Origin: Nocardia sp. BSTN01
GTDB taxonomy: Bacteria > Actinomycetota > Actinomycetes > Mycobacteriales > Mycobacteriaceae
Assembly: GCF_015354405.1 (NCBI RefSeq)
Contig: NZ_JADKYP010000009.1
Location: 1-64,000 of the forward strand
Length of the DNA stretch: 64,000 nucleotides
Direction: 5' to 3'
Every line of letters starts with the position of its first letter. Within the stretch, counting starts at the first letter, position 1. The translations under genes and the position numbers were made by a program. Below, piece by piece: positions 1-64,000 of the stretch. Below the pieces are notes generated by a model that searched no databases, had not been told where the DNA came from, and saw only the letters and a program-made list of their open reading frames with translations.

Positions 1-224
1 ACCGGACCCGGCGGCGCCGGATTCGGCACCACCGGAGCGGGCGTCCCCGGTGCCGCTGGAGTATTCGCCCCCGACGGTACTCCCGGGAGCGACGGCGTCA
101 CGGCCTTGTCGGGCTTCGACCGTTGTTCCATGGGGCGCAGCGTCCACGGCGTCGTCCCGTCGGACGGCTGCTCCTCGGTCGGCTCACCGGTGACTCCGGG
201 CTGCACCTCGGCGGGTGATGTCAT
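1..224 (-). CDS. proline-rich protein of the secretion operon, N-terminal part only
   Basis: The start codon lies at 224 and overlaps the stop of the upstream gene in an ATGA arrangement, so the two are translationally coupled. The frame stays open to the window edge, giving about 74 residues. The visible part is hydrophilic, rich in Pro, Thr, Ser and Gly, starts MTSPAEVQPGV and shows no membrane segment or catalytic motif. It looks like a disordered N-terminus. Position at the end of a conjugation-type operon suggests another component of that machine, but the function cannot be read from this piece. Confidence 0.6.
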   Translation of the reverse strand, partial: MTSPAEVQPGVTGEPTEEQPSDGTTPWTLRPMEQRSKPDKAVTPSLPGVPSGANTPAAPGTPAPVVPNPAPPGP

Positions 225-1072
225 GCGCCGGCCCCCAATACCCGTTTGACCTGTACCCCACGGCTCGTCGGAACCGTCTGCTGCACAAGGGTTCCCGTCG
301 TCGCATCGGCGGTGATCATGGTCCCGTCGCCGAGTGCCACACCGGCGCGAGCCGGCCCGCGCGAACCGTAGTCCCAGAACACCACATCGCCCGCCGATGC
401 GGCGGAAAGTTGCACGCGCTGACCGCAGATCGCCTGACCCGCGAGAGTCGTCGGAAGGATCACCGCGCCCGAATTGCTTCCACGAATGGCGTCCGTCGAG
501 GTCTGACAACCGTTCCCGGTGGGCGCGGGTATTCCGTCGAGCGACGTCTTCTCACATCGCTGTGTGGTCGCGGCCACCGACGCTTGGTAGATCACTCCTC
601 GCACCAGTTCGGACATATCGGCCGCCTCGGAGCGGTAGCCGGCGGCGAGCGCAGCCGCGCAACTGCCGGCGAAACCGGTATTGCCGTAGGCCAACTCCGG
701 CATTTGATAGGGCGCCGACTGCATCGGACCACTCAGACAGGACCGGATCCAATCGGAGACGTCGTGATCGCTCGGGTCGACCGTTACGCTCGCGTACGGA
801 TTGGTGGACGGGATATCCGATGCCGCGACCGTGCCGCCGCCTCCGCACTTGGAGCCGGTGGTGGTGGCGGTGGGCGTCTCGCTGGGGTCGTCCCCGATCG
901 CGCTCGCGCATTGGCACTGCAGATCGGACGCCGACGAACCCGACTGTGCCGCAGTGGGAAACACCGCTCCCATGAGTACTACACCGCACAGCGCGACGAC
1001 GACCACGACACCCCAAGCCCACCACGGCACGAATGCCAACGCTGTCCGCAGCCCGTCCGGCCGATTGCTCAT
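221..1072 (-). CDS. membrane-anchored degenerate NlpC/P60-like protein of the secretion operon
   Basis: A 283-residue protein with one N-terminal transmembrane segment (about residues 17-45) and an extracytoplasmic remainder. The last 90 residues contain AGDVVFWDYGS followed by GVALGDGTMITAD, which resembles the second half of an NlpC/P60 peptidase fold, used in conjugation systems to open peptidoglycan. The usual catalytic Cys (DCSG type) is not recognisable, and the His expected in the beta-strand before GVALG is replaced by Arg-Ala, so the domain may be inactive. ATG at 1072 was chosen because GAGGAG stands at the right distance; a GTG at 1087 would contain that ribosome site. The stop overlaps the next gene. 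Confidence 0.6.
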   Translation of the reverse strand: MSNRPDGLRTALAFVPWWAWGVVVVVALCGVVLMGAVFPTAAQSGSSASDLQCQCASAIGDDPSETPTATTTGSKCGGGGTVAASDIPSTNPYASVTVDPSDHDVSDWIRSCLSGPMQSAPYQMPELAYGNTGFAGSCAAALAAGYRSEAADMSELVRGVIYQASVAATTQRCEKTSLDGIPAPTGNGCQTSTDAIRGSNSGAVILPTTLAGQAICGQRVQLSAASAGDVVFWDYGSRGPARAGVALGDGTMITADATTGTLVQQTVPTSRGVQVKRVLGAGA

Positions 1073-1110
1073 CGACAGCCTCCTCACAAGCCTCTCGGTT
1101 TATCCGCTGC

Positions 1111-3576
1111 CTAGCGCATCTGCCGGCCGACGCGACCCATTTGGCGCCGCCAGTTCGGATTGGGTGGGTTGGTACCGGGCGGTTGCGGAGCATTCCACGG
1201 CGTCCGATGGACTCGAGAAGCCCAGAGATCGGTATCCGCCGCGTGGGAAATGACTCGGCGAACCTCTCGAATATTGTGCGGATCCCCTGGGTCGCCGACC
1301 AATCGGTCGACCGCTGTCGATACGACACGCGCGTGCTCGTTACCGATCCACATGAGCATACGGTCGGCACTGGTTTCGTTGATTCCGGCGAGGGCCGGCA
1401 GTGTAGATGTGCCGCCGCCTGCAACCAGCTGCAATTGTTCGATCTGTTCCTGACTGGGAGCCGCCATGTATCGCTCTACGAATGCTCGCTCCTGTCCGTG
1501 CGCCGCACCACCGTCCAACGTGACACCGCCCGGATTCGCGCGCCGGAAGCGGAAGGTCGCCGCCTGTAGGGTCGCCAGGTCCGCTGCCGCCTCTTCGACC
1601 GAACCTTCCCCCCGTAGCACACGATTGGCGGAATGCTGGGCGCGCGAGATAGCCGAGACCACATGACCGAGGTGTTTGTCGGTAAGCGTCTCGTCCTCGG
1701 CATTCTGCGCCACGATGCCCCAAGAACGAATGGCATTCGACATGATCTGCTCATCGGTGAATCCGGCGCCGATCATCGCGCCCCACGCATGGTCGAGACC
1801 ACCGCCGTAGTCGAATATGCCCTGGATGGCCGCTGACGCACCCATGACGGTGTCGATACCGCCCGCGGCCTCCGCCGCTTGCCGCGCCGCGAAGGAGTAC
1901 TGGTGCCGGTTCATGTACGACTGCGTATACAAACCGTCGGCACCACCGAAGTTCTCCCGGCCCCACACCCCCCACTGCGCGAGTTGCGCCTGACGCTCGG
2001 TGCGTGAGAAGGGGCGCAACGGGCTACGCGTGCGGCCCCACATCCATTCGGTGAGCGGCGAATTGCTCACGGTGCTGAAGCCGGCCAAGGTTGCCAGCAT
2101 CGCCGCGCCGCCCAACTTGTGCTTGGCTCCGGCCTGTCCCATACCCAATGCCGTACCCGAGCCGCCGCCACCCCCGCCACGGGACACCCCCTGCATCGCG
2201 AGCGCGAAGCGATTGGCTACCCATTCGTTTCCGCTACTGAGCCCATTGCTCAGCCGTTGGAGCTGGAAGATGGCGATGATTTCCACGATGGCGCCGACAA
2301 CGAAAATCGACATCACATCGTTCTGCGCCTCCTTGAACAGGTTTCCCAGAAAGAGAACGTAGACCCCGAGAAATATCGTGTAGCACGCCATGCGTGCGCC
2401 CGCGATGAAACCGTCGACGACATTGCGGACCAGGAAGGTCTGAGTCGGACCGTAAACGAATCCGCCTGCGGCGAAACCGAATATCGACATCAGGCCGTGG
2501 TAGATGGTGTCCAACGCGGCTTTGATGATCTTCAGCGCCAGGTAGACGGCGAACAGCAGCAACACGGTGCCCGCCAGCAGGAGGATCAGGCCCGCTCCGA
2601 TCTGCCCCACGGTCGGCTCCCGGGTGGCATTGAAAGCCGCTCTGTCACAGTTCTCGAGACCGTCTTTCATCCTCTTGTCGCTGCCGGACATGACGGCCGA
2701 GGTCCACACCGACTTGCACGCCGGGTCGGTATCCACGACACGTCCGAAATTCCAGACCTGCAGCGGCCGTCGCGCGAAGTTGTCGGCCAAATCCGATTGC
2801 ATATGCGGAACCATGGCCGCGGCATCGGGGCGACTGTTGCCGTTGAGACCTGCGGCCACCGAGATGCCGATATCCCGTCCTTGGGCCAGCAAGCCGTCGG
2901 AGGACAGTACGTCCGCGAGCGGCTCGGCCAGATAGATCGGACCCATGACGGCGATCAGCAGCATGGACACCACCTGCATGGTGGCCTTTGCGTGGAAGCC
3001 CCGGACGGTGAACCAAGCGACGAAGAACGCTCCGATCGTGACGGCGACCGCAAGCATCATGGGTGTGGCGATCTGACCGCTCAGACTGTGGGCAACACCG
3101 TTGAGGGCCCGGCTGAAAAGGTTCAGCCATTCGAAACTGAGGGCATAGCCGATGAGCCAGATCGCCGTTGTGACGATGACGATCCAGCCGGCGAACTCGA
3201 GGCTGATCACGAGGGATATGGCGGTGTTTCCCGGATGCAGCAGACCGCCGTGATTGGTCGCGAAAAGGTAGCTCGCCAACTCGGCGCCCGATGAGTCGCG
3301 CACATGCATCCAGCTCAGTCCACTGTTGACCGAGGACCCTTCCGCATCCCCCTCCCCCGTCTGTGCCGCGGCCACCGCACCGAGCACCACCGGCAGCACG
3401 ACCATCACGACGAACACCACCAGCGCCGAGACACTCCAACGCCGCCGCCGGGTGGCCGACATCCAATTCCAGCATCGGCGGGCCACCGCGCGCGGCTGCC
3501 ACCGAGCCGGGTCGAAGAATTCGAATTCCCAGTCCGGACCGAACCGGCCGTGCGCGGTGCCCGTATCGCTGATCAT
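1111..3576 (-). CDS. VirB6/TrbL-like polytopic membrane protein
   Basis: An 821-residue protein starting MISDTGTAHGRF, with its ATG overlapping the stop of the ATPase gene (ATGA). The first 60 residues are cytosolic and end in a basic cluster. A first membrane segment is followed by an extracytoplasmic part and several closely spaced hydrophobic helices up to about residue 440. A glycine-run linker (SRGGGGGGSG) then leads into a soluble tail of roughly 350 residues. This plan of a multi-spanning core plus long soluble tail is that of VirB6/TrbL-like channel proteins of conjugation systems of Gram-positive bacteria. Assignment rests on topology and operon position rather than a catalytic motif. 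Confidence 0.72.
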   Translation of the reverse strand: MISDTGTAHGRFGPDWEFEFFDPARWQPRAVARRCWNWMSATRRRRWSVSALVVFVVMVVLPVVLGAVAAAQTGEGDAEGSSVNSGLSWMHVRDSSGAELASYLFATNHGGLLHPGNTAISLVISLEFAGWIVIVTTAIWLIGYALSFEWLNLFSRALNGVAHSLSGQIATPMMLAVAVTIGAFFVAWFTVRGFHAKATMQVVSMLLIAVMGPIYLAEPLADVLSSDGLLAQGRDIGISVAAGLNGNSRPDAAAMVPHMQSDLADNFARRPLQVWNFGRVVDTDPACKSVWTSAVMSGSDKRMKDGLENCDRAAFNATREPTVGQIGAGLILLLAGTVLLLFAVYLALKIIKAALDTIYHGLMSIFGFAAGGFVYGPTQTFLVRNVVDGFIAGARMACYTIFLGVYVLFLGNLFKEAQNDVMSIFVVGAIVEIIAIFQLQRLSNGLSSGNEWVANRFALAMQGVSRGGGGGGSGTALGMGQAGAKHKLGGAAMLATLAGFSTVSNSPLTEWMWGRTRSPLRPFSRTERQAQLAQWGVWGRENFGGADGLYTQSYMNRHQYSFAARQAAEAAGGIDTVMGASAAIQGIFDYGGGLDHAWGAMIGAGFTDEQIMSNAIRSWGIVAQNAEDETLTDKHLGHVVSAISRAQHSANRVLRGEGSVEEAAADLATLQAATFRFRRANPGGVTLDGGAAHGQERAFVERYMAAPSQEQIEQLQLVAGGGTSTLPALAGINETSADRMLMWIGNEHARVVSTAVDRLVGDPGDPHNIREVRRVISHAADTDLWASRVHRTPWNAPQPPGTNPPNPNWRRQMGRVGRQMR

Positions 3577-6095
3577 GGCACCGCCTGTCTTTCCAGTATC
3601 GCGCGCTTGGGTGCGGCATTCGGCGTACTGCTGATGGCCTCGGCGCGATCGGGGCGGGCCGGCCCGAGCACCTTGCCGCGGCCGATGCGGTTCAACGCAT
3701 CCCGCATGAACATCTCGCCGCGCCGCTCCTCGGGCACCTGCCGTCCGGGGCCGATCGGCGGAGACGTCTCCTCGCGCAGAATCTGGAGCAGGAAGGGCGC
3801 CTCGTCGAGGTCCACGCCCAGCCATTCCAGGCTGTTGCGGGCCAGCGTCTCGTCGCGCTGCCGGAAGACGAACCGGTTCGGGATCAGATTGTGTGCCGCG
3901 CCCTGGAAGTCGGTGGCCGGATCGTGTGAGGCCAGACCGATTGCGGCCAGATGCTTTCGGCCGTCGCGACTGAAGTCGCTGGTCACCGCGGATCCCACCT
4001 GGGTCTGGGTGAAGTGGTGCGCCTCGTCACCGACGAGCAGCCCGAACCGGCCATTGTCGGAGAGGAAGGCCTCTCGCGCGGTGACGCCCACCAGTTCGTA
4101 GAGCGCGGTGCCCAGGCGCTTGGTGAGCGGCAACCGGTTGTACAGGTGGGGGGTGACCAGTTCTTCCGCCGTCGGCAGCGCCAGGTTGTGGCTGCGGATG
4201 ACCGTGGCCGCGGCGTCGAGTCGCAGCGGTCGCAGGCCGGGATCGAACAGGACCGGCACCCGCTCCACGATGGCTCCCAGCCGGGCGGCGAGATCGGCGT
4301 ACTCCTCGGCACTGCCGTGCTCGTCCCGCAGTCGGCACACCACGCGATACAGATCGAGCAGGCTCCGAATTCCGTGTTCGGCAATACCTTTCGGAGTGAG
4401 CATGCTGCCGATGAGCGCACCGGCACCGCTGGTGGGCGACAGGTCCAGCAGCGGCAGGATCGAGTCCAGCGCGCGCTCACCGGCGACACGCGGATCGAAC
4501 AATCGCAGCGGATCCAGCGACACGGTCGGATTGCTGAGGTCGATGACGACCGCATTGTCGATCGAGGAGGCGAAATGTTCCCACTCCCCGACCTGACTGC
4601 GGTCGATGGCGAGGAACTGCCCGCCCATATCGTGAACCAGCACCGCCATCAGTTTCAGGAAATACGATTTACCCGAACCCAGTTCGCCGGTCACCGCGAA
4701 CGAGGCCGACAGGTCGTGCAGCGCCGCTTCCATGATGCCGAAGTGAATCGGCTCGAATTGGCCGGAGAGCAAATTGACGCCGATCACCGGACCGCTGTCG
4801 TCACCGATCTGACTGGTCGTGAAGGGAACGAAACCCGACCACATATCCGACGGCACGATATGGGCGAAGTCATCGTAGGCGCGCCGGGGCGGACTGCCCG
4901 GGATCATCATGGACCACAAGTCGACCTGAGCGCCGACGGGTGCCGTCATCTCCACTTGGAAGCGTTTGTATCGGCGTTTGAGGGTGTTGACCGCATCCAT
5001 GGTGGTGTCGTGCGAGGAACTGCCGACCGCGATCACGGTCGTGAACGACACCTCCGATTCGCCACCGTTGACCTCGAAGTGATTGTTGTATTCACCGAGC
5101 ATCTGCACCTTCGACATCAAGGTATTCTGCGCGAACGACACCTCCTGATCGCGCTGATCCATCTGCTCACCGAGACGCCGCAGATTCTGCTCGTTGTTCT
5201 TCAGCACCGCGTCCGCGGGGCGCGTCGAAATTCGCATCGCCCAGTCGATGGTGACGTTCTCCATACCGTCGAGGACGCTGAGGAACTCGCTGCCGCCGGG
5301 AAAGTTCATCCCGGAGTACGGGAACGAATGGGGCGTCAGGATCGCCTGATAGGACGGCCGGAATTCGAAGTCGGGCTGAACCACCTTGATCACCGGCACG
5401 AACGACGGACGCAGGCGCCGGTTGCTGTCGGCCTGGGCGCCTTCGTCGAGGGCCGCGGACCGGAAGACGGCAGCGGTGGCATCGTCGAGAACGCCCGCGC
5501 GGGTCGGGGCGACCGGATCGCCGACCGCGCCCCGGGACAGATAGTGCTCCCACAGCCACTGGAACAACGCCGCCGGCACCGGCACCGGTTCGAAATCGCC
5601 ACCGATTCGCGAGAGGATCTCGTTCGCGGTGTCGTCGTAGGCCTCCAGATCGGCGCGTGACAGCGCTGTGGCATCGATCGTGGTGGTGCTGCCGCGCCAG
5701 ATCCGCGACAGTCCCGACAGTGCCGGGCCGCTGGAGCCGACAGGTATGGACAGCAGGAAGATCCGGGTCTGCGGCACGATGGCACGCACCCGTTCGTAGG
5801 CGGCGACCACCTCGAGCGCGTAATCCTCGCATTCGTCGAGATCGACGCCCTCGACCATCTTGCCCAGCACGTCGATGGTGTTGAGCCGCGCCTGAATTCC
5901 CAGCAGGAGCGACCCGTTGGGCAGGTTGTTGATCAGCGCGTGGTGGGCCGCCTTCACGTCGAACTTGTCACCGGCCTTGCGCAATCCGTAACCGAGCGGA
6001 TTGATGAAATAGGTCGCGGTGACCAATCCGGCGTGCGTGAATTGCAGGTTGCCCCGAATGGCCGCGGTGGGCTGGATATCTCGCTCGAACGCCAT
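3573..6095 (-). CDS. VirB4/TraC-type conjugation ATPase
   Basis: An 840-residue cytosolic ATPase that would power assembly or transport by the secretion machine. The C-terminal half has a Walker A motif, GELGSGKS, around residue 470, with a following IDRSQVGEW segment, and a Walker B-like stretch LLVGDEAHHF around residue 687, typical of VirB4/TraC/TrbE proteins. The N-terminal 400 residues carry the FinQ/CagE-like domain of this family. The start directly abuts the stop of the PrgI-like gene and the stop overlaps the start of the VirB6-like gene, so the genes are probably co-translated. This is the most secure assignment of the operon. Confidence 0.9.
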   Translation of the reverse strand: MAFERDIQPTAAIRGNLQFTHAGLVTATYFINPLGYGLRKAGDKFDVKAAHHALINNLPNGSLLLGIQARLNTIDVLGKMVEGVDLDECEDYALEVVAAYERVRAIVPQTRIFLLSIPVGSSGPALSGLSRIWRGSTTTIDATALSRADLEAYDDTANEILSRIGGDFEPVPVPAALFQWLWEHYLSRGAVGDPVAPTRAGVLDDATAAVFRSAALDEGAQADSNRRLRPSFVPVIKVVQPDFEFRPSYQAILTPHSFPYSGMNFPGGSEFLSVLDGMENVTIDWAMRISTRPADAVLKNNEQNLRRLGEQMDQRDQEVSFAQNTLMSKVQMLGEYNNHFEVNGGESEVSFTTVIAVGSSSHDTTMDAVNTLKRRYKRFQVEMTAPVGAQVDLWSMMIPGSPPRRAYDDFAHIVPSDMWSGFVPFTTSQIGDDSGPVIGVNLLSGQFEPIHFGIMEAALHDLSASFAVTGELGSGKSYFLKLMAVLVHDMGGQFLAIDRSQVGEWEHFASSIDNAVVIDLSNPTVSLDPLRLFDPRVAGERALDSILPLLDLSPTSGAGALIGSMLTPKGIAEHGIRSLLDLYRVVCRLRDEHGSAEEYADLAARLGAIVERVPVLFDPGLRPLRLDAAATVIRSHNLALPTAEELVTPHLYNRLPLTKRLGTALYELVGVTAREAFLSDNGRFGLLVGDEAHHFTQTQVGSAVTSDFSRDGRKHLAAIGLASHDPATDFQGAAHNLIPNRFVFRQRDETLARNSLEWLGVDLDEAPFLLQILREETSPPIGPGRQVPEERRGEMFMRDALNRIGRGKVLGPARPDRAEAISSTPNAAPKRAILERQAVP

Positions 6096-6614
6096 TCAGT
6101 GCACTCCTCCTGCCACTGCGCGGCTACCCTCGGCACGAAGCGACGTGGACTGGGTAGCAAGCAACTCGGCGACATTTCCCGACCCCGGCCGGCCGACCGA
6201 CGCGGCCTCGGGTGCCGGCCCGTCCGGAAAGATGATGACCACGGATTCCTCGATGAACAGGGTGTGCCGGGCGGATTCGGCGGTGACCGGAAAACCCGAG
6301 GCCGACACAGGTTTGCGGACGAAGACCAAACGGCCGAACCACATGGCCCGCGAGATAATCCGTACCCCGGTATAGGGCAGCAACCCCAGGCCGAACACCG
6401 CCACAATCGTCAGGATCAGCCCCGCCACGAACGTGATCGCCGGATTCACCGGCAGAATCATGGCGAGGACCGAGGTCACCAGAATGACCGCGATACCGCC
6501 GGCGACCTGTGGAAGTGTGTACGGCCCGAAGGGCAGTTTCTGCCCGTTCTGCGCTTTGCCGATCATGGTGGGCACCCGTTTGATCGGCGTGTACACCTTG
6601 ATCAGCTGAGTCAT
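6096..6614 (-). CDS. PrgI-like small membrane protein of the T4SS
   Basis: A 172-residue protein with two adjacent hydrophobic segments (about residues 36-55 and 59-80) followed by a soluble tail of about 90 residues. A short two-helix membrane protein encoded immediately before a VirB4 ATPase is the usual setting of PrgI/TcpE-type (VirB3-like) subunits. The gene overlaps the preceding 86-codon gene by four bases and its stop is adjacent to the ATG of the ATPase. No enzymatic motif is expected or seen. Confidence 0.7.
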   Translation of the reverse strand: MTQLIKVYTPIKRVPTMIGKAQNGQKLPFGPYTLPQVAGGIAVILVTSVLAMILPVNPAITFVAGLILTIVAVFGLGLLPYTGVRIISRAMWFGRLVFVRKPVSASGFPVTAESARHTLFIEESVVIIFPDGPAPEAASVGRPGSGNVAELLATQSTSLRAEGSRAVAGGVH

Positions 6615-6871
6615 CGGTATCGCCCGACCGGTTGATCGGGCACGACGCTGGTGGCATCGGATCGTGCGTAGTTGACCAGTGTCGGCAGCATCCAGAACAG
6701 CACCGCCGCGAGGATCGCCGAGCCGACCACGCCGAGCACCTTCGTCGGCGACAACTTCGACTTGGCCGCCTCGGAGATGAGGATGCCCATGGCGAGGATC
6801 GTGATGACGATGATGCCGAGCGCGCGGACCACCAGCAGGATGTAATACAGCAGCGCGTTGAGATTGTGCAT
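6611..6871 (-). CDS. small two-helix membrane protein, possible pilin/VirB2-like subunit
   Basis: An 86-residue protein made almost entirely of two hydrophobic helices (about 10-35 and 45-66) separated by a short basic loop (AAKSKLSPTK). That is the shape of VirB2/TcpD-like subunits of conjugation systems. It lies between the TcpC-like and PrgI-like genes, has a strong ribosome site (GAGAAGGGA before the ATG) and overlaps the next gene. No signal peptidase site is evident. The exact role is inferred from size and position only. Confidence 0.65.
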   Translation of the reverse strand: MHNLNALLYYILLVVRALGIIVITILAMGILISEAAKSKLSPTKVLGVVGSAILAAVLFWMLPTLVNYARSDATSVVPDQPVGRYR

Positions 6872-6888
6872 GAGCGTCCCTTCTCGGA

Positions 6889-7935
6889 TCAGTTCTGCGT
6901 CGCCGGCGGGATCTGCACGGTCGTCGTCGGTGCGGCGGGTTGGCTACTGCTCGGCGCCGGTGCGCCGGCGCCGCCGGGACCGGTGCCGTTCACGACCGTG
7001 AGCGGATTCGACAGCGCCGGAACACGATCGATGGCTTGTATCTGCCACTGTCCGGAGGGACGCACCATGGTGAGCGGATAGGACAGCGAGACCGAGGCGC
7101 CACCACTTCCCTTCGGCGCCACCGTGGCGAGCACTTTCGCGCTGTTTCCGCTACTGCCGCAACTGGACTCGTCCGCCGTGACCGACACACTCTCGAGGCC
7201 GGTGAACGGCGCCGGGCGCAATGCCGTGATCCCGGCGCCGACGGCCGTATAGCGGGCGACATCCCCCGATCCGGTCAGATAGGCAGTCAGAAAGCCCGTG
7301 GCGACATCGGCCAGCGGCGTATCCGAGGGGCAGGGCGTGCCGTAGGCGAGGGTGATATCCGGGCCACGCCCCGGCGGCTCCACCGCGGCCGGTAGAGACA
7401 GCGCGCGCCTGCGGCCGTCCGGTGTCACCGATACCGCGACCTGGTAGTACTGACGGGCGTCGGTCACGCTGCCGGTCCGCCCGGGGTGCACCGATAGCGT
7501 GACCGCCCAGATCTCCACGCTCACAGTCGATTCGGTGCGGCTGACGTGAACGACCATCGGGTCGCTCACCGGATGCGCGGTGGCCGGCAACCGCATCTGC
7601 TGGCCCGGATCGACATAGTCGGCGATCCGGTCCTGCTGCCCCGCGCTCGAACCGAGGTAGCTCACCACGAAGTCCTCGGCGAACGATGCCGCCAGTTGCG
7701 CATGGCCGATCAGGGTCGTCGTGTTCGCATCGGACGGACCCTGCGGCGGCTCCGAGAACCAGGACAGGACGGCATGTCCACCACCGAGGACGGCTAGTAC
7801 GGCCAGTACCGCGACGAGGATGTTGTCGCGGCGGCGTCGCGCGGCCATCCGGCGAAGCAGTGCTTCGCCCGAATCCGCCGATCTACCAGCAATTGCCCGC
7901 ACTCTCGGAATGGTAGAGAGGGCAACGGCATTCAC
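6889..7935 (-). CDS. TcpC/VirB8-like conjugation protein
   Basis: A 348-residue bitopic membrane protein. A basic cytosolic N-terminus (residues 1-38, ending AARRRRDN) precedes one membrane helix (about 39-60). The extracytoplasmic part reads as two NTF2-like halves: about 80-185, and about 200-310 starting near PLADVATGFLTAYL. It ends in a Pro/Ser/Thr tail. This is the layout of TcpC, the VirB8-like scaffold of Gram-positive conjugation systems. Ribosome site AAAGGTG precedes the ATG. It is the second gene of the operon, just upstream of the small membrane proteins and the ATPase. Confidence 0.75.
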   Translation of the reverse strand: MNAVALSTIPRVRAIAGRSADSGEALLRRMAARRRRDNILVAVLAVLAVLGGGHAVLSWFSEPPQGPSDANTTTLIGHAQLAASFAEDFVVSYLGSSAGQQDRIADYVDPGQQMRLPATAHPVSDPMVVHVSRTESTVSVEIWAVTLSVHPGRTGSVTDARQYYQVAVSVTPDGRRRALSLPAAVEPPGRGPDITLAYGTPCPSDTPLADVATGFLTAYLTGSGDVARYTAVGAGITALRPAPFTGLESVSVTADESSCGSSGNSAKVLATVAPKGSGGASVSLSYPLTMVRPSGQWQIQAIDRVPALSNPLTVVNGTGPGGAGAPAPSSSQPAAPTTTVQIPPATQN

Positions 7936-7968
7936 CTTTCGGACTGTTCCCTGCCGTGGGAAGGATGC

Positions 7969-9117
7969 TCAGTACACGGGGCTGCGCTTCATCCGGCCGG
8001 CCAGACGATGCCGCAACTGGTCGTCGTAGCCGATGGGGGTGTGCAGATGGGGAAGCCCCGAGGACTGGCGTTGCGGCTCCATCACCGGGAGATCGTCGGC
8101 CACGCGGACCATCTGCGCGATCGCCAATTGCCGCGCCGAATATCCCGGATAGGGGTACAGCAGCAGGGAGGTCGGGGTGTACCCGCCACCGTAATTCAAC
8201 GCCCGGACGGTCACCCCGGCGGTGTCGCCCGCGCGCAACCGCTCGTCGAGGGCGAGCAGGCGATGGCGATCGTCGGGATGGAAGACGTCGATCGGCCGGA
8301 ACAGATAGTCCCACCTGATCCAGGGCGCCGGATCGGTCAGCCAGTGCGAAATGCTCGTGTATTCGAGTTGCACCACAGCCAGGTGGGTGCCGGCGCGGCG
8401 ATGCGCTTCCCGCAGACCGACCTGCTCCAGCGTCGACCACGACATCGACGCCCGCTCGGCGCCGATCTCCTCGATCAACAGCCATGCGCCCCTGGATCGT
8501 TCGTCGTCGCGCGCGCGCATCGTGATGCGCCAGCGGCCGGGACGTTCACCGTCGGCACGGACGGTCACGTCGAACTGCATCTTGGCGCCGGCCGTCGGCT
8601 CGTACAGCAGATCGAGCACCTCGGTGTGCCGGTCGAATCCCGACATGCGGTGGAACAGTTCGGCGATCGATATCCGCGGCACGTACTCCTCGGCGGACAT
8701 TCCCGACAAGCGCGCGACACCGCCCGGCAGCTGGATGGTCTGCGTCGACAGATCCCAGATCGCCCCTACCGCCGGACGCAGCGACGGCACCTCCGAGGTC
8801 GCCGGACCCAGCCACAGCCGGATGGCATGGACGTCACCGGCGGGACCGAAGACGGGTTTGATCAGCAGCCGATGCGGACCCGAGCGGGTCGCGATCCGCA
8901 GATCGACCTCTTGCGCGTGATCGCGGGCCGAGATCATGGCCTCGGCGATCCGCGCGGTCGTCAGGCCGTCGTAGATCGCGGGCATCTTCGCCAGCTGCCG
9001 TTGCAGCACACGCTGCCACGCCGCGAACTCGCGGGGCGTTTCCCCGACCGAGGCGACCGACATCGTCTCCGGCGTCAATGTTTCGATCGTCGTCCATCCG
9101 ATCACCGCGTCACTCAT
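7969..9117 (-). CDS. PAS-like protein heading the secretion operon
   Basis: A 382-residue soluble protein with no signal peptide or membrane segment. An internal part (about residues 125-215) reads like a PAS fold: AVGAIWDLSTQTIQLPGG, then SAEEYVPRISIAELFHRM. A later part (about 285-330) contains FRPIDVFHPDDRHRLLALDE, again PAS-like. No kinase, cyclase or DNA-binding domain is attached, so it may be a sensor or adaptor. It is first in the minus-strand operon, 33 bases before the TcpC-like gene, and could couple the secretion system to a signal. ATG at 9117 was preferred to an upstream start at 9150 because homologous-looking sequence begins there; the ribosome site is weak. Confidence 0.6.
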   Translation of the reverse strand: MSDAVIGWTTIETLTPETMSVASVGETPREFAAWQRVLQRQLAKMPAIYDGLTTARIAEAMISARDHAQEVDLRIATRSGPHRLLIKPVFGPAGDVHAIRLWLGPATSEVPSLRPAVGAIWDLSTQTIQLPGGVARLSGMSAEEYVPRISIAELFHRMSGFDRHTEVLDLLYEPTAGAKMQFDVTVRADGERPGRWRITMRARDDERSRGAWLLIEEIGAERASMSWSTLEQVGLREAHRRAGTHLAVVQLEYTSISHWLTDPAPWIRWDYLFRPIDVFHPDDRHRLLALDERLRAGDTAGVTVRALNYGGGYTPTSLLLYPYPGYSARQLAIAQMVRVADDLPVMEPQRQSSGLPHLHTPIGYDDQLRHRLAGRMKRSPVY

Positions 9118-9219
9118 CGCACTTGCCCTGCACCAGCCGTTCCTCCGCACTCATGACCGACGGGTTCAGACGATCATCGTGACCTAGACAATGTACCGTT
9201 ATCCAGCGGTGCGATCAAT

Positions 9220-9241
9220 AGGAGAGGAACAGGAGAGGAAC
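9220..9241. repeat. tandem 11-bp direct repeat
   Basis: Two exact copies of AGGAGAGGAAC stand back to back in the intergenic region between the ROK gene and the PAS-like gene. The unit looks like a ribosome binding site on the plus strand, but no start codon follows at a useful distance. On the minus strand it lies within a short hydrophobic reading frame. Recent duplication is likely; function unknown. Nothing else notable is seen between 9118 and 9381. Confidence 0.6.
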
Positions 9242-9381
9242 GACTGCGCTGGTCAGCAGTGCGACCACTGCAAGTGAACCATGCTGAACGAACGCCCATT
9301 TCATAACGGACGGTGAACATGCGAAATCACGGCCGACGCCCGCATCCTGCGCGACTTCGGCCGTGATCGACGACGGTGCCG

Positions 9382-10275
9382 CTAGTCCTGGGCTGCGATC
9401 AGGGCGAGAACCCCCGCCCCGGCCAGGACGCCGAGATCCTCCAATTCCGAAGGGACCACTCGCAGTGCGGCCAGGAAGCCGGCCCGGGCATGGGTGGCCA
9501 CGGCCGTGTTCAGCGGCTTCCACAGCGCTGGGCCGGCCGTGGCCATCGAACCGCCCACGACGACGAGACCGACGTCGAGCAGCGGCGCGATCGAAGCGAT
9601 GGCCCGCCCCAACGCGGTACCCACCCGTTCGAACGCCGCGCCCGCAACCTCGTCGCCGGACTGCGCCGCCGAAACCAGTTCCGCCACCGTGGCTCCCGGC
9701 CAGCCCCGGCCCTGCGCCCACCGCACCGCGGAGAGGCCACCCGCGACGGCTTCGAGACAGCCTCGACCACCGCATTCACACGGTTCGTCGTAACCGGGAA
9801 CGAGCAGATGGCCCAGATGACCGGCGTTGCCGGTACGACCTACGACCACCAGGCCGCCGACCATCACCCCGGCACTGATCCGATCCGACACCGCGATCGA
9901 CACCGCGTCCATCACCTGGCCGGTGGCGCCGAAATTCTGTTCGGCCAGCGCGAGGCACACACCGTCCAACCCCAGTTGCACACTGGCGCCGGGAAACGCC
10001 TTCTTCACGGAATCGACCAGCTCGAAACCGGTCTGCCATTCCTTGACCGCGGTCGGCGCGACGACGCCGGCGGTCATGTCGATCGGCCCTGACGATCCGA
10101 TCCCGATCGCCGCCACATCTTCGCCGCCCGCGGTCTCGTGCAGCAGTGTCCGGCAGGCTTCCCAGGCGCCGGCGGCGGGGATCGGAGCCCGGCGAATATC
10201 GTCGGTACCGACATCCTCTGCCACGCGAGTCGCCGCGAAGCCCGCCGGGCCGATTTCCAACGCCAGCACAGTCAT
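9382..10275 (-). CDS. ROK-family sugar kinase or regulator-like protein
   Basis: A 297-residue protein of the ROK family (glucokinase-like fold). The family signature lies around residues 152-178: GNAGHLGH, then C-E-C-G-G-R-G-C-L-E, giving the zinc-binding cysteines and the conserved Glu. The N-terminal phosphate-binding strand (ALEIGPAGFAATRV) is divergent: where active kinases have DxGGT it has EIGPAG, so kinase activity is uncertain. There is no N-terminal helix-turn-helix, which argues against a NagC/XylR-type repressor. Substrate unknown. It is encoded alone, downstream of a WhiB gene on the same strand. Confidence 0.8.
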   Translation of the reverse strand: MTVLALEIGPAGFAATRVAEDVGTDDIRRAPIPAAGAWEACRTLLHETAGGEDVAAIGIGSSGPIDMTAGVVAPTAVKEWQTGFELVDSVKKAFPGASVQLGLDGVCLALAEQNFGATGQVMDAVSIAVSDRISAGVMVGGLVVVGRTGNAGHLGHLLVPGYDEPCECGGRGCLEAVAGGLSAVRWAQGRGWPGATVAELVSAAQSGDEVAGAAFERVGTALGRAIASIAPLLDVGLVVVGGSMATAGPALWKPLNTAVATHARAGFLAALRVVPSELEDLGVLAGAGVLALIAAQD

Positions 10276-10323
10276 GAATTACCCACCGTCACAGTAGTTT
10301 TCGCCTGTCGATGGTGACGGCTA

Positions 10324-10800
10324 TCAGCAGCCACCGGTCGCTGCCGGTCGCAACCGGCGCCCCAGCACGATACGACGACGCGGCGTCGCGGGCGCGGGTT
10401 CCACACAGACCGGCCGGGCGCCGGTCCGGATGATCCGCAGCGGCCGTTTGTGATCCAGCGGGGCCGTCCGATGCCGATCGAGGTTCTCCACGATCTTGCC
10501 GGCGCTGTCGTAGGCGACTCCAGCCCAGATCATGGCCCGGGGACCGTCGCCACGCGCGATCAAAGTCTCTGCGAGCCGGGAACATTCGGTCAGCAGCGGG
10601 CAGCTCGCGCAGATCCGGACCGCGGCGCGCCAGGAGTCGGGGGTGCCGACGTCGAGGTCCCAGTCGTCGGGCCCGTCGGCGCACGGCGGGCGATGCGCGG
10701 CCGCGACGGCGACGGTCGCGACGGCGGGCGTGGGTACAGTCGAAAGCGGCGGCGCCACAGGGGATCCGAGGGGAAGCCGACGCGAGTGGATTGTGCTCAT
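10324..10800 (-). CDS. WhiB-family iron-sulfur transcriptional regulator
   Basis: A 158-residue protein carrying the four-cysteine WhiB pattern: C40, then C64-A-S-C67 and C73 (CxxC-x5-C), expected to hold a 4Fe-4S cluster. The tryptophan-containing turn that is G[IV]WGG in most members reads MIWAGVAYD here, so this is a divergent branch. An unusual low-complexity N-terminus (Pro/Val/Ala) precedes the cluster domain. The basic C-terminus (RRRIVLGRRLR) fits DNA contact. Start at 10800 was chosen because GGAGACGGAA stands just upstream; an in-frame start at 10893 is possible. Confidence 0.82.
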   Translation of the reverse strand: MSTIHSRRLPLGSPVAPPLSTVPTPAVATVAVAAAHRPPCADGPDDWDLDVGTPDSWRAAVRICASCPLLTECSRLAETLIARGDGPRAMIWAGVAYDSAGKIVENLDRHRTAPLDHKRPLRIIRTGARPVCVEPAPATPRRRIVLGRRLRPAATGGC

Positions 10801-11028
10801 TTCCGTCTCCGGGGATGCCGAGGACACACGTGTGCAATCACCGTGTGGTTCGCAGACGTGGCCCATGGTCGGGCGGGCATCGGGGCTGCTCAACAGTCCC
10901 CGGCAACCAGCAGCGAACTGCTGTACTCGGCACGTTAACCCACGATTCGGCTGTCAGCAACCACTTTCGCCGCTATTTAACGGCACATTGACCAAGTCGT
11001 TGCACGGATGTATCGTCACTTAACGGGA

Positions 11029-11056
11029 CGTTTTTGTACGGTCCGTTTTTCTACGG
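11029..11056. repeat. imperfect tandem repeat in the MerR-gene promoter region
   Basis: CGTTTTTGTACGG at 11029-11041 is followed after 15 bp by the near copy CGTTTTTCTACGG at 11044-11056. The repeats lie 26 bp before the MerR start codon in an AT-rich stretch that is the only such stretch between the divergent whiB and merR genes. Candidate binding site for the MerR protein or another regulator. Confidence 0.4.
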
Positions 11057-11081
11057 GGTAAGTTGTGATTTCCTAAGAGGT

Positions 11082-11789
11082 ATGGCTGTGCACTCGGAGT
11101 ACACGATCGACGAGCTCGCGCGGGCAGCAGACACCACCGTGCGCAGTGTCCGCGTGTACCACGAACGGGGGTTGTTGCCGTCACCGGAAGTCCGGGGCCG
11201 CATCGGCTACTACGGATCCGATCACCTGGAGCGGCTGCACACGATCAGCCGGCTGCTCAGCCGGGGTATGAAGCTCAACGGGATCCGCGAACTGCTCGAG
11301 GCATGGGATCGTGGCGACGGGCTCGCCGACGTCCTCGGGGTCAGCGATGCTCCGGGTGAGCGCGAACCCGTTGCCGCACAGGAGAAGCCGAACAACGACG
11401 ATCCGCTCGCGGATCTGCCCGACTACGTCAAACAGGCACTGGCCGGCAGTTCCGACCCCCTGGAGGCCTATCGGGTCGCCAATCCGCGCTGCGGCGACCT
11501 CGCCGCGCGCCTCATCGACAGCGGGGTGCCCGACACCACCGCCTTCCAGCTCGTCGAGCGGCTGCGCGCGGACTGCAACCAGATCGCCGACCGCTACGCC
11601 ACCGAATTGTTCTACTGCCTGGCCGGGCAGGCCTACGAGCGCTCACAGCGCGACAGCAAGGACCGCGCGCGGCTGGAAACCGAGGTGGCCATCGCCCGCC
11701 TGATCGTCACCCGCGCCGCCTCCGAGCTCATCGACCAGGCCTTCGCCCGGCACGCGGAACTGCCCGCACCCAACGAGACTGCCCGATAA
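11082..11789 (+). CDS. MerR-family transcriptional regulator
   Basis: A 235-residue regulator. An N-terminal winged helix of MerR type spans about residues 5-75 (YTIDELARAADTTVRSVRVY, HERGLLPSP, a wing with GYYGSDH), followed by the dimer helix. The C-terminal 140 residues are a helical domain without the cysteine cluster of metal sensors or a recognisable drug-binding domain, so the signal is unknown. An AAGAGG box precedes the ATG at 11082. It is transcribed divergently from whiB across a 281-bp gap. A tandem repeat just upstream may be its operator. Confidence 0.88.
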   Translation: MAVHSEYTIDELARAADTTVRSVRVYHERGLLPSPEVRGRIGYYGSDHLERLHTISRLLSRGMKLNGIRELLEAWDRGDGLADVLGVSDAPGEREPVAAQEKPNNDDPLADLPDYVKQALAGSSDPLEAYRVANPRCGDLAARLIDSGVPDTTAFQLVERLRADCNQIADRYATELFYCLAGQAYERSQRDSKDRARLETEVAIARLIVTRAASELIDQAFARHAELPAPNETAR

Positions 11790-11837
11790 GTCCGATTGTT
11801 CGCTGTGGCCGGCGCACCGGGCCGGTAGGCTCTGGGA

Positions 11838-13343
11838 ATGCGCAGGCCTCTCGTCCCGCGGCGGGTTCGCGGAATCAATACGCTGGATCGGCGACTGGTC
11901 GACCGAAGCGCGCGGTTGCGGCCGAGTGCCGCCGATACCGTCCTGCGCTCCTTTAGTCACGCCGCCAATGCCAATCGGCTGTGGATCGCGGCGGGCGTGG
12001 GTGTCATCGCCTTCGGCACCACGACTCAGCGCCGTGCCGGGGCACGCGGACTCGTCGCCGTCGGCATCGCGAGTGGGCTGGCCAACGGCGTCGGCAAACC
12101 ATTGTTCCCGCGGCGCCGGCCCCCTGCCGAGGCGGTGCCGCAGATGCGACGCCTCGTTTCGCCGCCGATCTCCTCCTCGTTCCCCTCCGGCCACGCCGCC
12201 TCCGCGGCGGCCTTCGTCACCGGAGTGGCGCAGGAATCACCGGCGCTGGCGGTCGCGGTGGCGCCGGTGGCGGCGGCGGTCGCGTATTCGCGGGTCCACG
12301 TCGGCGTGCACTGGCCCACCGACGTACTCGCCGGCGCGGCACTCGGCGCCACCGTCGCGGTCGGCACCAGGCGATGGTGGGCGGTGCGTCGCGACGAACC
12401 CGCGACGGTCGGCCCGGCACAGCGGATCGAACCGCTGATCGGCGGCGAGGGCCTGCTGTTGGTCGCGAATCCGAATGCCGGTAGCGGCGACGGCGGCGGA
12501 CTCCTGGCCGATCTGATCCGGAAGTTGCCGGAGGCGGTCCTGCTCGAACTCGGCGATGACATCGACGTGGATGCCGAGATCGACACCCGGGTGCGATCCG
12601 GCTCGATTCGCGCGCTCGGCGTGCTGGGCGGGGACGGCACGGTCTCGGCGGTCGCGGAAGCGGCTGTGCGGCACGGGCTCCCGCTGGCTGTCTTTCCGGG
12701 CGGCACCCTGAACCATTTCGCCCGCGATGTGGGTGTCGAGGATATCGCCGCCACCGTCATCGCGCTCTCCTCCGGCCAGCTGGCGCTGGCCGACACCGCG
12801 CGGGTGCGCCTGGACGACGGCAGCGAACGCACGCTGGTGAACACCGCGAGCCTCGGCGGGTATCCGGATTTCGTCCGGCTGCGCGAACGCTGGGAACACC
12901 GCATCGGCAAATGGCCGGCCGCCGCGGTGGCGATGGTCTGCGTGCTCGTGCGCGCCCAACCATTGCGCGCCACCATCGACGGCGAGCCGGTCTCGGTGTG
13001 GATGTTGTTCGTGGGCAACGGAACCTACCGCCCCGGCGACCAAGTGCCCACGGCCCGAACCGATCTGCACGGCGCGGGACTCGATATCCGGTATCTGCGC
13101 GCGGATCGGCGGTTCTCGCGGGCGCGGCTGATCTGGGCGTCGCTCACCGGAACCCTCGGTGACTCCCCCACCTACGTCCATCGGCGTGCGGACAAGTTGC
13201 GGGTACGCGTGGACGGGCCGCCGATTTCGCTGGCCACCGACGGCGAAGTCGACACGCGCGGTGCGTCTTTCGAGTTCATCGGCGATCCGGCGACCCTGCC
13301 GGTATTCCGGGTTGCCGACCGTGATTCGGGGCCCCGCCGCTAG
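11838..13343 (+). CDS. fusion of PAP2 phosphatase and diacylglycerol-kinase-like domains
   Basis: A 501-residue bifunctional lipid enzyme. The membrane PAP2 domain occupies about residues 20-180 and has all three motifs: K-x6-RP (KPLFPRRRPP), SSFPSGHA, and SRVHVGVHWPTD. A soluble DAGK/LCB5-like catalytic domain runs from about 205 to 495, with LLVANPNAGSG, the nucleotide loop GGDGT and the PGGTLNHFARD motif. Such fusions of a lipid phosphatase with a lipid kinase occur in actinobacteria, where they probably act on undecaprenyl- or diacylglycerol-type phosphates. Substrates here are not determinable. The gene follows merR by 48 bp and may be co-transcribed with it. Confidence 0.88.
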   Translation: MRRPLVPRRVRGINTLDRRLVDRSARLRPSAADTVLRSFSHAANANRLWIAAGVGVIAFGTTTQRRAGARGLVAVGIASGLANGVGKPLFPRRRPPAEAVPQMRRLVSPPISSSFPSGHAASAAAFVTGVAQESPALAVAVAPVAAAVAYSRVHVGVHWPTDVLAGAALGATVAVGTRRWWAVRRDEPATVGPAQRIEPLIGGEGLLLVANPNAGSGDGGGLLADLIRKLPEAVLLELGDDIDVDAEIDTRVRSGSIRALGVLGGDGTVSAVAEAAVRHGLPLAVFPGGTLNHFARDVGVEDIAATVIALSSGQLALADTARVRLDDGSERTLVNTASLGGYPDFVRLRERWEHRIGKWPAAAVAMVCVLVRAQPLRATIDGEPVSVWMLFVGNGTYRPGDQVPTARTDLHGAGLDIRYLRADRRFSRARLIWASLTGTLGDSPTYVHRRADKLRVRVDGPPISLATDGEVDTRGASFEFIGDPATLPVFRVADRDSGPRR

Positions 13344-13426
13344 CCGGCACCGGAGACTGCGCCGAGAAGAAGTACACACCTCATGGTATGAAATCCCTAG
13401 TTTTCACATGACGGAGGTGTCGGATC

Positions 13427-13855
13427 GTGACGCAGGCCAATCCCATGACGGTCGAATCGGCCGAGGCCGCTCTGGCGCGGCTGACCGCCCACGATCGCGG
13501 CGTGCTCACCGATCTGGTGTGCCGGGTCGACAAAGCCGCCTCCGGCACCGCCGCCGCGGCCCGGTCACCGAAGGCGCCGGTCCTGGACGAGGTGGTGCGC
13601 TTCCTGGTCGATCGGCATCTGCTGCTGGCCCATTTCAATTGGGGCGCTTGGGAAGAAGGGCACCAGGTGATCCAGCGCCGCGACCGCGCGACGCTGGCGA
13701 CCTGCACGGCCCAGCAGTGCCTGCAATATCTCACCCTGCTGGTCCGCGCGGACCGCTTCACGGAGGGCACGCTGGCGTCGGCCTTCGAGTCGGGGCTGAT
13801 GCAGGCGCTCCTGCACCGCCTGCATCAGCACACCTACCCGCACGCGGGACGTTAA
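13427..13855 (+). CDS. conserved protein resembling the DUF6508 family
   Basis: A 142-residue soluble protein, mostly helical, with a central aromatic signature LLAHFNWGAWEEG and a downstream histidine-rich end (HRLHQHTYPHAGR). It resembles small actinobacterial proteins grouped as DUF6508; no function is known. GTG at 13427 was chosen because a GGAGGT box lies at 13412-13417; an ATG at 13445 is the alternative. Its stop overlaps the stop of the convergent SDR gene. Confidence 0.6.
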   Translation: MTQANPMTVESAEAALARLTAHDRGVLTDLVCRVDKAASGTAAAARSPKAPVLDEVVRFLVDRHLLLAHFNWGAWEEGHQVIQRRDRATLATCTAQQCLQYLTLLVRADRFTEGTLASAFESGLMQALLHRLHQHTYPHAGR

Positions 13856-14655
13856 CCCTCGGCCAGCGCGCGCACTCGGGCGAGGACGTCGGGATAGCGC
13901 TTCAAATGTGCGCCGCCGTTGAGATCGACAGCCGCACCGGTCATCCAGCTCGCCCGGTCGGAGGCCAGGAAGGCCGCCATCTCGGCGATCTCCTCGGGTC
14001 GGCCGCTGCGCCCGAGCGGGGTGTTCTCGAGGTACTCCTCGGTCAACCCCGGCACATACGCGATACCGGCGACCAGTGGGGTGTCGACCAGGCCCGGGTT
14101 GATCGCGTTCACCCGGATGCCGCGCTCGGCCAACTCCAGCGCCGCGACCTCCACCAGCATCAGCACACCCGCCTTGGCCGAACAGTAACCGGCCATTCCG
14201 GTGCCGGGCTGGCGGCCGTTGAGGGAGGCGATGCAGGTGATGGATCCGCCGTCGGCGAGGTGGCGGCCCGCGTATTTGATCGCCAGGAACGAACCGGTGA
14301 GGCAGACGTCGACGGTCGTTTTCCAGTGCGCCAGTTCGAGTTCGGTGATCGGGCCGGGCAGTGACAGCCCCGCGCAGTTCACCACCGCGTGGAGGTCGCC
14401 GCTCGCGTCGAAACCGGCCGCGACCGAGGCCTCGTCGGTGACGTCGAGCGCCACCGCGCTCGCCGCACCGCCGATCTCAGCCGCCACCGTCCGTGCCGCA
14501 TCGAGATTCACATCGGCGACCACGACCCGAAAACCGTCGCGCGCCAACGCATGTCCGGTGGCGCGGCCGATGCCCGAACCGCCGCCGATCACCATCGCGC
14601 CCCGTGTGCCCGCCGGGGTTTCGGGCACGGTCGCCCCGTCGCCGGGTGTGCTCAT
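13852..14655 (-). CDS. short-chain dehydrogenase/reductase
   Basis: A 267-residue classical SDR using NAD(P)H. Visible motifs: the cofactor loop GGGSGIG near residue 22, the NCAG motif (VVNCAG), the catalytic Ser in IASLNG, and YCSAK (YxxxK) near 165. The family's NPG motif (INPGLVDTPL) follows. It is the third gene of the monooxygenase operon, with its ATG overlapping the stop of the hydrolase gene. In that context it probably oxidises or reduces an alcohol/ketone intermediate of the same pathway. Confidence 0.88.
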   Translation of the reverse strand: MSTPGDGATVPETPAGTRGAMVIGGGSGIGRATGHALARDGFRVVVADVNLDAARTVAAEIGGAASAVALDVTDEASVAAGFDASGDLHAVVNCAGLSLPGPITELELAHWKTTVDVCLTGSFLAIKYAGRHLADGGSITCIASLNGRQPGTGMAGYCSAKAGVLMLVEVAALELAERGIRVNAINPGLVDTPLVAGIAYVPGLTEEYLENTPLGRSGRPEEIAEMAAFLASDRASWMTGAAVDLNGGAHLKRYPDVLARVRALAEG

Positions 14656-15593
14656 CGCTGCGCCTCCCGGGTGGTCGCGTGCTGCGCCGCGAGATGGCGG
14701 GTCAGGAAGTGCACCTGATGGTCGACGGCGGGCTCGAACCAGTCGTTGCCGGCGAAGATGTCGAAGTGGTCGCACGGATAGTGACGCACCTCGGCACGTG
14801 CGGCGAAGGCGGCCTTGGCCGCCGCATGGGCCGGCGCGGCCCGGTCGAAGTCGGCGATCTGCATCAGCACCGGCGCGGTGATGCGCGCGGCCCGTCGATC
14901 GGCGCGATAGTTGCCCAGTTCCAGCCCGATCGCCGCGTTGACCTCGTTGCGCCAGGTCGGACCGGCCAGTGCGGTATAGCTCTCGTAGTAGCCGTCGGCC
15001 GACAGGGCGGCATGTTCGCCCGGCCTGCCGACCAGCGGCATCATCACCCGATTGCCGCCGAACCGCCCGGCCAGGGCGCTGCGCACACTCGACACCGTGG
15101 ATTTCGCGATCGCCGCCGCACCGACCTGTGCGAAAGCGACTCGGCCCGCGGCCAATCCGTTCACCAGCGGCACCAGAGCCACCACCGCGCAGATATCGGA
15201 ACGATCCGCGGAGACGGTGAGGGCATGGCCACCGGACAGTGAGATACCCCATGCCACCAGCCGTTTCGGATCCACACCGGGCTGGCGTGCGGCCGCGGAC
15301 AGTGCGGCGCGGTAGTCCTCGGCCTGCGCGGCCATCGAGACCCGCTGCCGGGGCTCACCGGCGGAGGCGCCGAAACCGCGGTAGTCGAAGGCGAAGACGG
15401 CCAGTCCGGCCGCGGCGAGGCGCTGCGCGAACGGTTCCAGTCCGGAATCCTTCGTCCCACCGAATCCGTGTGCCATCACCACGACCGGGCGGCCCTCGGG
15501 ACCGTCGAACGGGCCGTCCGCCGCGCCCTCGAAAAACCATGCGTCACAGGTGGTTCCGCCGGAAGTAAAGTCGGCCTGCCGATACGTCGTCAC
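14652..15593 (-). CDS. alpha/beta-hydrolase of the monooxygenase operon
   Basis: A 313-residue hydrolase of the DLH/acetyl-xylan-esterase-like type. An oxyanion motif (VVMAHGFGGTKDSG) and the nucleophile elbow GISLSGGHA near residue 115 are visible; the acid is probably in IADFDRAAP and the catalytic His in CDHFDIF. There is no signal peptide. GTG at 15593 overlaps the stop of the monooxygenase gene (GTGA), and its own stop overlaps the SDR start. A hydrolase after a Baeyer-Villiger-type monooxygenase would cleave the ester formed. Confidence 0.85.
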   Translation of the reverse strand: MTTYRQADFTSGGTTCDAWFFEGAADGPFDGPEGRPVVVMAHGFGGTKDSGLEPFAQRLAAAGLAVFAFDYRGFGASAGEPRQRVSMAAQAEDYRAALSAAARQPGVDPKRLVAWGISLSGGHALTVSADRSDICAVVALVPLVNGLAAGRVAFAQVGAAAIAKSTVSSVRSALAGRFGGNRVMMPLVGRPGEHAALSADGYYESYTALAGPTWRNEVNAAIGLELGNYRADRRAARITAPVLMQIADFDRAAPAHAAAKAAFAARAEVRHYPCDHFDIFAGNDWFEPAVDHQVHFLTRHLAAQHATTREAQR

Positions 15594-16966
15594 TGTGCCA
15601 CTCCCACCGGTCGATCCGCCTCCGCCACTCGCGCCCACGGCGGCGGTCCCGACAGCCGCGCCCGTTCGGCGCCGGCCGGAATCTCGCGCGCCCGCATATC
15701 GTGTTCGTAGAGGAAGTAGTCCACCTGCTGGGTGTGCCGGGCACTGGGCACCATATGTCCGGTGTAGTGCTGCTGTTCGGCGACGATCACCCGCCGCATC
15801 TCCTCCGCCGAGGGCAACCGGTACCGGCCCACCGCATACGCTCCGATCAATCGCGCCTGACATTCGACGAACGGGAACAGGGTCGGGGTGGACTGGGCGA
15901 ATCCGGCGAAGGCCAGATCCTCCATCCCGGGCAGGAACATCCGCTTGTACAGGTCGATCTTGTTGTCCGGAGCGCTGATGAACTCCGGATCGAAGAACGG
16001 GAAGGTGATGTTGTAGCCGGTGGCGTAGATGATGATGTCGAAGTCGTCGGCGGTGCCGTCCGCGAAATGCACGGTGGCGCCGTCGAATCGGTCGATATTC
16101 GGTTTCGGGATCACATCGCCCGAGCCCAGCCGCAGCGGCAGTTCCACCGACTGGGTCGGATGCGCCTCGAAGAATTTGTGATTCGGCTTGGGCAGGCCGT
16201 AATTCTCCGGCCGCCCCGCCGTCAGCGGCTGTCCCCACTGCGCGATCTTGCGCTGCCAGGAGAAGGGGATGTACGGGCTGGTGCGGTAATACTTGTCGGC
16301 CGGCTTACCGGCGATGTATTTCGGCACGATCCAGGCGCCGGAGCGAGTGGACAGCGTCAGCTTGTTGCCCAGCGCCTTCGACGACAGCTCCACCGCGATA
16401 TCGGCGGCACTGTTACCCAGTCCGACCACCAGAATGCGCTGATCGGAGAAGTCCATCGGGGTGCGCGGATCGATGTAGTGGTGGGCGTGCATGGTGCGGC
16501 CGGTGAATTCGCCCGGGAATTCCGGATAGCGCGGATCCCAGTGGTGACCGTTGGCGACGACCAGGAAATCGAAGTGGCGCACCTCGTTTCGCTGGGTGCG
16601 CAACTCCCAGCCGCCACCGGGCAGGCGCCGCGCGTGTTCCACACCGTTGCCGAATTCGATGGAACGGTGGAGATCGAAGGCGGTGCAGTAATCGTCGAGA
16701 TACTGCTTGATCTGGGTGTGGTGCGGGAAGTCCGGGAATTCCCCGGGCATCGGGAAGTCTCGGAACGACAGCTGGTGTTTGGAGGTGTCGATGTGCAGGG
16801 AGCGATATGCGCTGCTGTGCCCGTTCGGATTGCCGAAGGCCCAGTTGCCGCCGACTCGATCCGAGGATTCGAAGCACACATACGGCACCCCGTAGTCGCC
16901 GAGCATCTTGCCGGCGGTCAGACCGCTGATTCCGGCGCCGATGACCGCGGTACGCGGTTGATACAT
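15590..16966 (-). CDS. flavin-containing (Baeyer-Villiger-like) monooxygenase
   Basis: A 458-residue FAD/NADPH monooxygenase. The FAD-binding GxGxxG motif is at the N-terminus (VIGAGISGLTAG), the NADPH-binding one near residue 205 (VVGLGNSAADIA), and between them lies the family fingerprint FxGxxxHxxxY (FTGRTMHAHHY). A late ATG motif (IIYATGYN) is also present. It heads a three-gene operon with a hydrolase and an SDR, consistent with oxidation of a ketone or aldehyde followed by ester cleavage. A TetR gene lies divergently behind a strong palindrome, so the operon is probably repressed until a substrate is present. Confidence 0.9.
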   Translation of the reverse strand: MYQPRTAVIGAGISGLTAGKMLGDYGVPYVCFESSDRVGGNWAFGNPNGHSSAYRSLHIDTSKHQLSFRDFPMPGEFPDFPHHTQIKQYLDDYCTAFDLHRSIEFGNGVEHARRLPGGGWELRTQRNEVRHFDFLVVANGHHWDPRYPEFPGEFTGRTMHAHHYIDPRTPMDFSDQRILVVGLGNSAADIAVELSSKALGNKLTLSTRSGAWIVPKYIAGKPADKYYRTSPYIPFSWQRKIAQWGQPLTAGRPENYGLPKPNHKFFEAHPTQSVELPLRLGSGDVIPKPNIDRFDGATVHFADGTADDFDIIIYATGYNITFPFFDPEFISAPDNKIDLYKRMFLPGMEDLAFAGFAQSTPTLFPFVECQARLIGAYAVGRYRLPSAEEMRRVIVAEQQHYTGHMVPSARHTQQVDYFLYEHDMRAREIPAGAERARLSGPPPWARVAEADRPVGVAQ

Positions 16967-16992
16967 CCACCACTCCTTTCACGCCGTGGGGC

Positions 16993-17050
16993 GTGTAGAC
17001 AGATTCTTGATAGTGTCTACTAGTAGACACATTCTCAGATCTGTCCACAC
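16993..17050. promoter_or_regulatory. nested palindromic operator between the monooxygenase operon and tetR
   Basis: The core GTGTCTACTAGTAGACAC (17013-17030) is a perfect 18-bp palindrome. Outside it, GTGTAGACAG (16993-17002) and CTGTCCACAC (17041-17050) form a second inverted repeat (9 of 10 pairs) with exactly the same centre at 17021.5. The whole element lies between divergent start codons. This is what a TetR operator controlling both directions should look like, possibly binding two dimers. Confidence 0.75.
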
Positions 17051-17118
17051 ATTGCTAGGGTTTTCCGGAAACCGGTCGACAGCGGACCGGTGCGGGTATG
17101 CGGCGAAAGGGGCGGCGG

Positions 17119-17748
17119 ATGAGCGAGACGACAACCACGACGGTGGTCGACCGGCTCTTGGAAGCGACACAGAAGTTACTGGCCGCCAAGGGAATTCGGG
17201 CCTCCACGATGATGGAGGTGGCCGAGGAGGCGGGCGTCTCGCGCGCCTGGCTGTACCGCCACTTCCCGGACAAACCCGCACTGATCGGCGCCGCGATCGT
17301 GCGGCTCACCGACACCTGGTGGAACGACGCGCGCGCCGAACTCGACCGCATCGACACCTTCGCCGAACAACTCACCATCGGCGTGCGCATCGGCCGCGGC
17401 GCCTACGACGACCCGGGCGCGCTGCTCATGCGCCTGCGCTCCTCCGAACCCGAGGAGTTCGCGGCCTGCGCCGGCGCCGGCGTCACCGCGCTCGTCCCCG
17501 CCCTGGCCGCGTTCTGGCGCCCCTACATCGATCGCGCCGCCGAGCGCGGCGAAGTCCATCCCGGTCACGACCTGGGCGAAGTCGCCGAGTGGGTGGCCCG
17601 GATCCTGATCAGCCTCGGCACCGTCCCCGGCGACACCATCGACCCCGACGACCCGACCGCGGTGTCGCACCACCTGGCCACCTACCTCCTGCCCGCTCTG
17701 CGCCACGCTCCCGCCGGCGCTTCCCAGCGGAGCCGCCGTACGACCTGA
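17119..17748 (+). CDS. TetR-family repressor, likely of the monooxygenase operon
   Basis: A 209-residue regulator. The N-terminal helix-turn-helix spans about residues 10-55 (LAAKGIRASTMMEVAEEAGVS, then WLYRHFPDK). The remainder is a helical ligand domain without assigned ligand. ATG at 17119 was chosen because an AAAGGGG box precedes it; an in-frame ATG at 17098 is possible. It is transcribed away from the flavin monooxygenase across a large nested palindrome, the usual layout for an autoregulated local repressor. Confidence 0.88.
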   Translation: MSETTTTTVVDRLLEATQKLLAAKGIRASTMMEVAEEAGVSRAWLYRHFPDKPALIGAAIVRLTDTWWNDARAELDRIDTFAEQLTIGVRIGRGAYDDPGALLMRLRSSEPEEFAACAGAGVTALVPALAAFWRPYIDRAAERGEVHPGHDLGEVAEWVARILISLGTVPGDTIDPDDPTAVSHHLATYLLPALRHAPAGASQRSRRTT

Positions 17749-17809
17749 CCAGGGCCTCTGGCGCGGCCGCGCCCAGTTCACGCCACTCGGCTCCGCCTGC
17801 CGAATGGAA

Positions 17810-17828
17810 AATGGAAATCATTTCCGTT
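17810..17828. promoter_or_regulatory. Zur/Fur-like palindromic box
   Basis: AATGGAAATCATTTCCGTT is a 19-bp dyad centred on 17819 (8 of 9 pairs match), 58 bp before the start of the secreted-protein gene. It resembles the actinobacterial Zur (zinc uptake regulator) box, an AT-rich GAAA-x-x-TTTC type palindrome. A second partial copy of the left arm (ATGGAAA) lies immediately upstream. The match was made by eye. Confidence 0.45.
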
Positions 17829-17886
17829 AATGTCTGATCTCGCTCCATCGAGCGCTGCGCAGAACACAGAACGGAACAGAGATCAG

Positions 17887-18591
17887 ATGAACAAGATCAC
17901 CCGCATGACCGTCACGGCGATGACGGTGGTGGGCGCCCTGGGCGCCGGTTCGGCCATCGCCTCGGCCGCGCCCACGGCGGCAGATCACGTCCTGAGCACC
18001 GAGATCATGCCGGGCGTGCAGTACACGAGTTCCACCGCGGACCAGTCCGTGGTGATCGAGACCGGCACGGCCATGCTCGTCGCGGCGGGCGGCCAATTCC
18101 AGGTGCGCGACGCCTCCGGCGCCACCGTCGCCGGCGTCTCCGAATTCCCGGTCGAGCCGAAAGCGCTGGCCGCCACGCACGCCGCGCCGGAGGTGCGAGC
18201 AGCAGCCCGCGCCGCCACGCCGGAGCTGCACTTGGAGAACATCGACGGCGATCCGCAGACCGAACGCTTCGATGCCGCGATCCAGGCGGCCATCAACGAA
18301 TTCGGCCTGGCCACCTCCGTCGGAACCATGACCGGCGGCCTCATCGGCCTTGCGGTCGGCTGCGGAGTCGGCGCCGTAGCGGGTGCGGTATTCGGCGCTC
18401 CCGTCCTCGACGCCGCCGGACTCACTCTCATCGCCGGCTGCCTGGCCGGAGCGGGCGTCCTCGGCGGTATGGGTGCCATTCTCGGCGCCGCCCTCCTCGG
18501 CGTCCCCGTCGGCATCGCCTCCGCGATCAAGTTCCAGCACACCATGAATCAGCCGTACGAACAGCACACCCACGACAACGAGAGCAACTGA
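17887..18591 (+). CDS. secreted protein with glycine-zipper-like C-terminal region
   Basis: A 234-residue protein with a clear signal peptide ending near ASA-AP (about residue 28). The mature N-terminal half is soluble and may form a small beta domain. Residues 145-220 form long Gly/Ala-rich hydrophobic stretches with two cysteines, resembling glycine-zipper membrane segments. It ends in a His-containing hydrophilic tail (HTMNQPYEQHTHDNESN). The tail histidines and a Zur-like box upstream suggest a link to metals, which is inference. No characterised family is recognised. Start at 17887 was chosen because the signal peptide begins there. Confidence 0.7.
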   Translation: MNKITRMTVTAMTVVGALGAGSAIASAAPTAADHVLSTEIMPGVQYTSSTADQSVVIETGTAMLVAAGGQFQVRDASGATVAGVSEFPVEPKALAATHAAPEVRAAARAATPELHLENIDGDPQTERFDAAIQAAINEFGLATSVGTMTGGLIGLAVGCGVGAVAGAVFGAPVLDAAGLTLIAGCLAGAGVLGGMGAILGAALLGVPVGIASAIKFQHTMNQPYEQHTHDNESN

Positions 18592-18596
18592 ACGCG

Positions 18597-18630
18597 AATC
18601 GGGCCCCGCGATCGATCGCGGGGCCCGATT
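18597..18630. terminator. bidirectional terminator hairpin
   Basis: A perfect 34-bp palindrome (arms AATCGGGCCCCGCGATC and its complement) lies between the stops of two convergent genes, 6 bp from each. It lacks a strong T-tract on the plus side, but its position fits a shared terminator. Confidence 0.75.
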
Positions 18631-18636
18631 TCGTCG

Positions 18637-20715
18637 TCAGCTGACGGGTTGGGTCAGGTCGTAGACCGTCGTGCCGCCCACTGTTATCGCGGTGTAATGG
18701 GATTCGATCCAGCTGGTGATCTCGCTCGCGCTGCCGGAGCCACCACCCGGACCACCGCCGCCACCGGGGCCGCCGCCCGCGAAGAAGTAGTGGATGTCAC
18801 CGTTCTTCACGTACTGCTGGAATTGGGCCAGGGTGGGCGAGTTGTCGCTGCCGGTGAAGCCGCCGATCGCCATGATCGATGTGCCGGTGGACAATTCGAG
18901 GCTGCCCGCCGACTGGGAGCCGACCGTGGCCGCCGCCCAGCGGTTGGTCGCACTCTTCACCAGTTCCTGCAGGGCGGTGTTGCCGGAGTTGCCTCCGCCG
19001 GGACCGCTGCCGCGGGTGCCGGTCGAGTCGGCACTCGCCGGTGGTTGTGCGCTCGTGGCGTCGCCGGATGTCGAATCCGTTGTGCTCGAACCAGTCCCAT
19101 CGGGCGCAGTGCCGCCGGACGCGGATACCGAAGCACCCGGGGCATTTCCGCCCGGATCCATACCTCCGGGCCCGCCACCGAATCCGCCCATGCCGTGGCC
19201 AGTGTTGGGTCCGGAGGTCGGAATCGACCCACTGTGCGGGGTCGCCGCGGTTTCCAGGGCGTAGGCGGTGGTGCCGGCGAATCCGAACAGCAGTCCGGCC
19301 GCGGCGACCGCCACGGTCATCTTGCCGAGGGCGTGCCCGCCGGCGATGAGGATCGCCGCGACCACGATCGAGCCGACCAGCACGATCCAGCGCAGCGCCG
19401 GATACCAGTCGGGCGTGCGATCCAGCAGGACGAAGTTCCACACGCCGGTCGCCACCAGCATCAGACCCAATGCCGCACGTGCCGAACGGAATTCACGTCC
19501 GCGCCACAATTCCACCACCGCGATGGCGACCAGCGCGGCGATCGCGGGCGCCAAGGCCACGGTGTAGTAGGGGTGGATGGTGCCCTGCATGAAGCTGAAG
19601 ACCACGCCGGTGACCAGCAGCCAGCCGCCCCAGAGCAGCAGGCTCGCGCGGATGCGTCCGGTGCGGGATGTGCGCCGGGTGAACCACAGGCCGGCCACCA
19701 GCCCGATCAGCGCCGCCGGGAGCAGCCACGAGATCTCGGTGCCCATCGAGTCGCCGAACAGGCGGGTGATGCCGGTGCTGCCACCGAATCCGGTATTGCC
19801 GCCGCCACCGCCGGGGCCACCGCCACCACCGCCGTTGCCTTCGCCGCCCATCACCCGGCCGAGTCCGTTGTAGCCCAGGGCGAGTTCGAGCAGGCTGTTG
19901 TCGGTGGAGCCGCCGATGTAGGGGCGCGAACCGGCGGGCCACATGCTCACGAGTGCAACGAACCAGCCACCTGAAATCACGAGCGCGACAACAGCTCCCA
20001 GGAGTTTGAGAATCCGGGCGCGCAACGCGATCGGCGCGGCGACGAGGAACACCAGGCCCAGCGCGGGCAACACCAGGAAGGCCTGCATCATCTTGGTGAG
20101 AAAGCCGAAACCGACCGCCACCCCGGCCGCCGCCAGCCAGCGGCCACTACCCTTCTCGGTGGCGCGAACGGTGCAATAGGCCGCCGCGACCAGCAGCAGG
20201 ACCAGCAGAGCGTCCGGGTTGTCGAACCGGAACATCAGCGCCGCGACGGGAGTCAGCGCCAGCGCCGCACCCGCGATCAGCCCGGCCGCCGGACCGCTCC
20301 AGCGCCGCACCGCCCCGTACACCAGCCCGACGGACGCCACACCCATCAGCGCCTGCGGCAACAGCAGCGAGAAGGAACTGAATCCGAGCAGCCGCCCGGA
20401 CAAGCCCATCACCCACAGCGCGGCGGGTGGCTTGTCGACGGTGATGGCGTTACCGGAGTCGAGCGAACCGAACAGCAGCGCCTTCCAGCTCTGCGTACCG
20501 GCCTGCACGGCGGCGGCATAGAAGTCGTTGGCCCATCCGGACGCACTCAGACCCCACAGATACAGGAACGCGGTCGCGACGAGCAGCACCAGCAGTCCGG
20601 GCCGCGCCCATCGCGGCTGGCCGGACGGGCCCGACAGGAGAGCTCCCCACCTCGTGGGCTGCGGTGGCGACCCGGTCGGCTCGGCCTGCCGACGCGGCGC
20701 CTCTGTGATCGTCAT
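18637..20715 (-). CDS. GT39-like polytopic membrane glycosyltransferase, copy 1
   Basis: A 692-residue integral membrane transferase of the dolichyl/polyprenyl-phosphate-mannose:protein type (GT39/ArnT-like fold), which moves a sugar from a lipid carrier to an extracytoplasmic acceptor. After the first membrane helix the first outer loop reads WANDFYAAAVQAGTQSWK, including the acidic residue expected to be catalytic, followed by ITVDKPPAALW. About eleven hydrophobic helices follow up to about residue 480. Two Gly/Pro-rich linkers and a C-terminal extracytoplasmic domain (about 590-692) complete it. A paralogue lies at 23263-25329. GGAGGAG precedes the ATG. Confidence 0.85.
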   Translation of the reverse strand: MTITEAPRRQAEPTGSPPQPTRWGALLSGPSGQPRWARPGLLVLLVATAFLYLWGLSASGWANDFYAAAVQAGTQSWKALLFGSLDSGNAITVDKPPAALWVMGLSGRLLGFSSFSLLLPQALMGVASVGLVYGAVRRWSGPAAGLIAGAALALTPVAALMFRFDNPDALLVLLLVAAAYCTVRATEKGSGRWLAAAGVAVGFGFLTKMMQAFLVLPALGLVFLVAAPIALRARILKLLGAVVALVISGGWFVALVSMWPAGSRPYIGGSTDNSLLELALGYNGLGRVMGGEGNGGGGGGPGGGGGNTGFGGSTGITRLFGDSMGTEISWLLPAALIGLVAGLWFTRRTSRTGRIRASLLLWGGWLLVTGVVFSFMQGTIHPYYTVALAPAIAALVAIAVVELWRGREFRSARAALGLMLVATGVWNFVLLDRTPDWYPALRWIVLVGSIVVAAILIAGGHALGKMTVAVAAAGLLFGFAGTTAYALETAATPHSGSIPTSGPNTGHGMGGFGGGPGGMDPGGNAPGASVSASGGTAPDGTGSSTTDSTSGDATSAQPPASADSTGTRGSGPGGGNSGNTALQELVKSATNRWAAATVGSQSAGSLELSTGTSIMAIGGFTGSDNSPTLAQFQQYVKNGDIHYFFAGGGPGGGGGPGGGSGSASEITSWIESHYTAITVGGTTVYDLTQPVS

Positions 20716-20832
20716 ACGGTTCTCCTCCGCCTCGCTCGCCGGGCTGTCTGCCGCGGCCGTTGCATCGAGGATCGCGCCCGGAGGTGAGCCGGCTCTTTGC
20801 CGAACCTATGCGCCGACTGTGAGAAGACTCCC

Positions 20833-20860
20833 TTGACCTCAACCATGGTTGCGGTATGAG
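20833..20860 (+). promoter_or_regulatory. promoter with dyad between -35 and -10
   Basis: TTGACC (20833-20838) and TATGAG (20855-20860) are 16 bp apart and enclose the dyad CCTCAACCATGGTTGCGG (20837-20854; 8 of 9 pairs). Transcription would begin about at the ATG of the Ere-like gene, implying a leaderless message. Symmetric elements in this position are typical of MerR-type control, although those promoters usually have longer spacers. Confidence 0.5.
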
Positions 20861-20869
20861 AGTTGTCGG

Positions 20870-21829
20870 ATGACCACTTCGATCGACACCGTGACGCAAT
20901 GGGTCGAGCAGCACGCTCGTCCGCTCTCCGCATCGGACCCCGAGCAGCCGCTCACCGATCCGGCAGCACTGCGTCAGATGATCGGCGCCGCACGCGTCGT
21001 CGCCCTGGGCGCCGCGACCCGCGACGCCCACGAACTGTCCGTTACCGCCCACCGGATCCTACGATTCCTCGTGCAACACTCGGGATTTCGCAGCCTCCTC
21101 CTGGAAGGCGACGATGCGACCAGCGCCGCACTCGACGAGTACGTGCGCACCGGGATCGGCGACCCGCGCGCGCTGCTGACCGAGGCGCGGTCGTTCTGGC
21201 GGACCGAGGAGATACTCGAGGTCGTCGCCTGGATACGCCGATACAACGAGCTGCACCCGGACGATCCGGTTCGTATCGCCCACCCGGAACCCGAGGGCCG
21301 GGTCACAGCCGAATCCGGCGACCTCGGCGATATCGAAAGAATGCTGGCAGACAACGTGATTCGCTGGCACGCCGACACCGGCCACAAGATGGTGTACTGG
21401 GGCGGAACGACGCATACGGTCGCCGCGGCGGCACGAAATGTGCTCCTCGGCGAGCAGCGGTTCATCCATCGCAGCGCGGGCGGCCATCTCCGACAGCATT
21501 TCGGCGCCGGCTACCTGTCCGTCGGCCTGACATTCGATCACGGCTCGACCGGGCACACCTTCCCCTCCCCGCCGGCCGATTTCGCCGAAGCAGTACTCGG
21601 CCGCGTCGATCTGGATGTCTACCTGCTGGATCTACGCACCCCCGCTCCGGACTCGGTGCGAACCTGGCTCACCGAGCCCGCGAAGACTCGCGTGATCGGG
21701 CCCGTGTACGACCCGGAGAACGATGCTGCGTTCCACCTCTCGGGCGGATCCCTCGGCGAATGGTTCGACCTCGTGGTCCACCACCGGACGGTGACGTCCA
21801 TTCGACCACTCGGGTCCCGTCGTGGATGA
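20870..21829 (+). CDS. erythromycin-esterase-like protein with degenerate active site
   Basis: A 319-residue cytosolic protein of the Ere family. The recognisable frame is VVALGAATRDAHELSVTAHR, then FLVQHSGFRSLLLEGDD, and later KMVYWGGTTHTVA. In active Ere-like enzymes the first motif is GExxHGT; here the Glu is Ala and the His is Arg, although the later Glu (LLLEGDD) and His (GTTH) are retained. Macrolide hydrolysis is therefore doubtful. The gene lies alone, divergent from GT39 copy 1, behind a promoter with a dyad. Confidence 0.72.
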   Translation: MTTSIDTVTQWVEQHARPLSASDPEQPLTDPAALRQMIGAARVVALGAATRDAHELSVTAHRILRFLVQHSGFRSLLLEGDDATSAALDEYVRTGIGDPRALLTEARSFWRTEEILEVVAWIRRYNELHPDDPVRIAHPEPEGRVTAESGDLGDIERMLADNVIRWHADTGHKMVYWGGTTHTVAAAARNVLLGEQRFIHRSAGGHLRQHFGAGYLSVGLTFDHGSTGHTFPSPPADFAEAVLGRVDLDVYLLDLRTPAPDSVRTWLTEPAKTRVIGPVYDPENDAAFHLSGGSLGEWFDLVVHHRTVTSIRPLGSRRG

Positions 21830-22179
21830 GGCGGTCATGGCGGTGTCTTGAATCACTCGTGCCGCCGGCATACAACCCCAGCCTGGCCGCCGACGCGGGG
21901 TCTGTCCGCGCGGTGTCCGAGGGGTCGACGGTCGGGTGCTGCCGGCCGGTCACAGGTGCGGCGGCACGGTCATCTCCGGTGCCCTCGCCGAACTGTCCTG
22001 TCCCGCGCGCCGGCCCGACCGGCACCTTCCGAGCGCACCAGCGGCCGCTCTACTCGATGGTGGACGAGAGGCGATGCGACGGAACGGTTTCCGCCACGAG
22101 TGGCACGATTGCGCCACAGCGGTGTGTTGTATGGTCTTCGCGTTGGGCGTGTTGATCGTTCGCCGGTACTTTGCCGAAT
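21830..22179. other. 350-bp intergenic region without recognisable gene
   Basis: Both strands were read. Short open frames here lack ribosome sites and family resemblance. The base composition is as GC-rich as the neighbours until about 22080. An AT-richer stretch near 22105-22175 probably holds the promoter of the Rpn-family gene. No convincing repeat or hairpin is seen. Confidence 0.5.
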
Positions 22180-23145
22180 ATGACTGCGAAGCAGGATAAT
22201 CCGCACGACTCGCTGTTTCGCAAGATCATGTCGAACCCCGCCGCGGCTGCCGGAGAGTTTCGGGCCGTCCTGCCGGAGTGGCTCGTCGCGCTGATCGATT
22301 GGGAGGGTATGGAACTGGCGCCCAGCCGATACGTGCTGCCGAACCTTCGAAACCGCGACAGCGACATCCTGTTCAAAACGACGGTCGGGGGTCGCGATGG
22401 GTACATCCACCTCTTACTCGAACACCAGAGCACTCCCGACAAACATATGCCGTTGCGCGTCCTCGAGTACATGATCGGCACTTGGACTCAGCACCTGAAC
22501 GACCAGCCCGGTTCCGATTACTACCCCCTGGTGATACCGGTCGTGGTCAACTCCGGCCCGAACACCTGGCGCTGGAACTACACCACTGAACTGTGGGACC
22601 GCATCGGCGCGGACACCGCAATCCGCGCACAACTCGGCGATCTGGTGCCACGGTTCCGGATCATCGTCGACGACCTCGCCGGACTCGAGTTCAGCGATCT
22701 CTACGGCCGTGAGCTGGCACCAGCGGTATTGATGATGCTGATCCTGCACCGGCTGGCATTCAGGAACGAGCACCTGGACCGGGATCTCCAGCCACACATC
22801 GAGGTGCTGCGCGCTGTCGAGGATTCACCGAACGCGACGAATGACCTGTTCAGCCTGTTCACGTACATTAGTAAGGTGTCCGAGACCAACGCGCGGGACC
22901 TGGGGCGCTTGGTCGACCAACTCGGCCCGCTGGCAAAGGAGGTCGCGATGACCACAGCCGAACAGCTCCGCGCAGAAGGCCAGACCAAGGGGCAAGCCAA
23001 GCTAATCCTGCGCCAGCTGACCGTCAAGTTCGGCCCTCTGGCCGCTGAGGTCGTAGACCGAGTACAAGCCGGCAGCGCAGCCGAACTGGAAATGTGGGCC
23101 GAACGAGTGGTAACCGCAACCACTCTCGACGAATTCTTCGCCTGA
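22180..23145 (+). CDS. Rpn-family recombination-promoting nuclease / putative transposase
   Basis: A 321-residue protein of the Rpn (transposase_31, PD-(D/E)xK) family. The beginning, HDSLFRKIMSNPAAAAGEFR, and the core with DSDILFKTTVGGRDGYIHLLLEHQS match the family's catalytic arrangement: Asp in the DxxF segment, then ExQ (LEHQS). RPN proteins are Mg-dependent endonucleases thought to promote recA-independent recombination and phage defence. The C-terminal third is helical and contains a TKGQAK segment. It is a solitary gene between the two GT39 copies, consistent with lateral acquisition. ATG at 22180 was preferred to TTG at 22171. Confidence 0.85.
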   Translation: MTAKQDNPHDSLFRKIMSNPAAAAGEFRAVLPEWLVALIDWEGMELAPSRYVLPNLRNRDSDILFKTTVGGRDGYIHLLLEHQSTPDKHMPLRVLEYMIGTWTQHLNDQPGSDYYPLVIPVVVNSGPNTWRWNYTTELWDRIGADTAIRAQLGDLVPRFRIIVDDLAGLEFSDLYGRELAPAVLMMLILHRLAFRNEHLDRDLQPHIEVLRAVEDSPNATNDLFSLFTYISKVSETNARDLGRLVDQLGPLAKEVAMTTAEQLRAEGQTKGQAKLILRQLTVKFGPLAAEVVDRVQAGSAAELEMWAERVVTATTLDEFFA

Positions 23146-23217
23146 CCGGCTGTTGGGCCGACCGACGCGTTACGCAGCGAGGTAGTCGCACTACTCGGTC
23201 CACATAGACGTCCGGCC

Positions 23218-23255
23218 GTGGATGGCCGCATCCCGCACGGAATGCGGCCATCCAC
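23218..23255. terminator. bidirectional terminator hairpin
   Basis: GTGGATGGCCGCAT and its exact complement form a 14-bp stem with a 10-nt loop between the convergent Rpn-family and GT39 genes. No T-tract follows, as is common in high-GC actinobacteria. Confidence 0.7.
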
Positions 23256-23262
23256 GCGGCGA

Positions 23263-25329
23263 TCACGCGGTCAAGTCATAGACCGTGACTCCGTCGATCG
23301 TCCGGGCGGCGAAGGTGTCGGCTACCCAGGCGGCGATCTCGGAGGCGGCCTGGCTGCCGCCGCTGGAGGTGCCGCGCATGCCGCCCATGCCGGCGCCGCC
23401 CACGAAGTAGTGGATCTTGTGCTGGGCCACGTACTGCTGGAATTGCGCCAGGGTCGGGGACGGGTCGGTGCCGTTGAAACCGCCGACAGCCATGACCGGG
23501 TCGCCGGTCGCCAGTTGGTAGGCGGCGGCGCTGTTGGAGCCGACCGCGGCCGCTACCCAGGTGTAGGCGTCGGCGTTGTCGCTCAGTGCCGCAGACAGAT
23601 TCGAGCCGACGGTGATACCGCCGAGGAGCCCGCCCATCGGTCCGCCGGCATGCGCGGTCGCACCGCTCGTCGTGGACTGCCCACCGGGCGCCGCACCGAA
23701 TTGGCTGTTCCCCGTGCCGGATCGGCTGCCGGCTCGCGTGCCGGGCGACGATTGCGAACCGGCGGCAGATCCGGACTGCGTGCCGTTCGAGGGCCCGGTT
23801 TGCCCACTGCCGGGAGCATTTCCACCCTGACCACCGGGCGCGCCACCCGGCGGCATCCCACCGAAGCGCCCGGTGGACGGTCCGGCGGACGGGATCGCCC
23901 CCGTGTGCGGAGTCGATGCCGTCGCCAGCGCGTAGGCAGTCGGTCCCGCCAGTCCGGCGGCCAGCGCGACGGCCACCACCGCCGCACCGAGTGCCCGTGG
24001 CAACCGGGAGACGACCAGCAGCAGCGCCGCGGCACCGACACCGACGACCGCGATGACGGGCCGCAACCACGGATTCCACTCACTGGTGCGCGCCAGCAGG
24101 ATGCAGGCCAGCACGGTGGTCACCACCAGCGTGCCCGACAGGACGGCGGTCGCGCGAAGGTCGTTGCGCCGCAACCACAGTTGCCGGGCGCCGATCGCCA
24201 CACTGCCGGCGACGGCCGGGGCCAGCGCCACCGTGTAGTAGGGGTGCAGGATGCCGCTCGCGAAGCTGAAGATCCCGCCGGTGAGCACCAGCCAGCCCAG
24301 CCACAGCAGCAGCGCCGCGCGAGTCGGGTCGGTGCGGGGTGCGCGGCGGGTGAGCCACAGTCCGGCCACACCGAGGATCAGCGCCGCGGGGATCAGCCAG
24401 GAGATCTGGCCGCCCATTTCGGAACCGAACAGCCGCGCCCAGCCGACGTCGTGGTTCATATTGCCCAGACCGCCGACCTCGTCGCCGGTGAGCCGCCCGA
24501 AACCGTTGTAGCCCAACGCCAATTCGAGCACACTGTTGTTCTGCGAACCGCCGATGAACGGCCGCGAGGAGGCCGGCCACAGCGCGACCACGGCCAGATA
24601 CCAGCCCGCGGACACCACCATCGCCACCACGGCCAGTACGGAACGAATCAGCCGCGTCTTCCAGGGTGCCTGCGCGGCAAGCAGATACACCACAGCGAAG
24701 ACCGGCAGCACGATGAACGCCTGCATCATCTTCGCCAGGAATCCGAACCCGACGGCCACGCCCGCCAGCGGCAACCACCATGCGGCGCTGTCCTTTTCGA
24801 TGGAGCGCACTACGCAGTAGGCGGCGGCGGTCAGCAACAGCACGAGCAGGGCGTCCGGATTGTCGAACCGGAACATCAGCGCCGCGGCCGGCGTGAGCGC
24901 CAGCACGGCACCGGCGAGGATGCCCGGCCAATGCCCGGCGACCCGCCGCACCGCGGCGTACAACACCGCGACCGCGGCAACGCCCTCGAGCGCCTGCGGC
25001 ACCAGCAGACTCCACGAGTTGAAGCCGAAGATCCGCGCGGAGATGTCCATGACCCACAACGCGCCGGGCGTCTTGTCCACGGTGATCGCGTTGGCGGCAT
25101 CGCTGGATCCGAACAGCATCGCCTTCCAGCTCTGCGATCCGGCCTGCACGGCCGCGGCATAGAACTCGTTGGCCCAGCCGCCGGCACCCAGGTCCCATAC
25201 GTACAGCAGCGCGGTGGCCGCCAGCAGCGCCACCAGCGACAGCCGCCGCCACCGCGGACCCGAGGCCCGCGGCTCGGGCGGCTCGGTCGTCGCCGTGGCC
25301 GGGGGCGCCGCCAGCACAGTCGTTGTCAT
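23263..25329 (-). CDS. GT39-like polytopic membrane glycosyltransferase, copy 2
   Basis: A 688-residue paralogue of the transferase at 18637-20715 with the same plan. The first outer loop reads WANEFYAAAVQAGSQSWK then ITVDKTPGALW, followed by many membrane helices, a Gly/Pro/Ser linker rich in GGAPGGQG-type repeats, and a C-terminal domain ending TVYDLTA. The acidic position that is Asp in copy 1 is Glu here. ATG at 25329 was chosen because the long upstream extension overlaps the kinase gene. It follows the histidine kinase by 10 bp, so it is probably a target or partner of that two-component system. Confidence 0.85.
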   Translation of the reverse strand: MTTTVLAAPPATATTEPPEPRASGPRWRRLSLVALLAATALLYVWDLGAGGWANEFYAAAVQAGSQSWKAMLFGSSDAANAITVDKTPGALWVMDISARIFGFNSWSLLVPQALEGVAAVAVLYAAVRRVAGHWPGILAGAVLALTPAAALMFRFDNPDALLVLLLTAAAYCVVRSIEKDSAAWWLPLAGVAVGFGFLAKMMQAFIVLPVFAVVYLLAAQAPWKTRLIRSVLAVVAMVVSAGWYLAVVALWPASSRPFIGGSQNNSVLELALGYNGFGRLTGDEVGGLGNMNHDVGWARLFGSEMGGQISWLIPAALILGVAGLWLTRRAPRTDPTRAALLLWLGWLVLTGGIFSFASGILHPYYTVALAPAVAGSVAIGARQLWLRRNDLRATAVLSGTLVVTTVLACILLARTSEWNPWLRPVIAVVGVGAAALLLVVSRLPRALGAAVVAVALAAGLAGPTAYALATASTPHTGAIPSAGPSTGRFGGMPPGGAPGGQGGNAPGSGQTGPSNGTQSGSAAGSQSSPGTRAGSRSGTGNSQFGAAPGGQSTTSGATAHAGGPMGGLLGGITVGSNLSAALSDNADAYTWVAAAVGSNSAAAYQLATGDPVMAVGGFNGTDPSPTLAQFQQYVAQHKIHYFVGGAGMGGMRGTSSGGSQAASEIAAWVADTFAARTIDGVTVYDLTA

Positions 25330-25339
25330 ACGTCGATCG

Positions 25340-26947
25340 TTATCGATCGAGGTGGTTGACACCTTGGGCCTCCCTGTGGGCCGGCTGTGAGGTTTCGGTG
25401 CCGTCGCGCTCGCCCGGGATGCGAACGGTGAAGACCGTATGCCCCGGCGCACTGTCCAGGCCGATCTCGCCGCCGTGCGATTTGATCACCGCCGCGACGA
25501 TCGCCAGCCCGAGCCCACTGCTCCCGGCGCGCCGCGAGCGCGAGGAATCACCGCGCGCGAAGCGTTCGAACACCTCCGGCTGCAGCGCGGCCGGAATACC
25601 GGGACCGTTGTCGGCGACCCGCCAGATCGCGCCGCCGCCGGCCTCGCGCTCCAGCGAGACCGTGACAGTGGTGCCGGGACCGGTATGCACCCGCGCGTTG
25701 GCGAGCAGGTTGGCCAGCACCTGATGCAGTCGCGCCGCATCGCCGGTGACGACGACCGGTTCATCCGGCAGATCCAGATCCCACCGGTGGTCCGGGCCCG
25801 CGATATGGGCGTCGCTCACCGCGTCGACGGTCAGCCGCGTCACATCAACCGGCTCGTGTTCGAGGCCGCGCCCGGAATCCAGCCGGGCCAGCAGCAGCAT
25901 GTCCTCGACCAGCGCCGTCATCCGCCGCGATTCCGAATCCACTCGGCTCATCGCGTTGGCGACATCGCCGGGCACCTCGGCCCGTTTCCGTTGCGCCAGT
26001 TCGGCATAGCCGCGGATCGCCGCCAGCGGGGTGCGCAGTTCGTGACTGGCGTCGGCGAGGAACTGCCGCACCCGCGTCTCACTGGCGTGGCGGGCCGACA
26101 AGGCACCGTCGATGTGATCGAGCATGCGGTTGACCGCCGAGCCGAGCTGTCCGACCTCGGTGCGTGGATCGGCGTCGTCGGCCGGAACCCGCACCGGCAA
26201 TTCGACCTCGCCCCGATCAAGCTGCAGATCGGCGACCCGGGAGGCGGTGGCGGCCACGCGGTCCAGCGGCGCGAGCGCACGGCGGATCACCCAGATACCC
26301 ACGGTGATCGCGATGACGAACACCACCGCGGTGACCACCACCAGGATCAGCAGGACCCGCATCAACGTGGCGTGGACCGCGGTCAACGGCATACCGGTCA
26401 CCACCGTGGCCCCCGACCAGGTCGAATTCGCGACCACGCGATAGGAGCCCTGCCCGTCGAGGTCGACGGTGACGGGAGTGCCGTCCGACGACACCTCGGC
26501 CAGCTGCCGCTGGGCGGCCGCCGACAGGCGCGTCTGGGTCCCGTCGGCGTCGATTTTGGCGGCGGTGATCTCGGTGCCGTCGATACTGGCGCCGACGGTA
26601 TCGGCCTGGATACCGCGACGGTCGAGGAAGTCCGGCCCCGGACCGCCGTGGTTCGGCGGCGGCGGCCGGTTGTCGTGGTCCTGAGCGCCGGGTGGCGGGC
26701 CCAGACTCGGACCACCACCGGCCTCGCCGAGGGAACGCTTCTGCACATCGACCAACTCGGTGTCGAGCTGATGCACGAGAAACTGCTGCAGCGCGAATTC
26801 CGTTGCGGCGCCGATACCTACGACCACGACCACCAGCAACAGCAATTGCCCGACGAGCAGTCGCGCGCGCAACGACCAGCCGCGTGCCGACCACCACCGG
26901 CGGGGCCGCGGCCCGGCCGGGGCCTCAGCCGGCGGGTTTGAGGACAT
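25340..26947 (-). CDS. sensor histidine kinase, TrcS-like
   Basis: A 535-residue membrane kinase. Two transmembrane segments (about 30-52 and 200-225) flank an extracytoplasmic sensor with a Pro/Gly-rich insert. A HAMP domain follows (about 225-285), then the phosphoacceptor box SHELRTPLAAIRGYAE with His302, the N-box NLLANARVHTG, and G-boxes DNGPGIP and GSSGLGLAIV. The gene starts within the end of the response-regulator gene (23-bp overlap), so the two are one operon. Architecture and the pairing with GT39 resemble the mycobacterial TrcRS class; the stimulus is unknown. Confidence 0.92.
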   Translation of the reverse strand: MSSNPPAEAPAGPRPRRWWSARGWSLRARLLVGQLLLLVVVVVGIGAATEFALQQFLVHQLDTELVDVQKRSLGEAGGGPSLGPPPGAQDHDNRPPPPNHGGPGPDFLDRRGIQADTVGASIDGTEITAAKIDADGTQTRLSAAAQRQLAEVSSDGTPVTVDLDGQGSYRVVANSTWSGATVVTGMPLTAVHATLMRVLLILVVVTAVVFVIAITVGIWVIRRALAPLDRVAATASRVADLQLDRGEVELPVRVPADDADPRTEVGQLGSAVNRMLDHIDGALSARHASETRVRQFLADASHELRTPLAAIRGYAELAQRKRAEVPGDVANAMSRVDSESRRMTALVEDMLLLARLDSGRGLEHEPVDVTRLTVDAVSDAHIAGPDHRWDLDLPDEPVVVTGDAARLHQVLANLLANARVHTGPGTTVTVSLEREAGGGAIWRVADNGPGIPAALQPEVFERFARGDSSRSRRAGSSGLGLAIVAAVIKSHGGEIGLDSAPGHTVFTVRIPGERDGTETSQPAHREAQGVNHLDR

Positions 26948-27665
26948 ATCCGGCGCCGCGCAGGGTGTGGATCATCGGTTCGCGCCCGCTGTCGATCTTC
27001 TTGCGCAGATAGGAGACATAGAGCTCGACGATATTGGAGCGTCCGCCGAAGTCGTAGCTCCAGACCCGGTCCAGGATCTGTGCCTTGCTCAGCACACGGC
27101 GGGGGTTGCGCATGAAATAGCGCAGCAGTTCGAATTCCGTGGAGGTCAGGGTGATCGGTTCGCCCGCGCGAGTCACCTCGTGGCTGTCCTCGTCGAGCAT
27201 CAGATCACCCACCACGATCTGAGCGTCGTTGTCGACGGTGGTGATACCGGTGCGGCGCAGCAGCGCGCGCAGGCGCAGGACGACCTCTTCGATGCTGAAC
27301 GGTTTGGTGACGTAGTCGTCGCCGCCGGCGGTGAGACCGGCGATGCGGTCCTCGACCGAATCCTTCGCGGTCAGCAGCAGCACCGGCAGATACGGCAGAT
27401 CGCGGCGCAGCTTCGCGAGCACCTCGAGCCCCGTCATATCGGGCAGCATCACGTCGAGAACCACCACGTCGGGGCGGTTCTCGCGGGCGGCGGTGACCGC
27501 GGTGCGGCCATCGGCGGCGGTGACGACCTGCCAGCCTTCGTAGCGCAGCGCCATCGACACCATTTCCGCGAGCACCGGTTCGTCGTCGACGACGAGGACG
27601 GTCACGGGGCTGCCGTCCGCGCGGCGCATCACGACGCGTTCGGCCGGGGTGTTCGTGGTGGTCAT
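26925..27665 (-). CDS. OmpR/PhoB-class response regulator, TrcR-like
   Basis: A 246-residue regulator. The receiver domain (about 22-135) has the acidic pair in VVDDEP, the phosphoacceptor Asp71 in VVLDVMLPD and the Lys in YVTKPFS. A winged-helix output domain follows (about 150-243), with EFELLRYFMRNPRRVLSK and ending TLRGAGYVLKPAG. ATG at 27665 is well placed; upstream open frame is spurious. It is transcribed with the kinase and GT39 copy 2, and divergently from a membrane-anchored protein gene that may share its regulation. Confidence 0.93.
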   Translation of the reverse strand: MTTTNTPAERVVMRRADGSPVTVLVVDDEPVLAEMVSMALRYEGWQVVTAADGRTAVTAARENRPDVVVLDVMLPDMTGLEVLAKLRRDLPYLPVLLLTAKDSVEDRIAGLTAGGDDYVTKPFSIEEVVLRLRALLRRTGITTVDNDAQIVVGDLMLDEDSHEVTRAGEPITLTSTEFELLRYFMRNPRRVLSKAQILDRVWSYDFGGRSNIVELYVSYLRKKIDSGREPMIHTLRGAGYVLKPAG

Positions 27666-27868
27666 GACCCCAGTCTGGGGACGGCTGCTATGCGTCCGCT
27701 GTGCCATGTCTGGGGGTCGGCTGTGAGTGCGGCGGTCGCGGCCCGCCCACCACAGCGAGTACCGAACGAGTCCACAGCGCAGACCCAGCTTCGCACCGCA
27801 GGGTTGACCGAGCAACGCGATCGCGGCATCGACGGCCCGCGATCGTCTTCGACGACAAGGAGTACGCG

Positions 27869-28576
27869 ATGACCGAGCCCACCTCACAGCCGCCGGCCAG
27901 GCCCACCCCACAGCCGCCGGCCGGGCCGGAACACACCTGGGGCGCACCGCAGACCCAGCCGGCCGCCATCTGGTCGACGAAGAAGTCGCTGGCCGCGGTC
28001 GGCATCGCCGCGGTGATCGCGGCGGCCGGGGGCGGCGTCGTCTACGCGGCCACCCATTCCGGCGGCAGTGAGCACGGCGGTCCGGGCGGCCCCGGAACCA
28101 GCTGGGGTGGCGGGCGCGATGCCGCGGGTCCCGGCGGTATGGGCATGACGGGCGCGAGCCTGCACGGCCAGTTCGTGATCTCCGACGGCAACGGCGGCTA
28201 CACCACCGAGATCACCCAGACCGGCACGGTGACCGCGGTCTCGGACACCTCGATCACCGCCAAGAGCGCCGACAACTTCAGCCAGACCTACACGATTTCC
28301 GGCAGCACCCAGCATTCGGAGGTGAAAGTCGGTGACACCGTGCGCATTCAGGGCACGGAGGCGAACGGGACCGCGACCGCGACGGCGATCACGAGCGGCA
28401 CCGAATCCGGTCAGATGGGTGGCCGCACCGGACGGTCGAGCCGCTTCGGCGGGATGGCGCAGGGCGGCGATCCGGGGCAGAACGGTCCTGGCCCGGGTGG
28501 TGCGGCTCCCGGACAGGGCGGCGGACCCGGTATGGCACCGCCGATGGACGGCGCGCCGAATCAACCCAACGGCTGA
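27869..28576 (+). CDS. membrane-anchored exported protein with small OB-like domain
   Basis: A 235-residue protein. A Pro/Gln-rich cytosolic N-terminus (residues 1-36) precedes one membrane helix (about 40-60) and a Gly-rich spacer. A compact beta domain follows (about 95-165) with ITQTGTVTAVSDTSITAKS and VKVGDTVRIQGTEANG, reminiscent of DUF5666-like OB folds. The end is Gly/Pro-rich. AAGGAG precedes the ATG. It is divergent from the TrcRS-like operon, suggesting joint control of an envelope function. Confidence 0.7.
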   Translation: MTEPTSQPPARPTPQPPAGPEHTWGAPQTQPAAIWSTKKSLAAVGIAAVIAAAGGGVVYAATHSGGSEHGGPGGPGTSWGGGRDAAGPGGMGMTGASLHGQFVISDGNGGYTTEITQTGTVTAVSDTSITAKSADNFSQTYTISGSTQHSEVKVGDTVRIQGTEANGTATATAITSGTESGQMGGRTGRSSRFGGMAQGGDPGQNGPGPGGAAPGQGGGPGMAPPMDGAPNQPNG

Positions 28577-28620
28577 TTTCCCACTCCGGCCGCCCGGCAC
28601 ACCTCTGGCAAACTGGGCGA

Positions 28621-29175
28621 ATGGACAGCGATGCGGTGCTCGTGCCCATGGGTCTGGGGCATTTGCGGCAGGTATTGGATCTGGGGCACGAGGTGTTCGA
28701 CACCGACGTCAAGCCCTACACGTCGTGGTCCTTGACGTCGGTGGCCGAGCACCTCGATTCGGCGGACAACGCCTGCTGGGTGGCGTTGGATTCGGATCGG
28801 GTGGTGGGATTCGTCCTCGGATCCATGGAATTCGAACTCCGGGACGACTGGGGATACCTCGAATGGGTCGCGGTGGCACCGGACATGCAGGGACGCGGAC
28901 TGGCGCGGCGACTGGTGGATATCTGTTCGGAGGCGTTGTTCGCGCGGGGAGCCCGGCGCATCGTGACCGACGTGGAGCAGAGCAACACCGCCTCGGCCAC
29001 ATTGATGACCCGCAGCGGATTCAGTCCGGCCGCCTCGGTCACCTTGTTCGTCCGGCCCAATCCCGCCGAGCCGGAACCGGATTCGGAGGCGCCGCTGCCG
29101 CCGATCGCACCGGGCGCCAAACGAGCGTTGATCCGGCGCGGCCGCCTCGCCGGCGACAACCGCGGCCCGCACTGA
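28621..29175 (+). CDS. GNAT-family N-acetyltransferase
   Basis: A 184-residue protein with a complete GNAT core. The beta-4 strand reads GYLEWVAVAP, followed by the acetyl-CoA-binding loop MQGRGLARRLVD (Q/RxxGxG/A), then the later SNTASATLMTRSGF that closes the fold. A 35-residue Pro-rich, then basic tail follows. The substrate cannot be predicted; RimI-like activity on protein N-termini is possible. It lies 44 bp after the membrane-anchored protein gene. Confidence 0.85.
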   Translation: MDSDAVLVPMGLGHLRQVLDLGHEVFDTDVKPYTSWSLTSVAEHLDSADNACWVALDSDRVVGFVLGSMEFELRDDWGYLEWVAVAPDMQGRGLARRLVDICSEALFARGARRIVTDVEQSNTASATLMTRSGFSPAASVTLFVRPNPAEPEPDSEAPLPPIAPGAKRALIRRGRLAGDNRGPH

Positions 29176-29203
29176 ACCGGGCGAAACTCACCGCGGGCGG
29201 GCG

Positions 29204-29659
29204 TTATCCGATCCGCCCCTGCCGCATAGCCGGCGCCCCGCCGAGAGCGCCGACGCCGGATGCACGGCCGTCGTGGGACCCACGGTCGACGCACACGGCC
29301 CGCACCAGGAAGTAGTTCAGGACCGGAATCAGCAGTTCCACCGGCGTCATGAGCACATAGAACCAATTCGGTTCCCCGCTCACCGCCCACGCCAGCATCC
29401 GGGCGAGCCCGCCGGCGAAGAAGACGGCGCCGAGGGCGTTGATCGCCGGCCCTCGGCGCTCCACATCGCGCGCACACCACGCCACGGCCAGGCCGTAGGC
29501 GCCGAACACGACCGCGTAGAAGCGCATATCGGAATCGACGGTGGCGTTCACCGGGCCGCCGCCGATGATGCTGGCGGTGCCGAATACCAAGTGCGCCAGC
29601 GCGATCCCCGCACAGACGAGCCCGAACACCAGTAGCCAGATCTGCAGCACTCGTCGCAT
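29204..29659 (-). CDS. DUF4345-like four-helix membrane protein
   Basis: A 151-residue membrane protein with four hydrophobic helices and the order typical of DUF4345: an N-terminal helix, FGTASIIGG, then SDMRFYAVVFGAYGLAVAWCARDVERRG. No enzymatic function is known. Start codon at 29659. It is divergent from a TetR gene with a weak dyad between them, so it is a plausible target of that regulator. Confidence 0.75.
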   Translation of the reverse strand: MRRVLQIWLLVFGLVCAGIALAHLVFGTASIIGGGPVNATVDSDMRFYAVVFGAYGLAVAWCARDVERRGPAINALGAVFFAGGLARMLAWAVSGEPNWFYVLMTPVELLIPVLNYFLVRAVCVDRGSHDGRASGVGALGGAPAMRQGRIG

Positions 29660-29668
29660 GCCGACCCC

Positions 29669-29688
29669 TATTAGACGGTTGTTGAATA
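29669..29688. promoter_or_regulatory. possible TetR operator
   Basis: TATTAGACGGTTGTTGAATA is an imperfect dyad (arms TATTAGAC and GTTGAATA, 6 of 8 pairs) in the only AT-rich part of the short gap between the divergent DUF4345-like and tetR genes. Confidence 0.35.
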
Positions 29689-29747
29689 AGGTCCACGGTA
29701 GGCCGCTTCCCGGGTTCGCGTCAACACCGCACGCCTACGATGAGCAG

Positions 29748-30350
29748 ATGCCGAGCCGACGCCGACTCACCCCCGAGCAGCGCCGCGACGAATTGATGGA
29801 CGTGGGCGCGCGATTGTTCGGCGAACGCTCATTCGACGAGGTCGCGATGGAGGACATCGCCGCCCAGGCCGGCGCCTCCCGCGCCCTGATGTACCACTAC
29901 TTCCCCACCAAGGGGGAGTTCTTCGCGGCCATCTGGAAACGGGCGCACGATCGACTGCTCGCCGAACTGCGCATCGATCCCGAGGAGCCGGTTCGCACCG
30001 CTGTCTACCGCAGCCTGGTGGCCCATCTGGATTTCTACCGCGCCCACATTCCACTGGTTCTCATCGCCAACCGCACCGCCTTGGCGGCCGATCCGGCGGT
30101 ACGCGGTCCGGTGGTCGAGGATCTGAATGCCCTGTGCGAGCGCGTCCTCGACGCATGTGGCGCCACGGGGCATACGCGCGAGGTGGCCGCCGCGGCGCTG
30201 GCCGGATGGATCGCCTTCATCCGCGAGGTGGCCGTCGAATGGCTTGCCCATCAGCGTATTTCGCGCGACGAAGTGCTGCGGATGTGCATGGCGACCTTGG
30301 ACGCCACCGCGGGAGCACAGCTCGATCTGACCGCGCCGCCGCGACGCTGA
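29748..30350 (+). CDS. TetR-family transcriptional regulator
   Basis: A 200-residue regulator. The helix-turn-helix lies within residues 10-55 (RDELMDVGARLFGERSFDEV, DIAAQAGASRALMYHYFPTK), and a helical ligand domain follows. ATG at 29748 was chosen because it is the first in frame after the divergent promoter. The ligand is unknown. Neighbours are DUF4345 (divergent) and the ABC-2 permease (convergent). Confidence 0.88.
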   Translation: MPSRRRLTPEQRRDELMDVGARLFGERSFDEVAMEDIAAQAGASRALMYHYFPTKGEFFAAIWKRAHDRLLAELRIDPEEPVRTAVYRSLVAHLDFYRAHIPLVLIANRTALAADPAVRGPVVEDLNALCERVLDACGATGHTREVAAAALAGWIAFIREVAVEWLAHQRISRDEVLRMCMATLDATAGAQLDLTAPPRR

Positions 30351-30391
30351 GGCACTGGGCACGGCACCGGCGCCGGGCGAGCCGTGGTCGC

Positions 30392-31144
30392 CTATCGCTG
30401 GGAGAGCCGATCGAATATCGCACTGGCCGCGCCGAATCCGAGTACCGCGAGCCCCGCACACCAGGCGAGGGCCCATGCGGCGCTTCCGCCGGTCCCGCTC
30501 GAATTCAGCAGGCCGCGCACGGTGTCGACCACGGGTGTGGCGGGTTGATAGTCGGCGAAGCCGCGCAGCCATCCGGGCATGGTGGAGGTCTGCACGAACG
30601 CGCTGCTGATGTAGGGGATGAACATGATCGCGTAGGTCATCCCGCCGGCCGCTTCCGGATTCTTCGCCACCAGCCCCAGCGCCACCGCGATCCAGCAGAT
30701 CGCCACCACGAACAGCACGATCATGGCCAGTGCGCCCAGCCAGCCCAGCGCATCCGCGTGCGGGCGATAGCCGAGCAGTACGGCCACGGCCACCGCGATC
30801 ACGATGGCCGCGAGATTGCGCGCCACCCCCTCGCCGACGTGCCCGGCGAGGATCGCCTGCCGGAACATCGGCAGCGTCCGGAACCGGTCGATACTGCCCC
30901 TGGTCATATCCGCCGAAACCGCGGTCGCGGTGATGGACGCGCCGAATCCGGTGCACAACAACATGATTCCGGGCACCACATAGTCGAGGTAGGAGCCGCC
31001 GACGTCGATCGCGCCGCCGAAGACGTAGGTGAACAGCAGCATCACCAGGATCGGCATGAGCAGCGAGATGATCAGCGTGTCCGGACTGCGCAGGGTGTGC
31101 CGGGCGCACCGGCGGAACATCACCGCCGAATCCGCGGCGATCAT
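30392..31144 (-). CDS. ABC-2 type (DrrB-like) exporter permease
   Basis: A 250-residue permease with six hydrophobic segments. It starts MIAADSAVMFRRCARHTLRS and contains the conserved GRP-like signature of daunorubicin/lipid exporters in the region DMTRGSIDRFRTLPM. It follows the GT1 glycosyltransferase gene by 2 bp, so the two are one operon. The ATP-binding partner (DrrA-like) expected beside it is missing from this window. The pair suggests export of a glycosylated lipid or natural product. Confidence 0.85.
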   Translation of the reverse strand: MIAADSAVMFRRCARHTLRSPDTLIISLLMPILVMLLFTYVFGGAIDVGGSYLDYVVPGIMLLCTGFGASITATAVSADMTRGSIDRFRTLPMFRQAILAGHVGEGVARNLAAIVIAVAVAVLLGYRPHADALGWLGALAMIVLFVVAICWIAVALGLVAKNPEAAGGMTYAIMFIPYISSAFVQTSTMPGWLRGFADYQPATPVVDTVRGLLNSSGTGGSAAWALAWCAGLAVLGFGAASAIFDRLSQR

Positions 31145-31146
31145 CC

Positions 31147-32424
31147 TCACCGGGCTGCCGCCTCGACGATATCGGCGGCATGGGCGGCGGCGCCCTCGGT
31201 GCGCAACGTGGCCGCGAATTGATGTGCGCGAGCGCGGCGTTCGGGTTCCAGTAGCGTGGTCACGCCGCGCACGAGTCGTTCGGTGGTGAGGTCGGTGAAA
31301 CGCAGATGTGCGCCGAGGCCGAGCCGGTCCACCTGCCCGCCCCACATCGGCTGTTCGAACGACACCGAGCACACCAGCGTCGGCAGACCGGCGCGCAGAC
31401 TCTCGAACAACGTGCCGATCCCACCGTGATGCACCGCGGCCGCGCAGTACGGGAACACCAGGTCGTGGGCGAACGGGCCGACCACCTTCACGGTCGAATC
31501 ACCCTGTCTACGAACGGTTTCCATACCGCTCCAGCCCGCACTCACCAATGCCCGCACGCCGAGCCGCCGCGACACCTCGCGCACCATGGCCAGGACGGCG
31601 GCGGGATCGCTGATCGGCATACTGCCGAATCCGAAGAACACCGGCGCCTCCCCCGCGCGCACCCAGGACAGGATGGCGGTGTGGTCGTCGCCGAGTTCGC
31701 CGACCGCATGCCGGGTCCGCTGATCCAGCGTCAGGAATCCGGTGAACGGGCGCCGGCCGTCCCACTGCGCCGGTAGTCCGGGCACCAGCGCCGGATCGTA
31801 GATCTGCACCTCGGGGACCCGCCGCCGCGCCAGCACCGCCGCGATACTCGCCCGCGACTTCGGCAGTCCGAGCATGCCGCGCAGATCGTTCAGATAGCGC
31901 ATGAACACGATGCGCCGCAGATTCTCGGCCACCGCCCATGTCGCGCGATTCACCGGCGCGGGCGGCGCCCAGTTCGCCGGCAGCGCACCCGGGAAGGGGT
32001 AGGCCCCGTTCGCCCGCGCCGGGTAGTAGTGCAGACTCACCAGCGGCACATCCATCGCCTCGGCGACCGAGCAGGCCCGGTCCTCGGTGACGGTGCTCGC
32101 CACGATCAGGTCGGCGCCCGCGCACACCTCGACCACCTCGCGGTTCATCCGATCGGCGTAGTCGGCCATCTGCCGGGCGACCAGTTGCATCAGCCGCAGC
32201 GTATTGCCCGCGGCGAGGGCCCGCTGCCCGTCCTCGGAGCTGTAGAGCTGCTGCACATCGGGCCCGCAGGCGCGCGCGGCGAGCCCCGCCGAGGTGGCGA
32301 AATCGACCAGATTCGGCGGCACGCCCAGCACCACGTCGTGGCCCCGGCGCCGCAATTCCAGCCCCAGGGCCAGCACCGGTTGCACGTCGCCGCGGGTGCC
32401 GGTCAGCGGAATGGCGATTCTCAT
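31147..32424 (-). CDS. GT1 glycosyltransferase (MGT/sterol-glucosyltransferase type)
   Basis: A 425-residue two-Rossmann-domain UDP-sugar glycosyltransferase. The N-terminus (IAIPLTGTRGDVQPVLALG) is typical of sterol, macrolide and mycobacterial glycopeptidolipid transferases. The C-terminal donor motif is present around residues 330-380 (FPYCAAAVHHGGIGTLFESL, then E-Q-P within SFEQPMWGGQV). The acceptor cannot be told from sequence. It is encoded with the lone ABC-2 permease and divergently from the GT4-P450 fusion, suggesting one biosynthetic locus. Confidence 0.9.
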   Translation of the reverse strand: MRIAIPLTGTRGDVQPVLALGLELRRRGHDVVLGVPPNLVDFATSAGLAARACGPDVQQLYSSEDGQRALAAGNTLRLMQLVARQMADYADRMNREVVEVCAGADLIVASTVTEDRACSVAEAMDVPLVSLHYYPARANGAYPFPGALPANWAPPAPVNRATWAVAENLRRIVFMRYLNDLRGMLGLPKSRASIAAVLARRRVPEVQIYDPALVPGLPAQWDGRRPFTGFLTLDQRTRHAVGELGDDHTAILSWVRAGEAPVFFGFGSMPISDPAAVLAMVREVSRRLGVRALVSAGWSGMETVRRQGDSTVKVVGPFAHDLVFPYCAAAVHHGGIGTLFESLRAGLPTLVCSVSFEQPMWGGQVDRLGLGAHLRFTDLTTERLVRGVTTLLEPERRARAHQFAATLRTEGAAAHAADIVEAAAR

Positions 32425-32489
32425 GTCGAGTTATCTCCCCTTTTCCCGAGAGCGCAACACTTTCGGCCGAGAAACCCGATGGGGACACT

Positions 32490-35108
32490 ATGGGATATCG
32501 AACAACCGGGCGCGTGGGTAACGTGCCGGGCGTGCACATCGCCATGTTCATGGACTATCACCCGGCGACGCTGGGCGGGGTGCAGACCGCGGTGGCCGCA
32601 TTGCGCCACGGCCTCGAACGCGCCGGACATCGGGTGACGCTGTTCGTGGCGCCACTGTCGGGCGCGGCGATGCCGCCGGATATGGCATCCGACGACGGGG
32701 TGGTCGAACTGGCTCCCCTGGCCGGCGCGGTGGTGAACGGCTTTCCGATGGTGCTGCCGACCGCGCGCAACGCCGCGCTGATCGATGCCGCCTTCGCCGC
32801 CCGCGGCCCCGTCGATCTCGTCCACACCCACACCACCTACGGTGTGGCGATCGCGGGGATGAAAGCCGCACGGCGGCACCGTATTCCGCTGATACACACC
32901 GCGCAGAGCCGCGACGACGCCTTCATCGAGCACACCGCCCCGGCGCCCTACCTCTCGGCGCTCGCGCTGCGAATCCTGCACGGCCGCTTCGTCACCCATC
33001 CCGCGCGGATGCCGCGGGGCCCGCAGAGCCGGGCGGCCCGGCACGCGTGGCACACCATCGTGGGCCAGGGGCAGGCCGCCGACCGGGTCATCGCACCGAC
33101 CCGCCATTTCGCGGATCTGCTGCTCGACCACGGCCTCACCCGGCCGATCCGGGTGGTCTCCAACGGCGTCGACGACGCACTGCTCGACGATCAGCGGCCC
33201 GCGGCCGCCCGCGACATCGACGCTCCGCTGCGGTTGCTCTGGTGCGGACGGCTCTCCGCGGAGAAGCGACTGCTCGAATCGATCGAGGCGGTGCGGCGCG
33301 TCCCGGCCTGCACCCTCGACGTATACGGCGAGGGCGAACTGTCCGCACGCGCGGCCGCGGTGGTCGCCGAACACGGGCTCTCGGATCGAATTACACTGCA
33401 CGGCCGGGTTTCTCAGCAGCAGTGCCTCGATGTCATGGCCGCCGCGGACGCCCTGCTGTTTCCGTCGTGGGGTTTCGACACCCAGGGCATGGTGCTGCTC
33501 GAAGCGATCGCCACCGGCCTGCCTGTGTTGTACTGCGATCCGGACCTGGCCGAATCCGTTCCGGCGGGCGGCGGTCTGCGCGCCGGCGACGCCTCCCCCG
33601 CGGCGCTGGCGGAGACGATCGGCGTGCTGGTGAACGACCGCGGCGGGCTGCTCTCGATGCGTGCCGAGATGACCCGTCATCGCGATTCGGTGCGACAGTC
33701 CGGCCGCATCGACGCGATCGTCGAGGTCTATGAGCAGGCACGGGCCGACCTCGAGCCCGCCGCACAGCGACCGGTGCCACAGCGGCTGTCCGACGTGCCC
33801 ACCGCGCCCGGCGCCCTGCCGCTGATCGGCCACAGCCTGCGCGCCCTGCGCGACGCCCCGGGATTCGTGACCTCGCTCGGCGAACTCGGCCCGATCGTGC
33901 GCATCCGGTTCGGCCGCAAGACCGGCTATGTGCTGACCACGCCGGAGCTGGTGCGCGAGATCGGTCTCGGCGACGCGGAATTGAATCGCGACGATCTGCG
34001 GGAAGCGATCGCCGATGTGGCCGGCGGTTCGGTGAACGTACTGCGCGGCGCCGAACACAAACTGCGCCGGCGCATGATCGCGCCCGCCCTGCGGCAGAGC
34101 CGGCTCGCCGAATACACGGTCACCGCGGCCGAACTCGCCGACACCTGGTCGGCCGCACTGCCCGCGGGCGTCCGGGTCGACCTGATGGACGAGGCGCACG
34201 GCCTGATCCTCGACACCGTGTCCTCGACCCTGTTCACCGCCGAATTCAGCGAGGAGGCCCGGCGCCGGATTCGCGACAACGTGCCGTGGCTGCTGAGCCA
34301 GGTCATTCTGCGCACCGCCCTGCCGCCTCAGATCCGCCGCCTGCGGGTGATCGCGAATCGGCGCTGGGAGCGCAAGGCGCGCCACCTGCGGGCCGCGATC
34401 GGCGCCGCGATCACCGAGTACCGCCGCCGCGACGAGGATTTCAACGATGTGGTGTCGGCGTTGATCCGTCACACCGATCCCGAGACCGGCGCCCGACTGT
34501 CGGACGACCACATCATCGACGAAGCCATTCTGATGCTGGCCGGTGGGGTGGGGTCGATGGCCTCGCTCACCGGCTGGCTCTGGCACGAGGTGATGCGGCG
34601 TCCCGATATCGCCGAACGGGTACGAGCCGAACTCGACGATGTGGTCGGCGCCGGACCGGTCCGCGCGGAACACATCGGCAAGCTCAACTACCTGAAACAG
34701 GTTGTCTCGGAAACTCTTCGGTTCTGGGGGCCGTGGATCAGCGCCGGGAACGCGTCCGGGCCGGTGACCGTCGGCGGGCTCACCATTCCCGACGGCACCG
34801 CCATCATGTTCAGCCCATATCTGGTCCAGCACGACCCGTGCCACTTCCCGAATCCCGAGGCCTTCGATCCGGACCGCTGGTCGCCCGCCCGCACCGGTGA
34901 GATCGACAAGCAGGCGAACCTGTCCTTCGGCGTCGGTCGCCGGCGCTGCCTGGGCGATCACTTCGCGCTGCTGGAGATCACGCTCGCCTCGGCGGCGCTG
35001 CTGGCGCGATGGCGGCCCGAGCCGGATCCGGCCTACGTCGTGCGGGCCTCGAACCGGGACTTCGTCCTCTCGCCGTCGGCGATTCCGGTGACCCTGCACC
35101 GGCGCTAG
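32490..35108 (+). CDS. fusion of GT4 glycosyltransferase and cytochrome P450
   Basis: One uninterrupted 872-codon gene encodes two enzymes. Residues about 15-425 form a GT4 glycosyltransferase: LGGVQTAV near the start, LLWCGRLSAEKRLLESI and the donor-side E-x7-E region FDTQGMVLLEAIATG. Residues about 435-872 form a P450: PGALPLIGH, the ExxR motif in SETLRFWGPW, and the heme loop FGVGRRRCLGDHFA. The I-helix reads AGGVGSMAS, lacking the usual acid-Thr pair. ATG at 32490 has a GGGGAC box; a GTG at 32532 is the alternative. The 3' end shares CTAG with the convergent DinB-like gene. Intact motifs on both sides argue that both halves fold. Confidence 0.85.
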   Translation: MGYRTTGRVGNVPGVHIAMFMDYHPATLGGVQTAVAALRHGLERAGHRVTLFVAPLSGAAMPPDMASDDGVVELAPLAGAVVNGFPMVLPTARNAALIDAAFAARGPVDLVHTHTTYGVAIAGMKAARRHRIPLIHTAQSRDDAFIEHTAPAPYLSALALRILHGRFVTHPARMPRGPQSRAARHAWHTIVGQGQAADRVIAPTRHFADLLLDHGLTRPIRVVSNGVDDALLDDQRPAAARDIDAPLRLLWCGRLSAEKRLLESIEAVRRVPACTLDVYGEGELSARAAAVVAEHGLSDRITLHGRVSQQQCLDVMAAADALLFPSWGFDTQGMVLLEAIATGLPVLYCDPDLAESVPAGGGLRAGDASPAALAETIGVLVNDRGGLLSMRAEMTRHRDSVRQSGRIDAIVEVYEQARADLEPAAQRPVPQRLSDVPTAPGALPLIGHSLRALRDAPGFVTSLGELGPIVRIRFGRKTGYVLTTPELVREIGLGDAELNRDDLREAIADVAGGSVNVLRGAEHKLRRRMIAPALRQSRLAEYTVTAAELADTWSAALPAGVRVDLMDEAHGLILDTVSSTLFTAEFSEEARRRIRDNVPWLLSQVILRTALPPQIRRLRVIANRRWERKARHLRAAIGAAITEYRRRDEDFNDVVSALIRHTDPETGARLSDDHIIDEAILMLAGGVGSMASLTGWLWHEVMRRPDIAERVRAELDDVVGAGPVRAEHIGKLNYLKQVVSETLRFWGPWISAGNASGPVTVGGLTIPDGTAIMFSPYLVQHDPCHFPNPEAFDPDRWSPARTGEIDKQANLSFGVGRRRCLGDHFALLEITLASAALLARWRPEPDPAYVVRASNRDFVLSPSAIPVTLHRR

Positions 35109-35617
35109 CGGCGGCGCAACAGCACTCCGCGGATGAACGCCGCCTGACCGGAGTGCTGGATATCGTCGTCGACCACGCTGATCAGCCGCACGCCGAGGGT
35201 CACCGGCGGATCCCAGCGGGTGTCGACGATCCGCGGCAGGTCGGCGTCGGCGAGGGTGCGGACGTAGTCGACGGTGCGGTCGTGCACGGCGTCGTGATAG
35301 CCCAGCAGCAATTCGGCCGAGATACCGCCGAGGGCCGCCACCTCGTCCGGATCGTCGCCGTATCCGGTGGCCGACTCGTCGAAGGGCAGATCGAAGCGGC
35401 GCGACCAGCCGGCCGCCGTCCACACCTGTTCGGTGCCGGCCACATCGGCGATGTGGTCGTCCTGCACGCGGGTCAGATGCCAGATCAGCCAGGCGATGGA
35501 ATTGGCCCCAGGGTCCAGCCGCGCGGCCAGTTCCTCCTGGGTGAGCCCGGCGACCGCGCCGTGCACGTTCTCCTTGATCCGCCCGAAGGCGTCTGCCAGC
35601 AGATCGGTGCTCGTCAT
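35105..35617 (-). CDS. DinB-family protein
   Basis: A 170-residue four-helix-bundle protein of the DinB/mycothiol-dependent maleylpyruvate isomerase-like superfamily. The metal-binding His pattern is visible as SIAWLIWHLTRVQDDHIADV, then a third His in DDDIQHSGQAAFIRG. Such proteins often bind a divalent metal and may be thiol transferases. ATG at 35617 was chosen over upstream frames. Its stop overlaps that of the convergent fusion gene. Confidence 0.82.
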   Translation of the reverse strand: MTSTDLLADAFGRIKENVHGAVAGLTQEELAARLDPGANSIAWLIWHLTRVQDDHIADVAGTEQVWTAAGWSRRFDLPFDESATGYGDDPDEVAALGGISAELLLGYHDAVHDRTVDYVRTLADADLPRIVDTRWDPPVTLGVRLISVVDDDIQHSGQAAFIRGVLLRRR

Positions 35618-35821
35618 GGTGGTATGCAAACACACCGGACCGACAGTTCGGCGGTACCGCGGTGAATATGCCCGCTCACAAGGTGTTTCACGGTGATTCA
35701 CCGGCCCGTCCCGCACCGGCGTGCCGAGAGTGGAAGACCGACAGAGAGTTCGGTACGTTCCTGCTACCCTGGACGACAGTCCGGTTACGGATGTCCGGCC
35801 GGGCGGCTAACCAAGCCTCTT

Positions 35822-35855
35822 GTCCTACAACAGATGTGGGGTGACGCTGTAGGAC
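35822..35855. promoter_or_regulatory. inverted repeat upstream of the tandem P450 operon
   Basis: GTCCTACA (35822-35829) and TGTAGGAC (35848-35855) are exact inverted copies with an 18-bp spacer, 60 bp before the TTG start of the first P450 gene. It could be an operator with widely spaced half-sites or a leader hairpin. The rest of the 297-bp gap 35618-35914 shows nothing else convincing. Confidence 0.4.
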
Positions 35856-35914
35856 CATACCGACAGCGGAATTCTTCGTCGCGCTCGACAGTTCATTCTC
35901 TGGAGTCACATCTT

Positions 35915-37195
35915 TTGACCACACCACGTTCTGCACTGTCCGCACTCCCCGACGCGGGCGGTCCCGCCACCTGCCCGGTCCAGCACATGGGCTCCCCGGT
36001 CGACACCGACGGTCCTCGGATTCTGCTGGACACACCGGAATTCGCCGCCGATCCGCACGGCACGTATCGGGAGATGCGCCGTCGCTACGGTTCCCTGGTC
36101 CCGATCGAGCTGTCCCCCGGCGTCCCGGCCACGCTCGTGATCGGCTACCACACCGCGTTGCGAATCCTCAACGATCCCGAGCACTTCCCGGCCGACCCCC
36201 GGGCGTGGCAGGACACCATTCCCGAAGACTGCCCGGTGCGGCCGATGATGCAGTGGTATCCGAACGCGCTGCGCAATGCCGGCAACGTCCACCTGCGCTA
36301 CCGGCAGGCGTATACGGCGGCCGTCGACGGTATCGACCTGCACGCGCTGCACAGCACGGTGGAGAAGATCGCGGTCCCGCTGATCAACAGCTTCTGTGAA
36401 GCCGGATCGGCGGATCTGGTGTCGCAGTACGCCTTCCCCCTGGTCTTCGAATCGCTGAACCGCATGGTGGGCTGTTCGGCCGAGCTGGGTCAGCGAGTGG
36501 CCACCGGTATGGCCGCGCTGTTCGACACCGTGAACGCGGCCTGGGGTATGGAACATCTGAGCCAGGCGCTGATGGAGCTGATCCACCTGCGCCGCGCCGA
36601 CCCCGGCGACGACGTCACCTCGCGGCTGGCCCACCACCCGGCCAACCTCAGCGACGAGGAGATGCTCTACAACCTGATCAGCTTCTACGGTGCGGGCATC
36701 GAGCCCCAGCAGAACCTGATCGCCAACACCCTGCTGCTGATGATCACCGACGACCGGTTCGGCGGCGGCATGCTCGGTGGCAGTCTCTCCACCCGCGACG
36801 CACTGGACGAGGTGTTGTTCAAGGATCCGCCGATGGCGAACTTCTCCATCAGCTATCCGCGCCAGCCCATCCTGATCGACAACGCCTGGCTGCCCGCGCA
36901 TCAGCCGGTCGTCATCAGCCTGTCCGCGTGCAACAACGATCCGGTCATCGCCGGCGGCGACCGCACCGGCAACCGCTCACATCTGGCCTGGAGCGCCGGA
37001 CCGCACGCCTGCCCGGCCCGTTCGGTGGCCTACCTGGTGGTGCAGGACGCGATCGACCAGCTGCTCGACGCACTGCCGGAGATGCGCCTGGCCATCGAGC
37101 CGAGCGAAATCACCTGGCGTCCCGGCCCGTTCCACCGTGCGATGGCAGCGCTGCCGGTCACCTTCCCCGCATCTCCTCCGTTGAATCTGGTGTAA
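35915..37195 (+). CDS. CYP157-like cytochrome P450 lacking the ExxR arginine
   Basis: A 426-residue P450. The heme-binding loop is intact (WSAGPHACPAR, Cys ligand), but the normally invariant K-helix ExxR reads EVLF (in LDEVLFKDPP), and the I-helix AGIEPQQ lacks the catalytic Thr. Loss of ExxR with retained Cys is the known peculiarity of the Streptomyces CYP157 family, usually paired with a CYP154 enzyme, as here. TTG at 35915 was chosen because GGAG stands 9 bp upstream. The stop overlaps the ribosome site of the next gene, so the two are co-translated. Confidence 0.85.
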   Translation: MTTPRSALSALPDAGGPATCPVQHMGSPVDTDGPRILLDTPEFAADPHGTYREMRRRYGSLVPIELSPGVPATLVIGYHTALRILNDPEHFPADPRAWQDTIPEDCPVRPMMQWYPNALRNAGNVHLRYRQAYTAAVDGIDLHALHSTVEKIAVPLINSFCEAGSADLVSQYAFPLVFESLNRMVGCSAELGQRVATGMAALFDTVNAAWGMEHLSQALMELIHLRRADPGDDVTSRLAHHPANLSDEEMLYNLISFYGAGIEPQQNLIANTLLLMITDDRFGGGMLGGSLSTRDALDEVLFKDPPMANFSISYPRQPILIDNAWLPAHQPVVISLSACNNDPVIAGGDRTGNRSHLAWSAGPHACPARSVAYLVVQDAIDQLLDALPEMRLAIEPSEITWRPGPFHRAMAALPVTFPASPPLNLV

Positions 37196-37205
37196 GGAGC
37201 TTCCG

Positions 37206-38423
37206 ATGAAGCAGGAACCACTGGTGCTCGATCTGACCGGCGCCGATATCCAGGCCGAGAACGAGCGCATCCGGGAACGCGGTCCCGTGGCGCTGGTGGA
37301 GTTGCCGGGCGGAGTGCCGGCCTGGTCGGTGACCGATGCGGTCGTGTTGAAGAATCTGCTGTCGGATCCGCGAGTGTCGAAGGATCCGCGTCAGCACTGG
37401 TCGGCCTACATCAACGGTGACATCAACGAGTCGTGGCCGCTGCAACCGTGGGTGGCGGCGCAGAACATGTTCACCGCGTACGGAACCGAGCATCGGCGGC
37501 TGCGCAAACTGGTCGCCCCGGCGTTCACGCATCGCCGCACCACCGCGATGCGTCCGCGGATCGAGGCGATCGTGGCGGATCTGCTCGAACGGTTGAGCGC
37601 GACCGCGCCGGGCGAGGTCGTGGACCTGCGCCCGAACTACGCCTACCCGGTGCCGATCCGGGTGATCAGCGAACTGCTGGGCGTGCCCGGCCATCTGGAC
37701 TCGGCCATCCACGCCTGTGTCGACGGCTTCTTCGACACCTCGTTCACACCGGAGCAGGCGCAGGCGAACTTCATCGAGATGGGCCGCCTGATCGGTGAAT
37801 TGGTGGCGTTCCGCCGGGAGAACCCGGGTGACGACATCACCAGTGTGCTGATCGCGACCCGCAACGAGGACGGCGCCCAGCTCTCGGAGACCGAACTCGT
37901 CGACACCCTGATGCTGGTGATCAACGCCGGCCACGAGACCACGCTCAATCTGATCGACCAGGCCATCGTGGCACTGCTGACCCATCCGGAGCAGCGCGCC
38001 GATGTGGTCCAGGGCCGGGTGCCGTGGGCGGAACTGGTCGAGGAGACGCTGCGCTACCAGGCGCCGGTCGCGCATCTGCCGCTGCGATACGCCGTCGAGG
38101 ACATCGAGGTCGGCGAGATCCGGATTCCGAAGGGGGAGGCGATTCTGGCCTCCTACGGTGCGGCCTGCCGCGATCCGAAGGTGCACGGCGAGACCACCGC
38201 CGAGTTCGACGTACACCGGGCGAACAAGGAACATCTCGCCTTCGGCCACGGCGCGCACCACTGCCTGGGCGCTCCGCTGGCGCGCATGGAGGCCGCCATC
38301 GCGTTGCCCGCGCTGTTCGAACGCTTCCCGGATCTGCGGCTGGCGGTCGACCCCTCCGAGCTGAAGCCGCTGGGCAGTTTCATCTCCAACGGGCACATCT
38401 CGGTTCCGGTGTACCTGCGATAG
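37206..38423 (+). CDS. CYP154-like cytochrome P450
   Basis: A 405-residue bacterial class I P450 with all canonical motifs: I-helix AGHETT, K-helix EETLR, and heme loop FGHGAHHCLGAPLAR. It begins 10 bp after the CYP157-like gene behind TAAGGAGC. In Streptomyces the CYP157-CYP154 pair usually ends a conservon operon (histidine-kinase-like, Roadblock, DUF742, GTPase). None of those genes is seen here, so the pair has been separated from them or recruited alone. Ferredoxin genes are also absent nearby. Confidence 0.9.
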   Translation: MKQEPLVLDLTGADIQAENERIRERGPVALVELPGGVPAWSVTDAVVLKNLLSDPRVSKDPRQHWSAYINGDINESWPLQPWVAAQNMFTAYGTEHRRLRKLVAPAFTHRRTTAMRPRIEAIVADLLERLSATAPGEVVDLRPNYAYPVPIRVISELLGVPGHLDSAIHACVDGFFDTSFTPEQAQANFIEMGRLIGELVAFRRENPGDDITSVLIATRNEDGAQLSETELVDTLMLVINAGHETTLNLIDQAIVALLTHPEQRADVVQGRVPWAELVEETLRYQAPVAHLPLRYAVEDIEVGEIRIPKGEAILASYGAACRDPKVHGETTAEFDVHRANKEHLAFGHGAHHCLGAPLARMEAAIALPALFERFPDLRLAVDPSELKPLGSFISNGHISVPVYLR

Positions 38424-38430
38424 TTCGGCC

Positions 38431-38462
38431 GGTTCCGCACCGGCGCTTTCCGGTGCGGAACC
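38431..38462 (+). terminator. terminator hairpin after the P450 pair
   Basis: GGTTCCGCACCGG and its exact complement form a 13-bp stem with a 6-nt loop, 7 bp after the P450 stop. There is no T-tract. It also lies about 65 bp upstream of the cyclase-family gene and could attenuate read-through. Confidence 0.7.
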
Positions 38463-38526
38463 GCCTACCGTGAGATCTCGTGCGGGCAGCGGAGAAGAGG
38501 GCAGTGCCACACCGGGAGGCGAACCC

Positions 38527-39234
38527 ATGGCGTATTCGGGCGTGCGGAACCTGTCGCATCCACTGTCCGCCGAGGTCGTCTCGGTGTTCCCCGGCGATCC
38601 CGCGCCGCGGATCGACACCATCGCCACTCTCGGCGAACACGGCTTCCACCTGCAGGCCGTCACCGTCGGCGAACACACCGGAACCCATTGGGGCGCACCG
38701 GCCCACTTCACCGCCGGTGCGGCCACGGCCGATCGGCTCGATCCCGAGGATTTCGTCCTGCCCGGCATCCGGATCGACATCAGCGCGCGGGCGGAACGCG
38801 ATCGCGATTACGCGGTGACCGTCGACGATCTGCTCGAATGGCAGCAACAGCACGGCCCCTTCCCCGCCGAGGCCGCCGTCCTCCTGCACACCGGCTGGGA
38901 AAGATACTGGGGCACCGATGATTTCGCGTCGATGGACGCGCAGGGCCGCATGCATCACCCCGGTTTCTCGGTGGCGGCGGTGCATTGGCTGCTCGACCAC
39001 GGCGTACTCGGCCGGCGCGGCGCCCTCGGCACCGACGCCTTCAGCCCCGATATCGGCACCGACGACAGCTACCGAGTATCGAAGCTGTTGTACCGTGAGC
39101 ACCGCCTCAGCCTGGAAATCCTCGCTCACCTGGGGGAACTGCCGGATCGGGACTTCACCGTCGTCGTGGGCGGATTCGTCACCGAGGGCGGCGCGGGGTC
39201 ACCGGCGTCGATCTACGCGTTGATCGAATCCTGA
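38527..39234 (+). CDS. cyclase-family (kynurenine-formamidase-like) hydrolase
   Basis: A 235-residue protein of the cyclase/KynB-like metal hydrolase family. The metal motif, normally HxGTHxDxPxHF, reads HTGTHWGAPAHF: the histidines are kept but the Asp is Gly, so one metal ligand is altered. A downstream GALGTDAFSPDIG segment matches the family's second conserved block. GGGAGG precedes the ATG at 38527. No tryptophan-catabolism genes are nearby, and the substrate is unknown. Confidence 0.8.
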   Translation: MAYSGVRNLSHPLSAEVVSVFPGDPAPRIDTIATLGEHGFHLQAVTVGEHTGTHWGAPAHFTAGAATADRLDPEDFVLPGIRIDISARAERDRDYAVTVDDLLEWQQQHGPFPAEAAVLLHTGWERYWGTDDFASMDAQGRMHHPGFSVAAVHWLLDHGVLGRRGALGTDAFSPDIGTDDSYRVSKLLYREHRLSLEILAHLGELPDRDFTVVVGGFVTEGGAGSPASIYALIES

Positions 39235-39276
39235 ACAGCCGGTATCGCGGCCCCGAGTCGCCCGGACGCACCCTGC

Positions 39277-39393
39277 TCATCGCAGCGGTTCGAGAACTCG
39301 CTCCACCAATGCGGTGTCACAGTATTCGGTCACCTCGGCCAACCGCCCGGCTTCGACCCGGAATACGAAGCAGTAGTACTGGATCGCACCGTG
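39277..39393 (-). pseudogene. 3' remnant of a SnoaL/NTF2-like gene
   Basis: The last 37 codons of a short minus-strand frame read IQYYCFVFRVEAGRLAEVTE and then YCDTALVERVL, the typical C-terminal strands of SnoaL-like proteins. Upstream of 39393 the same frame turns into Arg-rich sequence without family resemblance, and no other minus-strand frame supplies the missing 90 or so residues. The gap 39235-39543 therefore holds gene debris. A plus-strand frame ending near 39513 also looks protein-like but is not identifiable. Confidence 0.5.
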
Positions 39394-39543
39394 GCCGCGG
39401 CGGCGACCGATGCGTTCATCGAGGCGTTGCGCGATATCGCGGCGGCCCTCTCCAGCGAGATGCGGGACCGGCTGCGCCCGATCACCGCGGGTTCGCGAGC
39501 GAACTCGCAGCGGTAGCCCGCGCTGCGCCGAAAACACTGTCCG

Positions 39544-40389
39544 TCAACGGAATAGGTCGCGGTTGCGGTCGCACCAGTCGGCGAAGATTCGCGGTGCGCG
39601 GCCGAGCAACCGCCGTACCGTATCGGTCCGCAGGCCGACGGTGTCGGCGCGCATCAGCGTGAAGCCCTCCAGGATCGCTGCCGCCAGCGCCGGTGGCGCC
39701 CCCTGGGGATAGCGGGAGCGAACGGCCTCCTCGGCGGTGGTGGCGGTTTCGACCTCGATCGGACGGCCGATCGCGCCGGCCAGCACCGCGACCTGTTCTC
39801 CGATGGTGAAGGTCTGCTCGCCGGTGAGGCAGTAGGTGGTGTCGTGTCCCGGCTCGGTGAGCGCGATCGCCGCCACCGCCGCGATATCGGCGGGGTCGAT
39901 CGGCGCGTAGCGCCCGGGGCCGGTCGGATCGAATACCGGCCGGCCGGCGCGGATATCGGGCGCCCACTCCAGAGCGTTGGTCATGAATCCGCCGGGGCGC
40001 AGGATCGTCGCGGACATGCCCGAGTTACCGACGATGCCCTCCCGTTCGTGGTGCCAGCGCCCCATGGCCGGCATCGGATCGCCCAGCACGTTGTACGACG
40101 ACACCAGCACCAAATGCCGGATCCCCGCATCCCGCGCCGCCGCCACCGCATGCCGCGCGGGCTCCACCGCCAGTCCCGGAACGAGCAGGAACAGCGAGTC
40201 GATCCCCTCGCACGCCGCCCGCAACGCCGCCGAATCCGTCAGATCGCCGACCACGCGTTCGGCGGAGGACGGGAGATCGGCGGCGCGCGCCGGGTCCCGG
40301 ACGAACAAGCGCATCGCCGCACCCGTTCTGTCGAGTTCGGCCACGAGCTCTCGGCCGATATGTCCGGTCGCGCCGGTCATCAGTATCAT
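39544..40389 (-). CDS. NmrA/NAD(P)-binding epimerase-like protein
   Basis: A 281-residue Rossmann-fold protein of the NmrA/atypical SDR group. The cofactor loop TGATGHIGRELV is at the N-terminus, then a conserved FVRDPARA loop and the ATILRPGGFMTN segment. Such proteins are quinone reductases or redox sensors. ATG at 40389 has GGAG 8 bp upstream. A palindrome with 14-bp arms stands 12 bp before the start codon, yet no regulator gene is adjacent. Confidence 0.85.
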   Translation of the reverse strand: MILMTGATGHIGRELVAELDRTGAAMRLFVRDPARAADLPSSAERVVGDLTDSAALRAACEGIDSLFLLVPGLAVEPARHAVAAARDAGIRHLVLVSSYNVLGDPMPAMGRWHHEREGIVGNSGMSATILRPGGFMTNALEWAPDIRAGRPVFDPTGPGRYAPIDPADIAAVAAIALTEPGHDTTYCLTGEQTFTIGEQVAVLAGAIGRPIEVETATTAEEAVRSRYPQGAPPALAAAILEGFTLMRADTVGLRTDTVRRLLGRAPRIFADWCDRNRDLFR

Positions 40390-40400
40390 TTCACTCCGAA

Positions 40401-40439
40401 TCGTTAGCCGCCTATCGACGAACATTAGGCGGCTAACGA
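40401..40439. promoter_or_regulatory. large palindrome in the NmrA-like gene promoter
   Basis: TCGTTAGCCGCCTA (40401-40414) and TAGGCGGCTAACGA (40426-40439) are perfect inverted copies separated by 11 bp, immediately upstream of the start codon at 40389. MarR- or HxlR-type repressors often bind such sites before NmrA-like genes. The arms could also pair in RNA. Confidence 0.65.
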
Positions 40440-40545
40440 AACCTCGTCAATCGATGATCTCCGAAGAACGAACGCGGCCGCGACACCCACCCCGTTCCCG
40501 GGGCGAATCGGTCCACCGCTGACAGCCGGGTCGTAGCGTGGGCGC

Positions 40546-41442
40546 ATGCGCGCGCTCGTGTTCTCGATGTGGGCCTCGGTGGTGTTCGTGGTGGTCTCGC
40601 TGGCGTGGGGGCTGGCCGCGGGATCGCAGATGATCGTGTTCGACGGGTTGTATTCCCTTGTGGGCATCGCGCTTTCGGCGGTGTCGGTGGCGGCGCAGCG
40701 GACCGTCGCGAAGGGGGCCGACGCGTCGTATCCGTGGGGGCGCGAGACCTGGGAGCCGGTCGCCATCGTGGTGCGCTCGACCGCCCTGGGCGGACTGTGC
40801 GTCTACGGATCGGTGAACGCCGTGCGCGAGATCCTGCACGGCGGCCGGGCCGTCTCGGCCGTCTCCGCGCTGGCGTACGCGATCACCGCGTCCCTGCTCA
40901 GCGTGCTGGTGGCGCTGGTGTTGTGGCGGGCCGGACGCTCCGGTTCGGGGCTGGTCCGGGCGGAGGCCGCCGAATGGGGCGGCGACGCCGCCTTCAGCCT
41001 GATCACCTTGGCCGGATTCGGCGCGGCGGTGGCGTTGGAGGCCGCCGGCCGCGACGATATCGCGCGCTACGTCGACCCCGCGCTGGTGATCATCGTGTCC
41101 CTGGCCTATCTCTGGATCCCGATTCGGCTGTTCCGCTCCGCCTTTCGCGAAATTCTCACCATGGCCGCCCCGCACTCGGTGGTCACCGACGTCGAGCGGC
41201 TGTGCGACGAGGTCCGCGCCGACCACGGCTTCGCCGCATCCTTCGTTCGCGCCTCCACCGTGGGCAGCCGCCTCGATCTGGAACTCGCCTTCGTCCTCGA
41301 TCCCCGGACCCCCGAACGCACCGTCGAATCCTTCGACGCCATCCGCGCCGATATCGATGCCCAGCTGAACGCCCGGAACTACCACCACTCGACGTCGGTG
41401 GTGTTCACCGCGGATCGCCAGTGGGTGGAGTGGGCGAGCTGA
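40546..41442 (+). CDS. cation-diffusion-facilitator-type transporter
   Basis: A 298-residue membrane protein of the CDF family (zinc, iron or manganese efflux by proton antiport). Six hydrophobic helices are followed by a cytosolic ferredoxin-like domain of about 95 residues (from [15 protein letters not shown]). The metal-site Asp is in TM2 (FDGLYSLVG) and another acidic residue in TM5 (EWGGDAAFS), where many members have HxxxD; the His is replaced by Glu/Trp, so specificity is uncertain. Confidence 0.85.
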
Positions 41443-41455
41443 GCGGCGACGCGAA

Positions 41456-41926
41456 TTACGCTGTCGGACCCACGGTTTCGAGATAGCGCCGGAACGGGAC
41501 CAGCGCCTCCTCCCCCAGATGCGGACCCGAGACGGCGATCTGCGCATCACTGGCCCCGACGACCTCCGCGCAACCGAGGGCGAACCGCGGATACCCGCCG
41601 ATGATCACGGCGAAATCCGCCTCCGCGGCGGCGAAGACGATACGGGCGACGCCAGCCCATACGAGCGCGGCGCCGCACATCGGGCACGGCTCGCCGGAGG
41701 CGTACACGGTCGCGCCGGCGAGAACGGCGGACGGGCCCGCGGCGGTGAGGGCGGCGAGTTCGGCATGTGCTGTGACCACACCGGATGTGGCGACCTCATT
41801 GCGCCCCTCGGCGATCGTCGTCCCGTCGGCGGCCACGATCACGGCGCCGAAGGGGCGGTTGCCCCGCCGGCCGGCTTCCTCGCCCAGGGCGATCGCCCGG
41901 CGCAGGTGGTCGTTGTCTCGGTTCAT
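41456..41926 (-). CDS. nucleoside/guanine-deaminase-like protein 1
   Basis: A 156-residue zinc deaminase of the cytidine-deaminase fold. The zinc motif is complete: HAE (TAHAELAAL, near residue 53) and PCPMC (near 82). The N-terminus RPFGAVIVAADG is that of guanine deaminases and tRNA-adenosine deaminases. ATG at 41926 was chosen over upstream frames. It is divergent from the LysR gene with a putative LysR box between, and a second deaminase lies at the far end of the cyanate cluster. Confidence 0.87.
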   Translation of the reverse strand: MNRDNDHLRRAIALGEEAGRRGNRPFGAVIVAADGTTIAEGRNEVATSGVVTAHAELAALTAAGPSAVLAGATVYASGEPCPMCGAALVWAGVARIVFAAAEADFAVIIGGYPRFALGCAEVVGASDAQIAVSGPHLGEEALVPFRRYLETVGPTA

Positions 41927-42017
41927 CGCTGTCCTCGCTCCGATCGGCTGCGCGGGTGGTATCGCCAGCATGCCGAACAGGGCCGATAGTGTCCAAGACG
42001 CCGTCCCCATCACCGCC

Positions 42018-42034
42018 ATTGACGGGACCTATAG
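42018..42034. promoter_or_regulatory. putative LysR box, copy 1
   Basis: ATTGACGGGACCTATAG lies 8 bp before the LysR start codon, between it and the divergent deaminase gene. The same pattern, ATTGAC followed by CTATAG, occurs twice more upstream of the cyanate genes (42922-42938 and 42957-42970). CTATAG is rare in this GC-rich DNA. Confidence 0.55.
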
Positions 42035-42041
42035 TTGGCCG

Positions 42042-42926
42042 ATGGAGTTGCGCCACATCCGGTATCTGCTGGCCGTCGCCGACCACGGCAACTTCACCCG
42101 CGCCGCGCACTCCCTGCGCATCTCCCAGCCGACGCTGTCGCAGCAGATCAAACAGCTCGAGCGGGTGCTGGGCGTGGTCCTGCTCGATCGCTCCGGCCGT
42201 ACGGTCCGGCTGACCGATGCCGGCCAGGCGTATGCCCGGCATGCCCGGTTGGCACTGCGCGACCTCGAGGCCGGCGAACGCGCGGTGCACGACGTCCAGG
42301 ATCTGTCCCGCGGCCATCTGCGGGTGGCGACGACGCCGACCTTCACCGCCTATCTGATCGGACCGCTCGTGCACCGATTTCGTTGCGAGCATCCAGGAAT
42401 CAGCCTCACCATTCGTGAGACGACCCAGGATGCGATCGAGGCGGATCTGCTCGCCGACCGGCTCGATCTGGGGATCGCCTTCGCCGGCGCGCACGCCGCC
42501 GGGGTCGAGCACACCGCGCTGTTCACCGAGAAACTCGGTCTGGTCGTCGGCTCTGACCATCCGTTCGCCGCTGCCGCGCAACCACTGTCGGCCGGGGCCC
42601 TCGCCGGCGTCCCGCTCGGGCTGCTGAGTGCGGATTTCGCCACGCGCCTGCACATCGACCGGTACTTCGACGAATCCGGTGTCGCTCCGGATATCGCGGT
42701 CGAGGCGAATTCGATCAGCGCGCTGCTGGAATTCGTCCGGCGCGGATCGCTCGCCACGGTATTGCCCGATGCGATCACGCGCGCACATGCCGATCTGCAC
42801 CCGATACCCCTGAACCCTCCCCTGCCGATCCGCACGGTGGAACTACTGCGCCGCCACACCGCCTACCACTCGGCCGCCGCCCGCGCGTTCACCAGCGCGA
42901 TCCACGCGACCGCACGCGACTATTGA
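42042..42926 (+). CDS. LysR-family regulator, CynR-like by context
   Basis: A 294-residue LysR-type regulator. The helix-turn-helix is at residues 1-60 (ELRHIRYLLAVADHGNFTRA, then SQPTLSQQIKQLE), and the effector domain runs from about 90 on (LRVATTPTFTAYLIGPLV). Three copies of a putative binding box flank it: one in front of its own start and two between its stop and the cyanase genes. Context therefore suggests the cyanate-responsive activator CynR. Sequence alone does not fix the effector. Confidence 0.88.
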   Translation: MELRHIRYLLAVADHGNFTRAAHSLRISQPTLSQQIKQLERVLGVVLLDRSGRTVRLTDAGQAYARHARLALRDLEAGERAVHDVQDLSRGHLRVATTPTFTAYLIGPLVHRFRCEHPGISLTIRETTQDAIEADLLADRLDLGIAFAGAHAAGVEHTALFTEKLGLVVGSDHPFAAAAQPLSAGALAGVPLGLLSADFATRLHIDRYFDESGVAPDIAVEANSISALLEFVRRGSLATVLPDAITRAHADLHPIPLNPPLPIRTVELLRRHTAYHSAAARAFTSAIHATARDY

Positions 42927-42970
42927 CCCATTCTATAGTTACGATTCGATACAAGTATTGGACCCTATAG
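42922..42970 (+). promoter_or_regulatory. cyanate-operon control region with LysR boxes 2 and 3
   Basis: ATTGACCCATTCTATAG (42922-42938) and the shorter ATTGGACCCTATAG (42957-42970) repeat the motif found before the LysR gene. The centres are about 33 bp apart, three helical turns, as expected for a LysR recall and activation site pair. The first copy overlaps the LysR stop codon. Confidence 0.55.
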
Positions 42971-43024
42971 CTACTGGTCATGCAGGCTGGTCTCAGTCCC
43001 CCAGCCACTCCGAACGGAGCGTTC

Positions 43025-43255
43025 ATGCATGACCTCACCACCGATGCTGGGCGTCGAACGCATCGTGGTGTGCGGGCACTCCGGCTGCGGGGCGATGACG
43101 GCGCTGGCCGAAAGGCGAATCTGGCCACCCACCCGGCGGTGGCGCGGGCGTTGTCGACCGGAGCCGTCACCGTCGAAGGCTGGGTCTTCGACATCGGCAC
43201 CGGCACCGGCACGGTGATCGATCCGGCCGGATCCGACCGAACCATCGCCGCCTGA
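43025..43255 (+). pseudogene. decayed beta-carbonic anhydrase (cynT-like) remnant
   Basis: Three collinear pieces of a CynT-type enzyme remain. A ribosome site (GGAG) and ATG with MHDLT stand at 43025. The zinc-site segment VERIVVCGHSGCGAMTALAE, carrying the HSxCGAM motif, is at 43053-43112 in a shifted frame. The C-terminal block NLATHPAVARAL...GWVFDI follows in the original frame up to 43255. About 80 N-terminal residues and a central stretch of about 50 are missing, so the enzyme cannot be functional. It precedes an intact cyanase gene, the normal cynT position. Confidence 0.75.
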
Positions 43256-43303
43256 AAACCCCTGTGCCGCAGCGTGATACGGCGGCGAAGGAAAGGAAAC
43301 CTC

Positions 43304-43774
43304 ATGGTGCACGCACAATTCGATCCGACCGCCCGCCAAGCGCTGGCCGCCACTGCGGTCGAGGCCAAGATCGCCAAGGATCTCACCTGGCAGCAGATCG
43401 CCGATACCGCCGGCTATTCGACGGCCTTCGTGACCGCGGCGATCCTCGGGCAGCATCCGCTGCCGAAACAGTCCGCGGAGGCCGTGGCCGAACTGCTCGG
43501 GCTGGGCGAAGAGGCCGCGGCGCTGCTGCAGACCATCCCGACCCGCGGGTCGATTCCGGGTGGCGTGCCGACGGATCCGACGATCTACCGCTTCTACGAA
43601 ATGCTGCAGGTGTACGGCACCACATTGAAGGCGCTGGTCCACGAGCAGTTCGGCGACGGCATCATCAGCGCCATCAACTTCACACTCGACGTGCGCAAGG
43701 TGCCCGACCCGGAGGGCGGCGAACGCGCCGTGATCACGCTGGACGGCAAGTACCTGCCCACCAAGCCCTTCTGA
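43304..43774 (+). CDS. cynS: cyanate hydratase (cyanase)
   Basis: A 156-residue protein, the same length as E. coli CynS. It catalyses bicarbonate-dependent decomposition of cyanate to ammonia and carbon dioxide (via carbamate) as a decamer in the cytosol. Catalytic Arg96 and Glu99 (in IYRFYEML) and Ser122 (in IISAINF) are at exactly the family positions, and the C-terminus [13 protein letters not shown] is essentially that of the enterobacterial enzyme. An AAAGGA box precedes the ATG. The adjacent carbonic anhydrase that would recycle CO2 is a remnant; a deaminase gene follows 24 bp downstream. Confidence 0.96.
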
Positions 43775-43798
43775 GCACCCGACTCTCCAAGGAGTGCA

Positions 43799-44299
43799 AT
43801 GGATTTCGCACAACGCACCATCGATCTGGCCCGCCGCAACGTCGAGGAGGGCGGCCGGCCGTTCGCGACGGTCATCGTCGAGGACGGGGAAATTCTCGCC
43901 GAGAGCCCCAACCTGGTCGCACAGACCGCCGACCCGACCGCACACGCGGAGATCCTCGCGATCCGCCAGGCCTGCACCACCCTCGGCACCGAACATCTGA
44001 CCGGCGCCACGATCTACATCCTCGCCCTGCCCTGCCCGATGTGCCTGGGCGCGCTGTACTACTGCTCCCCCGACGAGGTCGTCTTCCTCACCACCCGCGA
44101 GGCCTACGCTCCGCATTACGTCGACGACCGGAAGTACTTCGAGCTGAACACCTTCTACGACGAATTCGCCAAGCCGTGGGATCAGCGCCGTCTGCCGATG
44201 CGCCACGAACCCCGCGCCGATGCGGTCGAGGTCTACCGCCGCTGGCAGGAACGCAACAACGGCGAGCGCCGGGTGGCGGGAGCGCCGACGGCCGAGTGA
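43799..44299 (+). CDS. nucleoside/guanine-deaminase-like protein 2, in the cyanase operon
   Basis: A 166-residue cytidine-deaminase-fold enzyme with the zinc motif HAE (TAHAEILAI) and PCPMC. It starts 24 bp after cynS behind AAGGAG and is surely co-transcribed. Compared with deaminase 1 it has a C-terminal extension (YFELNTFYDEFAKPWDQRRL) like guanine deaminases. Its substrate is unknown. Its link to cyanase suggests that it acts on an amino-substituted heterocycle or on an ammonia-yielding step, which is inference. Confidence 0.87.
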   Translation: MDFAQRTIDLARRNVEEGGRPFATVIVEDGEILAESPNLVAQTADPTAHAEILAIRQACTTLGTEHLTGATIYILALPCPMCLGALYYCSPDEVVFLTTREAYAPHYVDDRKYFELNTFYDEFAKPWDQRRLPMRHEPRADAVEVYRRWQERNNGERRVAGAPTAE

Positions 44300-44336
44300 A
44301 TCAGTGCGGCCGCGGCGTTCTCCCGGCAAACGGCGA

Positions 44337-44930
44337 TCACCCCGCGACGGGAATGGCACGCTCCACGATCGTGCGCACCAGTTCCGCGGCCCGCTGCTCG
44401 TCGAAAATGCCGGGAAGAGTGAGCCGTTCGAGAATGAGCCAGTTCAAGGCGAGGTACAGCAGCACCACGGCGTCCTCGTCGCCGGGCAGCTGCGACTCCC
44501 GGAAGTTGGCGATGTTGAAGTCCAGGTCCGCGCGGACTCGCTCGGTCAGCAGCGCCTGCAGTTCGGGACGGCGGGTGGCCTCCAACCGCAATTCGAGAAT
44601 CGCGAGATAGCCGGTGCGGAAATGGAAGACGCGCTCGACCACCTCGGTCATGAGTTCGGTCATCGTCTCGCGGGTCTGCGGTCCGCGCGATTTCGCCATC
44701 GCTTCCTCGCTCGGGATCAGCCGCTCGTAGTAGCGGTTGCCGACCTGAACGAGCAGCGCGTCCCGGTTGGGGAAGTAGTTCGACGCCGTTCCCGCCGGGA
44801 CCCCTGCCTCCTGATCCACCGCCCGGAAGGTCAGCCCGCGGGCCCCTTCCCGGGCCAGGACCTCGATCGACGCGTCCAGCAGAACCTGCCGGCGTTCCGG
44901 ATTCGTGCGCACCACTTGACACCACTCCAT
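44337..44930 (-). CDS. TetR-family transcriptional regulator
   Basis: A 197-residue regulator with helix-turn-helix at about residues 14-60 (LLDASIEVLAREGARGLTFR, then GTASNYFPNRDAL) and a helical ligand domain. The ATG at 44930 lies inside the left arm of a long inverted repeat, so transcription may be leaderless, or translation may start at a GTG at 44915 or 44912. Convergent with the deaminase gene. No obvious neighbouring target other than itself and the 35-residue membrane protein. Confidence 0.87.
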   Translation of the reverse strand: MEWCQVVRTNPERRQVLLDASIEVLAREGARGLTFRAVDQEAGVPAGTASNYFPNRDALLVQVGNRYYERLIPSEEAMAKSRGPQTRETMTELMTEVVERVFHFRTGYLAILELRLEATRRPELQALLTERVRADLDFNIANFRESQLPGDEDAVVLLYLALNWLILERLTLPGIFDEQRAAELVRTIVERAIPVAG

Positions 44931-44977
44931 CTGTAGTACTACGGTTCAAAACACTTCGATCAGAGTACTACAAATGG
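44927..44977. promoter_or_regulatory. TetR operator-like inverted repeat
   Basis: CCATCTGTAGTACT (44927-44940) and AGTACTACAAATGG (44964-44977) are inverted copies (13 of 14 pairs) 23 bp apart. Each contains the TAGTACTA-type palindrome typical of TetR sites. The left arm covers the start codon of the adjacent tetR gene, pointing to autorepression. Confidence 0.65.
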
Positions 44978-45050
44978 ATCGGTTAAGATTCGCGCGTACG
45001 GGCGGCCACACTGGAGAGCCTCCGGCACGGTCAGCGCGCGGAGGCGCGAT

Positions 45051-45158
45051 CTAGCCGTGACCGGAATCGTCGGTCAGCAGGCGCTGGACGACGTATCCGA
45101 GGAACCATAGCGACAGCGCGATGGCGAGATAGAAGATGATTTCGATCGCGAGCACCAT
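45051..45158 (-). CDS. 35-residue single-span membrane protein
   Basis: A very short gene: ATG at 45158, preceded by AAAAGGGG at a good distance, and TAG ending at 45051. The product begins MVLAIEIIFYLAIALSLWFL, forms one transmembrane helix (about residues 4-26) and ends in a short charged tail with LTDDSGHG. It does not resemble KdpF or other small proteins I can name. Codon use is normal for the genome. It lies upstream of the tetR operator on the same strand. Confidence 0.6.
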   Translation of the reverse strand: MVLAIEIIFYLAIALSLWFLGYVVQRLLTDDSGHG

Positions 45159-45468
45159 CGAGGAACCCCTTTTCGCAGTGTGGATGAAGAAATCGCTTGC
45201 ACAACAGAGGTTTCGCACCTCTCGATATCGGCCCGCCCGGTAACGCGATCAGCATGTACGGCAACCGTTTTCCGCACGGCGCCGCAGCCCCGATCACCGC
45301 GGGCGGACCGGGACCACCGAGGGGACGCGCCGATTCGTCACTTCGAACATGTTCTCCCCCAATACCGAAACCCCTCCAGCGGACGACCGTGGCGCTCACG
45401 CACGACGGCTGCGAATCGAGGGTACAAGGCGAGAGCCGCCGTGTACCAATGTGATTCGGGTGAGGTGA
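45159..45468. other. 310-bp intergenic region
   Basis: No convincing gene on either strand. A small hairpin is present at 45206-45222 (AGAGGT, 5-nt loop, ACCTCT). The AT-richer stretch 45170-45260 is probably the promoter of the 35-residue membrane protein gene. Confidence 0.45.
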
Positions 45469-45813
45469 TCAACGACTCGGTCCGATCACCGCTTCCGACG
45501 CCGTTCCGAGCTCGGACAATTGCCCGATCGCCCGCCCTGCCGCGACGCGCTCGTCCATGCCCTCCCGGAGGACCGCGACCAAGGTGGCATCGAGGACGTC
45601 ATTGATTTCTGCCAGCCCGGTCAGGGTGCCGAACAGTGCCGCCTCGGGTTGTAAGCGCTGAGTCACCGCACACGCCTCGTCGATACTGGCCGCCTCGCCG
45701 GGCAGCGAAGCCAGGCGTGGACCCGCATGGTGGCCGGGCGCGGCACGACACCAGCGGGCCGCCCGGAGATCCGGCCGCCACTCGAGCCTGCGAGGCAGCC
45801 CAACTACGACCCA
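45469..45813 (-). other. open frame without a good start, possible gene remnant
   Basis: The frame is open for 114 codons and protein-like in its last 80, for example LASLPGEAASIDEACAVTQR and INDVLDATLVAVLREG. There is no ATG; the only usable start is GTG at 45666, without a ribosome site. It may be a 5'-truncated gene. The family is not recognised. It ends upstream of the duplicated promoter of the MFS gene. Confidence 0.35.
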
Positions 45814-45817
45814 TCAG

Positions 45818-45860
45818 TGATTGCACGGTTGCTTGATAAGCACACTAGGTGCATAGTTTG
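45818..45860 (+). promoter_or_regulatory. duplicated 43-bp promoter/operator, copy in front of the MFS gene
   Basis: This block is identical at 39 of 43 positions to 49234-49276 beside marR. It contains TTGCTT, a 17-bp spacer and CATAGT, fitting a sigma-70-type promoter. The dyad TGCTTGATAAGCA overlaps the -35 element, as expected for a MarR site. The MFS start codon lies 41 bp downstream. Confidence 0.7.
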
Positions 45861-45901
45861 AGGATCCGTTCCACTCTCCGTTCGAAAACGACGAGGTTAC
45901 G

Positions 45902-47605
45902 ATGACTCTTCCCCTCTCGACCGCCGACTCCTCCCCGCCGGACGCACGTCGCTGGATTGCCTTCGCCGTAGTGCTCGCCGCCGGATTCATGGATCTACTC
46001 GACGTCACGATCGTCAACGTGGCGCTACCGAGCCTGCAGACCGATCTGAAGGCCGAGTATTCGCAGCTGGCCTGGATCGTCGCGGCATACGTGGTGTCTT
46101 TCGCAGCCGTGCTGATCACCGGCGGGCGTCTTGGCGATATCTACGGGCGCAAACGCATCTTCCTGGTCGGTATGGTCGGCTTCACGCTGGCCTCGCTCGC
46201 CTGCGGCATCAGCACCAGCCCCTCGATGCTCATCGGATCGCGGTTCGTCCAAGGCGTATTCGCCGCCCTGATGGTGCCTCAGATTCTGGCCACCATTCGG
46301 GTCACGTTCCCGAAAGATGAACGCGGCAAGGCGATCGCACTGTACGGCGGAGTCTCCGGATCGGCCTCCGCGGTCGGCCTGTCACTGGGCGGCCTGCTGG
46401 TCCAGGCCGATCTGTTCGGCCTGAGCTGGCGTCCGATCTTCCTCGTCAACGTTCCGGTCGGCGTCATCGCGCTGGTCGCGGCGGCCGCGGTGATGCGGGA
46501 TTCGCGTTCAGCGGCCGCACCTCGGCTGGACGTCCTCGGCATGGTGCTCGCGATCACGGCCGTGCTGCTGCTCGTCTACCCGCTCACCGAAGGGCGGCGA
46601 CTGCACTGGCCTGCTTGGACATTCGCGATGATGGCGGCGGCGGCAGTGGTCTTCGTGGCCTTCATCGCCTACGAACGGTGGCGCACCCGCACGTCCGGCT
46701 CGCCGCTGATCGACCTCGCACTCTTCCGCTCGCGCCCGTTCACCGTCGGGCTCGTCGCCTGGATGCTGTTCTGGATCGGCTTCGGCGGCTTCTTCCTCGT
46801 GTGGACGCTGTTCATGCAGGAGGGCCTGGGCTGGACGCCCATGCGGGCCGGACTGACCGCGGTGTTCTTCGCCGTCGGCGCCGGTATGGGAGCGGGACTC
46901 TCGGCCAACACGCTGGCACCGAAATTCGGCAGACGCGTGCTCGTCGCCGGTGGCCTGGTCACCATTACGGGGCTTTACCTCTACAGCGTGATGACGGCGC
47001 ACTACGAAGGCGCGTTCGCCTCGTGGCAGATGATTTTCCCGCTCGTCGTCACCGGCCTGGGGTTCGGAGCGGTGCTGGCGCCCACCATCGACCTGCTGCT
47101 CGGTCAAGTGCCCGCGCACGAGGCGGGCAGCGCGTCGGGAGTACTCAGCGCCGCACAGCAATTGGGCTTGGCACTCGGGGTCGCATTGGTCGGCGTCGTA
47201 TTCTTCACCCAGTTGGACCACGATTCGGCGCGCGGAACCGACGCGGTGACTCCCCAGGCTCGAGCCGAGCTGGCCGCACAGGGATTACCCGAGTCCGCGC
47301 AGGACACCATCCTGGCGAATTTCCGGGCGTGCGTTACGGACCGGTCGGCGCAGGTAGATCCGACCGCGGTACCGGAGAGCTGCCGCGTCGCCCCGGCTAA
47401 GGTCACTCCGGCTGTGGCACAGACGCTTTCGGACGCGGGCAAGCGAGCCAACACGGTGAATTTCGCCCATACCTTCGCCTACACGCTGTGGTTCGGAGTG
47501 GCGCTCATGGTGCTGGTGAGTATCGGCTTCCTCGCGCTGCCCAAGGATGCCCGCACGGAACACCACGAACTCGACGAGCCGGACGACGAACTGGTCCGAG
47601 TGTGA
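45902..47605 (+). CDS. DHA2-family (EmrB/QacA-like) MFS drug exporter
   Basis: A 567-residue proton-driven exporter with 14 predicted membrane helices. Family motifs: motif C-like and motif A regions, with LDVTIVNVALPSL in helix 1 and GGRLGDIYGRKR in the first cytosolic loop. A long loop between helices 13 and 14 carries two cysteines. It is alone on its transcript, under a promoter/operator that is duplicated beside a marR gene 3.4 kb away, so it is probably MarR-regulated. Remnants of aromatic polyketide genes nearby suggest that it once exported such a product. Confidence 0.9.
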   Translation: MTLPLSTADSSPPDARRWIAFAVVLAAGFMDLLDVTIVNVALPSLQTDLKAEYSQLAWIVAAYVVSFAAVLITGGRLGDIYGRKRIFLVGMVGFTLASLACGISTSPSMLIGSRFVQGVFAALMVPQILATIRVTFPKDERGKAIALYGGVSGSASAVGLSLGGLLVQADLFGLSWRPIFLVNVPVGVIALVAAAAVMRDSRSAAAPRLDVLGMVLAITAVLLLVYPLTEGRRLHWPAWTFAMMAAAAVVFVAFIAYERWRTRTSGSPLIDLALFRSRPFTVGLVAWMLFWIGFGGFFLVWTLFMQEGLGWTPMRAGLTAVFFAVGAGMGAGLSANTLAPKFGRRVLVAGGLVTITGLYLYSVMTAHYEGAFASWQMIFPLVVTGLGFGAVLAPTIDLLLGQVPAHEAGSASGVLSAAQQLGLALGVALVGVVFFTQLDHDSARGTDAVTPQARAELAAQGLPESAQDTILANFRACVTDRSAQVDPTAVPESCRVAPAKVTPAVAQTLSDAGKRANTVNFAHTFAYTLWFGVALMVLVSIGFLALPKDARTEHHELDEPDDELVRV

Positions 47606-47643
47606 TCGCATCGGCCGCCGCGGCGGACCACCGTGATGCCGGG

Positions 47644-48207
47644 ACCCGGCGGCGAGCTCGAAGCCGACCCCGCGCACCGACACGATCCAGTCGCTGGTGG
47701 CGTATCCCGCGATCTCCGCGTAGCTGTGCGCGCCGCGCCGCCGGGCCGACTCCCGCTCCTCCAGAACGAACATCGCCGCAGCCTCACCGAGCACGAACCC
47801 GTTGCGCGTCGCGTCGAACGGGCGGGAGGCGCGATGGGGATCCCCGTAGCGCGGGGTTGTCACCTTGATCGCGTCGAAGCACGCCATCGTGATCGGTGAG
47901 ATCGGCGCATCGGAGGAGCCGGCCACCATGACGTCGACGGAGCCTTCCGGGGTCAGTTCCACGGCATAACCGACGGAGTCGATTCCCGAGGTGCACCCCG
48001 TCGACACCACCGCGCATTGTCCCTGTGCACCGACCGTCGTGCGACCTCGGCAGCGAAAGAACTCGGCACCAGATAGCTGTAGAGGTTCGGCACGGCATAG
48101 CGGTGGTCGACGAGGTGGAGCGGGCCGCCGTCGCTGACCACCCGGTACTCCGTGTCGAGACCCATGGTGGCGCCGACCGCGGTGCTCATGGTGACGCCGA
48201 GCCGGAA
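47644..48207 (-). pseudogene. ketosynthase (KS-alpha) fragment of a type II PKS, fused to a winged-helix tail
   Basis: From 48207 one frame reads YRVVSDGGPLHLVDHRYAVP and PSSFAAEVAR, then near 48043 a lost base moves homology to another frame: VVSTGCTSGIDSVGYAVEL (active-site Cys), DAPISPITMACFDAIK, RPFDATRNGFVLGEAAAMF and HSYAEIAGYAT. This is the middle of a type II PKS KS-alpha; about 120 N-terminal residues and the C-terminal part with both active-site histidines are gone. Directly after AGYAT, SDWIVSVRGVGFELAAG (47644-47694) looks like the end of a response-regulator winged helix, a chance junction from deletion. Confidence 0.75.
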
Positions 48208-48241
48208 GGGTCGTGGCCGTCCGGTTCGATTCCGCCGCCGA

Positions 48242-48442
48242 CCAGGCTTGTTCGATCCGCTCGCCACCGTCCGCCGACACGAAGTCCCGCAGATGAAAGT
48301 AGAGCCCCCGGTAATAGAACAGCTGACGGCGGCGAGTGCCCATCAGAGGCTGCATCTCGGACCGGTCGAATTCCGCGAACACGTCGGCAACGGCGGAACT
48401 CGATGTCGGATCCACTTTCGCCACGATCAGTGTGCTGTGCAT
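48242..48442 (-). pseudogene. 5' remnant of a TcmI-type polyketide cyclase gene
   Basis: ATG at 48442 has a strong ribosome site (AGAAGGAGA). The first 67 codons encode MHSTLIVAKVDP, EFDRSEMQPLMGTRRRQLF and YYRGLYFHLRDF, characteristic of small TcmI-type aromatic polyketide cyclases of about 108 residues. After RIEQAW homology stops, and the DNA passes into ketosynthase sequence. The order cyclase then KS-alpha is as in type II polyketide clusters. Confidence 0.72.
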
Positions 48443-48705
48443 TGACAATCTCCTTCTTCCCGCCCCCACCCATGCGAAAATGCCTGCAATGCAGCCTGAT
48501 TCGGCCCGAGGGGATTCTGCGACAAAGAATCTGCGAATTCGCATGTCAATCATGATCGAGCGGATACCGGTATTGGGGCGCCACCGGTCAGAGGTGCGTA
48601 AATTCTCTCTTGCCAGCACCGGTGCCGCATCGCCGCCGGAACAGCGAGCTGGACCAGCGCCGGACGGACCACCGGCCGGGCGACGGCATCCGCGCGGGAC
48701 GCGAA

Positions 48706-49200
48706 TCAGCAGGTCGGCCCCATACCGCGGCTGAGGCCGGGATGCACCCCCGGGGCGAGGCCGGCGCCGGCGACCACCTTGTCCAGCAGCTCGTGTAGGA
48801 CGGCTTGCTCGTGGGGTTCCAGCGGCTCTTGGATGCTGTCGTCCAGTTCGCGAACGATCGGCTCGACCCGTAACAGCATCTCCTGCCCGGCGGGCAGCAG
48901 ATGCACAGCATGCGCGCGCCGGTCGGCAGGGTGGCGACGCCGCTCCACGAAACCGCGCTTCTCCAGATCGTCCACGAGTCCGACCATCACGTTGCGATGA
49001 ATTCGCAGCGTGTCGCACAGCTGCTGTTGCGACTGACCGTCGTTTGCCTGCAACAGCTTCAAGGTGCTGAAGTGGCGCGGGCCGATTCCCAACGGCGCCA
49101 GCGCGTCGCCGAACCGATACGCGATGTGAAAGCCCAGCTGTCCGATCAAGAAGGAAGTCCGCTCGGACAGCGGGGGAAACGACGTATCACCCTCGGTCAC
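48706..49200 (-). CDS. MarR-family transcriptional regulator
   Basis: A 164-residue winged-helix regulator. The DNA-binding core is at about 48-105 (FSTLKLLQANDGQSQQQLCD, then RNVMVGLVDDLEKRGFVERR with wing HPADRRAHAVHL). Its start is 34 bp from the duplicated promoter/operator copy 2, which it shares with the divergent SnoaL-like gene; copy 1 stands before the MFS exporter. A regulator of exporter and tailoring enzyme is the natural reading. The ligand is unknown, possibly an aromatic compound. Confidence 0.9.
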   Translation of the reverse strand: MTEGDTSFPPLSERTSFLIGQLGFHIAYRFGDALAPLGIGPRHFSTLKLLQANDGQSQQQLCDTLRIHRNVMVGLVDDLEKRGFVERRRHPADRRAHAVHLLPAGQEMLLRVEPIVRELDDSIQEPLEPHEQAVLHELLDKVVAGAGLAPGVHPGLSRGMGPTC

Positions 49201-49233
49201 GATCCCAGCATACCCCCGAGTGGGTCCCTTCGG

Positions 49234-49276
49234 TGATTGCCCGGTTGCCTGATAAGCACTTTAGGTGCATAGTTTG
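49234..49276 (+). promoter_or_regulatory. duplicated 43-bp promoter/operator, copy between marR and the SnoaL-like gene
   Basis: This is the second copy of the element at 45818-45860 (39 of 43 identical). TTGCCT and CATAGT are 17 bp apart, and the dyad TGCCTGATAAGCA overlaps the -35 box. It lies between divergent marR and the SnoaL-like gene, whose start is 170 bp away. Confidence 0.7.
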
Positions 49277-49446
49277 CGAGTCGCCGTATGCCGAGCGCGG
49301 ATCGGGCCCGTCACATGCCCGCGACGCGGACGCACGGGTGCGGCGACCGATGTGAGGGGGCAGGACCAGCCGCGCCACGGCACGAGCCGGCGGAGGGTCC
49401 CGTGGGCGAACGTCGTCGCCCCCACCGACCTGCGAGGAGCGATGGA

Positions 49447-49866
49447 GTGACGACGGTTGTCAGCCGGGGCGAGCTGTACGCGGAGGTACAGCAGTTCTAC
49501 GCCGACCAGATGCGGCGACTGGACGATCGAGACTTCACCGCCTTCGCGGAGACCTTCGTAGCAGACGGCGAGCTCGTACATGCCGGCCCACAGCCGCCCG
49601 CCCGCACTCGGGCGGACATAGTCGCGGTTCTCACCGCCGACGCCGAGAGTTGCGCCGGCGATCCGATGCGGTGCCGCCACCGGTTCAACACGATGAGCCT
49701 GCGCCCGCAGGAAGACGGCACCATCGCTTCCACCGCGTACGCCAACGTCTTTCGGAACCGCCCCGGCACCGAGCCGCGGATCGAGATGAGCTGCGTGGTC
49801 CACGACGTGCTCGTCCGCATCGACAGCGAGCTCCGCAACCGGTCCCGGCGAATCGTGCCGGACTGA
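49447..49866 (+). CDS. SnoaL/NTF2-like protein, ActVI-ORFA-type
   Basis: A 139-residue NTF2-fold protein (cone-shaped barrel with a ligand pocket). The start, SRGELYAEVQQFYADQMRRL then FAETFVADGELVHAG, is typical of the small SnoaL-like proteins in aromatic polyketide clusters, which act as cyclases, hydroxylases or dehydratases. GTG at 49447 was chosen because GAGGAG precedes it. Under the MarR-linked promoter. With the KS and TcmI remnants close by, it may be the last intact biosynthetic gene of a lost cluster. Confidence 0.78.
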   Translation: MTTVVSRGELYAEVQQFYADQMRRLDDRDFTAFAETFVADGELVHAGPQPPARTRADIVAVLTADAESCAGDPMRCRHRFNTMSLRPQEDGTIASTAYANVFRNRPGTEPRIEMSCVVHDVLVRIDSELRNRSRRIVPD

Positions 49867-49900
49867 TCGGCCGACCGACTATTCCAGGTCAGGAGAACCT

Positions 49901-50569
49901 ATGGATACCAACGATATGCACGCGCAAGCCCGGCGAAACAGGAGCAGCGGGGCCGTGGGCGACGTCGACTTCACGATGATGTACGCCGCGCACGACGCCT
50001 TTCGGCGCGACTTGCAGCGGATGACCCGCGCTGTCGCCGCCGGGAAGGCGGACGACCCCGCCGTCCGAGCCGGGTGGCAGACCTTCGAGAATCAGCTGGT
50101 CAACCATCACAACGCGGAAGACCAGGCGATCTGGCCGCAGCTGCGCGATCGTGTGCGCGAACCGGGCGAGGCGGCCGTCCTCGATCAGATGGAGGCCGAG
50201 CACGCCCGTATCGATCCACTGCTCGCCGCGATCGATGACGCCCTCGCCCACCACCGGCCCAACCTGGCCGCACTGGTGGACGACGCCGACCGGATACTCC
50301 GTGAACACATGGATCACGAGGAAGACAGCGCCCTTCCGCTGATCGCGCAGCACCTGGGATCGAAAGGCTGGAATCGGTTCCAGAGCTACATTCGCCGCGA
50401 GTACGGGCTGAGTGGGGCCGCCGAATTCCTGCCGTGGATTCTCGACGGCTTGCCGAGCATCGAGCGCGCTGCGGTGCTGCGGCAGTTGCCGGCTCCGGCC
50501 CGGCTTCTGTACCGCCGGGTCTTCGAGCCTCGCTATGCCCGGGCCGGACGCTGGGGCGGCTTCGCCTGA
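49901..50569 (+). CDS. hemerythrin HHE-domain protein
   Basis: A 222-residue protein. A four-helix hemerythrin-like domain (about residues 25-150) carries the di-iron ligands: YAAHDAFRRDL, LVNHHNAEDQAIWP, DQMEAEHARID, and LREHMDHEEDSALP. The C-terminal 70 residues are helical and basic, without assigned function. Possible roles are oxygen, nitric oxide or peroxide sensing or detoxification. It starts 34 bp after the SnoaL-like gene with a good ribosome site (GGAGAACCT), so it is probably in the same transcript. Confidence 0.87.
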   Translation: MDTNDMHAQARRNRSSGAVGDVDFTMMYAAHDAFRRDLQRMTRAVAAGKADDPAVRAGWQTFENQLVNHHNAEDQAIWPQLRDRVREPGEAAVLDQMEAEHARIDPLLAAIDDALAHHRPNLAALVDDADRILREHMDHEEDSALPLIAQHLGSKGWNRFQSYIRREYGLSGAAEFLPWILDGLPSIERAAVLRQLPAPARLLYRRVFEPRYARAGRWGGFA

Positions 50570-50604
50570 CCGGCGAGCAACGAATCCACGATCGCGACGG
50601 GCCC

Positions 50605-50898
50605 CTACGCCGTTTTCATGGCACCGTCACCGACGAACCGAAAGCCGATGCCGCGCACCGTCGTTATCCACTCACCGCCGCCCAATTTCCGGCGCAGTGT
50701 GTTGACGTGGGTATCGAGGGTGCGGCTGGGCCACGAACCGTCCCAAATCTGCTCCATGAGGGCACTGCGGGTGACCATTTGGCGGGGTTTGGAAGCGAGC
50801 ATCACCAGCAGGTCGAACTCTTTCCTGCTGGTCTCGATCGGCCTTCCGTTCAGTGAGACGCGGCACGATGTCGCAACACGATTGATTCCGCTCCGCTT
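50605..50898 (-). pseudogene. winged-helix output domain of a response regulator, receiver missing
   Basis: The frame opens after a TAG at 50899-50901 and encodes only the DNA-binding half of an OmpR-type regulator: RVSLNGRPIETSRKEFDLLV, TRSALMEQIW, TLDTHVNTLRRKLGGG and ITTVRGIGFRFVG, then a stop. No ATG precedes the domain, and no receiver sequence is found upstream in any frame. A 5'-truncated gene is the simplest reading. A similar tail fragment is fused to the ketosynthase remnant at 47644. Confidence 0.72.
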
Positions 50899-51017
50899 CT
50901 ACCCATCCGAGCGGCAGAAACACATTGCGGCACCGCATGACTGCGATATCTACGACATTCGGGTTGTTCACAAATGCGTACCGGTTCCGCCGGCGCATGT
51001 CCTGCTGAACGAAAAAC

Positions 51018-51046
51018 GGTCCCGGAACCAGTGGTTCCGGGACCGC
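51018..51046 (-). terminator. intrinsic terminator of initiator tRNA gene 1
   Basis: A 13-bp perfect stem (CGGTCCCGGAACC and complement) with a 3-nt loop is followed on the minus strand by five T residues, 11 bp after the tRNA 3' end. A near-identical hairpin follows the second tRNA copy. Confidence 0.9.
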
Positions 51047-51056
51047 ACTCCCTAGT

Positions 51057-51130
51057 AGCGGGGACAGGATTTGAACCTGCGACCTCTGGGTTATGAGCCC
51101 AGCGAGCTACCGAGCTGCTCCACCCCGCGT
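51057..51130 (-). tRNA. initiator tRNA-fMet (anticodon CAT), copy 1
   Basis: The minus strand folds into a 74-nt cloverleaf. Acceptor 5' strand is CGCGGGG; the D-arm has AGCTCGGTAGCT, the anticodon loop CTCATAA, and the T-arm GGTTCAAATCC. Initiator hallmarks are present: an unpaired C1.U72 at the top of the acceptor stem and three consecutive G-C pairs at the base of the anticodon stem. CCA is not encoded. The second copy at 53969-54042 has the same sequence. Confidence 0.96.
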
Positions 51131-51197
51131 CGGTATGTCCAACCCTACGCAACCGTCCGGAGAAAACCAAAACGCCTGGTGGCGGCGTATGGATCGC

Positions 51198-52901
51198 TCA
51201 TTCCGCGGCGAATTCGGCGAGTCCCGCCGAGACCGCTTCCGGTCGGCCGCCGTTCTGCGTGGCCGCGGCGGTGAGTACGTCGATGTGGTTGTAGCCGGGC
51301 AGTTCGGTGACCCGGTCGCGCGGATTGCCGGAATCGGCGACCGGGATGCCGCCGCTGCCGCGGAAGGTGCGGATCGGGTTGCGGTTCACCCCGTCCAGAT
51401 GAATGTGGTTGTGCGCGAACGACGGTGCCGAGGTCTGTTGCAGGTCGACCGCGAGCCGGCTCGGAAAATACCATTCGGTGAAGTCGAGGGGCGGCTCGCA
51501 GAGGCTGCGGGCCAGTTCGTGAATGGAGCTCACCTCGTTGTCCGGACCGGTGTAGGGCGCGGCTTCGGGGGACGTCAACGCCGCGACGTCGTCGTAGTCC
51601 GCCCAGCGATAGACCGTATTCGGGTCGTAGACCGTGGGAGACGCCTTCGGGGCGTCGCCGAACATCCGCAGCGCCAGGGGGCTGCGTGCCACCGCGTCGG
51701 GAACCGGAAAGGTCTTGGGTCCCACGGGTCCGCCGGTGACGAATCCGAGGCTGGCCTGCAGGAAACCCAACGGCTGCGAATTGTCGTCGAGGATCGCGCC
51801 GAGGACCGCGTCGTTGGTCGCGGTCAGCTTGCGCACGTCCGGATTCCCGGTGGCGAACATCGCCGCGTTCTGTGACAGCAGGGTCCGCAACGTCCAGGTG
51901 ATGTTCGGATTGTCGGGCAGGCGATCGACCAGATCGTTCACGCCGTCGGGGCGCAGCCGCGCCGCGAGTCCGGCCAGCGCGAGCAGGTTGGTGGTTTCCG
52001 GGTTGATGACGGCGGGCAGTCGCAGGACCGGAAGCGTCGTATCCAGTTGCCACGAAACGGATTCCACCGGCGCGGCGACAGCGGGCGGCAGGTCGGGCAA
52101 CTCGACACCGCGCAGGCTCAGGCCCGCCGCGATGGTGGTGTCGAGCGCGAAATAACCGGAGCACTGGTTGTATCCCGCGTCGTCGGTGGTGGCCGGGTTG
52201 CCGTCGACATCCCACTCCGCGAAATATCCGGTGATGAACCCGCCCAGCGAATGTCCGCCACACAGCACCTTCTGCTGGCGCACTCGCTGATCCGGGAATT
52301 CGGCGCGCAGTACGTCGTATTCGTCGCGCAGCGTCTGCGCGAGCCCCTGATCGCGCAACCATGCCGTCTCCGCGCCGTCGGCGAATCCCGCGAATCGCCG
52401 GCCGTCCACCTCGGCGTCGTGGAAGTAGTAGTCCGTCGCGGTGTCGAAGGAACCGGTCCGCAGCGCGGCCTGGACGCCGGTGTGGTCCTCGAGGCAGTTC
52501 GAGCGCCGGTCCAGAGCCCAGAACTCGATGTGCCGTCCGCCGGCGGCAGCCTGGGCGACGGTATTGCGGGCCACGCTGTCGAAGGCGCCGGCTCCCTCGA
52601 AGATGCCGGGTTGCGCCACCAGTACGCGGTCGGCATCGGCGGCGTCCGCCGGCCCGTCGGCCGAGCGCCACCGCAGATAGGACAGGGTGTCGCAGGCCGC
52701 TGGATGCGGCGGGCTGTCCGGCGGCAGCGGCGCCGCGAGGGTGACCACCGACGAGACGACGGAGCTCACCGGCGACGAGGTCGAATAGACCGATTCCCAG
52801 CGCCCCGGCGGCTCGGCACGCGCGGCCGTCACCGAGGAGACACTCGCGACGGCCACCAGCGCAACCGTCCACGCGGACAAGCTGTTTCGCCGAAACCGCA
52901 T
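51198..52901 (-). CDS. secreted alpha/beta-hydrolase
   Basis: A 567-residue exported protein. A signal peptide ends near TAARAEPP (about residue 30). The alpha/beta-hydrolase core has the nucleophile elbow GGHSLGGF near residue 210. The probable catalytic His is in the late segment HNHIHLDG or PGYNHIDVL. Length and cysteines suggest a large lid. ATG at 52901 was chosen because the signal peptide begins there, with an AAGGA box upstream. It may be a lipase or esterase; the substrate is not identifiable. It lies between the two initiator tRNA genes. Confidence 0.8.
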   Translation of the reverse strand: MRFRRNSLSAWTVALVAVASVSSVTAARAEPPGRWESVYSTSSPVSSVVSSVVTLAAPLPPDSPPHPAACDTLSYLRWRSADGPADAADADRVLVAQPGIFEGAGAFDSVARNTVAQAAAGGRHIEFWALDRRSNCLEDHTGVQAALRTGSFDTATDYYFHDAEVDGRRFAGFADGAETAWLRDQGLAQTLRDEYDVLRAEFPDQRVRQQKVLCGGHSLGGFITGYFAEWDVDGNPATTDDAGYNQCSGYFALDTTIAAGLSLRGVELPDLPPAVAAPVESVSWQLDTTLPVLRLPAVINPETTNLLALAGLAARLRPDGVNDLVDRLPDNPNITWTLRTLLSQNAAMFATGNPDVRKLTATNDAVLGAILDDNSQPLGFLQASLGFVTGGPVGPKTFPVPDAVARSPLALRMFGDAPKASPTVYDPNTVYRWADYDDVAALTSPEAAPYTGPDNEVSSIHELARSLCEPPLDFTEWYFPSRLAVDLQQTSAPSFAHNHIHLDGVNRNPIRTFRGSGGIPVADSGNPRDRVTELPGYNHIDVLTAAATQNGGRPEAVSAGLAEFAAE

Positions 52902-53094
52902 CCGCCCATCCTTCCGCCGATCGCGGTCATCGAACCGCACCGCACGAACGACGCCCCCCGGTTCGGGCCGAAATCCGGAATATGTCACAAAAACGGCGAG
53001 GCGGCCTGGGTGTACGTCACAACCACGGCGGTCCATCGGCGCACGGTGATCGCAACGATGGAGCTCGCCCGCCGCGCGACGCCACACTGTCCGG

Positions 53095-53910
53095 GTGACG
53101 ACGACGAACCTGCATCCCGTGCGCGGCCGCTACCGCGATCCGGAGCTGACCTCCCTGGCGCGGACCAACTCGGTGATCGAGTTGCAGCTCGCGCACCGGT
53201 CGGTGCGCGCCTTCCTCGACGAGCCCGTGGGTGAGGAGGAGCTGACCGCGATCGTCGCGGCGGCACAGTCGGCGTCGACCTCGTCGAATCTGCAGGCGTG
53301 GAGCGTCGTCGCGGTGCGGGATCCGGCGCGCCGCGATCGACTGGCGACGCTGGCGGGCGATCAGGATTTCATCCGCCGCGCGCCGCTGTTTCTGGTGTGG
53401 CTGGCCGACCTGGGCCGGATCGCCCGGCTCGCGGCGGCCCGCCAGGCGACGGTCGACGCGACCGAATACCTCGAGTCCACGATCCTCGGTTTCGTGGATA
53501 CGTCCCTCGCGGCGCAGAACGCGGTGATCGCCGCCGAATCACTGGGTCTGGGCACGGTCTTCGTGGGCGGTATCCGCAACAACCCCGACGGCATCGCCGC
53601 CGAGTTGAATCTGCCGGACCGAGTGTTCGCCGCCTTCGGACTGGCGGTCGGTGTCCCCGATCCGGCCGAATCCGCCGGTGTGAAACCGCGACTGCCGCAA
53701 CGCGCGGTCCTGCATCACGACGTCTACGACGCCGCCGGGGATGCCGTGATCGACGATTACGACACCCGGCTGGCCGAATACAACGCCGAACACGGTCGCT
53801 CGATCGGCTGGATCGCCACCGTACTCCACCGCCTGGCCGACCGCGACAGTCTCAAAGGCCGGCACCGCCTGCGAGAACATCTGCGGAGTCAGGGTTTTCC
53901 GTCGATATAA
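53095..53910 (+). CDS. NfsA-type NADPH-dependent FMN nitroreductase-like oxidoreductase
   Basis: A 271-residue flavoprotein of the nitroreductase family. The FMN-binding start LQLAHRSVRAFLDEPV (S-x-R pattern) and QSASTSSNLQAWSVVAV are typical of NfsA/Frp-type enzymes, as are GTVFVGGIRN and the C-terminal arm KPRLPQRAVLHHDVY. It probably reduces nitro compounds, quinones or flavins. The start is GTG at 53095. Located between the two initiator tRNA genes and convergent with the second. Confidence 0.9.
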   Translation: MTTTNLHPVRGRYRDPELTSLARTNSVIELQLAHRSVRAFLDEPVGEEELTAIVAAAQSASTSSNLQAWSVVAVRDPARRDRLATLAGDQDFIRRAPLFLVWLADLGRIARLAAARQATVDATEYLESTILGFVDTSLAAQNAVIAAESLGLGTVFVGGIRNNPDGIAAELNLPDRVFAAFGLAVGVPDPAESAGVKPRLPQRAVLHHDVYDAAGDAVIDDYDTRLAEYNAEHGRSIGWIATVLHRLADRDSLKGRHRLREHLRSQGFPSI

Positions 53911-53930
53911 GCACTGCTGAACACGAAAAA

Positions 53931-53958
53931 GGTCCCGGAACCTTCTGGTTCCGGGACC
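53931..53958 (-). terminator. intrinsic terminator of initiator tRNA gene 2
   Basis: A 12-bp perfect stem (GGTCCCGGAACC and complement), a TTCT loop and a run of five T on the minus strand. It also lies 20 bp after the stop of the convergent nitroreductase-like gene, so it may serve both directions. Confidence 0.88.
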
Positions 53959-53968
53959 TCTTCACTAG

Positions 53969-54042
53969 TAGCGGGGACAGGATTTGAACCTGCGACCTCT
54001 GGGTTATGAGCCCAGCGAGCTACCGAGCTGCTCCACCCCGCG
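53969..54042 (-). tRNA. initiator tRNA-fMet (anticodon CAT), copy 2
   Basis: Same 74-nt sequence as the copy at 51057-51130, including the C1.U72 mismatch and three G-C pairs in the anticodon stem. The six bases just upstream (to about 54047) are also shared, after which the promoters diverge. Two initiator genes in the same orientation 2.9 kb apart suggest a segmental duplication. Confidence 0.96.
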
Positions 54043-55204
<1,162 letters not shown>

Positions 55205-55243
55205 GCCCGAGCGCGGCAGTTCCGCGCACGCCCGCAGAGATGC

Positions 55244-55276
55244 CAACGGCGCCCCGGATGTACCGGGGCGCCGTTG
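55244..55276. terminator. bidirectional terminator hairpin
   Basis: CAACGGCGCCCCGG and its exact complement form a 14-bp stem with a 5-nt loop between the convergent Rpf and UPF0182 genes. Confidence 0.85.
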
Positions 55277-55296
55277 TCGTCGATCACCGGCCGCCG

Positions 55297-58200
55297 CTAA
55301 CCCCCGGCCTTGTTGTAAGCGTCGATGGCCTTCTGCAGGCCTTCCAGCGCCTTGCCCAGCTGCCCGAGGTCACCGGACTTCTGCGCGTCCTCGACTCCCT
55401 TCAGGGCGTCGTTGAGCTCCTTGACCGCGGCGTCCTTGCCCGCCGACCCGGTCGCGGGTGGCGGCGCCGTCGTCGAGGGCGGCGGAGTGTTCTGGTTCGA
55501 CGGTGGTGGTGAGGTACTGCCCTGCTGGCCGGGCGGGTTGATCGCCGCCTGCCCGGGCTGCTGCGTCGTCGCGGCGCCCAATCCGTCCTGGACGTCGTTG
55601 AGGGCATCACCCAGCGTGGATTGGTAGCCCACCTTGTCGCCGTAGGAGGCCAGGACCTTCACCAGCTGTGGGAACGACGCCGTGGTCGGTCCGCTGTTGC
55701 GCTCCAGGTACCAGGGTTCGACGTAGAGGATGCCGCCCTCGCCGATGGGCAGGGTGAGCAGATTTCCGTATTTGATCTTGTTGGTGTTGCCACCGGTCAG
55801 CAATGTCCGATCGTTCGAGACCCGGGCATCGGTGGTCATCGACGTCTGGACCTGTTGCGGGCCCGGCGTCTGCGAATCCGTCGGCAGCTTGAGCACCGTG
55901 AACTTGCCGTAGTTCTCCGGATCCGCCGCGACCTGGATGTAGGCCGCGAGGAACTGGCGTTTGAAGCCGACCATCGCACTGGTCAGATTGAACTGAGGGC
56001 GGCCGGTTTTCGGATCGCCGATCAGCACGTAGTACGGCGGCTGATGCGCGTTGGTCGGGGTGTCGGAGGTCGGATCGTTCGGGACCGACCAGAACGCGTT
56101 GTTGGTGAAGAACTCACGCGGATCGTTGACGTGGTAGCGCGCCAACATCTCGCGCTGCACCTTGAACAGATCCTCCGGATACCGGAAGTGCGCACGCAGC
56201 TCCGGCGAGATCTCGCTCTGCGGCTTCACCGAGTTCGGGAACACCCCACGCCAGGCGTTGAGCACCGGATCGGTGGGATCCACGTCGTAGAGGTTGACCG
56301 TGCCGTCGTAGGCGTCGACCGTGGCCTTGACCGAATTGCGGATGTAGCTGACTTCCTTGCGCGGCAGCGTGCGACCGGTGTTCTGGTCGATGCTGTCCTC
56401 GACCACGCCTTCCAGCGAGGTGCGTTGGGCGTAGGGGAAGTTGTCCAGCGTGGTATAGGCGTCGACGATCCACAGGATGCGCCCGTTCACCACCGCCGGA
56501 TACATATCGCCGTCGGTGGTCAGCCACGGTGCCACCTGCTGCACGCGGCTGCGCGGATCGCGGTTGTAGATGATCTTCGAATCCGAGCCGATGGCGCCGG
56601 AGAACAGGATGTTGCGTTCGGCGTACTTGGCGGCGAAGGCGAGCCGGTTGAACCAGTTGCCGATCGGCACACCGCCCTTGCCGGTGTAGGTGTACTGATC
56701 GGTGCCGGTGTCGTATTCGCGCGGCGGCTGGTTGTTCCCGCCCACGATCGCGTAGTCGGCATCGGATTTCGAGATCATCTCGCCGTAGTAGATGCGCGGC
56801 TGATCGACCGGGATGGCCTGCTTGTCCTTGGGCGTGAACAGATCGCTCACCGTCGACTTGTCGCCGACGTTGAAGACCGGATATCCGTACCCGCCGCTGG
56901 AGCTGCTGGTGCCGGCGCCGGTGGCGGCCTGCTGAGTTTCCTTGGGCGGGGCCACGTTCACCCGGTTCGCCGGGGACGCGACGAAGCCGTCACCGTGGGT
57001 GTAGACGGTGTGCTTGTTGATCCAGTCGGTCTGGTTACCGGACAGGTTCTGCGGCACCAGTTCGCGAGCCGCGACGATGTAGTCCTGTTTCTCGCCGTTG
57101 ATGGTGTAGCGGTCGATGTCCAGCGGGTCCGGGAAGCCGTAGAAGTTCTGCAGCTGCTGACGCTGGATGAAGGTCTGGGTCAGCAGATTCGGATCCAGCA
57201 GCCGGATGTTGCCGATGGTCTGCTGATCGGCCGGAATCGATCCCGGATCCTTGGTCTGCGAACCCTTGTAGTCGACGTAGGAGACCTTGTCGTCGGTGAG
57301 CCCGTAGGCCTGCCGGGTCGCCGTGATGTTGCGTTCGATATAGGTCGCTTCCTTGGTGGCGGCGTTCGGGCGCACCTCGAACTGCTCGACCACCAGCGGC
57401 CACACCGCGCCGACCAGGATCGACGACAGCAACAGCAGGGCGGCCGCCATCGCGGGCACGCGCAGATCGCGCAGCACCACACCGGCGAAGAACGCGACGG
57501 CGCAGATGATCGCGATCGACATCAGGATCAGCTTGGCCGGCAGCACCGCGTTGATATCGGTGTAGGAACCACCGGTGAAGGTGGGCTCCTTGCGGGTGCT
57601 CGACAGCAGCGAGTACCGGTCGAACCAGTAGGCGACCGCCTTCAGCACCACGAACGTGCCCGCGATCAGCGCGAGCTGGATGCGGGCCGGGCGGGTCAGC
57701 GTGCCCTCACGACCGGACAGCCGCAGCCCGCCGAAGATGTAGTGCGTGACGAGATTCGCGAAGAACGCGATCACCACCGCCACGAACAGCCAGTTCAGCA
57801 GCAGCTTGTAGAACGGCAGATCGAAGGCGTAGAAACCGACGTCGATGTGGAACTGCGGATCCTTGATCCCGAACGAGCCGCCGTGCAGGAACAGCTGCAC
57901 CGTGACCCAGCTCGACTGCGCGACCAGCCCCGACAGCAGGCCGACCAGCACCGGGATGCCGATGCCGAACAGCCGCAACCGGCCCATCACGGTGGTGCGA
58001 TAGCGCGCGATCGGATCGCTGGGACCGGACACCGGGACGAAGACCGGGCGCGTTCGATAGGCGGCCAGCAGCGCCAGCCAGACCAGGGCCCCGACCGCGA
58101 CCGCGACGATGAGGAACAACAGGAGCCGGGTGACGAGCACCGTGGTGAACACCTGGCGGAAGCCGACCTCGCCGAACCACAACCAGTTGGTGTACGCGTC

Positions 58201-58305
58201 GGTCAACCGCGGGCCGACCAGCAGTAACGCCGCAATCACGAGCGCGGTGATCAGCAATATCCGGCTGCGTCGAGACAGCGAAGGTAAGCCTGTCGGGGGG
58301 CGCAT
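55297..58305 (-). CDS. UPF0182-family large membrane protein
   Basis: A 1002-residue protein. Seven hydrophobic helices in the first 300 residues are followed by a long extracytoplasmic domain (about 310-900) containing conserved segments such as YIERNITATRQAYGL and NRLAFAAKYAERNILFSG. A Pro/Gln/Thr-rich linker and a C-terminal coiled region (VKELNDALKGVEDAQK) follow. The family is universal in actinobacteria (Rv3193c in M. tuberculosis) and of unknown function. ATG at 58305; a GTG at 58308 is also possible. Confidence 0.93.
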   Translation of the reverse strand: MRPPTGLPSLSRRSRILLITALVIAALLLVGPRLTDAYTNWLWFGEVGFRQVFTTVLVTRLLLFLIVAVAVGALVWLALLAAYRTRPVFVPVSGPSDPIARYRTTVMGRLRLFGIGIPVLVGLLSGLVAQSSWVTVQLFLHGGSFGIKDPQFHIDVGFYAFDLPFYKLLLNWLFVAVVIAFFANLVTHYIFGGLRLSGREGTLTRPARIQLALIAGTFVVLKAVAYWFDRYSLLSSTRKEPTFTGGSYTDINAVLPAKLILMSIAIICAVAFFAGVVLRDLRVPAMAAALLLLSSILVGAVWPLVVEQFEVRPNAATKEATYIERNITATRQAYGLTDDKVSYVDYKGSQTKDPGSIPADQQTIGNIRLLDPNLLTQTFIQRQQLQNFYGFPDPLDIDRYTINGEKQDYIVAARELVPQNLSGNQTDWINKHTVYTHGDGFVASPANRVNVAPPKETQQAATGAGTSSSSGGYGYPVFNVGDKSTVSDLFTPKDKQAIPVDQPRIYYGEMISKSDADYAIVGGNNQPPREYDTGTDQYTYTGKGGVPIGNWFNRLAFAAKYAERNILFSGAIGSDSKIIYNRDPRSRVQQVAPWLTTDGDMYPAVVNGRILWIVDAYTTLDNFPYAQRTSLEGVVEDSIDQNTGRTLPRKEVSYIRNSVKATVDAYDGTVNLYDVDPTDPVLNAWRGVFPNSVKPQSEISPELRAHFRYPEDLFKVQREMLARYHVNDPREFFTNNAFWSVPNDPTSDTPTNAHQPPYYVLIGDPKTGRPQFNLTSAMVGFKRQFLAAYIQVAADPENYGKFTVLKLPTDSQTPGPQQVQTSMTTDARVSNDRTLLTGGNTNKIKYGNLLTLPIGEGGILYVEPWYLERNSGPTTASFPQLVKVLASYGDKVGYQSTLGDALNDVQDGLGAATTQQPGQAAINPPGQQGSTSPPPSNQNTPPPSTTAPPPATGSAGKDAAVKELNDALKGVEDAQKSGDLGQLGKALEGLQKAIDAYNKAGG

Positions 58306-58505
58306 GCCCACGATGCCACTCTCCCAGATCCGGCGGCGTACCGAAGCGATTGTCGGCCGATACACCGCAGTCCGATGATGCGTATGGTCCCTGCGGACCG
58401 TCTCTCGCGCCCCACTCTACGTAAAACGGGTCGGCTTGGATCGCGATGGCTCCGGTATGCCGTGGCGGGGACGCGGGCGCTCGCGCTGGACGTACAGTGT
58501 CGGCC

Positions 58506-59093
58506 GTGACTGTGGACAATCCCTCCTCCGCCCTGTACCGCTGCATCCGGGACGTGGCCGAGTTCGCCGACACCGAGGGCTGGGATCAGCCACCGCAGTT
58601 GTTCGCGCTGGTGCCGACCGCCGACCTGGTGGCCGCCGAGCCGACGCTCGAGGATCAGCTCGACGACGGGGCCGCCTTGACTCCCATTGCCCAGGAACCG
58701 CTTCCCGACGATCTGAGCGGCGATTCGATGGCCCTCGACGAATTCCTCGCCACCACCAGCTGGCCGCCCGCCGTCGAGGGGGTGGTGCTGGTGCAGCAGA
58801 TCGTGGTGCTGCCGCCGAACGCCGAACGCACGCTCGACGAGGCCATCGCACCGCTGCTGGCCGATCGCGACGCCGCAGACCGCGCCGGTCGCGACGCCGC
58901 GCAGACTCATCCCGAGCGCCGCGACGCGCGGCTCTACGCCGGTGTGCTGCGCGACGGAGTCTCGTTGTGCCTGTTGCAGTTACGCCCCGAAGAGGACGAG
59001 GCGTTCCCCGATCTGGATCTGCGCACCGCGCCGAACCTGGCCCCCAACCTGATCGACGCGCTGCGCCACACGCTCGAGAACGAGCCGGACTAA
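58506..59093 (+). CDS. PPA1309-family conserved actinobacterial protein
   Basis: A 195-residue soluble protein matching the PPA1309 family: SALYRCIRDVAEFADTEGWD near the start, RLYAGVLRDGVSLCLLQLRP in the middle and NLIDALRHTLE at the end. No function is known. GTG at 58506 fits the conserved start. It is divergent from UPF0182 and overlaps the convergent PDZ-protease gene by four bases at the stops. This arrangement is conserved in related genera. Confidence 0.85.
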   Translation: MTVDNPSSALYRCIRDVAEFADTEGWDQPPQLFALVPTADLVAAEPTLEDQLDDGAALTPIAQEPLPDDLSGDSMALDEFLATTSWPPAVEGVVLVQQIVVLPPNAERTLDEAIAPLLADRDAADRAGRDAAQTHPERRDARLYAGVLRDGVSLCLLQLRPEEDEAFPDLDLRTAPNLAPNLIDALRHTLENEPD

Positions 59094-60124
59094 CCGCAAC
59101 TGGGGGCGGGACGCCCGGCGTTGACGTCGTCGAGCGACTGCACCGCGCTGGACAACGTGTCGACCTTCACCAGTTTGAGGCCGTCCGGGGTGCGCTGGCG
59201 AGCCTCGTTGCAGTTGTCGGCGGGGACCAGGAAGGTCTCCGCACCGGCGTCGCGGGCCGCGATCATCTTGTACTGGATACCGCCGATCGGGCCGACCTTG
59301 CCCTGCGGATCGATGGTTCCGGTGCCGGCGACGAACCGTCCGCCGTTGAGCTCGCCGGGGCTGAGCTTGTCGACCAGGGCCAGGCTGAACATCAGACCGG
59401 CCGACGGGCCGCCGATATCGGCGAGATTGAAATCGACCTGCAGCGGACCGGCGGGCACCTCCTGCGGGGTGACGCCGAGGTAGGCCTTGTTCGAATCGTC
59501 CGGGCGCGCACCGAGTTTCACCTCGACCGTCTGTTCCACGCCGCCGCGGCGGATCACCATCGGGATCGTCGTGCCCGGGGCGGCGCCCTGCACCGCGTCG
59601 ATCACGTCCTTGGAGGTCGTGATCGGTTTCCCGTTCACGCTCACCAGTTCGTCACCCTTCTGCAGCACCGCTTTGGCCGGGCCGTCGTCGGCCACCACGC
59701 GCACCTGAACCTTGGTCGGATACTTCAGGAAGTTCAGCGCCGCCAGTTCGGCGTTGTCCTCGGATTCCTTGAAATCGGCCTGGTTGGACTTGTCCACCTG
59801 GTCGCGGGAAACGCCGGGCGGGTAGACCTCGGCCCGCGGCACCAGGCCGTAGCGGCCGTCCACCCATAAGCCCATCGCCTCGAATATATTCAGCCCGTCG
59901 CGAACGGACACCGTCGTCATGTTGAGGTGTCCGGAGGTCGGATCCACCGCGGCGCCCTGCACCGCGACGACCTGCTTGCCCTCCACCTCGCCGAGGGTAT
60001 TGAAGGTGGGACCAGGGCCGAGAGCGACGAACGGCACCGTCACCGCACTGCCCACCACACCGAGGACGAGCACGGGCACCAGAGCCGCTATCAAGGTGAT
60101 GATCCGACGATTCACCCGGCCCAC
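59090..60124 (-). CDS. PDZ-domain Lon-like (S16) membrane protease
   Basis: A 344-residue protein. One N-terminal membrane helix (about 8-30) anchors it. A PDZ domain follows (about 140-225, with VLQKGDELVSVNGKPI), then a C-terminal S16 protease domain with catalytic Ser in IGGPSAGLMFSLAL and Lys in GPIGGIQYKMIAA. It corresponds to YlbL-type proteases and to Rv3194c of M. tuberculosis. GTG starts at 60124 or 60115 are both possible. The neighbouring gene on the other side is the zinc metalloprotease-like gene, as in mycobacteria. Confidence 0.93.
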   Translation of the reverse strand: MGRVNRRIITLIAALVPVLVLGVVGSAVTVPFVALGPGPTFNTLGEVEGKQVVAVQGAAVDPTSGHLNMTTVSVRDGLNIFEAMGLWVDGRYGLVPRAEVYPPGVSRDQVDKSNQADFKESEDNAELAALNFLKYPTKVQVRVVADDGPAKAVLQKGDELVSVNGKPITTSKDVIDAVQGAAPGTTIPMVIRRGGVEQTVEVKLGARPDDSNKAYLGVTPQEVPAGPLQVDFNLADIGGPSAGLMFSLALVDKLSPGELNGGRFVAGTGTIDPQGKVGPIGGIQYKMIAARDAGAETFLVPADNCNEARQRTPDGLKLVKVDTLSSAVQSLDDVNAGRPAPSCG

Positions 60125-60165
60125 AGTAGCGGCTCCACGATCACCATCCGCGTAGCCTTGGGGGC

Positions 60166-61599
60166 ATGAGCGACGTGCCCTTCGGATTCTCGAACCGCGA
60201 CGACGATCCCGACCGCGACAAGCGTGACGATCAGGCCGGTTCCGGAGCGAACAACCCCTTCGCCTTCGGCATGGGGTCTTCGGGCGCGGCCGGATTCGAT
60301 CCCGCGGCCTTCGGGCAGATGCTGACCTCGCTCGGGCAGATGTTCTCCACCATGAGCCAGCCGGGCGGCCAGGCGAGTCCGGTCAACTACGACGTCGCCA
60401 AGCGGCTGGCCCGCCAGCAACTCGGATCGACGGTCGCGCCGATCACCGATGGTGCGCAGCGCGCCGTCAGCGATGCCGCGCACCTGGCCGAACTGTGGTT
60501 GGACGCGGCGACCACCCTGCCCGCCGGGGCCACCAGGACGGTCGCGTGGTCGCCTAACGATTGGATCGAGCAGACGCTGCCGACCTGGAAGCGGCTGTGT
60601 GATCCGGTCGCCGAGCAGGTCTCGGGTATGTGGAGTTCGACACTGCCGGAGGAGGCCAAGCAGTTCGCCGGGCCGATGCTCGGCATGCTCGGGCAGATGG
60701 GCGGTCTGGCCTTCGGCTCGCAACTCGGGCAGGCGCTGGGACAGCTCGCACAGGAGGTACTGACTTCCACCGATATCGGGCTGCCGCTGGGTCCGGCCGG
60801 AACCGCGGCGCTGCTGCCGAGCGCGATCAGCGAATTCAGCAAGGGCCTGGAGCTTCCCGAAAGCGAGATCCTGGTCTATCTGGCCGCTCGCGAGGCCGCC
60901 CACCAGCGGCTGTTCGCCCATGTGCCGTGGCTGCGGCAGCAGGTTCTGGGCGCGGTCGAGGATTACGCGCGTGGCATCCGGATGGACTTCTCCGCGATCG
61001 AGGAGGCCGCGCAGAACATCGATCCGATGTCGCTGACCGATCCGTCGAAACTCGAGGAACTGCTGTCGCAGGGCACCTTCGAACCGCAGACCACCCCCGA
61101 GCAGAAGGCCGCGCTGGAGCGGTTGGAAACGCTGCTGGCGCTGATCGAGGGCTGGGTTCAGGTCGTGGTGGCCGAGGCCGTCGGCGACCGGCTGCCCGGT
61201 GCGGGTGCGCTGGCCGAGACGCTGCGGCGCCGCCGCGCCACCGGAGGACCGGCCGAGCAGACCTTCGCCACCCTGGTCGGCTTGGAGTTGCGTCCGCGCA
61301 AGCTGCGGGAGGCCGCCACGCTGTGGCAGCGGCTGACCACCGACGCAGGGATGTCGGCCCGCGACGCGGTGTGGGCGCATCCGGACCTGCTGCCCAGTTC
61401 CGAGGATCTCGACAAGCCGAGCGGCTTCATCGACGGTGTGATCGGTGGCGGCGCCAACGTTTTCGACGATCCGCTGGCACAGCTGGCCGAGACCGAGGCG
61501 CGCGAACGCCGCGAAGGCGCTGCGGCGCAACAGGAACGGCCGAACGAGGACTCCGACGGCGACACCGATGACGAGCGCGGCGAGAACGAGGACCGCTAG
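60166..61599 (+). CDS. zinc-dependent metalloprotease-like protein (DUF2342)
   Basis: A 477-residue soluble protein of the DUF2342/coenzyme-F420-associated hydrolase family. It starts SDVPFGFSNRDDDPD and has PVNYDVAKRLARQQLG, GQMGGLAFGSQLGQALG and the histidine-bearing helix YLAAREAAHQRLFAHVPW, taken as the remnant metalloprotease signature. The acidic C-terminal tail is low-complexity. It is divergent from the PDZ protease (41-bp gap), matching the Rv3194c-Rv3195 order. Proteolytic activity is inferred from the family name only. Confidence 0.9.
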   Translation: MSDVPFGFSNRDDDPDRDKRDDQAGSGANNPFAFGMGSSGAAGFDPAAFGQMLTSLGQMFSTMSQPGGQASPVNYDVAKRLARQQLGSTVAPITDGAQRAVSDAAHLAELWLDAATTLPAGATRTVAWSPNDWIEQTLPTWKRLCDPVAEQVSGMWSSTLPEEAKQFAGPMLGMLGQMGGLAFGSQLGQALGQLAQEVLTSTDIGLPLGPAGTAALLPSAISEFSKGLELPESEILVYLAAREAAHQRLFAHVPWLRQQVLGAVEDYARGIRMDFSAIEEAAQNIDPMSLTDPSKLEELLSQGTFEPQTTPEQKAALERLETLLALIEGWVQVVVAEAVGDRLPGAGALAETLRRRRATGGPAEQTFATLVGLELRPRKLREAATLWQRLTTDAGMSARDAVWAHPDLLPSSEDLDKPSGFIDGVIGGGANVFDDPLAQLAETEARERREGAAAQQERPNEDSDGDTDDERGENEDR

Positions 61600-61631
61600 C
61601 CGGCGGCGTCACCGAGTCCGGTCGGCGCGGT

Positions 61632-62618
61632 TCAGCCCAGTCGCGCCTCGGCGGTCGCGTAGCCGAACAGCTTGCGCCCCTTAGACAATGCGTCGACCAC
61701 GACGGTCACCGTGCGGCGCCGCGAACTGAGCCAGCCGACCTGGCCACCGAACAGGATCGACGCCGGAGCGTCGGAGTCGACCGGCAGATAGTGCATCTTG
61801 GGCGCGTACTGCACCCGCAGTTTGGTCAGTGCGGTCGGATCGCCGAGCCAGCGGCCGAGGTAGCCGGCGACCAGGCCGAGCGTCAGCATGCCGGGTACCG
61901 CCCCCGTCGCGACGCCGGACCGCCGCGGATCCACGACGTCGGCGTGACGCAGCACATCGTCGGCCGCGACCGTGACGGTGTCGGCGGGCAGATCCGCGCC
62001 GACCGCCAGCGGGCCGAGATCGACGATCGGGCGCGGTAGCGGCGGTTGGATCCGGTCCCGCTGCGGCGTGCGCAGCCGCCGTTGCGCCGGGACCGGTTCC
62101 AGATCGTGCGGCCGCTGGGGCGCCCCGGATCGCGCACGCGCACAGGTTCCGGGCTGGGTGTGCACCAGCAGGGTGGAGGAGCCGCTCGTCACGACCTGAC
62201 CGTCGTCGTCGCGCAACAGGGTGGTCACCGAGACCACGTCGTAGTCGCGGTAGTGGCGGAAGGATTCGAATCCGATATCGCAGCTGATGCGGTCGCCGGC
62301 CAACAGCGGGCGCACGATTTCCAGCGTGCGGTCGGCATGCACGACGCATCCGCTGTGAAAACCCGGTACGAGTGCGTCCAGCGTCCGTTCCTCGGCGCGC
62401 ATCCACACCGTGGTGGCGAAGGTCGGCGGGGCCACCAGGGCATCGAATCCGCGTGCGGCGGCGGCGCGTTCGTCGCAGTGGATGGGGTCGGTGGCGCCTA
62501 TCGCCCGGGCGTACTCGCGAATCGTGGCCGCGGCGATCGGCCGATCGCCGCGGGTTCGAAACCGATGTTCGCCGTGCGGCGACGCCACCGGTGGCACGTC
62601 GAGGGATGCGCTGACCAT
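61632..62618 (-). CDS. double-hotdog MaoC-like dehydratase
   Basis: A 328-residue protein with two hotdog halves. The N-terminal half has the MaoC dehydratase N-terminal pattern (YARAIGATDPIHCDERAAAA then LVAPPTFATTVW, and LLAGDRISCDIGFESFRHYR). The C-terminal half contains TGAVPGMLTLGLVAGYLGRW and closes with a strand pair. Such proteins hydrate enoyl-thioesters or assemble as HadAB-like subunits. A strong ribosome site (AAAGGAGCAAT) precedes the ATG. It is convergent with the metalloprotease-like gene. Confidence 0.82.
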   Translation of the reverse strand: MVSASLDVPPVASPHGEHRFRTRGDRPIAAATIREYARAIGATDPIHCDERAAAARGFDALVAPPTFATTVWMRAEERTLDALVPGFHSGCVVHADRTLEIVRPLLAGDRISCDIGFESFRHYRDYDVVSVTTLLRDDDGQVVTSGSSTLLVHTQPGTCARARSGAPQRPHDLEPVPAQRRLRTPQRDRIQPPLPRPIVDLGPLAVGADLPADTVTVAADDVLRHADVVDPRRSGVATGAVPGMLTLGLVAGYLGRWLGDPTALTKLRVQYAPKMHYLPVDSDAPASILFGGQVGWLSSRRRTVTVVVDALSKGRKLFGYATAEARLG

Positions 62619-62776
62619 ATTGCTCCTTTAACCGACCCGAATCGACCCGATTGTCGGCCGCCGGTGGCCGGGCGTTAGCACTCTCTGCGCCGGTCTGGAA
62701 AATTCACGGCGAGTCGTCGGCGAGTTTTGTGAAACGATGCGTTCACAGTGATGCTGCGACATCATCCGAAGCACCC

Positions 62777-62803
62777 TGTGGATAACACCGAACCTGTGGA
62801 TAA
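62777..62803. promoter_or_regulatory. two perfect DnaA boxes
   Basis: TGTGGATAA, the complement of the DnaA consensus TTATCCACA, occurs at 62777-62785 and 62795-62803, each inside an exact CCTGTGGATAAC repeat 18 bp apart. They lie between the MaoC-like gene and the ThiF-like gene, about 50 bp before the latter's start. No dnaA, dnaN or AT-rich unwinding element is nearby, so this is more likely a DnaA-responsive promoter or titration site than an origin. Confidence 0.6.
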
Positions 62804-62853
62804 CCAGCAGTTTTCCCGCGGGTGTGTCTCGGCCCGCCGACAATACTGACCCC

Positions 62854-63759
62854 ATGACGTTGTCACACGCACGTGGACCGATGTTGCATCCGCGGGTGGC
62901 GGTTCTGCGCCGGCCCTCGGGTGCGGTGCAATTGGGATGGGACCCCGAACGCGCGGTACTCCTGCACCCGCCCGCCGTCGACACCGATGCGGTCGTCGCG
63001 TTCGTCCGGCTGCTCGACGGTCTGCACAGCCATCCCCAGCTCCTGTGGGAGGCCGGGCAACTCGGCCTCGGTGGCGTGGCCTTGGAACTGTTACGAGATA
63101 TCGACGCGGCCGGACTGCTGGTCCGGCCGCGGGCTCGCCGCACTCGGATACGGACGGTGCATGTACACGGCCGCGGCCCCCTGGCGGATTCGCTGCACAG
63201 CGGTATCCGGCAACTGGGCATCACCCCGACGAGGTCGAGCGAATATCGCAGCGGCGCAACGGATTCGCTGCCGGCCTCCGATCTGGTGATTCTCACCGAC
63301 GCGCTGGTCCCGGCGCCGGAGCTGGTCAGCATGCTGCTGGTGCGCCGAATCCCGCACCTGCAGGTGCGCATCCGCGACGGGCACGGCGTGATCGGGCCGC
63401 TGGTACTGCCCGGCGGCACCAGCTGTCTGCGCTGCGCCGATCTGACCCGCACCGAATTCGACGCCGAATGGCCGCATCTGGCGGCGCAGCTGCTCGGCCG
63501 GACCGGCTACGCCTCCCCCGCCACCATTGCCGCCACCGCGGCCCTGACATTGCGCGAAATCGAATCGATCATCGAGGACGCCGCCGACGACCCGCCCCGA
63601 ACCCTGGACACCACACTGGAATTGGATCCGCATACCAGGCGCATCGCCCGGCGTCGCTGGACCCCGCACGCGGACTGCGCCTGCCGCCGAATCGCAGCCA
63701 CGGCGGCCGAAGCGCCGGACGAGGATCGCACGGCCTCCGTCGCCGGAGGACAGGTATGA
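62854..63759 (+). CDS. ThiF/E1-like TOMM-maturase-type protein (Rv3196-like)
   Basis: A 301-residue protein resembling the leader-peptide-binding/E1-like subunits of azol(in)e-peptide (TOMM) systems. The core has HGVIGPLVLPGGTSCLRCAD and EWPHLAAQLLG, with zinc-type cysteines in CLRC and a second pair in ADCACRR near the C-terminus. No ATP-grasp or precursor gene is seen in the window. The position next to the conserved block corresponds to Rv3196 of M. tuberculosis, whose role is unknown. ATG at 62854 is preferred; a start at 62824 is also open. Confidence 0.75.
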   Translation: MTLSHARGPMLHPRVAVLRRPSGAVQLGWDPERAVLLHPPAVDTDAVVAFVRLLDGLHSHPQLLWEAGQLGLGGVALELLRDIDAAGLLVRPRARRTRIRTVHVHGRGPLADSLHSGIRQLGITPTRSSEYRSGATDSLPASDLVILTDALVPAPELVSMLLVRRIPHLQVRIRDGHGVIGPLVLPGGTSCLRCADLTRTEFDAEWPHLAAQLLGRTGYASPATIAATAALTLREIESIIEDAADDPPRTLDTTLELDPHTRRIARRRWTPHADCACRRIAATAAEAPDEDRTASVAGGQV

Positions 63760-63884
63760 GCGCGGCGAGGGTAGCGCGCGCGGTGACTCGGGCAGTGATG
63801 AGGCCGTACCTCGATGATGTGGTGGCTGTCGCGCACGAGGGCCGAGTCGTCGTCGCGGCCGCGAGGTGGGTGAGTGTCGTCGGC

Positions 63885-64000
63885 TCAGCGCTCGCCGGAC
63901 GACGCGCCGGTGAAGGACCAGACGGCCGCGGGTCGTCCGGTGGCCTTGGTTCGCAGTCGTTCCCCGGTGCGGGTGAGTCCCGGGATCGCGGCCAGGGTGC
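63885..64000 (-). CDS. 3' end of an unidentified gene (cut by the window edge)
   Basis: Minus-strand frame open from the window edge to TGA at 63885. It encodes TLAAIPGLTRTGERLRTKAT then GRPAAVWSFTGASSGER and a stop, with normal amino-acid composition. It is only 38 codons, so the family cannot be named. The region 63760-63884 would then be intergenic between convergent genes. Confidence 0.5.
   Translation of the reverse strand, partial: TLAAIPGLTRTGERLRTKATGRPAAVWSFTGASSGER

Follow-up and report, generated by a model that had tools for sequence, protein, structure and literature searches.

Does a single gene of Nocardia sp. BSTN01 fuse a GT4 glycosyltransferase to a cytochrome P450, as the initial annotation claimed, and, if so, what would its product do? 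We addressed this in a 64,000-nt stretch of the genome (positions 1 to 64,000 of contig NZ_JADKYP010000009.1, hereafter the window) and in the genomes of its relatives.

One open frame encodes a GT4 domain followed by a P450

32490..35108, +, GT4-cytochrome P450 fusion gene, 872 aa (open frame, Pfam, conservation in relatives)
32490..33764, +, GT4 half, residues 1-425, Pfam domains at 29-389 (Pfam, structure-sequence match)
33243..33266, +, GT4 motif CGRLSAEK, residues 252-259 (motif scan)
33468..33506, +, GT4 acidic motif WGFDTQGMVLLEA (D-x7-E), residues 327-339 (motif scan)
33720..33809, +, inter-domain linker, residues 411-440, variation biased to third positions (orthologue codon comparison)
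33804..35078, +, cytochrome P450 half, PF00067 at residues 439-863 (Pfam, solved relative)
34539..34556, +, I-helix AGGVGS, residues 684-689, Gly-Ser in place of the acid-Thr pair (alignment)
34707..34721, +, K-helix SETLR (ExxR), residues 740-744 (motif scan)
34926..34955, +, heme-ligand motif FGVGRRRCLG, residues 813-822 (motif scan)

No internal stop was found across all 872 codons of 32490-35108, and the GC periodicity was of the coding type. Pfam placed the GT4-type glycosyltransferase at residues ~29-389 and the cytochrome P450 at 439-863, in agreement with the claimed continuous frame, and the three motifs named for it (CGRLSAEK, SETLR and FGVGRRRCLG) were all recovered at the residues given above. 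A codon-composition gene caller returned the same frame with a start at 32514; the start at 32490 is uncertain because many homologues align only from about residue 15. The predicted structure of the fusion had a low-confidence mean pLDDT of 66.7, leaving domain contacts unreadable from the model, and the best 50 of its 1937 fold matches were all P450s.

The fusion is conserved and its junction evolves as coding sequence

Among the matches listed, a GT4 part and a P450 part shared a single frame in 70 of 151 Nocardia genomes, with orthologues ranging from about 55 to 96% identity across tens of assemblies; the closest named relatives (91-96% identity) were Nocardia aobensis, kruczakiae, mikamii, cerradoensis, africana, elegans and nova. 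The gene was cut by a contig end in G045, and G092 and G129 each carried one TAA within the matched stretch, yet the frames listed for them were open over 857 and 854 codons. Outside Nocardia, a search of 401 family genomes located the fusion in three genomes (G268, G446 and G457) of two sister genera, and an order-level search of 397 genomes at E 1e-110 added no further fusions. Searching plasmid sequences with the fusion yielded 68 records; coverage stayed below 80% in every one, and the best places lay below 60% identity. The best 20 of the 68 covered the P450 part.

Fetched loci provided 63 P450 rows, with some loci fetched twice, and the window a 64th; the P450 was fused in 49 of these 64, alone in 14 and broken in one (L073). 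At this last locus, from a genome that is 83% complete (G350), GT4 and P450 lay in different frames; the split was taken as poor assembly because the neighbouring operon genes were in pieces too.

All frames of nine close orthologues were open across the junction. In these orthologues the variable sites at codon positions 1, 2 and 3 numbered 4, 7 and 25 over the 51 junction codons 400-450, and 3, 6 and 17 over the linker. That two genes were joined artificially through read-through, a frameshift or misassembly is thus vanishingly improbable, given the identical fusion in tens of divergent assemblies and a junction that varies codon by codon; a chance frame was ruled out on the same grounds. 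Thus, because the fusion occurs in 70 genomes of the genus and three of sister genera and its linker evolves codon-wise, it is real, conserved and old, and not an assembly error. The single-gene claim of the initial annotation held, with neither a stop or frameshift between the halves nor absence from relatives being found.

The P450 half has lost its I-helix acid and kept its heme ligand

The P450 half scored 192.1 bits against PF00067 (cut-off 22.8). Its best solved relative by sequence was CYP170A1, albaflavenone synthase (3dbg, E 5.1e-56), and its best NCBIfam models were pentalenene oxygenase and albaflavenone monooxygenase, at scores well below the equivalog cut-offs (NF045812, 275.7 versus 800; NF051859, 257 versus 700). 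The fusion differs from these types in its attached GT4 and in an I-helix reading GVGS instead of the GSET of CYP170A1, a change of the acid to Gly and of Thr to Ser; also unlike them, none of the scanned ORFs encoded a terpene synthase. The acid-alcohol pair, which is common but not defining in P450s, was therefore not found in the window P450. The earlier statement that the I-helix lacks the acid-Thr pair stands for the acid and needs amending for the Thr, which is not simply absent but replaced by Ser.

Across the 64 rows the I-helix read GVGS in 56 and GLGS, GIGT, SIGS and GIES in two each, the GIES variants belonging to two relatives of genus g4 that retain the acid. Since 62 of the 64 rows lack the acid, yet all 64, P450-only relatives included, keep the heme Cys and ExxR, loss of the acid is, as read from the alignment, a feature of a whole P450 lineage that retains the heme ligand and ExxR.

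P450 relatives of the EryCII/DesVIII type are glycosyltransferase activators that have lost the heme Cys. A P450 half that likewise no longer oxidises and instead supports the glycosyltransferase structurally or activates it would fit the fusion itself, the lost I-helix acid and the GT1 gene adjoining the fusion. We nevertheless consider this improbable: the invariant heme Cys and ExxR set the window lineage apart from EryCII/DesVIII-type activators, and the model TIGR04515 (P450-derived glycosyltransferase activator) was absent among the best 25 of 27 NCBIfam families for the fusion.

The GT4 half carries a D-x7-E motif and has unfused relatives

Both the N- and C-terminal Pfam domains of the GT4 family exceeded their cut-offs (PF13439, 74.3 bits versus 28.5; PF13692, 64.7 versus 27), with PF13579 at 61.7 and PF00534 at 54.5 bits. 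The E-x7-E region reported in the initial annotation proved to be D-x7-E: Asp stood in the first position in 56 of the 57 rows that had the motif and Glu in one (L076), five of the 62 pieces being without the motif. The top solved match was a phosphatidylinositol mannosyltransferase (4n9w, E 2e-6), and the fusion differs from such PimA-like GT4s by having D-x7-E rather than E-x7-E and a C-terminal P450. Activity of both halves is assumed here, because the P450 is without the I-helix acid and the GT4 without the first Glu of E-x7-E.

Relatives consisting of the GT4 alone, at 49-56% identity, occurred in at least 36 genomes, 31 of these without the fusion, and at least four more at 47-48% identity in genomes with it. 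A GT4 related to that of the fusion was also seen in a second, PKS-NRPS-like locus (L054:9482-19876, L091, L092, L048 and L087). No P450 accompanied it in L054-L058 and L090-L092, and one N. cyriacigeorgica genome has, in such a locus, a fusion whose GT4 is shortened.

Genes next to the fusion

31147..32424, -, GT1-type glycosyltransferase, divergent from the fusion, conserved cassette member (Pfam, NCBIfam, locus comparison)
30392..31150, -, ABC-2 (DrrB-like) permease, overlapping the GT1 3' end, conserved cassette member in many Nocardia (Pfam, locus comparison)

Both genes were confirmed as had been described, and the noted lack of an ATPase was borne out, no ABC ATPase occurring among the 19 distinct window ORFs scanned by Pfam (23.2-42.9 kb). 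The cassette of fusion, GT1 and permease was observed in opposite orientations beside the same operon in different Nocardia (L035:6904-12544 and L065:7561-13163). One comparison of the loci drew on 13 of its 15 gene queries, those at 27870 and 29749 being left out as wrongly framed.

The ORFs at 35105-39234 (DinB-like, two P450s, cyclase-like) had close orthologues after the fusion in L019-L027 (part), L039 and L066. These belong to the N. nova side of the tree, with only weaker P450 matches elsewhere, and the ORFs were set aside as fusion partners on account of this restriction. Within them, positions 35990-37195 hold a divergent P450-like ORF, followed by the second P450 and the cyclase-like gene; this stretch gave no Pfam match at E 0.001 and weak NCBIfam P450 matches. 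The window also contains a putative TetR-type regulator, recognised by eye, at 29749-30351, and two tRNA-Met genes of identical anticodon at 51055-51129 and 53968-54042 (-).

A lipid-type operon recurs beside the fusion

Comparison of 74 loci revealed families other than the cassette that recur beside the fusion: a dikinase, a FAAL-nucleotidyltransferase, an acyl carrier protein, a thioester-reductase-like SDR, an NDK-like protein, an AfsA/ScbA-like protein and a UbiA-like protein, joined by a nitroreductase in many copies of the operon. The window genome (7.79 Mb) carries it on another contig:

G000:C130, about 155.4-165.8 kb (L093:5427-15772 in G000:C130:150000-169900), seven-gene operon in the window genome, genes in order (query matches)

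Here the operon lies about 155-166 kb into a 367-kb contig and the fusion 32 kb into its own, so that the pathway partner is not visible from the window alone; the 19.9-kb operon stretch gave no match to P450, GT or permease queries.

The dikinase consists of PPDK_N and PEP-utilisers domains with no further C-terminal Pfam domain. Its full-length copy in the window genome passed NF004881 (939.2 versus a cut-off of 883); in the comparison with PRK06241.2-2 'phosphoenolpyruvate synthase', the name 'PEP synthase' is putative, and the Rph, PigC and RedH models scored far under their cut-offs. The SPLTH motif of the dikinase was kept in 21 of 21 rows and the NDK His in 45 of 45. One half of the FAAL-nucleotidyltransferase is a fatty-acyl-AMP-ligase and the other a nucleotidyltransferase, the model of the latter region (mean pLDDT 59.7) matching aminoglycoside nucleotidyltransferases best by fold (E 1.1e-4). 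The listed variants retained the motifs of the nucleotidyltransferase and of the carrier protein; the entry was blank for 11 of the 38 nucleotidyltransferase rows. The UbiA-like protein scored 25.8-29.1 bits against PF01040, below its cut-off of 34.2 and likewise below cut-off in NCBIfam; its Asp-rich motif 1 was like DExKDxxYD among the variants listed.

Both operon AfsA proteins scanned passed the ScbA/BarX model NF041195 (202.3 for P0010 and 221.5 for the window genome, against 200), which makes a glycosylated butyrolactone-type signal a serious alternative for the core of the pathway. In that case AfsA would form the lactone core, as it does in Streptomyces, leaving only its decoration to the fusion. 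We regard this as unlikely: the available portion of PMC5735094 mentions no FAAL, nucleotidyltransferase, NDK-like, dikinase or UbiA-like gene for gbl clusters, and no gblR-like receptor was recognised in the operon among the neighbours scanned.

A P450 without the GT4 half flanks the operon in genera g29 (L074 and L084) and g4 (L085 and L086) and at one g16 locus (L079), and at two other g16 loci (L080 and L081) the P450 was present with no operon found within 19.9 kb. In a genome of another family of the same class (G595, L111:3556-12737), dikinase, SDR, NDK-like, AfsA, UbiA-like and nitroreductase matches were seen together with a free-standing nucleotidyltransferase without the FAAL half; no P450 or GT match lay within 19.9 kb. 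A plasmid search with the NDK-like protein gave nine records at 29-39% identity, from Streptomyces plasmids and one Enterobacter plasmid, and none of the seven other operon genes was matched in the plasmid loci L115, L116 and L117.

Fusion and operon marker co-occur across Nocardia

Operon presence in the 151 genomes was scored by the FAAL-nucleotidyltransferase marker alone at ≥50% identity, a threshold lying in a gap between 51% and the 44% of the best match in genomes not counted. The marker was found in 71 genomes, 70 of which had the fusion among the matches listed: 70 genomes carried both, none the fusion alone, one the marker alone (G110) and 80 neither (Fisher p 6e-43, not corrected for kinship). 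The exception is a genome of 88% completeness in which the marker extends up to the edge of a 5-kb contig. Fusion and marker lay within 20 kb of each other in 39 of the 70 genomes and farther apart in 31, the window genome included; seven of these 31 had both on one contig, 0.29-9.2 Mb apart, and 24 had them on different contigs of draft assemblies. This co-occurrence with lipid-building genes suggests that the fusion probably finishes a sugar-coated lipid. The operon link gives the fusion a testable role, likely as a tailoring step of a pathway present in several genera of the family.

One old fusion, later losses and the question of channelling

The P450 tree was built from 47 of the 64 rows and the GT4 tree from 46 of the 62. 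On the P450 tree, the fused state required four changes, namely one gain, the broken L073 gene and one loss each in N. brasiliensis and N. wallacei, and the P450-only genes of g16, g29 and g4 fell outside the fused clade, with 82% support for the separating branch. This agrees with a single ancient fusion event, followed by loss of the GT4 half on two occasions. P450-only copies persist in both species: the gene of N. brasiliensis is a second copy (G031), and that of N. wallacei is sister to the N. cyriacigeorgica fusion with the shortened GT4, its leader resembling, by eye, the linker of that sister. The N. brasiliensis cassette copy, with its P450 lacking the GT4 half, was seen at L045:7847-11347 and also at L049 and L060. 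On the GT4 tree, the PKS-NRPS-linked GT4-only genes nested within the fused set with 82% support and may reflect either P450 loss or a separate origin.

The initial annotation had further proposed that hydroxylation and glycosylation are channelled in one protein, which is not supported as stated because in other genera the same operon is flanked by P450 relatives that have no GT4 half. The halves could instead be two independent enzymes of one pathway, neither channelled nor mechanistically coupled, their fusion serving only to tie their expression. Consistent with such independence are the P450 standing by itself next to the operon, the GT4 alone in the PKS-NRPS-like locus of other Nocardia, the at least two GT4 losses in the P450 tree and the low confidence of the linker in the predicted model. 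Against it, the fused state was kept in 70 of the 71 marker-bearing Nocardia genomes (among the matches listed) and linker variation is mostly at third positions, so that we hold independence to be possible, if somewhat doubtful.

A proposed pathway

Building on the observed fusion, its conservation, the operon and their co-occurrence, we somewhat favour the reading that the fusion serves an undescribed acyl-lipid or glycolipid pathway as a bifunctional tailoring enzyme, acting with the GT1 and the ABC-2 permease. Every reaction, the reaction order and the product are inferred from family membership. The FAAL half of the FAAL-nucleotidyltransferase would load an acyl chain onto the carrier protein, the AfsA/ScbA-like enzyme would couple it to a small (phospho-)alcohol, and the SDR would reduce the product. 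Dikinase, nucleotidyltransferase and NDK-like protein might place or activate a phosphate, after which the UbiA-like membrane protein would take up the activated intermediate. The P450 half would then oxidise the lipid, the GT4 half and the divergent GT1 would attach sugars, and the permease would export the product using an ATPase encoded elsewhere.

The glycolipid or terpenoid-glycoside chemistry suggested in the initial annotation is plausible. The candidate aglycone genes elsewhere in the window genome resemble acyl activation and phosphoryl transfer, and the terpenoid side is hinted at by CYP170A1 as nearest solved relative of the P450 and by the UbiA-like protein. A bolder and rather unlikely version would have the dikinase, the ANT-like nucleotidyltransferase-FAAL and the NDK-like protein turn an acyl chain into a phosphate- or nucleotide-activated, prenyl-diphosphate-like intermediate, followed by UbiA-like coupling or cyclisation and by oxidation and glycosylation in one polypeptide. 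If true, this would be terpene-like chemistry from fatty acids and a new natural-product class, with one chain that both oxidises and glycosylates.

Comparison with known systems

As judged from the available portions of PMC5550956 and PMC5735094, gamma-butyrolactone clusters of Rhodococcus contain an AfsA-type gene, as the operon does, and both have a ScbA/BarX-type enzyme with two AfsA stretches. According to the same portion of PMC5735094, gbl clusters consist of gblA and a TetR receptor, often with an epimerase (gblA-gblR-gblE in Rhodococcus), whereas the AfsA of the operon sits among acyl- and phosphoryl-transfer genes; the Nocardia operon is not described in the available portions of either paper. 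A search by title and passage found no description of the fusion or the operon in the openly licensed literature, a scope that makes this weak evidence of absence. Among the best 60 of 253 solved-structure chains, no best stretch spanned both halves.

The known fusion partners of P450s, as in CYP102, CYP116B and CYP51-ferredoxin, are mostly redox domains, and we know of no P450 joined to a glycosyltransferase. The present protein resembles these fusions in joining a P450 to a second domain and differs in that the partner is a sugar transferase. The conserved fusion is confirmed, its architecture is unusual, and the finding is enlarged by its tie to an undescribed lipid-type pathway.
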